The notes under the pieces are model-generated. The model ran no database searches and was not told the origin of the DNA. It was given only the letters and a program-made list of their open reading frames with translations. A stretch of 64,000 nt of DNA, from the NCBI GenBank assembly GCA_027972325.1, contig JAPMOS010000009.1, positions 785,008 to 849,007 on the forward strand, in the 5' to 3' direction. The position numbers were made by a program, and so were the translations under genes. The DNA comes from Paratrimastix pyriformis (Eukaryota > Preaxostyla > Paratrimastigidae). This document shows positions 1-64,000 of this stretch, in pieces. Each line of letters opens with the position of its first letter. Position 1 is the stretch's first letter.

Positions 1-1403
1 TCCAGCCCCGGCCCTAGCACAGGCACAGACGCCTGCCCCCGGCCCAGCCCCAGCCCCCGGCCCAGCCCCAGCCCTCGGCCCAGCCCCAGCCCCAGCTCCC
101 GGCACGGCATACCACCCCGGTCTCTGCGCCCAATGCCACGCTCGTGCATGCAACATCGAACCGACCGGACGCGTCCACCCGTTCTGTGGCCGCCGGTGCG
201 CCCAGAACTACCTGACGGCGAACCCGGGTGCGCAGCCCCCCGCGCCCCCCTCGATGGCCGATGCCCAAGCGGCCGCGACAGCCCTGGCCGCCGGGGTCAT
301 GCCTGCTGCTCCGCCAGCCGTTCCTGCCCCTGCCCCTGCCCCCGGCCCCGCCCCTGGGCGCTGCGGCGCCCCCAGTCCAGCCCCCGACACCAGCGCCCCA
401 ACAACCCCTGCCTCAGGCCGCCCAGCCCATCCAGGCGATCCCATTGTGCCCCCAGTGCATGGTGAGGCCGTGCCGCATCGATCCTCGTACTCAGCAGATC
501 ATGGGCTTGCGGGTCCCCTGCCCCCTCCCTCCCTCCTCCCCTCCTCCTCCTCCCTCCCCTCCTCCTCCTCCCTCCCTCCTCCCTCCTCCCCTCCCCCACA
601 CACACGGCCGTCCTGTTGCCGTGGTGACCCGAATCCTTCCGCAACACAGACACATGCGCACGCACGCACGCGCATCCACCGCACGCACGCACACTTCCTG
701 GTGCGGAATGCGGGGTCCCGGGTGCTGCTGTTCTGGTCCGTGGAGACGACGAAATCACTCGTTCTCTCGCCCCGCCCTACAGAAAGCATTGCCATGATGC
801 CGCCCTCGGAGCCACCGGCCCTACCGCGGCCCCGGTTGCCCCCGTCCCCGCGGGCCCTCCTCGTCTGCTTTGCCACAAAAGCTTCCTGAGGGGACTGTGG
901 GGATGGCGACCACACCGACGACTCCATCTCCTCCTACCCCCCCCCCCCCCCTCCTCCCCCCTAGTCCCGCCCGGCCCCGCCGTCGTTCTGCTTGCCCCGA
1001 CGGACCACGAGTACATCTCGATTGCCGGCCAGTTCGCGAGCAAGTGGCTGCCCACCGCAGGCCCGGCCCCGGCCATCATCTCCATCTGCCGGGTGGTTCC
1101 CGCCCCGGCCGTGGACCAGCGCTTCTTCGCCTACCAAACCTCGGTCCAGCAGGCCCGGCAAAGTCCGCATATTCCCCTGTCCTTGGTGGTGTCCATTTAC
1201 CTGCCAATGATGATGATGATGTTGTTGTTGTGGTTGTTGAAGATGGTGATGACTGGATGATGTTGACTGGATGATGATGGATGATGATGGATGATGATGG
1301 ATGATGATGGATGATGATGGATGATGATGGATGATGATGGATGATGATGGATGATGATGGATGATGATGGATGATGATGGATGATGATGGATGATGGTCT
1401 GGC

Positions 1404-1480
<77 letters not shown>

Positions 1481-2255
1481 GGATGATGATGATGATGATT
1501 GGATGATGATTGGATGATGATAATGATGTTGATGTTGATGTTGATGTTGATGTTGATGATGTTGATGATGATGATGATGGTGGCGGTGGTGGCGGTGATA
1601 GTGATGATGCTGATGCTGATGATGCTGATGATGTGATGATGATGATTGCATGAGTTCATCATAATGGTTCACACCCGCCCCACCACCACAGTTCACGTGC
1701 GCGACTTCATGGGCCCCGGCAATACGCGGCGCCGGTTCCACGCGACTCGCTGCGCCTGCCAGGTTGGGGTCGGGGGTTCGACCGCCCTGTGCACCAACGC
1801 CGCCTGTGCCATCTGCTCCATCATCAAGCAGGGCTTCCTGCTCAAGTTCGCAGCCGCGGGTAATTTCGGCAAGGGCATCTACTCCAGCTCGACCCCTTCC
1901 AAGGTCCACTTTTTTTCTCTTGGTGTTTTTTGAAACTTCAGTCTTCTCTGCCCTTTTTATTCGCCCCTTTCCGGACAGGCCAATGGGTACGGGTCTGGGA
2001 CCCCTCGGGCGATGTTCGCTGTGGATGTGGTCGCCGGAAAGGCGCATCAGGTCACGGCAGGTAATAGCACGCTGACTGCAGCCCCTGGTGGTGACGACAG
2101 CGTGATCTACGATCCCGGGACCCCGGGCCAGTGCAACGACGAGGTCAGAAGAGAGAAATCGCCTCATTTTTCCTCATCGCCCGTTTCACCATGATGTATA
2201 GCTAATCGTGTACAAGGAAGATGCAGTCCGCCCGATCTACCTCATCCGATATTGA
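1..2255 (+). CDS. PARP-like (ADP-ribosyltransferase fold) protein, 5' partial
   Basis: The frame is open at the window edge, so the start lies upstream. Approximate exons are 1-510, 781-862, 965-1190, about 1646-1903, 1979-2143 and 2202-2255 (stop TGA); the last three joins are firm and in phase. The first exon has a Cys module (LCAQCHARAC, then HPFCGRRCA, near 138-215) and a weaker second one (CPQCMVRPC, near 455). The C-terminal part has RRFHATRC, CAICSIIKQGF, FGKGIYSSSTPSK and IVYKEDAVRPIYLI. This is the order seen in PARP-like folds known from fungal proteins, where HGT and FG.GIY..S mark the NAD site. Here HGT is HAT, so activity is doubtful. The intron at about 1190-1645 is filled with a GAT array. 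Its role is inferred from domain and neighbours only. Confidence 0.65.
1207..1652. repeat. (GAT)n array inside an intron
   Basis: Runs of GATGATGATG interrupted by TGG (units such as GATGATGATGG, then TTGGATGATGAT) and by GTTGAT near 1526-1565. It lies within an intron of the first PARP-like gene and explains the long poly-His and poly-Ile frames on the minus strand. Confidence 0.9.
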
Positions 2256-2812
2256 TCGCGATTTTGAGCTCGACCTCATCCGATATTGTGCGACGATACT
2301 GCCTTTTCTGTCTTCAGAATGAGCCTCTTTTCACGCCTTTCAACATTCAACTTGGATTTGCCACAATGCGTGTTGCCCAGGGGATCTAGACACACTTGCC
2401 GGACATCTCAAGAAGAACCCACAGGCAGAGTGGGGGTACTGTGGGGATGGTGGACACGAGATCTCGCGGGTCAACAAAGGCGTGGGAGCGAGGGATCCCG
2501 AGAAAATGCGCGGCGGGGCCGCGATGGAAGCGGGACCAGGAACCTGAGGAATGGGCGATGCCAGGAGTCGTGGATGTGATAAGCCGTTTGAACCGCCTGG
2601 CCATTCGACACGGATCGCGATGCGAGATTTCGCAACCCATCATCAGCACCAACTTGGGATCATAACTTGACAAACTCCAGCGGAGAACTCTGAGAAAAAG
2701 CGCACTTTGTGGCGCAGAGGGTTTACAACTGTCAGATGATCCGCGGAATCGTGCATTGTCCTAGTTGACACTTGACAACGCGACAATCTGGTGAGACCCG
2801 CAGTCTCTCGCG
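2256..2812. other. Intergenic stretch with possible decayed exons
   Basis: No gene can be supported. A 15-nt direct repeat, CCTCATCCGATATTG, occurs at about 2240 (last codons of the upstream gene) and again near 2274. A splice-like CTTCAG near 2314 precedes a short open stretch (NEPLFTPFNIQLGF) that stops at once, so it may be an exon remnant. Confidence 0.35.
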
Positions 2813-4654
2813 ATGGCGGAGCAGCCACGTTGGTACTTCAAAGACGATAATGGCTCATTCCAACCTTATTCGCCTTTTATGCACATTGCAATCGATCAAG
2901 CATATCAGACGAACCCTCAGTTGCCAGTCATCATCGCGGATTATAAGATTACTTTCCTTCTGGTCTACTTTCCGGATCTCTTTCGCGTTTAACTCTCTGC
3001 CTTGATAGAATGAGGAGGGAACTCAAACCGATCTCCTGACGAACAAAGATCGTGACATTTGTCGCTGGTTGCCCTCCACCCAACCGACCCTCCCTTCCCC
3101 GGATCCTCTTCCGAATTCTCTTCTACAACTGCGATCGCAACCGAAATCACCTCCGCATCCACACCCACATGCCCTATCTTTTTCGGCGTGTGTGCCACTG
3201 AGGCAACCATCGGTGGCACCCCCCCTCTGCCCGGTTTGCGGAGTTAACCCCTGCGCCGTGGAGGGTGAGCGGCTGCACGGATTTTGCTCGAGGGCATGCG
3301 CCGACGAAGGAATTGCCATGAGAATTCGACCCGCCCAATGGGCGACCACCGGCGTCCCGGGCCCCTCTTTGCCCAACCCACGCGAGCGGGTCTGGGAAGG
3401 GCAGGCCGATGGGACCCAGAACTGGGCGACCCTCAATCTGGTGGACGCTCAAACGGTTGAATATCTCAGCAGAGCCGTTGGAAACACGCTTCCCTCAGCG
3501 ACCTATGACCCGACATCATCTCGGTTCGTGGCACCGGGTTTTTCAGGCATTGTTCGTTCCGTGCAATGGCAATTCTTCCATTCTTCTGCGGAGACGTGGA
3601 AGGTCTGCCGCGGAAACCCCGACCCGTTCGCCGAATCCCCTCTCTTGTGCAGACCTACCCTGCCCAGACCGCGGTTCTCCTGGAGCGAAATCATCTGGCC
3701 GGCCACCAGGGCCCGGTTGCCGTTGCCAGAGTGGCCATCTTTCATCTCGATGAGATGACTGCGGAGAGCACCGAATATGGCACGTTCCCCATCCGACGGG
3801 TGGCCAGCGACGAGGCTCCGCCCCAGGAGGAACTCAACCTTGTCATTTGTCGCGTTCGCAGGTGCCGGTCCATGTTTCCCTGGGCCATACTTCACCTGTC
3901 ATTTGCGGCTGGCCTTCAGAAACCCTTCTCCGTGACGTCGCTCCAACCTGAGGACGGCGGCGAGGGGGATGCGGTCTGGGAATACTTCACCAACTGCTGG
4001 CGCAAACGAGGTGTTCCCGAGCCGCGACCCTGCTTCATCGCCAAGGTGTGGAACCGCGCATTGGCCACGCGCTATGCCAAATACCTCCAAACCATCCCCC
4101 TGACTGAACGACGCGAGGAGTTCTTCTTCCACGGGACCACCTCCGCCTGCGGCAGCCAGTGGCGGGCCCAGAAGCACGGCTGCGGCAAGACGGACGGCAC
4201 CTGTGCCGTGTGCAGCATCCTCCACGGTGGCTTCGTCAAACAGGCCATTCGCGATCCCGGCCAGTCCTTCCAGCGCTTCGGGGCGGGCTTCTACTTTGGG
4301 CTCGAGTCCACCAAGTCCAACGACTACACCGAACCTCCATCTGTGGCTGGCCGGGTTGCTTCACAGGACCCCAACCTGAGCCGGGTCATCCTGATCTGCC
4401 GCTGTGTCGTGGGCCGGATCTACGAGTCCAGCCAGGAAGACCCACAGAAGACCCGCCAATGGACGCGGGCCCCTCAGGGGTTCGACTCTGTCTTGGGCGT
4501 GCCACTACCCCTCAACGTGCCCAAGCCGGGCCTGAAGTGGCCCGAGCACATCATCTACAGCGAGGATGCCATCCTGCCCATGTACGCCGTGGTGTACCAC
4601 GCGCCCGCCCTGCCCCCGGGGGCCAGCGCCCCTTGCGGGTGCCAGGGCGTCTAA
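2813..4654 (+). CDS. WWE - Cys module - WWE - PARP catalytic protein
   Basis: Three exons, 2813-2962, 3009-3602 and 3653-4654, join in phase 0 to 581 residues. The start ATG opens directly into a WWE domain (residues 1-75: WYFKDDNGSFQPYS, then YKITF). A Cys module follows at about 123-148 (CPVCGVNPC, HGFCSRACA). A second WWE-like domain (about 234-300, VQWQFFHSSAETWK to FPIRRV) precedes the PARP domain (about 335-581). HGT lies near residue 407 and FGAGFYFGLESTKSNDY near 457. WWE domains bind iso-ADP-ribose in poly-ADP-ribose or stabilise PARP and ubiquitin enzymes. The protein probably transfers ADP-ribose from NAD to a target; mono- or poly-activity cannot be told. The third catalytic residue could not be placed. 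The catalytic domain is nearly the same as in the genes at 8165-11246 and 25374-26458. Confidence 0.85.
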
Positions 4655-4858
4655 ATTTCGCGCTTTCCTCCCTCCTCCCCTCCTCCCCCTCCCTCCCTCC
4701 CTCCCCCTCCCCCTCCCCCTCCCCTCCTCGGTGGTGAGAAAGTGGATGAATTCTGCTCTTTCGCTGGGTCTCCTTGTCTTCATTGCACAGAAGAGATGAC
4801 GGAACGGACCGACTGGGGGGATGGCGTCACGCTGAGGAGCCGTAGCCAGATGAGGCAG

Positions 4859-5596
4859 CTAAGGCTCGTCGAAGCATATGTTCCGCAGAGGCCCCCGAAG
4901 CGGATCCGGAAGATCGAGCATCGGGATGCCGCCATAACCCCCGGGCTGGGCGACGGCACCTGGTACCCGAGCATAGGCCATTGGTGCCGGGGCATAGGCC
5001 CCCGGGCCCGAAGCAAAAGCTAGGGCCGGAGCCGGGGCAGGAGCAGCAGGTGGATGTTGCCTCAGGTGCGTCCTGAGATCCATCAGCATTTGTCCAAGTT
5101 TGTTCTGTCCACTACCGTCGCCTCCATCACCCCAAAAATTGTCCTTGACGGTGTGTTCAACCAGGCGCCGGTTGCCTGTTTCCAGCAAACATCTCAGGGC
5201 GTGAGGGTTCTGCGTGAACTTGAAGTAGAGTGCATCCCACATGATGGCCAAGTTCTTATCACGCCAGTCCTGGATGAACATTGAATGGAGACGAGATGAG
5301 TTGTGAACAGGAACCAAACCTTTCGAACATCGGCAGGCCGTCTCCGTGTGAAATCGAATGCATCCCGAGCGAATGGGAGATTTCGAACCTCTTCTTGGAG
5401 TGCGGGGCTCTCGAACTTATGTGCCTGACCATCGGAAAGAGATCCAGAGCAAACTCAATGAAACGCCACCGACCTGAAAGTAATGTTCGCTGGTCTTCCA
5501 TTGCCGACGGGTGGTGTCAATGAAAGGCGCGCGATCGTAAAAGTTGGTAAATTCGTAAAATGGCCTGTCCTTGTCGTAAAAGAGCACCGGTTCCAT
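4859..5596 (-). CDS. NADAR-domain N-glycosidase-like protein
   Basis: Exons 5596-5474, 5424-5320 and 5269-4859 give 212 residues, all joins phase 0. The start is the only in-frame ATG (MEPVLFYDKDRPF); an upstream non-coding exon cannot be excluded. The NADAR (YbiA-like) signature is complete: YEFTNFYDRAPF, WKTSEHYFQAHKF, DWRDKN, LLETGNRRLVE, FWGDGGDGSGQNKLG. NADAR enzymes cleave N-glycosidic bonds (riboflavin precursors in bacteria), and some members are reported to release ADP-ribose from guanine bases. The Glu of SEHYFQ, thought essential, is present, so activity is likely. The last 60 residues are Pro/Ala-rich. The next gene on the same strand stops only 178 bp upstream of its ATG and has the same intron positions, so the two are tandem duplicates. 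Confidence 0.85.
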
Positions 5597-5774
5597 CGAT
5601 TCGTCGACTCGCCGCACCCAGAATCCTATTTTCTTGCCCGGGGATCTGTTCCTTGTGTCATTATTGACAGGCGGAGTCCACCCCCCTCCCCCCTCCCCCC
5701 CGAGGCGAACAAGGGACTCGGGCCAGGGTGGCCAGGGTCGCAATCTCAGCTGTGTAGGTGATCTTACAGAAAGT

Positions 5775-7944
5775 TCAGGGCATTACTGGGGTCGGCTGTG
5801 CATCTCGGATGGCCATGAGCATCTTGCCGAGGAGATTTCCAATTGACCAAGTCGAGGGTTTCTGCGTCTCGAAAAGGATGCGCCGGGGTTGAGTCGACGC
5901 AAGTATCGCGGCGATCTCGGGGTTCTGCTGGAACTTCATTCGAAGGGCATCGGTCATAACTTGTTCGGCCCGACCAAGGAAAAGCTAAAGGGAAGGAGAG
6001 AAGGGGGTGAGGAAGAGTCGTGATCCTCACCACCACAACCACCCCACGCACGCACACATCCACCACCCTGTGCTGACCGGGTCTTGCTCGGTCAAGTGTT
6101 GCCTGCTGAGGGTATATACCCGACCGGGGTCAGGCTCCGTGCGAATCTGCTCGAGCAGACGGGGCTCCCGGCGGAACTTGCAGGCGTGGAAGTAGTGATC
6201 GACCGTCGGCCAACGCATCCCCCCGGCGTCCGTGAACGGGGACACAGAATTATTGAGGAGACACGTGTACTGTGGCGCCGGGCGGCCTGCGATGGTGGCC
6301 GTCGAGGGGGTCAGAACCAGCGGTGGTTCAGGGGGAGTGCGGTTGGGGGGGTACTGCCCCCCGGGTGGTGAGACACGCGGTTGGACGGGATTTCTCCAGG
6401 ACAACGGGGACGGGGTGGAGTATGCTGAAAGAAGCGAGGGAGATGTTGAGATTGATGGGGGATATCGGGAGAGCTGCGTGCTCACGGCCGCACCCAGGCC
6501 GCCGACACCACCACCGGGGGGAGATCGACGAGCGTCAATCACCACCCGAGGAGCAAAACTCGCCGATCCGAGGGGGGATGGCTGTTGCAGGTGGGATGGC
6601 TGTGATGAAAAGGGTTGCACGGAGGCCGGCTGCTGTCCAAGGTAGGTCGACCGGGATGGGAGTGAGGATGGGGATGGGGCCGGCGGGGATGCCTGCGAAC
6701 TCGTGCTGCGGGAATAGTAGTGTGCCGGCAGAGGGGGCGGCGGTGGGAATACCGGGGGGTACGATTGCGAGGGCGCCAGGGCGTATGATGGGGGCGGGGG
6801 CGGGGGCGGGGGCTGGGAAGGTGGGGGCGGAGCGGGGTATGCCGGGGGCGGAGGCGGATCGCCCCAGGTTGAGGATCGGGGTGCCAAGTCTGACCGCGAT
6901 CGGGCGACGGAGACGGGCGGGCGGTAGGATTGGCGCGAGGTGGTCGTGAACTGGTCGGAATCAGTCGATGTGCCGATCCGCGGGGCCCGCTGGGCGGAGG
7001 AGGGTCTGTGAGCCGCCGAGGCGGCTGCGGCGGGATCTGTTGAGCGGCGCACTTTCTGGACGCTGGAGGGACGCGGGGCGGGGATCCGGTTGGAGGAGGA
7101 TAGTGCCGGGGGAGAGAGGACGGAGGCGGAGGCGGAGGCGAGGAGGGCGGGTCCCTGGGCGCTAAGTTCGGCACGGCGGGCCATCAACAACTGGCCCAAC
7201 ATGTTGCGGCCACTGAGGTGTGTGTGTGTGGGGGGGGGGGAGGGGGGAGGAGGGGGGGGGGGGAGGGGAGGGAGGTGGGGGATGGGGCCGAAACGGAGAA
7301 CCACAAAAAGAAGGATATGCGGGAGAAAGTGTTCGAGGTGAAAGGGTCGAAGAGCGGGCAATGCGACACTTCCGGGGGGAGGCAGACCGCAAACCGGCTC
7401 CCCCGTCGCCTCCATCACCCCAGAACTCGTCGTTGATTGTATGTTCCACCAGCAACGCGTCGCCAGTCTCAAGCAATCGACGGACGAGTCCCGGATTTTG
7501 CTGGGAGAACTTCAGACGGAGCGCATCAACCATGGCCTGGATGTTGCAGTGGCGCCAGTCCTAATGAACGTGGGGTGATGAACCCCAGGGAAAGAGAGGC
7601 TGTATCAGACCGGGCGCACGGAGGCAGCATGATCTCTTGCGAATTGGAAGGCTTCACGAGGTGTGGACAATTGACGGATAGCCTCTTGCAACCGGGGATC
7701 TGTAAATTTTTGAGCCTGCACCAGAAATTGCTGGTTGAGGATTAAAGAGGGAAAAGGTGACCTGAAAATATTGCTCCGATGTTCTCCACGATCGATTCAA
7801 CTGATCGACGAAGGGTGCCCGATCATAGAAATTCGTGAATTCGTAGTATGGTCGGTCACGCTCGTAGAATAAAATCGGCGAGTTTTGAGAGTGACCCAGG
7901 GGCCCCGCTGGATCCCTCCAAGACAACGACCGACCATCGCCCAT
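5775..7944 (-). CDS. Tandem NADAR-domain protein with long Pro-rich linker
   Basis: Exons 7944-7762, 7715-7611, 7560-7388, 7212-6078 and 5984-5775 give 601 residues. The start ATG (MGDGRSLSW) is the only in-frame one after an upstream stop. The first NADAR domain (about 23-170) is complete: YEFTNFYDRAPF, WRTSEQYFQ, LLETGDALLVE, FWGDGGDG, NMLGQLLMARR. A Pro/Ser-rich linker of about 300 residues follows. The second domain (about 470-600) is degenerate. SEHYFQ is replaced by TVDHYFH, with Asp for the usual Glu, and the FWG.G.DG loop by FETQKPSTWSIGN. It may bind rather than cleave. The first two introns sit at the same codons as in the single-domain neighbour. The substrate is unknown; adjacency to PARP genes suggests an ADP-ribose-linked one. 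Confidence 0.8.
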
Positions 7945-8164
7945 CTGCTGAGATGATCTTTGAGGGATGGGCCCTGGGGAATGACGGACGGATGCCGGCA
8001 GAAAATTCAAGCCACATCAACGAGCAAAACGGCCGTTCGGCATTGATTTGGAACCCTCTGAGAGATCTCGAAATGTTCGCAAGCGTACAAAGTGGCGAAA
8101 GGTCCGTCAAAAAACCTGTTCAGTCAGTCAATGCAGCCTCGTAGGAGGCTAACTAGATCAAACT

Positions 8165-11100
8165 TTAGCACCCACACGGGGCGGTTTTCCCCGGGGGCAG
8201 GGCGGGCGAGTGGTACACCACGGCGTACATGGGCAGGATGGCGTCCTCGTTGTAGATGATATACTCAGGCCAGTTCAGGCTCGAGCTGGGCGCTTTCTTC
8301 TTCTCCAGTCCATACACCGAGTCGTACCCCGCGGGGGCCTGGGTCCACTGAGTGGTCGTCTGGTCGTCATGGTCGGCCTCGTAGGCAAGGCCCACGACAC
8401 AGCGGCAGATCAGGATGACCCGGCTCAGGGTGGGATCACTGGAGGCACCGCGGCTGGTGCCCCGGGGTGGTTCGGTGTAGTCGTGGGACTTGGTGGACTC
8501 GAGCCCAAAGTAGAAGCCGGTTCCGAAGCGCTGCGTGAACTGGCTGGGATTGCGGATGGTCCGTTTGATGAAACCCCCATGAAGGATGCTGCACATGGCG
8601 CATCCGCCTTGTTGACCACAGCCGCGCTTCTGGGCCCGCCACCGGCTGCCGCAGGCGGAGGTGGTCCCGTGGAAGAAGAACTCCTCGCGCCGGTTGGCGG
8701 GCGGCTGGATGGTCTGACGATACCGGTCATATCGTGTGGCCAGTGTCTGGTTCCACACCTTGGCGATGAAGCAGGGGCGCGGCTGGGCAACGCCCGGCTT
8801 GCGCCAGCTGTCGGTGAAGAAGCCCCAGACGGCATCGCCCTCGCCGCCATCCCCGGGTTGGAGGGGCGTGACGACGAAGGGCTGCTGCATGATGTGCGGC
8901 GGGAAGGCCGGGTTGGTTTTGGCCCAGGGGAAGGGCGTGCGGGTGTGCTGAAGTGGCTTCCCGAAGAGGGCGGCCACGCCCGAGGGGGTCGACGCCACAG
9001 GCCCTTGCACCGGGTTTCCCAAAATCTTGGTCAGGGCTGTCGCAGGCGCAGTCGTGGGCACGATCCCCCCGCCTGCCTTTGCTGCGTTCCGACAGGTCAA
9101 CCTGGACGGGGGCTCCGTACACCCTTTCAGCAAAAACAAATGTTCCAGACCCGCAGTACCCGTGGGTCTGGCCGGTGGTGGGGTCGACATGACACGGTCG
9201 GACGTGGCACTGGGGGCACAGCGGGAGCTGAGAAGCGAGTGGGGCGGGAAATGTCGCTGGGGCGGACATCCCCAGGGCCTGGCAGGCCTGCAGGACGTCA
9301 GCCTGAGATGGAGGAGGAGGGAAAGCCAGGCCGCGTGCCCCGAACTTCTTTGCACAACCTGTGCCGCAGAAGGGGTGGATCCGAGAGGCATCGACATGGC
9401 AGGGGCGTGTGTGGCATTCGGCGCAGAGCCCAGGCAAGTGCGCGATGGCCGGGGGTGCCGCCGTAGGGACGCGTGGACCCGGAGTTGAGCGAGCGACTCT
9501 TGCCCCGCTGGCCAGGTCTGCTTGGAGGGCCTGAATGTCACTCAGGGCTGGGCTGGGGGGCGAGGGCAGGCCGCGCTTCATGTACTGCTTGGCACAGGTC
9601 TGGCCGCAGAAGGGGTGGATGCGTCCGGTCGTTTCGATGTTGCATTGGCGAGCGTGGCATTCGGCACAGAGGCCGGGGTGGGTGGAGGGGATGATGCGAG
9701 GAGGGGCCGGAGCCGGCTGGACTGGGGCTGGGGCTGGCTGGACTGGGGCTGGGGCTGGGACTGGAGCCGGCACAGGAGCAGGGGCAAGGGGGGCAACTGC
9801 AGCAGCATTCGCGGAAGCCTTGATGGCCCTGAGATGTGGTGGTCGTGGCGGCGCAGGTGTGAGGACATCAGGAGTGGTGAGAAGGTGAGGGTGAGTGAGA
9901 GGGGCGAATGGGTTGTGCAGACATGAGGCCGATGACCAAAGACCCTGGTGGCCAGCAGGGGATGGAGGAAAACGTCAGGATGAGAAGACGACACACCCAG
10001 AAAAGCGAGCGACCGACCAAGTTGATTCATCACGTCTGCGGAGGGTTCGGGAGAGGTCGACGGGGCAGGTGCCGGGGTGGTAGCGACGGCAACCGCCGGC
10101 GGGGATGATGCCGGGGTGGGGACGAGCACCCCAGTCTGACGCGATAGGCACTGTAAGCACGGGGAGAATGCCCCGGTACTGTCGACCGAGGCCCAGTTCT
10201 TGTGGCAGATCTGGCAGGGTGGTGCGGACTGGGGCGGTGGCGGCAGTGGCTGGAGTGGCGGCGGCTGTGGCAGTGACGGCTGTGGCGCGGGGGTGGCAGC
10301 AGGGGGAGACCGGTAGGACATCGGCAGGGGCGGCGGCGGCGCAATGAAGGAGGGACCCGAATATGGAGGGTGTTCAAATGAAGGTTCCGGGATGTCCATG
10401 GGCGAGTACTGGGGCGGGGCTCGGATGGGGGCGGGGGCGGGCTGCGGGGAACTGAGGCGATGGCTGTGGACCCGGGAAACCGGACTGATATGGGGGTGGC
10501 TGCGGATAGCAAGGCGGGGGGGGCGGAGAGTGGGACTGGCGTGATGGCTGTGGGCCCGGGAACCCGGGCTGGTACGGGGGTGGTTGGGGATAGCAGGGCG
10601 GGGGCGGAGAGTGGGACTGGCGGGGTGGCTGGGAGCCGGGGTAGGCAGCGGACTGGTATGGGGTGGCTGCGGATAGTCTGGGAAAGAAGGCGGGGGGGGA
10701 GAGAGGGATTGGCGTCGTTGCTGGGTGCAGGGATAAGTGGCCGGTGGAGGTGGAGGTGGAGGTGGAGGTGGAGGTGGAGGTGGAGGCGGAGGTGGAGGCG
10801 GATGTGAAGGCGAGGTCTGATACTCCATAGGAAATGTCGACTCTGGTGGTTCGTAACGAGGAGCGCACCGTGAGTCAGCCTCATCGTCCTCCGGAACATC
10901 ATCTTGATCATCCGCAGGAGGGTACTCCTGGGGCAGTGGAGACGTGTGCCGGTGGTTCCCAGGGAACGAGCCCCATTGCATTCCCCTCAATCTTCGCCCT
11001 CTTCCACCTCTCCGGCCTCTCCGCCGCTTCTGCTGCGGCGCGAGACCGGGTGGTGTTGGCGGTGGCGGTGGTGGGGCAAACGGAGGTGGGACTGGTGGAG

Positions 11101-11246
11101 GTGATGCTAGAGTGGTGTCCCAAGACCAGTGCTTTTCTGAAGATTGGCGAAACAGACTGGCAATTTGAAAGGCTGTATCAAAAAGCGGTTGAAGGAGTCG
11201 ATGATGGTCGGGTGGAATGCGGGAGAGCGGAGTTTACCTGAAGCAT
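8165..11246 (-). CDS. Pro-rich, triple Cys-module PARP catalytic protein
   Basis: Firm exons are 11131-9993, 9828-9151 and 9101-8165; a three-codon first exon (11246-11238, ATG CTT CAG followed by GTAAAC) is inferred. The total is about 920 residues. The N-terminal 380 residues are Pro-rich with one CQIC/CLQC pair. Exon 3 carries three Cys modules (CAECHARQC..HPFCGQTCA, CAECHTRPC..HPFCGTGCA, CPQCHVRPC..HGYCGLTC). The last Cys pair is completed only by splicing across 9150-9102, which supports that intron. The PARP domain (about 610-920) has FFFHGTTSACG, CAMCSILHGGF, FGTGFYFGLESTKSHDYTE and YNEDAILPMYAVVYH. Likely an ADP-ribosyltransferase; the modules may bind zinc. It lies head-to-tail with the two NADAR genes, with only 220 bp to the next. 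Confidence 0.82.
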
Positions 11247-11741
11247 GGTTTGAAGTAAAGAAAAGTGCCCATTCAAAAGCAGACATGGGGTGGAAGCGGC
11301 GGCGTGGAGAAAAAGAATCCCAAGTATGACGCCCCGGGAATCCCGTTGATTTCGCAACGAACAAGTGAGCGAAGAAGAACTAGATAAGATGATTAAACAG
11401 ACAAGATGACATGGCGAATCGTAGCCAAAATCTTCAACCAAAGAAAGGAGGAGAGCGACAAAGCGCCCGAGCAACCCAAAACAGTCGAGTTCCCTGGGGC
11501 TTGCCACTCTGTCCTTCTTTCATGTCAAAAAAGGCCTTTCGGTCAGATTCATCACTCAGGATAGAGAATCGCTCCCCCCCCCCCCCCCCCCCCCCGCCGC
11601 CGCCGAGAGTTTATGGGGAGCTCCCGTTTTCCCAATCCCTAAGTCCCTGGTGACGAAAAGCCAGGTCATGGTGGGTCTGGGCCTTTACCGCATTCCCTCT
11701 GTTCGTTGATCAGTCGCATCGGGGGTGTATGGACGTTGCGA
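11247..11741. other. Intergenic stretch, no gene seen
   Basis: Contains a poly-C run near 11576-11594 and then a GC-mixed stretch before the stop of the RRM gene. No open frame with splice or family support was found. Confidence 0.5.
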
Positions 11742-14700
11742 TTACCAGGGGGGCATGAGAGGCCGGGCGAGCCCACCCGGCCCCATTGGAGGCCGCATTC
11801 CCGCCCCAGGGACAGGAGGCCGCATGAGAGGCTGCGGCTGCCGTGGCGGATAGAACCCCGGCGCTTGCGGCGGAAATCCGCCGGGAATGGGGAGCCTCTG
11901 AGGTGGCGGATAGAACCCCGGCTGTGGTGGCATGGGTATGGGCATTGGGGGCATGGGCATGGCCATGGGCATGGGCATAAGCCCCATGTTCATGGCGACG
12001 GGTGGCGGGGGGATCGCCGCGAAGGGCGGGGGGATGCGCCCGAAGGGGGGCATGCCGGGGCGGGGTGCCATGATGGGCGGGGGTGGGCAGGACGGGGAAG
12101 CCGAGGGGATGTCCGGCCAGGACGGGACGCCCGGGCAGGGGGCCCATGGCGGGCCGTTTGCGGGAAAGATCGCCGAAGGCTGTGGCGAGAGGGAGGTGCG
12201 GAGGTGCGGAGGGGAATGTGTGAAGAGACGGAATCACCATTGCCCAGTCCAGTCGCTCCCACCCCCAGGGGGAGGAGGGGGGATGACAGACGCAGGATGG
12301 GATTGGGCGAAAACTGCCCCGTGCGCTGTGGGGGCGGGGCGGCTGGACTGGAGAAGCGGGGCGGAGCCCATTGCACCTTCAACCGCACCGTGTCGTGCCA
12401 CTGTCAACCAAAAAATAGGGGGCGAGGGGGAGGGGGATGGGGAGGGGGATGATGAGTACGTGCATATGCGGGAGTACGTGCATGGGTGGGTCCGAATGCA
12501 TGGGTGGACGTGAACGGGTGAGGGCTGTCTGCGTGAACAGTATTGAGGGCGGATCAGCATGCTGTGAGGGGGCGGGGGACGGGAGTGCGACTGTGCAAGA
12601 GTGTGTGTTTGCGGGTGAGTGGGTGTGAGTGCGGGTGAGTGGGTGTACGCGGGATGGCGGACCTCGTTGGTGGGGCCCTCAGCCGCCGGTGGGCATCGTG
12701 TTGTTCCCTCGGGCAGCTTAACCTCCGCCGCGGGGGTCGTCCCAGCGTCTGCTGCAGGTGCTGCAGGTGCTGCAGGTGCTGCAGGTGCAGCTGCCGGCGC
12801 GGATGCGGTGGCCGTCTCAACGCCTGCTGCCGGCGCGGATATAGGGGATGTCGGAGCGGGAGCCGGTGCGGGCGCCTTGGCGGCGGGGCCTTCGGTCCGC
12901 TTCAGCTCTGCGGGGGGCACCGGGAATTCCACCGGGGCGTCCTGGAGCACGGTCAGGGCGTGGCCGGCGTGCAGATGGCCCTGGGGTATTGGTGGTGGTG
13001 GTGGGGATGGTGGTGGGGTGGGGGTTGGGTTGGGTCAAACACGGTGTCGGCAGAGAGACATTCCGGGATGTCACGTGGCAGAGCAAAGCAAGACAACAAG
13101 GGCGCCGCCCATCGCAAAGAGGAGGTGAGGAGTGCGGCATGTCACGCAGCAGAGAAAAAGCAAAGACAAGGGCCGATCGGGGGCGTGTCATCGGTCAGTC
13201 CCGCCCGTGGCAGAAACAAGACAAACGGGCAGAAACAAGACAACAGTCGGTCGACCATCACCCAACCGGGCTGGCTTGATCCGATCGGCAAACCGCGTGA
13301 TTTCCAGTTGGCCCACACCCGGGGCAACCTCAAACCATCGCGCAATCGGGTCCCCGAGTGGGTGGTGCATGGGTGGGGGCAGTTCTCGCCCGTTGGAGGC
13401 AGGGAAACACCGCCCCGCGCGAAGCCCCAAACCGAACGGTTCTGCAAGGGAGGCACCGCACATGTTCGGACCTGGAACTCGACGAAGGCGCAACGGCCCT
13501 CCTCGGGGGAGCCCCGCAGCAGGCTGAGTCGCATGATGAGCACCCGGGGCAGGGAGCCCTTCTTGGGCGGGTTGGGCAGGGGCACCTTGTCCAGCAGCCC
13601 CTGCAGCCGCGGCCGGGTGGCGGCCTCAGTGCACTGTGTGTGTGTGTGGGGAGGGGATGGGGAGGGGGGGGGGGGGGTGGAGACGGAGGGTGCAGCTGAT
13701 GAAACGGCAGGAGCGATCGAGAGGGGGATGTGGTCTGGGTGTGCCGAAGGTTAGTGTATGCGTGTGTGCGTGCGTGTGAAGCGGAGGAGATGAGAGACGG
13801 GAGGATGAAAACACCTGGGCGGCCAGGGGCGGGGAGCAGAGGAAGAGGGCGGGGAGCAGGGGCTGAGGGCAGGAGGCGTGGGGCAGGGGGCAGGGGGCAG
13901 GGGCAGGGGGCAGGGGGCAGGGGGCAGGGGGCAGGGGGCAGGGGGGCAGGGGGGCAGGAGGACGGCGGGCGGGCGGGTGGGTGTGCGGGCGACGCGCCGG
14001 AGGTGGGGGAAAGGGCACAGACGTAGTGCGGCAGATTGGTGATGCGCAGTGTGTTGCTGTACGACGCAAAGGCAGGCAACCCCGTGGAGGCAGCGGGCTT
14101 GGCAGGGGAGGTCCCGGGCTTGGCAGGAGTCGCCGTGGGCTTGGCGGGGGGAGGAGGAGGAGGCGGCGGGCTTGGCGGGGAGGCGGGAGTGGGGGTGGCA
14201 TCGGTGCCGGAGGGAGCGCACAGTGTAAACGAGAGCGTGTTCCCGGAGATGGATGAGACAGGTGCCGGTGCAGGCTCAGGGGTGATATCCGCGGATGCGG
14301 CTTCGGTCTCATGTGGGGGTGATTGTGGTTGTGGTTCAGATGCAGATGTGGGTGGAGGTGGGGGTTCATCAGTGCCATCGGAAGTGATTTCAACAGGGAC
14401 TGACGATTCAGAGGGGCAGGCTGGTTCTGGAACAGGTGTCTCCTGTGCCATGGTATCGGGACCTGAACTTTCCGTCGTGCACTCGACTGTTTGTTCGCCT
14501 GTCGAGTCGGCAAAGTCCTCATCGGAGAGGACTTCCACGAAATCTTGCATAATTTTGAGTGTGTCTTTCATCTCGGCCGCCGAGGGGAGGCAAGCCTCCG
14601 CGCCAAGCCAGAAAACCCTGCGGAGGGAGGGATCGGGAGGCAGGGACTAGTGGGATAGTGAATGATGCGCGTGCTGGCTGAAAATGCGCACAAACTTTGA

Positions 14701-14803
14701 ATTGATTGAAGAGAGTCTTCAAGAGCTGTCGATTCTCTGTCGTGAGTCCTTGAAGAGTCACCAGAAAGGCATCCTTCTTTGGAGGCGACGTCAACGTAGT
14801 CAT
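11742..14803 (-). CDS. RRM-type RNA-binding protein with Pro/Met-rich tail
   Basis: Exons 14803-14696, 14571-14023, 13633-13472, 12980-12663, 12400-12263 and 12179-11742 give about 570 residues. The RRM is split over three exons and is visible only after splicing: RNP2-like LRITNLPHY, a helix ending QGLLDKVPLP, RVLIMRLSLL, RNP1-like GRCAFVEFQ, then HAGHALTVLQ. Before it lies an acidic and Pro-rich region (about 40-215) and after it an Ala/Pro-rich linker. The C-terminus is Pro/Met/Gly-rich (IPPPFAAIPPPPVAM). The donor of the fifth exon is a choice between two close GT sites. A nuclear RNA-processing role is plausible but not shown. It is divergent from the membrane-protein gene, with 174 bp between the two ATGs. 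Confidence 0.7.
13870..13958. repeat. GGGGCAG tandem array in an intron
   Basis: About a dozen copies of GGGGGCAG-type units in the second intron of the RRM gene. Confidence 0.8.
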
Positions 14804-14977
14804 TTTCACCAGAGCAACTGATCGGATTCGAAAAAGTTGCAAAAAGGCTTCAGGTGATGAACGAATCCATCCCTGCCCATCTGGCATCATCGTCCCACGT
14901 CCCTTCACCGCGCGAACAGGTTTGCGTTTTTTTTTTGGTCAACCCCAGTCACTCGGTTGTCAGCGCTATCTTGCCCG
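14804..14977. promoter_or_regulatory. Divergent promoter region
   Basis: 174 bp between the ATG of the minus-strand RRM gene and the plus-strand membrane-protein gene. It includes a T-run (TTTTTTTTT near 14929). No TATA box was recognised. Confidence 0.45.
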
Positions 14978-16664
14978 ATGCGAAAAGAAAGATCTGATGG
15001 TGGGCAGTCCTCTTCGGACGCCATCTCGCCGACGGACGACGAAGGTTGCCAGCGAACGTCTGTGATTCGACTCTGGGTGGTTGTTCACAAATGATGATCC
15101 CTCAGTTGCTCACGATACCACGGTGTCCGCTGATGTGGAACCGGTTGTTGAGGTTTGTGATCTTTCCCTAGTCCACACTTTTTGAGACATGTTCTTCTAT
15201 CCAACCAGATCCCCGACACTCCCCCCCGGCCGGTGCCCCAGGCCGCCCCTGCCTCTCCCCTTGCCTCCCAGGCTCCCCCGGAGCCATCTACCCCTCCCCG
15301 GCACCACTCCCCTCAAAAGCCGGTTCCTCCACCCACCCCGGTTGCTGCGGTCACCCCAAGCAAGCCGGCCACCCCCAAACCCGCCACCCCCAAGGCCGCT
15401 TCCCCCGTGGCTCCCGCCCCGGCATCCGCCCCCGCCCCGGCACCCGAGGCCGTTGCGCCCCGCCCGGCCCGGGCCGTTCCCCGCCTGGTGCACGAAACCC
15501 CGAGCACCTGCGCGCGGGTGTGGTTCCTGTGCCTGTCGCTGCTCTCCCTGGCCCTGATGGTCTCCCTGAGTGCCGCCTTCTACCTGTTCTGGATGTGCCC
15601 CTCCATGAAGCAGCTCAAGCGGATGGACTTGCCTTTCTGCCGGCGCGCCTTCTCGGACAAGGGTCTGGACGGAACGTGGATTTCACGCGGGCACGCATCC
15701 GCTTCTCCCACACATGCGCTCGACATTGTCCTTCTTCCTTCTGCTTCTGTGCGGCACCTATGGGGTCACCATCGGCATTCCGTCTATCTTCCCCCCCCCC
15801 CCCCCCCCCACCGATCAGGTGTCGATGTCATGTTTGCCATGCAAGCCTATTGGGACCGGTACAGCCCCCTTGTGGTCCAGTGGTACCAGGAGAACGTCCC
15901 GGCCCCCGTCAAGCAGTACGGTCTGATGGCCTCCATCGCCCCCCATCCTCCTCCTCCTCCTCCTCCCTCACCACTCATCTCCACTCTCGGCTAGCCCTCT
16001 CGGGCTACGGGGGTCTGGCCACGGGTATCACGGCCGGGGTTCTGCTGGCCTCGCTGCTCTGGTGGGCCCTGACCCCATCCGCCCGGGCTCGGGTCTGTCT
16101 CCCCTGCCTCCCCCTCCCCCTCCCTCCCACAGACGCTTCGCGCACCCTCGTTCTACTGGACCCACCTGGGGCTCACGTTTCTCTCGGACTTTCTCGTTCG
16201 GGGTGGGTGGGGTGATACATGCCTTGGGGGGGGGGGGTGTTGAGCAGACCATTGCCGAGTTCACCGTCCGGCTGCTGGGCCGCCAGGCCTACTACAACCG
16301 CGAGAAGGGCGGTCCGCAACGCAAGTGCCTGCACATGTGCCCCTGACCCTCATGCCTCCCTCCCCCCGGGTTACAGAGCCCCAGTTTGGGCTTCCCGATC
16401 GCCGAGTGCGGGCCCTGTGCGACTGGCTCTACGGCCCCATCTCCAGCCGCCAGTGGAGCCAGGTCGGTTCCGCCTCCCTGTTCCGGCCTCTACAACACCA
16501 TCACCCCATTCACCCCACCTCATTCCACCACCATCACCCACTCACAGATTCGGTCGCTTGTCATGAGCCGGCGCAATATGCAAGAGGCCCGCATCCAGGG
16601 GAAACCCACTCAATCGTACTGGTACCTTCCCACGGCACGAACCCCAAAGCCCAAATCGCAGTAG
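14978..16664 (+). CDS. Multi-pass membrane protein, family not recognised
   Basis: Nine exons: 14978-15044, 15106-15152, 15209-15662, 15819-15920, 15995-16092, 16133-16195, 16248-16311, 16377-16462 and 16548-16664. They give 365 residues and all phases agree. The N-terminal 130 residues are Pro/Ala/Lys-rich and probably cytosolic. Hydrophobic segments follow: VWFLCLSLLSLALMVSLSAA, GLATGITAGVLLASLLWWAL, and a weaker one around THLGLTFLSDFL. The C-terminus is basic (MSRRNMQEARIQGK). Very short exons of 47-102 nt separate the helices. No family was recognised and no function is proposed. Confidence 0.7.
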
Positions 16665-16822
16665 GCGAGTCGACATACCCCTTTCCCTTCCCCAACTTCC
16701 TGCCTTCTCCACCTTCGCCGGCTTGTTTTCGGTTCGTTTTTCGCTCGCCTCCACTTCTTCCTCTCGCGCGATTCTTCATCACCGCCTGCTGTGCCATAGG
16801 ATGACATAGCTCGCTCAATTAT

Positions 16823-19800
16823 ATGGTTGTTGTCATTGAGCCCCCCGATCCGTTCTTCAGTCTGATACTAGAGCCGGGAGCAACTGCCCGAGTCGGAGCT
16901 TTTGGAACCCGCTCGCCGTGCGTCTCAATTGTCGCCCCCTGCATATAGCGGTAGGTGCCAGGGTTAGGGCACAGGCAGGAATGGAGCCACAGCCAACTCC
17001 GCGTTGTTACACCATTGCTGACGTTGTTTCCCTGGTTCCACATCCGCGTGATGATGAGGAATCCTCGCAACAGTCGAACCCGGCGAAGAAGGTTAGCCGC
17101 CATTATTGATACCTATACCTATTTGATCTTTCTATTAAACGCCAGGTACCCTTCAACTCCGCGTTCTTTGAGACGATCCTAAAGGCTGTTGTTTATCCGC
17201 AGCCGCTTGACATTGAATTCGAAGGGAAAAACGCTTTCCTGACATTTGAATCGTCCGGCATTTGCGACGAGGCGTCGAGACGGTTCAACTCATGTTACCT
17301 TTTTGTACTTTCGGTCCGTTGTTTCGATGATATTGATTATTTTTTGACAAAATTTCACAATCTTTTCTGTCCAGACCAAACCCGGGACCAATGGAAGACA
17401 AATATTTCTCAAGGATGTCGTTTCTTTTGTTTTCGGATGGATTTTCGCCGACATCGGCGGAATCGTCAAAGCAACCGGCACGAGGGGTCACACCCGCAGT
17501 TACTTCGTCAAATTCCCCTCGAAACAAATCCGAGACGAAGTTCTTCGGAGGTCGAACCCATTCGAGTGCAACACCGCTCAGGACAAGGTCTGTCTCCACA
17601 CTCTCATGAGTCAGTCATTCCCAACTCGCACAGGAGGACACCATCTTTGTGCGCTCTTTGGGCGAGAATCCCCAAGATATCATCCATGCGATTCAGCGTT
17701 CGTTGCACGTCGCCCCCGTTGTCATTAAACGCGCCGACCCAAGACCCTCTCCGCCCCCTGGTTCACCAGCAACAGCAACCCCTCAACCGATGTTCCGGCA
17801 ACATAGGAATCCACCTCCCGAACGCCCGTTGTCTCCTCCCATGGCAACAGCCACATTCCCCCAGCGTGGCGCTGCGATGTCACCTCCACCTATCCCTCCG
17901 CCCCCGCCTGGTCATCGGTCTGCCTTATCCTTTGATTTTCGACATGTCTGACTCAGCTGCTTTCTCTCGATGGGTCCACAGCGATCCGATCGCCTCAAAA
18001 GAGGCGTTCCTGAAAGATTGCATCCGGAAGAACCCTTGTGTGGTGGTTCAGGGCTACCCCGGCTCCGGGAAGACGACCCAGCTGCCCCAGTACGCCGCCG
18101 AGGTGTTCCCCGACAGCACCGTGCTGGTGGCCCATCCCCTGGGGCCCTTCCACCACCACTTCGTCCACGATATCATCAAACAATCCCGAAGCCGGCACCC
18201 GGAGATGGCCCGCGACCCTGACGCGATCGGCTTCTATTCTCCGACCCATCCCAACTTCACCCGGATCATGTTCCTGACCCCGGCCGATCTGCTCCGCCGT
18301 GCCAAGGATGACCCGCTCCTGACAGGGGCCCCCAAAGCCGCTCTGGCGATGAACGAGGTCAGCGACGACGACGACGATGACGATGACGACGCAGAGTCCA
18401 GCGGAAGCGACGACACCGGCAGTAAGGCACGGAGCGTCGTCTCTGCCGTTTCCTCCACTCGGAGCCGGGGATCCCGTCCCGCCCGAATGCGCCGCCCTCC
18501 GCCACCCCTCCGGCCGGTTCGCGTGCTGATTGTGGACGATGCCCACCTGCTCACCGAGGACATCGACCTGGTGCTAGCCCTGGGCCGCCGCATCGCCAGC
18601 CAGCGGCCGGACTTCCGCATGGTGGTGGTGCTCCCTGAGCCCGCGCCCATGCCCAACACCAGCCCAATCACCCACTTCTTGGGGTGCACCACACCCCCGA
18701 TCTCGATCACGGGCCCCCACCCGCATCCCGAGGAGGTGTACATGTCGGACCCCAAAGGGTTCGCCTTCTCGGAGGCCTTCCTCCGCCGGGTGCTGCACCA
18801 GATGCTCAAGTCCACAACAGGCGATGCCCTGGTGTTCCTGCCTCGGTCTGTCAACCTTGTTCCCCCTGATGTGTCCACCCTCATTGCCTTCGTTGCGCTC
18901 CTTCGATCCCCGATCCACCCACCACCAGCGATTCGGACGCGGACCACCTGAAGCGCTTCCTGGACAACAAAGAGAGGGGCTTCTGCTTCCGCACCTTGAA
19001 CGACCGCACCCGATATGCGACGGGAGTCCGTCAGGTGCTCCTCTGCGGCCCCACGGCTGCCTCCACGAGGTGCCTGCGAAGGGTCGGGCTGGTCGTGGAC
19101 TGCGGATGCCGGCTGCTTCAGGTCCGTCCCGAGGGCTAGCCCTCCTTCTCTGGCAGAACCATCCTCATCCCCCCCCCCCCCCCCCCCCCCTCCAGCGCTT
19201 TGACCTGAAGACCAGGCACTCACGTCCCGAGTTTGTGCCCACCTCGGCCCAAGCTGCGAGGCTGCGGGGGATGTTGACGTCGACGCCCAAGGCCCGCGTT
19301 GTCCGGCTCTACGCACGATCATCCCCTCGGGTGCCCCTCGTCGATGAACCCGAGGTGGCGCTCTGCTCTCCATTCCGCTCGGTGATGCTCCACCGGCTGC
19401 TCGGACTCGAGTTCCTCATCCAGGTCGGGCCGCCCTCCTTTCCTCGTATGGGGTGATTTGGTTCTTCATGATCTGCATGAGAGTCAACTCTGCTTCTTCG
19501 CCCCTCGCGCGTTCCACCCCGTTTTCACCCCTTGCGCAGCCTCTCCCGGCGATCGGCCACCAGCTCACCACCTGGGGGTTCCTCGACGATACGGACAGCG
19601 CGGTGACCGAAACGGGGCAGCTCTTCCTCAAGATCAGCCTCTCGGCCAAGGCGGTGGCCTTCATGACCTACCTCTACACCCGCGTCTGCTCCGACCGCGC
19701 CACTTGCGCCCGCCTGGCTGCCCTGCTCGATGCGGGGCGGATCAACATCAAGAAGAGCGCCCAGGATTGGGACATCGCCTCCGCCCTGGCCCAGCGCAAG

Positions 19801-22800
19801 CGCCCTTTCAAGAGCGACCTCCTCTTCGACGACGCCGTCTACCAGGAGTGGCTGGCCACCCGGCGCCCGGGGCCCGATGGGAAGTGCATCTCCTGCGGGA
19901 AGGCCACCACTCATTCGCGCGGATGCCCCATCCTGGTCAGCGAACTGGGCCTCTCGGTGGAGGCCCTCCAGCGCATCCGCCTCAGCACCCGTCGGGCAGC
20001 GGAGGCCCTTCGGGCCCTGCCACCCGTCCAGGTCGATCGGGATCTGAACCAGGGCATCGCCGATGCCCTCTCGGCCACCCACCTCGGGGATATGGCCGAG
20101 CTGCTCGTGCCCGAGCTGCCCCACGAGGGCGCCCGCCTGCTCTTGGATGGTCGAGGTCTGGTACTCCCCACTCCCAGCCACCCGGTCGCCACCACCCACC
20201 CCCACGCCCGCTGACTTGCGACTCCTCCCTCTTTGGTTTTTGCCTCCCCGGCTGCGCAGAGGACAAGGCCAAGATCCACTCGGGCGCCTGCATGCTGCAG
20301 GTCCTGCCCCAGCCCGGCACCCCGATGTCCCGCTTCGTGGTGGCACTGGACTATCACAACAGCAAGGACGGCACGCTCAACATCACCCGGGTCCACCCAC
20401 TCCCGCCCGACTGCGTGCCCCCCGTGCGCGCGCGGACCACGCTCAACATGGTGGAGGTGATGCGCATCCCGAACGTGGGCGAGGCCTTCTACGGGCGCTT
20501 CATGAAGGCCTTCAATGACCGCAAGAGCAAGCTGACCCCCTTCCTGGTGGCCATCCGGGACGTGGGCAAGGCCGAGCTGCGCATCCTCGTCCCGCAGGCC
20601 GAGCGGGAGAGCGTCCTGGCCCTCCTGCAGCCAGTCGAGGCCGTGGTCCGGCACATGCACTCCCCGGACCGCCGGTTCTGCTTCGGGGTGGGCAACATCC
20701 AGCTGGACGTCAACGATGGCGCCGAGTCGCGCCTGATCACCACGGGCCACCAGTACCGCCTGCGGCTCCGTCCCCGGGCACCCTCCAACGGGGAGGAGGC
20801 CGCCGAAGATGACGCCGTCTCGACCCTGCTCCGCCAGACCAAGGACCAGCAGGCCATTTTCGCCCAGAGCGGTGATATCCTCATCCCCCAGAAGGACGCC
20901 CGCGAGCTCGGGATGTCCCTGCAGCGCGTCCCGCAGGCTCGGGTGGTCAACTCGGACCAGTGGGGTCGCCTGGTGGAGGTCGAGTGGTCCCTCGGCGACC
21001 CCAACTGCGAGCGGATCATCACGAGCCAGCTGACCGGCAACTTCCCCGACCTCCCGGAGCCACGGGCTCTGTTCAGCACCCCCCGGGGGGTCACCCCTCA
21101 GCGGATTCGCAACCAGTACACCTTCCCATCCGTCAGCAAGGCCGCCGAATTCATCGATTCGCTCGGCCGCATGTCTCTCCCGCCATCCGCCTCCCTTCAG
21201 CTGGTCGAGGGCCTGGCCGAGGTGTATGTTCACATCACTCCGCACGGGAACCTGGAGCGGACCGTCCAGCACCTTCGCGCCAAACGGCCGCGTTGCCAGG
21301 CCACAATAACCGCCTCCCCACCCAAGGTCACCTTCCGCGGCTCGCCCCAGGAATGTGCCCTGGCGGCCAAGGAGCTGGCGAGCGCCGTGGACCCCATTGA
21401 GATTCCCTTCCGGCCCGGCAATTCGAGTTTCTACAAAGAGCTGCGGCCCCAGGCCAGGCAGTGGGCCGTCGAGCTGGGGCTGGACCTCGAGGGGATCGAT
21501 GAGGACAGCACCTGGGTCTGCCACCCCCCCCCCCCCCCCCTCCTCCTTCTCGATTCACTCCATTCGCTCTGACTTCTCACTCCTTCCACGCACAGAGCGT
21601 CTACGGTTCCGGCGCCCAGCAAGGCGAGTTCATGAAGCGGATGGGTGACCTGTACCAGTCCTTCACGGACCGCAACCTCCTGGTGCCTCTGCTCCCCCGG
21701 CAGCAGGCCGTCCTTCGGGCCGACACGGGTCTGAATCGGTTCCGCAAGCTCCGGTCCGCCGTCGCCTCGCGCGGCTGCGTGATGGACATGATCGAGAACG
21801 GCGCCGCGGTGTCCATCGGCCACCCCACCGACCCGGCCGCGGTGAAGGAGGCCGAGAGGGCCCTCCTCGGCATTCTTCGGGAGCTGGGCGACTCCCAGGA
21901 GGTGCGTTCGCGCTGCGACTACTGCCATGGGAGATCGAACGCCCCCTCGCACTTCTTCTCGTCCTGCGGGCACCCCTACTGCGAGGCCTGCCTGAAGCAT
22001 GAGATGTGTGGTACGGTGCCCATCGTCTGCCCCACGTGCCGCACTCCAGTGGCCTGCGACGACTTGGTGGCCTCGCAAGCCTGGCAGGACCTGCTCAAGC
22101 GGCTACTGAAGGACCAACTGGCCAGTCTGTCTTGCTCTCCCTGGCCCGGGCCGGCAGACATAAGACAGGCACCCAGTTTTTGCATGTCATTGACACCTTC
22201 TCCCTGCATCCCTTTCTCCTTCCGACCGCGCCCGTCCAGAGTCGGCCTCGCTCCATTGCCGCTGCCCAAACTCGAACTGCGACGGGGTCGTCGCCAAGGC
22301 CAAAGGCTGGCACGAGTGCCCGTCTTGCCTGCTGCACGTCTGCGGCAAGTGCGGCGTGGTCGCGTCCTCCTCCCCCGTGGCCGACGCCCACAGGGGCCGC
22401 AGCTGTGCCGACTACCAGGCGTATCTCGACCGCCTCCAGGCCGAGGAATTCGAGCGGAAGCGGAAGGAGGATGAGGTGCGCAGGCAGGCCATGGCCCGAA
22501 TGGCCGAGGAGCAGCGCCGCCAGGAGGAGGAGCGTCAGCGCCGCGCGGCCGTGGAGAAGTTCAAGAGGGACTGCACGATGGTCCGCATACCACCACCATC
22601 ACCTCTCTCATCTCCCATCCCATCCCATCCCATCTCACCGCCCCCTTCCACCTTCATCCACCCTTCCCTAAACAGGCACGCAAACAGTTCTTCGATCGCT
22701 GCTTTGCCGAGGCCCAGAAGTGGGCCGGGGCCGAGTGGGAGCGCGACGTGCTGGGGCCCTACACCATCATGCCCAACCCGCATCTGAACAAGTTGTGCCC

Positions 22801-24292
22801 CGCCGCGGTGCGCTTCCTGCAGATGGCGGGCGGCGAGCTGGACGTGTCCAAGGGCTTCTTCGCCTGGCACGGCACCCCCGACGCGGCCGTGGGGCCCATC
22901 TGCTGGGATGGCTTCGACCCCAAACGGCGCGCGGGCCAAGTTCACGGCCCTGGCGAGTACTTCTCCATGAAGTCCACCGTCTCGAAATCGTATTGTCTGT
23001 CTCCCTCCTGAAGGTGGCTAACGGTGAGGGAGCCGAACTCTCTTCTCATTACCGCCTCGGCCACACCCCGTCCATGCACGCGCAGGCCGTGGTGGCTCGC
23101 ACTTTGTGATTACCTTCATCCTGAGCTGCTGCAGCCCCACGTTGGTTCCCGGATTCTGCCACGTGGTCCCCAACCCCGTCGACTGGTCGAAATCCTTCTG
23201 CCTGCCCGTCGCCATCGTCTCCACGGGTGGCGCCAAGCCCGCCTTGGCCGAGGGCGGGTACCTGCCCGCCTGTCCGCTGCCCAACCCCGACCCGGACCAC
23301 ATCAAAGAGACATTCGTAACCGACCAAGATCGTCTGCCCAGCCCACTCGCGGCCCCCGCGCCACTCCAGGCCGCACTCCAGGCTGCTGCACCCAGCCAGT
23401 GGATCGAGCTGCCCTCGGTGCCCTTCCAGTGGTTCTGGCGGGGCGACCGGTGCCCATGGGAGGTCCGCCCCCCGATCTCTCTATGCCATTCGTTTTGACC
23501 AGACCCCTCGTCTTTTGTCTTTTTGTATTTTTCGCCCCCCTGCTCTCCTTCCTTGCCATTCGTTTTGACTGACCCCTCGCCCTTCGTATTTTCCCGGCTG
23601 CTTTCTCTGCACAGCCCTACCGGGACGAGCACAACTGCCGCATCGAACAGGCCTACGAGCTCTACTCCTGGCATGGGGGCCCCTCCGAGGGCGACATCGG
23701 CGACGTGAGCCGCCTGTGCGACGACGTCATGACTACATACTTCGTCCGTGATCCCGCCCTTGGGCCCTTTGGGTTGCCTTTTTGGCTGGTCCCTCGACTC
23801 CTGATTGACTCCATTCCCCAAATCCTTCTCTCCCGGAAAGGTCGACTTCAAGGAGATGGCGCAGCACCGGAAACTGGAAGCCGAGCGCTGGCGCACTCGG
23901 GCGGTCAAACGCGAGCCCAAGCCGGAGACGCCGTCCTCTGCGGTGCAGTGGCAGTACCTCGACGCGGCGGGCCAGTGGCAGCCCATGCAGAGTGCCGACC
24001 AGTTCTTCGTCAGCCAGGCCTTTGATGCCTACACCAAGGGGACCGGCCCCGGGTCCGGCATCCAGGTCAGGCCGCCCTCCCCTTCCTCCTCCTTCTCTTT
24101 GTCCCTGTTTCACCCGGGCGCGCACAAACCAATTCTGATCATCTCTCCGACCCTCGCCCTCCCACCCCCCAGATGCGCGTCCCCGGGCGGCCCGAAGTGT
24201 ACGAACTCGACCTGAGCCGCTGCGTGCAGCGCAACCTGGCCTCAAACACCTCGCGGCCCATCCGTCGGGTGGGCTGCGGCATCGCTGGGTAA
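16823..24292 (+). CDS. RRM-like / DEAH-helicase-like / RING-IBR-like / PARP / WWE-WWE fusion protein
   Basis: Seventeen exons, 16823-16917, 16962-17091, 17146-17304, 17375-17587, 17634-17917, 17982-18845, 18929-19121, 19196-19423, 19540-20155, 20260-21515, 21596-22124, 22240-22580, 22676-22994, 23086-23462, 23615-23743, 23841-24065 and 24173-24292, keep one frame for 2025 residues. Residues 55-200 contain RRM-like strands (NAFLTFESSGICDEA, SYFVKF). The helicase part (about 295-720) has GYPGSGKTTQ at 318 and VDDAH at 478, but a degenerate motif V (LLCGPTAASTRCL) and no QRxGRxGR in motif VI, so it is probably not an active helicase. A RING-like CDYC...CGHPYC..C...CPTC (1453-1503) and IBR-like CRCPNSNC...CPSC..HVCGKC (1528 on) follow, then a charged helix. 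The PARP domain has WHGT at 1700 and HGPGEYF near 1730. Two WWE domains (about 1858-2020) end it. Plant DEAH11/12 proteins share helicase plus RBR; I know of none with PARP and WWE. Confidence 0.8.
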
Positions 24293-25373
24293 CGGAGGGG
24301 GGGCGTCCGAGTCACGATCGCTGCTCGAACCCCGAGGAGTGTGGTGGTGGTATGTAATTCTCGAGATTTTTCTCCACTTGCGTCTCTCAAAAAAAGACTG
24401 AGCCCGCGGACGACTGAGCAGCATCGACGTTGTTGCGTACTACCAGGCTGTGATGACGACAACGGCTCGGAAGCAGTCGCGCGTTGCGCGCGGATGCCGA
24501 GGCCGATGGAACGACAATGGCGAAGGTTCCTCCGGAATCCCGGACATCTGTCCTCGCCGGTGGGTTGGTCCACACCTGGGAGAAGAGGGCCGCCCGGGGG
24601 GGAGGAGGCCCAGCAGAATTCATCAAGCGGTGCCACCCGTGCGAAGTCAACCATCATCTTGCGAGCGGGCGACGGCGGGTCATGTTCGCCGGCTGGGCTG
24701 TGGCTGGGGCGGGGAGGGTGGAGGGGCCTTAGGTTGGTCATCGCTTTTCCTCTGCTTGACCCCCGTGGTCCACCGACTTGGCAGGTGTGTGGTTCAATCC
24801 GGGATCAACTGAACTTCTTCGATCGGATGATCCCGTCCTCCCGACCGCCTCAGTCGCCTGGCCCATTCGGCTCCCCGACGCCCCCGCTTGGGAGCTTCTC
24901 GCCCCGCTCCAGTTTCCTTGAGATAACTTGGCGCGGCCCCACTGATCATATGGTCTGGGCTCTTGGCCCCATCTCCACATGCATTTTGCACTCTCCCTTT
25001 CTTCTCGAAGAATCTCAAGAAATGCGGCGTCGTTGGACGATCGCTCGAGTGAGAGATCTCACGTTTTATGGTTTTGGGGCGTCTCTCCGAGGCTGCTCTA
25101 ACACGAGGCCACCGAGGCCAAACTGTCGGTTTTGGGTCATTCACCGGGTTTTGGACTCCGTCGAGACTAGCCTCCTCGCTTGTCACTCCCCTCTGCTTGA
25201 AGAATCGATTTGTCATGTCATCTTGTCTGCCCATTCAATTTGTTTGGTCATTCGTTACTCATAGGCTGTCTTTTCGGGGCGGCATCATTCTGGCATTCTT
25301 TTACCTCAGGCACTCCCACATCAGGTCAGTTTATTGGAGTTTATTTTCTTCTTTACACTTAAACCATTCTCAG
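24293..25373. other. Unassigned stretch upstream of a PARP gene
   Basis: No gene can be supported. One plus-strand frame beginning at an ATG near 24518 (MAKVPPESRTS) is open for about 70 codons with no family match, and could be a 5' exon of the next gene or a remnant. Several GT...AG possibilities exist near 25322-25373. Confidence 0.3.
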
Positions 25374-26458
25374 GTGATTTTCTCGTTGCGGATCCGGCGG
25401 CGTTGGTTGGCGGGGCCCTTCCGTGCCCCCCCGGGGTGACCGTCCCCACACCGGCTCCAACTCCATCAGCAGCAATTCCCCTGGCGCAGACCCCGCCGGC
25501 ACCCTCCGAACCCGCCTCAAAGGATGCAGAAGTTGAAAAAGCCGGTCTGCTCTTGCCTCCTCGACTCTGCCTCGTTCAGACGTTGCCGTCGTCTTCTTTT
25601 CTTCACCATCCGCCAGCCCCTTCGAGTTTGATCACCGCCCTCTTCGAGGCGCCGCTTCAGCACACCCGCACGCCCTTCCCCTGGGCGACAGCCCACCCGG
25701 CCTTCCCGCCGCACATCATGCAGCAGCCCTTCGTCGTCACGCCCCTCCAACCCGGGGATGGTGGCGAGGGGGATGCGGTCTGGGGCTTCTTCACCGCCAG
25801 CTGGCGCAGGCCGGGCGTCCCCCAGCCGCGCCCCTGCTTCATCGCCAAGGTGTGGAACCAGACAGTGGCCGCGCGCTATGCCACCTACCGCCAGACCATC
25901 CAGCCGCCAGCCAACCGGCGCGAGGAATTCCTCTTCCACGGGACCACCTCCGCCTGCGGCAGCCAGTGGCGGGCCCAGGGCACCGGCTGCGGCCAGACGG
26001 ACGGCACCTGCGCGGCGTGCGGCATCCTCCATGGGGGTTTCATCAAACGGACCGTCCGCAATCCAGGCCAGTTCACGCAGCGCTTCGGGACCGGCCTCTA
26101 CTTTGGGCTCGAGTCCACCAAGACCAACGACTACACCGAACCACCCCGGGCCACCAGCCGCGGTGCCTCCAGTGATCCCACCCTGAGCCGGGTCATCCTG
26201 ATCTGCCGCTGTGTCGTGGGCCACGCCTTCGAGGCCGACCATGACGACCATGCGACCAGCCAGTGGACCCAGGCCCCCGCGGGGTACGACTCGGTGTACG
26301 GGATGTCCAAGGGCCCCAAAGCGCCCAACTCGAGCCTGAACTGGGCCGAGTTCGCCATCTACAGCGAGGATGCCATCCTGCCCATGTACGCCGTGGTGTA
26401 CCACGCGCCCGCCCTGCCCCCGGGGGCCAGCGCCCCGTGTGGATGTCAGGGCGTATAA
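25374..26458 (+). CDS. PARP catalytic-domain protein, 5' end unresolved
   Basis: Open from an acceptor-like TTCTCAG (ending 25373) to TAA at 26456-26458, about 360 residues. No ATG begins the frame, so an upstream exon is missing or the gene is a truncated copy. A Pro/Ala-rich stretch of about 60 residues precedes the PARP domain: FLFHGTTSACGSQW, CAACGILHGGF, FGTGLYFGLESTKTNDYTE, YSEDAILPMYAVVYH. No WWE domain and no Cys module were found upstream. The last 75 coding bases before ...GCGCCCC match the gene ending at 4654 base for base, while the middle is closer to the gene at 8165-11246. This suggests recent duplication or gene conversion. Confidence 0.7.
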
Positions 26459-26824
26459 AGTTGATCTCCTTCTTCGTCCTTCTCCCTACGATGGGGCCAA
26501 CACGTTCCTTCCCTTCGCGTTGGGCTTCTTGCTTCCCCCTCCTGGATCATCCAGTCGCGGGCACGTGGCCAGCCGGCTGGAGGGACGCAGACGGAGCATC
26601 GACGTCGGCGGCACCGTGGTGAAACGTGGCCGGCAAGAGCTGCTGACGAATCCAGGTTGTCGAGAGACGCGTTGTTCCTTGGTTCAGCTGCCTCCGTTCC
26701 GAAGAATCTATCTATGCTGTTATTCAAATGAGACCATGTGAGAAACTGCTCGGACTGCGACGGAAAAATTAAAATTAAGGAAATGGAGTTTTTGGTTCTG
26801 GATTTCGGAGTCAGGGACCAATGA
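26459..26824. other. Convergent 3' intergenic stretch
   Basis: Between the 3' ends of the PARP gene (plus) and histone H3 (minus). AT-richer than its surroundings near 26700-26820. No gene seen. Confidence 0.5.
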
Positions 26825-26860
26825 AAATTCTTTCGGAGAGGGGCGTTAAAAAACGCCCTT
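26825..26860 (-). terminator. Histone-type 3' stem-loop with downstream purine element
   Basis: On the minus strand, 53 nt after the H3 stop, the sequence reads CCAAAGGGCGTTTTTTAACG and then CCCC. This is a perfect 7-bp stem (GGGCGTT/AACGCCC, 26841-26858) with a four-T loop, preceded by CCAAA. About ten nt further on is TCCGAAAGAAT. Replication-dependent histone mRNAs end in a similar CCAAA-flanked hairpin with a U-rich loop and a purine-rich downstream element bound by U7 snRNA. Confidence 0.7.
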
Positions 26861-26910
26861 TGGTTGAGGAGGGGGAGGAAGGGAAGGAGTTCCGAGAGAA
26901 ACTCTCGGAT

Positions 26911-27869
<959 letters not shown>

Positions 27870-28785
27870 ATGAGTTCGACATTGTTTGAGAAACTGGATG
27901 TCAAGCAAGACGACGTCGCTACTGTTTTGAGACAAAATTGGGACCTCATTTTGGGGAGTGAACTTAAGTCTTCGCAGAATCGCACATATCGTGCGACTAA
28001 CGACGCTGGAGCACAGTTTGCCGTTCGTGTGGCACCTGCTCGCCAGTATAAACGGATTTGTGACGAGCTCGCGCTTGTCCACGATCTTTTTACCATCGAA
28101 AGATTGGATGGTCTCTGCGTTCCGGTCTTCCCCAAGTCGGCATCTCCTTCTCAACCGGCTGCGATTTTGCACGGCGACTTTTGTGTCAGCGTTTTGACCT
28201 GGGCCGTGGGTGATCTCATGAACTATTTCGAGTTCCGGTGGCTGGGTGATCTCGACCTCATTCGGCTGTGGGGTGCTTGGATGGCTCGGTTCCACCGTGG
28301 TGCTCGCGCGGTTGCTCAACGCCACCCCGAACTTGTCAAGCGGATGCGACGGTACGATGCGCTGCATGAGGTCCGTGTTCGACGAGCCTTCTTCTCCGAC
28401 CGAGTCCATTCCTCCGGGGATAGCGACTGATGGAGGGTGTCGAGCTGCACCCCGATGACGTGGCCGTGGCATGCCAGGCGGAGCACTTTGGGATCCTGCA
28501 CGGAGACCTGAATCTCTCCAATTTCCACGTCACCCGAGACCCGCAGGTTCGTATCGTATCGGTGGTGGCTATCACCCCCATCCTCACCCCCCACCCATCC
28601 TCACCCCCCATCCTCCCACTCACCCCCACCCATCCTCACCCCTCCGCCTTTTTTTATGTTAGGGTCGTGCCGTGGCCCTGTCGGTCTTCGACTTTGACCA
28701 GATTCAGCTGGGCTGGTGGGAGTACGACCTCGCCCAGGCCATTATTGGCGGTCTGTTTCTCCAACATCATCATCATCATCATCCG

Positions 28786-28858
<73 letters not shown>

Positions 28859-28954
28859 CCATCACCATCACCATCATCACCATCATCATCACCATCCACA
28901 ACAACCACAACCATCATCATCATCATCATCCGGTCATCATCATCCGACCAATCG

Positions 28955-29022
<68 letters not shown>

Positions 29023-31406
29023 TTCTTCTTCTTCTTCTTCTTCTTCTTCTGCTGCTGCACGACTCACTCATCTCGATCTGCACAACAACCACACTAGTGG
29101 CGATGCTTGCCGGGATGGGGCCCGGGGTCCCCCAGGCCGACACGGCCGCCTTCACGAACACCCTACTGGAGGGCTACGAGGGCGTGGCTGGCCCGGGGAC
29201 TGTCGACCGGGCCCGGCTGGACCGGATGCTGCTTCTGCGCAAGCAGTTCTATGCGCGCTTCTGCATGCGGGCTCAGCGTGAGGCTATTCCCCCGGAGATG
29301 AAGGCCTTTATCGAGAGCGTGGTCGGGTGGGCCACCAGGACCCACGTCACCTGGCAGCCCATGTGTCAGGAGCACCGGATGTTGATGGGGCTCCTGTATG
29401 ACGCGTTCGACCCCGTCCTGGTGGCCGGCCGGCACCACAGCCGAACCGTGTGCAGGGAACTCAACGCCAGTGATCCCGACGCGCCTGAGTTCGGGGGGCT
29501 GATCCACCGGCTGTTGGGGTCGCATGGCGCCAACCCGTACATCACGCCCCCCTTCCGGTGCGACTACGGCAAGAACATCCATGTGGGGGACAATTTCTAC
29601 TGCAATTTCAATTGGTCTGCACGGGGGCGATGTCGACGTTCGGTGATGCCGACATGGGGGGGGGTGATGTCGACATGGGGGGTGATGTCGTCGACGTGGG
29701 AGGTGATGTCGTCGACGTGGGGGTGATGTCGACGTGGACATGGGGTGATGTCGACATGGAGGGGATGTGGAGGGGGGGGGGGGGGAGCATTTCCTGTTCT
29801 TCTTCTTCGCTCTGACTCCCTCCCGTGCTCACCTGCGCGCACGTGCTGCCCCCTGCCCCCGTTCCGACATCTCGCCAATGTGCATCATCCCCTTCGATTC
29901 GCCACTGCGCACTGACGCAACGTCACATGCCCCGTTCCTGCTCCCCGCCCTGCCCCGCCCCGCCCTGCCCTGCCCTGCCCCGCCCCGCCCCGCCCCGCCC
30001 CGCCCCGCCCCGCCCCGCCCCGCCCTGCCCTGCCCTGCCCCGCACCGCCCCGCCCCGCCCCGCCCCGCCCCGCCCCGCCCCGCACCGCACCGCACCGCAC
30101 CGCACCGCACCGCACCGCACTGCACTGCACTGCACTGCACTGGTGTGTCTCCCTCCCCGAGGGTGATAGTGTCTCGCTTACCCCCGACCCTCACTTGCCT
30201 CCTCTCCGTCCCCTTCTGTGTCTACCTCCCTCCCCCCGAACGTGACCCTCACTTGTCCTCCCCGTGTCTCCCTCCCCGTGTGTGTCCCCCTCCCCCCGAG
30301 GGGGTAACAGCGTCTTTCTGGACGTGGCCCCGATCCACATCGGAAATCGGGTGATGCTGGCGCCCAACGTGCAGCTCTACACGGCCACCCACCCCGTGGC
30401 GACCCACCTGCGCATCAGCGGGGCCGAGTTCGGCAAGCCCATTCGGATTGGGGACAACTGCTGGCTGGGCGGGGGGGTCGTGGTCTGCCCCGGGATCACC
30501 ATCGGTCTGTTGGTCTTCATGACCCCGGGGGTATGTCGACATGTGATGTCCTGTTGTCATCGGAATGTAATTTCCCATACAAGTTGTCGTGTTGATGTGT
30601 GTATCATCGGTCTGTTGGTCTTTGTTCCCCCCCCCCCCCCCCCATACAAGATGATGTGCATCGGAATGCATCCTCGGTCTTGTTGGTCTCCATTCCCCCG
30701 GGGGGTTGTACACCACCCCACCATTCCATAGAAGATGTTCTTTCTGTTGACGGGTATCGGAATGTATCATCGGTCTTGTTGGTCTTTGTTATCCGGGGGT
30801 CTGTACACCACTATTGGTCTTTGTTATCCGGGGGTCTGTACACCACTATTGGTCTTTGTTATCCGGGGGTCTGTACACCACTATTGGTCTTTGTTATCCG
30901 GGGGTCTGTACACCACTATTTTTGGGTATCGGACTTCTGTCTTGTTGGATGGCATTGGATCGGACTCATGTCTTGTTGGCTGGCATTGACACTGGCACTG
31001 TCACTGTCGCGGGGGCACCTCGGCATCGCCCGCCCACCCCTCGTCGTCCTGTCTGTCATCATCATCCTTCTGTCGTGTCTGTCACCGTCCTGTCGTTCTG
31101 TCTGTCATCATCACCCTGTGGTGGCTGTGTGCCGACCTTGCTGTCCGACTAACGCCACACTGGCGAACGATCCCCGAGATCTTTGATCCGGCTCATCCCT
31201 CCCTCCCTTTTTCTCCTGCAGGGAACAACGTGGTCATCGGTGCGGGCAGCGTGGTGACCAAGGACCTCCCGAGTGACGTGGTGGCAGCGGGCAACCCATG
31301 TCGTGTCATCCGGCCGCTGACCGAGGATGAGCGCCGGACGGACATCTGCCCCACCGCCCAACTCACCGCCGCGGTGGATATTCCCCTGCCCCCGCAGACG
31401 GAGTGA
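27870..31406 (+). CDS. APH-family kinase fused to maltose/galactoside-type O-acetyltransferase
   Basis: Exons 27870-28370, 28424-28546, 28663-28750, 29098-29614, 30311-30504 and 31222-31406 give 535 residues with all phases matching. Residues 1-205 resemble aminoglycoside phosphotransferase-type small-molecule kinases. The catalytic loop is GILHGDLNLSNFHV, followed by the metal-binding LSVFDFDQIQLG. The C-terminal half is a left-handed beta-helix acetyltransferase of the Maa/LacA type: LLGSHGANPYITPPFRCDYG, NIHVGDNFYCNFN, FLDVAPIHIGNRV, THPV, IGDNCWLGGGVVVCPG, GAGSVVTKD, GNPCRVIR. These are the acetyl-CoA-dependent hexapeptide repeats. Probably cytosolic. The order suggests phosphorylation and acetylation of one sugar-like substrate, but the substrate is unknown. 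Large introns carry a CAT array, GTCGAC units, CCCCG units and a 37-nt repeat. An alternative start lies at 27771. Confidence 0.88.
28764..29058. repeat. (CAT)n and (CTT)n array in an intron
   Basis: CAT array broken by CACCATCACC and by CCGATC/CCGGTC, ending in a CTT run. It fills the third intron of the kinase-acetyltransferase gene, whose exons join in phase across it. Confidence 0.9.
29630..29775. repeat. GGTGATGTCGAC minisatellite in an intron
   Basis: About seven units of the form GGTGATGTCGAC(A/G)TGGGG, some with GTCGTCGAC. The same core recurs at 54996-55435 in an unrelated gene. Confidence 0.8.
29944..30141. repeat. CCCCG/CCCTG/CCGCA pentanucleotide array in an intron
   Basis: About 40 five-base units change from CCCTG and CCCCG to CCGCA and then CTGCA. 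In the fourth intron of the kinase-acetyltransferase gene. Confidence 0.9.
30778..30925. repeat. Four-copy 37-nt tandem repeat in an intron
   Basis: Four near-identical copies of a unit starting TTGGTCTTTGTTATCC and ending CACCACTATT, inside the last intron of the kinase-acetyltransferase gene. Confidence 0.9.
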
Positions 31407-31535
31407 GTAACAGTGGTGGATATGACCCTGCCCCCGCAGTAACAGTGGTGGATATTCCCCTGCCCCCGCAGACGGAGTGAGTAACAGTGGTGGATATGAC
31501 CCTGCCGCCGCAGGCGCAGTGAGCAGCAGCAGCAG
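31365..31535. repeat. Tandem copies of the gene 3' end
   Basis: GTGGTGGATATTCCCCTGCC and the following CCGCAGACGGAGTGAGTAAC, which are the last codons of the upstream gene, are repeated downstream of its stop with small changes. Confidence 0.8.
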
Positions 31536-31938
31536 CCCCGGAGAGGTGACTGACGGGGTGAGTTCCACTCGCGTTTTTTCCCACCCCCGATACAGGCCAT
31601 GACGCGCTCAAAAACAAGGTGGGGATGATGGAATTGGGGGGGGGGGTGAGTCGGATGCCAACCTACCCCCGGGAATATCGGGGGAAAAACGTGTTGGCCC
31701 GGGGACAATGGGGCAATTGCCGGAGAAGAACGATGAAAGGGGTGAGGGAAGAAAGAAAGAGAGGGAAGAGGAGACGATACAAAAGGAAAAGAAGAGGATT
31801 CATTTCAAGAAAAGGGACAAAAAGAAAGGATTTTACCCCATACTGCTGAGCCCCTGTTTGACAGAATTTGCGGTTCTCACCGAGTGTTCGTCGGGCTCGT
31901 CCCTCAATCGCCATCCGTCCATCGCTCATTGTCCGCTC
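31536..31938. other. Upstream region of the first eS30-like gene, with repeat copy
   Basis: Holds one copy (about 31676-31843) of a purine-rich block that starts GGGGAAAAACGTGTTGGCCC and ends AAAGGATTTTACCCCA. Further copies occur at about 32870-32912 (short) and 32925-33086 (long). No coding sequence is supported here. Confidence 0.6.
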
Positions 31939-32283
31939 ATGGGGCGCATATTACATGGATGTTTGGCCCGCGCAGGAAAGGTGAGAATGCAAACTCCTAT
32001 TGTGAAACCCCTTCGTGCCTGGGGTCACAGAGATCTTCCCAAGCGAGCAGTTGGGAGAGCCCGCCAAAGAAAACGGTACTCCAAACTGCGCCAGAGGCAG
32101 CAAATGGTTTCAGCATTCAAACGCGTTGGCGCACCTCTTTATGTGGAGAAATTTTCCACAGTCGATGAGCCCCCCAAGGGGTACGTCTCTTATTTCGTGG
32201 CACGTTCTGTTTTTTTGGACACCACATCAGCTCGCACAGTTTCGGTGAGGCACAGGTGGCATCTGCGAAAGTCTGTGTGTTGA
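31939..32283 (+). CDS. eS30-like ribosomal protein with C-terminal extension (copy 1)
   Basis: Single exon, 114 residues, beginning MGRILHGCLARAGKVRMQTP. HG.LARAGKVR.QTP and the later GRARQRKRYSKL match the small-subunit protein eS30. The canonical eS30 is about 60 residues and usually follows a ubiquitin-like leader. Here there is no leader, and about 60 extra residues follow (PPKGYVSYF, VFLDTTSARTVSVRHRW). The same layout in the paralogue at 33473 shows that the extension is conserved and not read-through. The protein is very basic, as expected of a ribosomal protein. Confidence 0.6.
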   Translation: MGRILHGCLARAGKVRMQTPIVKPLRAWGHRDLPKRAVGRARQRKRYSKLRQRQQMVSAFKRVGAPLYVEKFSTVDEPPKGYVSYFVARSVFLDTTSARTVSVRHRWHLRKSVC

Positions 32284-33097
32284 CCAACTCCTGTCCGATT
32301 GATTCGTCCCTTTGCTCCACATACACCGCCGCCATGTTCTGTGCGTTACTCGTAGGGATTGGTCTTGGTCTTGCGGCAAGACTGGTCGTAACACAGCACC
32401 TCGGTACCCGTGGATGGTGGCTCGCGACAACGGACGCGCCCTCAAGGTGAGCAACCTCTGGGGGACCATCTTAGGCGACATCACCCATGGCGACCTCCGG
32501 CCGACCAAGCGGCATCTGAGATGTGGGGCCCTATCCACAAACAAATTGCTGTGCCCTCAGCGGGAGAGGAGAAGAGAACGTCCGCGCCATGAGGATGAAG
32601 GCCGACCCGCCGAACGGTGGGCGGACTACATCCCTGGCGGCCGGAGGGGCCGTACCATGAGTCGTGGGTGTCGCGAAGTGGCCATGATCACAGCATCGAG
32701 CCAGTCGCCGCTTCCGTCGTTGCCCGTGAGTCGATGAGCTGGGCGACGCTCGGAGTCGGTGTGGATTTTATAAATTTTGCCGGTGTTACCGATTTTTGTG
32801 AGAGACGTGTGGCCCCCAGAGACCGGGCGGTTGCCTGAAATTCAAGAAAACCCGCGAGGAAAAGAAAGGAAGGGGAAAAACGTGTTGGCCCTGGGACAAT
32901 TGCCGGAGAAGAAACGAAGAAGAAAGGGGGAAAAACGTGTTGGCCCGGGGACAATGGGGCAATTTTGCCGGAGAAGAACGATGAAAGGGGTGAGGGAAAG
33001 AAGAAAGAGAGGGAAGAGGAGACGATACAAAAGGAAAAGAAGAGGATTCATTTCAAGAAAAGGGACAAAAAGAAAGGATTTTACCCCACTCACCGTT
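32284..33097. other. Duplicated non-coding stretch
   Basis: Positions 32350-32703 are the first copy of a perfect duplication whose second copy is 33850-34203, exactly 1500 bp away. Positions 32870-33086 carry copies of the purine-rich block. The long open frame across the duplicated segment has no recognisable family. Confidence 0.7.
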
Positions 33098-33420
33098 TTA
33101 GCCCATCTTGGCGTTGGGGTCGCTCTCCATCTTGTACTGGTCGAGAGCCACGTTGAAGCATGCCAGGCCCGTGCTCTTGTGGTGGGCGGTGGCGGCCTGG
33201 GCCCAGGTCTCCTCGAGCGCCGCACCCCAGCGGGCCAGCGTGGCAGCAATGCGAGCCAGCCAGAAGGAGCGGTTGAAGGTCCGCTCGGCCTTGCGGTGCG
33301 CCTCACCCACCAGGTGGAAGAACTTCTCGGCCTTGGGGCCAAGCTGAAGAAGAAAGAAAGAAAACCTCGTTTGACAAGGAGTTAATTGACCTTGCCCTCG
33401 GGGTTCTTCTGGTCGTTCAT
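33098..33420 (-). CDS. Small helical protein, family not recognised
   Basis: Exons 33420-33391 and 33343-33098 give 91 residues (MNDQKNPEGK, then LGPKAEKFFHLVGEAHRKAE). The intron (GTCAAT...TTCTTCAG) is short and typical of the window. The product is a charged, mostly helical protein ending in DPNAKMG. Its ATG lies 52 bp from the divergent ATG at 33473. I do not recognise a family. Codon use is like that of the neighbouring genes (C or G at the third position), which supports it as real. Confidence 0.7.
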
Positions 33421-33472
33421 CGCCCGTCGCCCGTCCGCTGCTGCGTGGCTTGTCGACTGTGCGCGGTAGAAT
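33421..33472. promoter_or_regulatory. 52-bp bidirectional promoter interval
   Basis: Only 52 bp separate the start codons of the divergent 91-residue gene and the second eS30-like gene. Confidence 0.5.
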
Positions 33473-34231
33473 ATGGGTCGAATCATCTACAGCCTCGCCC
33501 GTGCGGGCAAGGTGAGGATGCAAACACCGTTCGTGGCTCGCGCCACCAGTCTCCATGCAGGTGATGGACCCCGCAAAAAACTGAGTGGGCGAGCCCGCCA
33601 GCGAGAAAAATACGGCAAGCTGATCCAGCGTCAAGCGAAGATCAACATCAACAAAAAATCAGGTGAACCACTCTTGAGAGAGCTGTTCACGGAAATCGAC
33701 GAACCTCCAAAAGGGTATGTCTCTCCGTACACAGTGCACTCGGTATTTGTGGATACTACAACAAATCGCAAGGTCGCCGTCAAACACAGATGGATCTTGA
33801 GAAAGTCTGCGCTGGCCCACCTATTGCCCCTGGATCGTCTCACATTTCGTCGTAGGGATTGGTCTTGGTCTTGCGGCAAGACTGGTCGTAACACAGCACC
33901 TCGGTACCCGTGGATGGTGGCTCGCGACAACGGACGCGCCCTCAAGGTGAGCAACCTCTGGGGGACCATCTTAGGCGACATCACCCATGGCGACCTCCGG
34001 CCGACCAAGCGGCATCTGAGATGTGGGGCCCTATCCACAAACAAATTGCTGTGCCCTCAGCGGGAGAGGAGAAGAGAACGTCCGCGCCATGAGGATGAAG
34101 GCCGACCCGCCGAACGGTGGGCGGACTACATCCCTGGCGGCCGGAGGGGCCGTACCATGAGTCGTGGGTGTCGCGAAGTGGCCATGATCACAGCATCGAG
34201 CCACTCGCCGTCTGGCCTGGCTCCGAGATGA
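33473..34231 (+). CDS. eS30-like ribosomal protein with extension (copy 2)
   Basis: MGRIIYSLARAGKVRMQTP, then SGRARQREKYGKL, is paralogous to the protein at 31939. The shared extension is recognisable (EPPKGYVSPYTV, VFVDTTTNRKVAVKHRW). The paralogues have diverged in protein sequence while the DNA downstream of both is identical over 354 bp. The frame runs on through that duplicated segment to TGA at 34229-34231, giving 252 residues. The first copy stops right after RKS, so the true end here may be near 33810-33850, or an intron may be present. Only residues 1 to about 115 are firmly supported. Confidence 0.5.
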   Translation: MGRIIYSLARAGKVRMQTPFVARATSLHAGDGPRKKLSGRARQREKYGKLIQRQAKININKKSGEPLLRELFTEIDEPPKGYVSPYTVHSVFVDTTTNRKVAVKHRWILRKSALAHLLPLDRLTFRRRDWSWSCGKTGRNTAPRYPWMVARDNGRALKVSNLWGTILGDITHGDLRPTKRHLRCGALSTNKLLCPQRERRRERPRHEDEGRPAERWADYIPGGRRGRTMSRGCREVAMITASSHSPSGLAPR

Positions 34232-34537
34232 TTTTCATCACAATTCTGGCCGCCTTGTATTGGTTTTCGTTTCTTCCCATTTGTTTTTTTTTTTGGTTTT
34301 TGTTCGGATTGTTGGCGTCATGTTTTTTTTTCCCCTTCCCACTCCCCATTGCCCATCTTCGCACGCTGGCGGCGGTAAATTGGGTCCCCGCTTGCTCATC
34401 CGCATGCCGGGGTGGCCAGGTCAGCCAATTCGTTATATTCTTTTCGGCACCTGAGATCCCTTCCTTGTTTTGCTGCCTTTTTCCGATTCTCCGTCGCCGT
34501 TTTTCGGTCTCGATTTCCCCGGTCACAGACCCAGAGA
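34232..34537. other. T-rich upstream region of the TLC-domain gene
   Basis: T-runs near 34288 and 34324, no gene seen. A longer in-frame upstream reading exists but contains no ATG before 34538. Confidence 0.4.
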
Positions 34538-35397
34538 ATGCAGGCTCTGCTCTCCTTCCTCCAATCGTTCCAATGGCCCCGCTGGGTTGATGTGGCTGTG
34601 GACGAGTATCCCATTTTGGTGTGGCTGGTTTGCACCGTGGCAGTCTTTGTGGTCAACCGCCTGGTGATCGCCCCACTCGATTATATTATTTTTGGGAAGA
34701 CCTACCGCAAGCTCAACAAAATTGCTCGGTTCGATTGGGATATTCGTGTTCTTTCGAACACCCAGGCTGCCTATCAATTGATTTGCGCCTCGATTCTGGC
34801 CTACGTCCACTTTGATCAGTTCTACAACAACACCCTTTTCTGGTCCTCGACTGGTGGCAACCTCTTCCTTCTTGTTGCTCAGGGTTACTTCTTCGAGGAT
34901 CTTATCATTATGTTGGCCTACAGGAAGACCCAACTCTACAGCGCTCCCGCTGTGTGGCATCACATCATCACTCTGTTCACCTGCCTTTCCTCGGTTATTC
35001 TGAAGCGTCTCTCGACGGGCATTATCTGCGTTGGATTTTTTGAGGTCTCCACCTTCCTGCTGAACCAGATTTGGTTCCAGGAGACCCGCAAGGTCACCGA
35101 TTGGCGGTCTGTGCCTCACCTCTCCATCGACCACTCACCAATCTTTTTTGTAGTGCCACCCTCACCGGGGTGCTGACTTTCTTCGCCCTCACCTACCGCG
35201 CGATTGCCTGCGGTGGGCTGCTGTGGTTGGTCGGTCGCCACTTTGATGATCTGGTTGCCCGGTACACCCTGCTGGAGAAGTTCCTGAGCGCGATGGCCCT
35301 GGGGTCATTCACCCTGCTCAACGTTGCCTGGTTCGCCATGGGCGTCGTGAAGATGATCCAGACCTTCATGCCCAAGAAGGCCCAGAAGAGTGCATAA
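34538..35397 (+). CDS. TLC-domain multi-pass membrane protein
   Basis: Exons 34538-35106 and 35154-35397 (join WR|ATLTGV, phase 2) give 270 residues. The protein has several hydrophobic segments: PILVWLVCTVAVFVVN, LICASILAYVHF, LFLLVAQGYFFEDLIIML, LTFFALTYRAIACGGLLWLV and FTLLNVAWFAMGVVKM. The TLC (TRAM-LAG1-CLN8) pattern is seen in WDIRVLSNTQ, WHHIITLFTC and FFEVSTFLLN. The length fits TLCD-type proteins rather than ceramide synthases, and the Lag1 HH motif appears as WHH. It ends in PKKAQKSA, like a di-lysine retrieval tail, which suggests the endoplasmic reticulum. A role in lipid handling is inferred from the family. Confidence 0.8.
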
Positions 35398-35668
35398 CCT
35401 CCATCTGCCGCCGCTCCGCTTTCTCTCTTCGTCTCCCTCTTTGGCCGCTGTGCCCAAGGGGAACCTCCGCCTCTCCCACCTCCTCCCTATTTATTGGCTG
35501 TCTCTCCTCCCACCCGCGCCGCTCCCTCCGGGGAGAGGCAGTGCGTTTTCTTTTCCACCGAACACGACCTGTCTCATCCGCCCCCGGCAGAGCAGACACG
35601 ACCATGAATTTGAAAATGCGGAATTTTTTTTTTCTGGCGTTGATGAACGGTCCCGGGGGGGGAGGCGC

Positions 35669-41292
<5,624 letters not shown>

Positions 41293-41715
41293 CGAGGGCG
41301 TTTTGGGAAATCTGGCTCAATGGGGTGAGAGCTGCGTGGTCAGTCTTTTCCGCCACGTGTCTTGTCTGGGGGTGCTGGGGTGGTGACGAAGAAGCGGGTA
41401 AGCCACCCTTTTGAGGCATTCTGTTTTTTGCGGGAGTCCCTGGCCAAATTGCAAGTCGGTGACCAAAGACATGATCCCGCTTTCGCGGGGGCGGATCTGA
41501 GATTCGTGTTCGAAGGATGCAAGTTCATGGTGCGCGGGAGTCAGAATTCTTGGGAAAGGTGTTGGCCTCCCAAGGATTCCGCACAAACACACATAATCAA
41601 GTTTCGAATTCTAATATTTGCTGCATTCCCTGCCTTTCGGGTGAAACAGGTTATCATTCTGGTCTTTTTTTTGTAAAGGAGTGAGTCCCACCCACTCGAA
41701 ATCGGGGATTATTCG
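41293..41715. other. Divergent intergenic region
   Basis: Between the ATGs of the SF1 helicase (minus) and the zinc-ribbon protein (plus). A minus-strand reading beginning ATGCCTCAAAAG near 41420 could be an upstream exon, but no consistent join was found. Confidence 0.4.
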
Positions 41716-42261
41716 ATGGGACAGGCCTCATCAGGCGCGCGCGTGAAAGCACCACCGCCCCCACCTCCAGGTATTTCCAGCGAACTCACAGATTTTTCGT
41801 CGACGTCTCTCTGCCGAGAATGCCATTCGTTCGCAGCCATCACGTTTTACAAGGATCTCGAAGTCCTTTACACATGCGAGGAGTGCAAAAATTCTTTCCG
41901 TTCATACGTCCTGGATTTTGGCAAAAAAGCTGAATGTCGATTGAGACTCTGCCTTGCATGCAGCCAGTCTGTCGAGCGCACCTTCTCCACCGCAGTATCA
42001 CATTACACCTCCAGAAAAACCAACCGATGTCAAGGGTGCCGAGTCTTTCTCTCAGAATCTGATCGAGATGAGGTCTGTTCGTTCTGTGCATCACCTTGCA
42101 TTCCGTCGCCACGGCCGTACTAGACGCTGCCAGCCACGGGTCAATGCACAAGTTCTGGTGAAACCGGACTCAACGAAGACACAGTCGTCCTCGACCTCCC
42201 CGTGCCTCCTCCACCCCGGCCTCCTCCACCCCCCGCGGTCGAGGATGAAGAGGAGGACTAG
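41716..42261 (+). CDS. Small multi-CxxC protein with N-myristoylation motif
   Basis: Exons 41716-42072 and 42124-42261 join in phase 0 to 164 residues. The N-terminus MGQASSGAR fits the N-myristoylation pattern (Gly2, Ser6), so membrane attachment is likely. Cysteine pairs CREC, CEEC, CLAC and CQGC are spaced like two zinc ribbons. The C-terminal exon encodes a Pro run and an acidic end (AVEDEEED). If the intron is retained, a fifth pair (CSFC) would be read before a stop at 42121-42123, so two products are possible. No family was recognised. The acidic tail and CxxC pairs suggest a protein-binding adaptor, but this is only an inference. Confidence 0.65.
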
Positions 42262-43416
42262 ATACCCCGGGACCGTGCGTTGCTGCCCCCTTCCATTCGG
42301 GGGGCTGACTGTGATTTGAACTGCGTCCAACATCCGCACATGACGCACACGAACTCACACATGAGAACTCTTTGTTTTCCCGTGACTTCTTTCCTTCTGG
42401 CTGATGATGATGACACACATAAATGCACATAAACACACAACACACATGAACACCGTTCTTTCTCTCCTTGTATGACACACACCACATGTCACATAGCATC
42501 AATTCGCGCACGATTCACAGAAACGATCCGGCTTGTCTCACACTACCCCCCCCCCCCCCCCCCGATCCCCCACCACCCACGCCCACACAACAACAGCCTT
42601 GCCTTCTCGTGCCGTACCGTTTGTTTATACCCGTGTCGATATTTGCCTTGTCTTGAAACATTCGTATTTGGAGGACTCGAACGTGAAGCTGGCGCCGCTG
42701 GGGGGTGGGTCGGTCGGTCGGTCGGGTAGGGACCCCCGGCATGGCGGATGCATCCGAGATTCTCTCCTCCGGCCGTGGCTCTGGATTATCACGATGATTG
42801 GCCTTGCTAAATTGGAATTGATCGGCCTTGTGTCGGCCTTTCGTGACAAGCGCAGCCTGTGCAAAGCTGCTCGCCGATCTCAATGAGCTCGGCACCCGAC
42901 AGATGCCAGAATTTCAACGGGCTCAGCATAATCTGTTCAACCCCGCGCGCGGCGGCGGGGAAATAGACCCACGAATTGAGTGATAAGACAGGACACCTTC
43001 GATTTTCGAATGTCTGCCGAAATATCCTCTCGAAAGAGAGAGCTCGGCACCCGACATTAATATGTCAGAATTTCAACGGCTTCGGCATAACCTGCTCAAC
43101 CCCGCGGCGGGGGGGAATACCGACAGACAAGACACCTTCTTTTTTGAATGGCTGCCGAAAATGTCATCTCGAAAGAGAGAGAAAAATATAAGACGGCCGG
43201 ATTACAAACGCGACCATAAAAGTACAACCGTGGGTTCGGTCGGCTACACCCCAGGGGCAGGACCCACCTGGGTCAGTGTCATAACAACCACAAAAAATAA
43301 AACCAATTTCCATCCTCCATGTCTGAGTGCGTTTGATCGAACGAGGTGCAAACCCGTACAACAACAACACCAACAATCGATTATAAAAAAAACCACGATT
43401 TGCTTCCGCCTCGGCC
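42262..43416. other. Convergent intergenic region
   Basis: Between the 3' ends of the CxxC gene and the giant coiled-coil gene. It contains CA-rich stretches near 42405-42490, a poly-C run near 42547, and the tandem duplication listed separately. No coding sequence is supported. Confidence 0.5.
42885..43185. repeat. Imperfect tandem duplication of about 150 bp, non-coding
   Basis: Two copies, from 42885 and from 43040, each start GAGCTCGGCACCCGACA. Each then has CAGAATTTCAACGG, GCATAA.CTG.TCAACCCCGC and CTGCCGAAA, and ends CTCGAAAGAGAG. Small indels separate the copies and there is no shared open frame. Confidence 0.75.
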
Positions 43417-50553
<7,137 letters not shown>

Positions 50554-51236
50554 CTGGGCGAGGGGATTGGTTGTTTGTTATGTGTGGAGACAGAGTGGGT
50601 CGGAGAGGATTAGTGGGGGGGGGGGGGGGGGGGGGGGAGGGGAATCATTTAGCGCCGCCCTGGCAGATGATGCGATCCTGAACATGTCGTGGATGACGAT
50701 GATCATCATTATCGTTCATCCACCACCATCATCATGTTGTTGTTGTTGTGGCGTGCAGGGAAAGGGAGGAATGGTGACGAGGCCATTTTACAACATCCCA
50801 TTTTTTTCCAACATCCCATAAGTTGTTGGGTGGTCACCGTGGGGCAGGGATATTAGGGCCCCAGCGTAGGTTGCAATTTGGCTGGCCCGGTGGGGGCCAA
50901 TCCGGTTTGAGGGCCTGGCAGGCGAAAGCTTGTCACGTTTCTTGGGCTGGGGGGCTGCCTGCTGGGCCGGTCATTTTTTCTCGAAGAAAGCTGCCGCGCT
51001 CTCAGCGAACAGACAGCACAACTCAACCAATTTTGTTTGGACACGGGTGAATGGATCAATGAAAGGGGAACAGAAATGAAAAACCTTTTTGATGAACTCC
51101 GTAATGAACACCAACGAAATGAACAGAACACCAATCAATCAACAACACAAGAGCAACCATTTTATGTTGTTTTTGTCTCGCTTTCTTTCTCGTTTTTGGC
51201 CTCGTTTGTTCGGACACGGCACGGAAAAACACCCAC

Positions 51237-51305
<69 letters not shown>

Positions 51306-51537
51306 GCCCCGGGCCACATGCCAGGCCCTGTCGCGGCTGACACCGGCCGACCCCCCCGCCGCGCGAACCGACCTCCAGCGGGCCCTCTCCTCCGTCTCGA
51401 CCCTCCTGGTTCGGGACGCCCTTGCGCTCATGACCATGCGCAACGGCGCTGCTGCCGCGGCGGGCCCCGCGCCCTGGCCACGCCGTAGCGGCCGCCCAGG
51501 GCCCACGACCCGCCCCACCCCTGAGCACCCCTCCCCA
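50554..51537. other. Interval between two coiled-coil genes
   Basis: Should contain the 5' end of the giant coiled-coil gene. It includes a poly-G run near 50614-50637 and a CAT array at 51239-51305. A plus-strand hydrophilic frame near 51077-51160 (MKNLFDELRNEHQRNEQ) has no continuing exon that I could join. A GC-rich plus-strand frame at 51306-51537 is open but competes with minus-strand readings. Confidence 0.35.
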
Positions 51538-56419
<4,882 letters not shown>

Positions 56420-56733
56420 CCCATGTTCTGCTGCCTATTAGGGGAGTACTCAAATGGCGAACCGGGAGTTGACTTTGCTTGTGAAACACTGACGGATCAG
56501 GCACGCCGCCACGACGATCATGAGAAAACGACCACTGGTGAATACGGATATGCGCCTTCATATTCATCCGGCATTATCAGGTTCTGCACTCCTTCATGCC
56601 CACACTGACTATTAAGACCCAATTGTTTGCGGCCCTCCTCCTCCACTCCTCTGCCTCCGCAGCGTTGATCCAGACAAAAACAAAAGAGTGGACGTGTGGG
56701 TGAGATCTTTGCATGCGGTGGTGCAAGAGGTCG
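56420..56733. other. Intergenic stretch upstream of the coiled-coil gene
   Basis: 314 bp between the ATG of the 782-residue gene and the stop of the VWA gene, both on the minus strand. No gene seen. Confidence 0.5.
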
Positions 56734-57774
56734 TTACAACCGGTGGACGTCGGAGGTCGGCGGGCAAGCGGGTGCCGGTGGGGTCCTAATAAACATGGAG
56801 GCGCGCGGAGGGGCGGGAGTGGTGACGCCGTAGGTGGATGCGACCGGGCATCTCGGAACGGGAGTCGCGTTGACCACCAAACTGCCGGTCGGGACAGGCG
56901 GCACAGGCGGCACAGGGACCGCCACGCTCACCGGGCGGTTCTCGGCAACGACGGGCACTGGCTGGACGGCAGGCGGGGATATGACGGGGAGCACGCCGCT
57001 CCGGTGGTCGAAGATCGAGGCGGATGAGGCCTGGGTGAAGATGGACATCAGATCGGACATGTCATGCTTGACCCGGTAATTGGTCAGGATACACACGTGG
57101 TCACGCTCCTGCTCAAACATGCCCCGAAAGGCCTTGAGCATCATCAACTGGGGTTGGGCCAGCACCATCTTGTACCGGATGCGCTTGGCGTGCAGCTGGG
57201 CCAGGGTCTGGGCGGGGTTCTGACCGGGGAGCCCGGCCGGATGGTCATCACCAACATCAGGTCCGTGAAATTGCCTGAAAACATGCAAAAAAAAAAAAAA
57301 ATGCAGCGCGCTCAAAAACCAAAAACAAATCAAAACGACAACAGACATGCCGTGAGCAGGGGCATCGGTGATATGGATGAGCTGGCGAATATCGCCGGTC
57401 CAGTTCAGAGCTGCCACTTTCTCAAGGCCTCCTATGACATCTTCGGCCTCATCCCCGCCGCCCGCTGCCTCGATTGTCTCCATCAACTTGGCAATGATGG
57501 CGGGCTCATCAAAGTCATGGACCACGAAACGTTGTGAACCATCGCAAATATCACGATAACCCACAAAAGCAACCTTCATACGAACATTTGCGTCCGCGGC
57601 GATGGCAGTGCAAGCATGAGCGATCCCGGTCTTGATGCTCTCGATCGATGGCTGCATCGAGCCTGTGATGTCAACCAAGAGGCAAGTCTCCACCAATTCT
57701 TCTTTTCCAAGAGCCTGAGAGCGTGTATCAGGATCCGGTGATCAAACTGTCGGTGAACAAACCGTCTGTGCCAT
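56734..57774 (-). CDS. VWA-domain protein of the alpha-kinase-associated type
   Basis: Exons 57774-57763, 57714-57347 and 57274-56734 give 306 residues. The VWA domain covers most of exon 2 and the start of exon 3. It has LLVDITGSM (a MIDAS-like site with Thr in place of the first Ser), FVGYRDI, HDFDE, AAGGGDEAEDV and LIHITDAPAHG, then FHGPDVGDDHPAG. This layout is that of VWA domains found in slime-mould VWKA-type alpha-kinases. No kinase domain follows here; the remaining 100 residues are Pro/Val-rich. It probably binds a protein partner through a metal ion. The four-codon first exon is inferred from phase. Its ATG lies 50 bp from the divergent CUB gene. Confidence 0.75.
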
Positions 57775-57824
57775 TCGGGTGTCAGAGTAGGTAAGACCGC
57801 GGCGGCTGTGGCTCATCCATAAAA
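57775..57824. promoter_or_regulatory. 50-bp bidirectional promoter interval
   Basis: Only 50 bp separate the ATG of the VWA gene (minus) from that of the CUB gene (plus). Confidence 0.45.

Positions 57825-64000
<6,176 letters not shown>

Follow-up and report, generated by a model that had tools for sequence, protein, structure and literature searches.

In the animal cases known to us, ubiquitin and ADP-ribose are coupled between separate proteins (tankyrase with RNF146, PARP7 with DTX2), and we know of no PARP domain or helicase region in the Deltex ligases (DTX1/2/4) or RNF146 themselves. A different association is seen in plant DEAH11/12 ('Plant I/Helicase' RBR), which by description combine a DEAH/RHA helicase, a long middle part, RING1 and IBR. 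The helicase subfamily of RBR ligases is reported from both unikonts and bikonts (PMC2904391). DTX1/2/4 and RNF146 join RING and WWE domains on one chain and tie the reading of ADP-ribose to ubiquitin transfer, with the WWE of RNF146 activating its RING (PMC7615817), and PARP7-borne ADP-ribose is described as being ubiquitylated by DTX2 (PMC12583694). Among the clade 3 PARPs with WWE domains (PARP7, PARP11, PARP12 and PARP13/ZAP), two WWE domains are described for PARP7, PARP12 and PARP13, and an RNA-recognizing part on the PARP chain for PARP12/13 (PMC10450202). Precedents for a ubiquitin-system domain joined to a PARP are Dictyostelium DDB0232928 (U-box, Macro, PARP) and the clade 6A PARPs with UBCc, which use U-box or UBCc in place of RING-IBR and for which the part of the source drawn on here mentions no helicase region or WWE (PMC2964712).

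The locus considered here lies in a window of 64,000 nucleotides from Paratrimastix pyriformis (contig JAPMOS010000009.1). The initial annotation had read a single frame crossing 16 introns and linking a series of domains, and the spliced model agrees: positions 16823-24292 of the plus strand yield 17 exons with 16 GT-AG introns and 2025 amino acids without internal stops, the stop codon ending at 24292. A first splice model, built with a donor score that preferred A or G to C at +3, gave the same exons over 17982-24292 save for three introns with shifted ends. The donor sites of the gene match the genome's own donor pattern (15/18 in a recount leaving out the C485 gene, 14/15, which was guided by its own protein and hence is not independent). 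An ATG in exon 2 could be an alternative translation start. The features, in window coordinates, are:

16823..24292, plus strand: whole gene model (spliced model and paralogs)
16823..16921, plus strand: exon 1, tentative N-terminus of 33 aa (open frame alone, without paralog support)
17146..17726, plus strand: N-terminal block, aa 73-230, of no known family (found at 3/4 paralogs tested)
17913..19417, plus strand: degenerate DEAH/RHA-like helicase core, aa 293-720 (HrpA and ddx-15 matches)
18052..18078, plus strand: Walker A, GYPGSGKTT, aa 318-326 (sequence)
18535..18546, plus strand: Walker B, DDAH, aa 479-482 (sequence)
20155..21898, plus strand: middle region, aa 928-1447 (found at 4/4 paralogs)
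21914..22042, plus strand: RING, aa 1453-1495, eight zinc ligands with C-x2-C at the end, then R1495 (Pfam, profiles)
22254..22412, plus strand: IBR, aa 1528-1580 (Pfam, profiles)
22413..22580, plus strand: charged linker, probably a coiled coil (by eye), aa 1581-1636, one Cys and no His
22676..23231, plus strand: PARP catalytic domain, aa 1637-1791, two exons, with H1701, Y1731 and, at the third triad place, C1767 (Pfam, profile)
23406..23897, plus strand: WWE 1, aa 1850-1930 (Pfam, profile)
23937..24268, plus strand: WWE 2, aa 1944-2018 (Pfam, profile)

Inspection of the genome reveals four paralogous loci (C469, C25, C4 and C467) that are laid out like this gene, from the helicase region through the middle region and RING-IBR to PARP; the helicase-to-PARP order is thus present at five loci, four of which also carry the WWE domains. 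The exception, C467, additionally has HKT in place of HGT and lacks the first RING cysteine in its model, while C37 retains only the IBR end, linker, PARP and WWEs. When the blocks of the gene were aligned with splicing to the four paralogous loci, each against eight shuffled queries, the helicase, middle, RING-IBR and PARP blocks outscored 8/8 shuffles throughout; the WWE block did so at C469, C25 and C4, and at C467 was not above chance (77 versus 79 for shuffled queries). Some of these alignments (helicase at C469 and C25, middle region at C467) reach out to distant, spurious exons, and their outer ends therefore carry little meaning. Pattern scans outside this genome, of viral contigs with the RING-IBR, PARP and middle-region alignments and of genome contigs with the PARP alignment, recovered no relative; the collections scanned comprise viruses and prokaryotes, and the scans are therefore silent on other eukaryotes. 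Searches of the open-licence literature brought up no description of the architecture, which is no proof of its absence.

The helicase core is recognizable among PDB sequences by its matches to HrpA (2.7e-8) and C. elegans ddx-15 (3.9e-8), and the Pfam DEAD model reaches just 0.28 in this gene and 3.5e-7 in the best paralog. Walker A and B are kept here; relative to HrpA, VLPEP stands for the SAT of motif III, motif V contains GPTAAST and motif VI contains ARLRGML. Motifs III, V and VI (QRxGRxGR) are lost in all four members readable there (this gene, C469, C4 and C467; C25, with motifs V and VI unreadable, is outside this count), and Walker A, kept in three of the five members, is lost in C25 and C467. 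Because of these losses the region is probably not an unwinding enzyme, and the candidate of an active helicase was discarded on the same motifs. The DEAH helicase claimed initially is thus present as a DEAH/RHA-type region, but one without motifs III, V and VI. The RNA binding proposed for the N-terminus found no support: neither the N-terminal block nor the middle region has a significant profile match in Pfam or PDB, including to any RNA-binding family. AlphaFold2 runs on single exons gave poor models (mean pLDDT 43.9 for exon 10 and 53.0 for exon 11).

In its tightest cut-out the PARP domain scores 4.7e-6 and 26.7 bits with Pfam, exactly the cut-off, longer pieces scoring lower (23.4 and 25.1 bits); it is short, about 155 amino acids, and the match covers part of the model. 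Relatives score 29.5 (C469), 26.4 (C4), 24.1 (C37) and 17.2 bits (C25), and C467 gives no Pfam PARP match at E up to 1. A profile of the family matches PARP12 at 9.3e-7, the closest solved domains being those of PARP12 and PARP13/ZAP, and the domain is PARP12-like and clade 3-like by profile similarity. The histidine and tyrosine of the triad are invariant in all six PARP domains; the third residue, placed by visual alignment of the final strand with PARP12, is cysteine in five and isoleucine in C25. As in clade 3 PARPs, a catalytic glutamate is absent, here from 6/6 domains by that same alignment. It follows that mono-ADP-ribosylation is the most that could be expected, poly-ADP-ribosylation being rejected on the missing glutamate, and the C or I at the third place, positioned by eye, leaves the predicted transfer activity uncertain. 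The PARP domain named at first is thus recovered with its H and Y, but lacks the glutamate. The two WWE domains are confirmed, both lying above the Pfam cut-off of 21.1 bits (1.4e-9 and 1.2e-8; 38.7 and 35.6 bits); their profile matches DTX1 at 3.1e-12 and is closest to DTX1, TRIP12, HUWE1 and PARP11. No DTC domain, as in Deltex, appears in the Pfam scan of this protein. Compared with clade 3 PARPs, the WWE pair follows the PARP domain, a helicase-like region replaces the CCCH fingers, and RING and IBR are present.

The zinc ligands of RING and IBR are complete in this gene, those of the RING at canonical spacing (C1453, C1456, C1470, H1472, C1475, C1478, C1491, C1494). The linchpin place of a RING is described as directly after the last CXXC (PMC7615817); R1495 stands there, as does arginine in C469 and C467, with serine in C25 and glutamine in C4. 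Pfam scores are modest (zf-RING_5 0.0019, below cut-off; IBR 1.4e-4, 22.3 bits versus a cut-off of 24.3); the IBR model matches four of the five members, exceeding the cut-off in the RING-to-PARP pieces of C4 and C467 and giving no match in that of C469. A family RING-IBR profile matches the HOIP IBR (5.5e-7) and the RNF4 RING (1.7e-6), and the RING profile finds the canonical RINGs of RNF4, BRCA1 and TRIM25. The charged linker sits where an RBR ligase would carry RING2: neither IBR_1 nor IBR_2 of Pfam matches at E up to 1 in the RING-to-PARP pieces of 5/5 members, and the stretch separating C1578, the final cysteine of the IBR, from H1701 of the PARP domain contains three cysteines (1634, 1645, 1677) and no CxxC. 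A point against E2 activation by the present RING-IBR is that a RING1-IBR piece of HHARI is reported to have given no gain in E2 reactivity (PMC3305615).

Taken together, the reading we regard as most likely, at somewhat short of even odds, is an RNA-tethered platform that would couple, in cis, the transfer of single ADP-ribose units with that of ubiquitin. Its helicase-like and middle parts would bind RNA or RNA-protein particles but not unwind them; the PARP domain would mono-ADP-ribosylate targets close by or the protein itself; the two WWE domains would bind ADP-ribosylated partners; and the RING would act as an ordinary E2-activating RING, not by RBR-type transthiolation, to ubiquitylate the same targets, much as if a tankyrase/RNF146 or PARP7/DTX2 pair were placed inside one RNA-tethered chain. 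As initially suggested, such a protein may serve in RNA surveillance or antiviral sensing, with putative double marking by ubiquitin and ADP-ribose.

The main rival, to which we give a distinctly smaller though real chance, is a pseudoenzyme scaffold in which helicase, ligase and ADP-ribosyltransferase are all dead and which binds RNA, ADP-ribose and partners. It would then resemble PARP13/ZAP, which the PARP profile also matches and which is not known to be catalytically active, and plant RCD1. RCD1 is reported to be inactive (PMC2964712). This rival accords with the helicase motifs lost in 4/4 readable members, Walker A lost in 2/5, the missing RING2 and catalytic glutamate, and the C467 PARP with its HKT, unseen by Pfam. 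However, H and Y are invariant in 6/6 PARP domains, all zinc ligands of RING and IBR are present in this gene, and the linchpin arginine and Walker A are each kept in 3/5 members.

A fuller version of the preferred platform appears doubtful: an RNA-sensing dual writer, which would mono-ADP-ribosylate a bound target (possibly RNA) and ubiquitylate it, with its own WWE pair reading the ADP-ribose in cis, a PARP-WWE-WWE cassette having replaced the RING2 of a helicase-RBR protein, and with a local PARP/NADAR cluster. NADAR is an ADP-ribose-removing family. Three further PARP open reading frames and NADAR matches lie within a 24-kb stretch that includes the gene, which also favours the preferred platform in its plainer form. 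Of the genome's seven NADAR matches, four are at window 5060-7869, and the contigs that carry the remaining family loci have none. NADARs are described as reversing guanosine ADP-ribosylation of RNA (PMC11833690), which, together with the helicase-like region on the same chain and the nearby NADARs, could point to bound RNA as the acceptor of an RNA-directed ADP-ribosyltransferase whose mark the neighbours remove. This we consider improbable: the contigs of the other loci carry no NADAR, those present could serve the products of the adjoining PARPs, and RNA binding by the protein is itself putative.

That the protein is an ordinary helicase-RBR ligase like DEAH11/12, extended by a PARP at its C-terminus, is very improbable. 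The control comes from C321 in the same genome, a locus of one-strand open frames with GSGKST, DECH, SAT and GRAGR motifs, followed after some 6 kb by RING1-IBR-RING2 in one frame (IBR 2.4e-10, IBR_1 4.2e-7); C321 was read as separate open frames, and that its helicase and RBR parts form one gene is therefore an inference. The PARP profile has no significant match there, whereas the RING-IBR profile matches its RING1-IBR collinearly (i-Evalue 5e-13). The helicase region, RING1 and IBR are related to their C321 counterparts, but IBR_1/IBR_2 match 0/5 members versus the match in C321, and the reading as an RBR ligase was rejected on that ground. The likeness to DEAH11/12 seen at first accordingly holds for RING1-IBR, but not for RING2 or helicase motifs III, V and VI, and the plant proteins differ also in that here PARP and two WWE domains follow the IBR.

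The helicase-to-WWE frame is very probably one gene, because four other loci keep the helicase-to-PARP order. Of two candidate breaks raised earlier, 17918-17981 is bridged, since C467, C25 and C4 also have the N-terminal block 5' of their helicase region (0/40 shuffles reach each score; at C469 16/40 do, and it was not found), and 22580-22676 is a 95-base intron, PARP following IBR in 4/4 paralogs. A two-gene reading was rejected on the paralog order and the C469 exon. That adjoining genes were read together, or the assembly is at fault, is likewise very improbable, as the domain order recurs at four further loci, a single C469 exon (104907-106754) spans middle region and RING in one unbroken match and donor sites follow the genome's pattern, even though G+C is lower upstream of about 18000 (0.57 versus 0.66) and the C25 model requires introns as long as 1036 bases to join its matching downstream exons.

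With regard to origin, the family likely arose when a PARP-WWE-WWE end took the place of the RING2 end in a helicase-RBR gene, with duplication afterwards; the helicase and RING-IBR parts carry this descent, since the N-terminal and middle profiles find nothing significant at C321. If the RNA-tethered platform is the true reading, it would suggest that ubiquitin and ADP-ribose became coupled more than once, here in a lineage far from animals, and an RNA-helicase-like chain bearing RING, PARP and ADP-ribose-reading domains would offer a single-protein system for testing that coupling. Further, the loss of RING2 beside a canonical-looking RING would be a natural experiment on mechanism change in RBR ligases.

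The final model of the fusion gene (16823-24292, forward strand) comprises 17 exons separated by 16 GT-AG introns and encodes 2025 residues; the initial annotation had likewise carried a single frame across 16 introns, ending at the same residue. A first exon search, with a donor score favoring A or G at position +3, yielded the exons of the interval 17982-24292, and GTC started 12 of the 13 introns of that first model. In the final model three introns were corrected using the reading frame and domain sequence, and 5' exons were added, with exon 1 tentatively placed from its open frame alone. The 5' splice sites of this gene family are shifted, with GTCYG in place of GTRAG. At five paralogous loci, where a donor-neutral model was used and introns flanked by homology on both sides were counted, C occupies +3 in 15 of 18 introns, and in 29 of 33 once the fusion gene, whose model was guided by its own protein, is included; the baseline is 34% of all GTs in six loci. 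The loci relevant to this shift are:

16922 to 24066 (window): interval holding the donors examined
L040-L044 (1501-1656) and L045-L047 (genome assembly G000): U1 genes

The 5' end of the U1 snRNA is normally almost invariant. All eight U1 matches, which come from the best 41 of 992 candidates, start with ATACAGACCTTG in place of the ATACTTACCTG of the Rfam consensus; each covers the whole Rfam model, with scores (50.8-60.2) below the gathering score of 69.5. The exact string ATACTTACCTGRC is absent from the whole assembly (495 contigs, 56,060,509 bases). The 16 donors of the fusion gene match the complement of the altered U1 end at a mean of 6.75 of 11 places, as against 5.4 for the complement of the usual end, while other GTs reach 4.0 and 3.9, respectively; when 16 GTs were drawn at random 20,000 times, no set attained 6.75. 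Since the final donors were partly picked by their GTC pattern, the paralog count is a fairer measure than this score. The altered U1 5' end would explain the C at +3 and, in the one gene family examined, the U1 end and the donor sites look to have co-evolved. The oxymonad Streblomastix is described as retaining A, U and G at +3 to +5 (PMC1501061), and a report of such a shift was found neither in one literature search nor in passages of PMC10703272.

A genome search with the middle-to-PARP query revealed, among the matches listed, exon series like that of the fusion gene on contigs C469, C25, C4 and C467, and the PARP part alone on C37; the family may have further members beyond these. The paralog models are 25-59% identical to the fusion protein over aligned blocks from the N-terminus to PARP. 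In spliced alignments controlled with shuffled queries, the helicase, middle, RING-IBR and PARP blocks each outscored all eight shuffles at every one of the four paralogs, bearing out the earlier linking of these domains in one protein. The WWE block beat the shuffles at three of the four, doing no better than them at C467. At C467, C25 and C4 the N-terminal block (residues 73-230) outscored all 40 of its shuffles; at C469 it is unsupported, with 16 of 40 shuffles reaching its score. Further, a single uninterrupted frame at C469 holds both the middle region and the RING. The shorter relative is:

C37, 79701-81228 (L020, L033): truncated family member comprising the end of the IBR, the linker, PARP and a pair of WWE domains

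Here, of the blocks tested, just the PARP and WWEs exceed the shuffled controls and the helicase, middle and RING-IBR blocks fail to do so; this member is either a shorter gene or a remnant.

The best solved relatives of the helicase part are HrpA and DHX15-type helicases. Pfam DEAD gives 0.28 in the fusion protein versus 3.5e-7 in the best paralog. The fusion protein retains Walker A and Walker B; SAT and motifs V and VI are lost in it and in C469, C4 and C467, and Walker A is lost in C25 and C467. The simplest reading is that this part would serve as a platform without unwinding. The six PARP domains share the H and Y of the triad, with C at the third place in five and I in C25 (alignment to PARP12, last strand placed by eye), a pattern compatible with mono-ADP-ribosyltransferases or with inactive relatives. 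Pfam PARP scores are 29.5 bits for C469, at or slightly below cut-off for the fusion gene and C4, and lower for C37 and C25; Pfam reports no PARP in C467. The WWEs lie far over their cut-off, with those of DTX1, TRIP12, HUWE1 and PARP11 closest.

The fusion gene shares one 24-kb stretch with a cluster of ADP-ribosylation genes, made up of four NADAR matches (of the genome's seven) at 5060-7869 and the following:

2795-2992: WWE exon
3509-4654, forward strand: PARP ORF (Pfam 20.3 bits, below cut-off)
8165-9541, reverse strand: PARP ORF
25265-26458, forward strand: PARP ORF

The three PARP ORFs, found on both strands, are 67-83% identical in the pairs compared, and contig C135 bears another copy. 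The NADAR match at 7408-7869 has two in-frame stops, reflecting either introns or decay. NADARs are described as removing ADP-ribose from guanosine in RNA (PMC11833690) and also in DNA (PMC11125620). Elsewhere in the window, whose G+C ranges from 0.47 to 0.68 in 2-kb steps, many closely spaced GTGAGT at 61360-62269 (reverse strand) probably form a local repeat array.

Ubiquitin-system domains combined with PARP are known, as U-box-Macro-PARP in Dictyostelium and UBCc in clade 6A (PMC2964712), as are helicase-RBRs (PMC2904391) and RNA-binding PARPs bearing WWE (PMC10450202). In the literature searched, which was mainly non-subscription, no description was found of a ubiquitin-system domain, helicase-RBR parts, PARP and WWE on one chain. 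RING1, IBR and RING2 together define the RBR ligases, with the ubiquitin-accepting cysteine located in RING2 (PMC3305615). A five-member profile of the family matches the HOIP IBR and the RINGs of RNF4, BRCA1 and TRIM25, and RING2 models match none of the five members; in the fusion protein the IBR is followed by a charged linker and then PARP. The same genome supplies a control:

C321, 107396-116099 (L034), minus strand: apparently a helicase-RBR ligase gene of the conventional kind, read from unspliced frames

This locus has intact DEAH-type motifs and, about 6 kb further, RING1-IBR-RING2 within one frame. The family RING1-IBR profile aligns to it along almost its full length and the helicase profile partially; the middle, N-terminal and PARP profiles find no match there. 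A CPxC followed by R closes the RING in three of five members, the residue after the CPxC being the linchpin place (PMC7615817); the C321 RING1 has longer spacing and a T at that place. The proposed likeness to DEAH11/12-type proteins, judged against C321, holds for RING1-IBR and part of the helicase, and not for RING2, which is missing in all five members. With these matches at C321 and the RING2 absent, the fusion family appears to be related to the helicase-RBRs, with its RING2 end exchanged.
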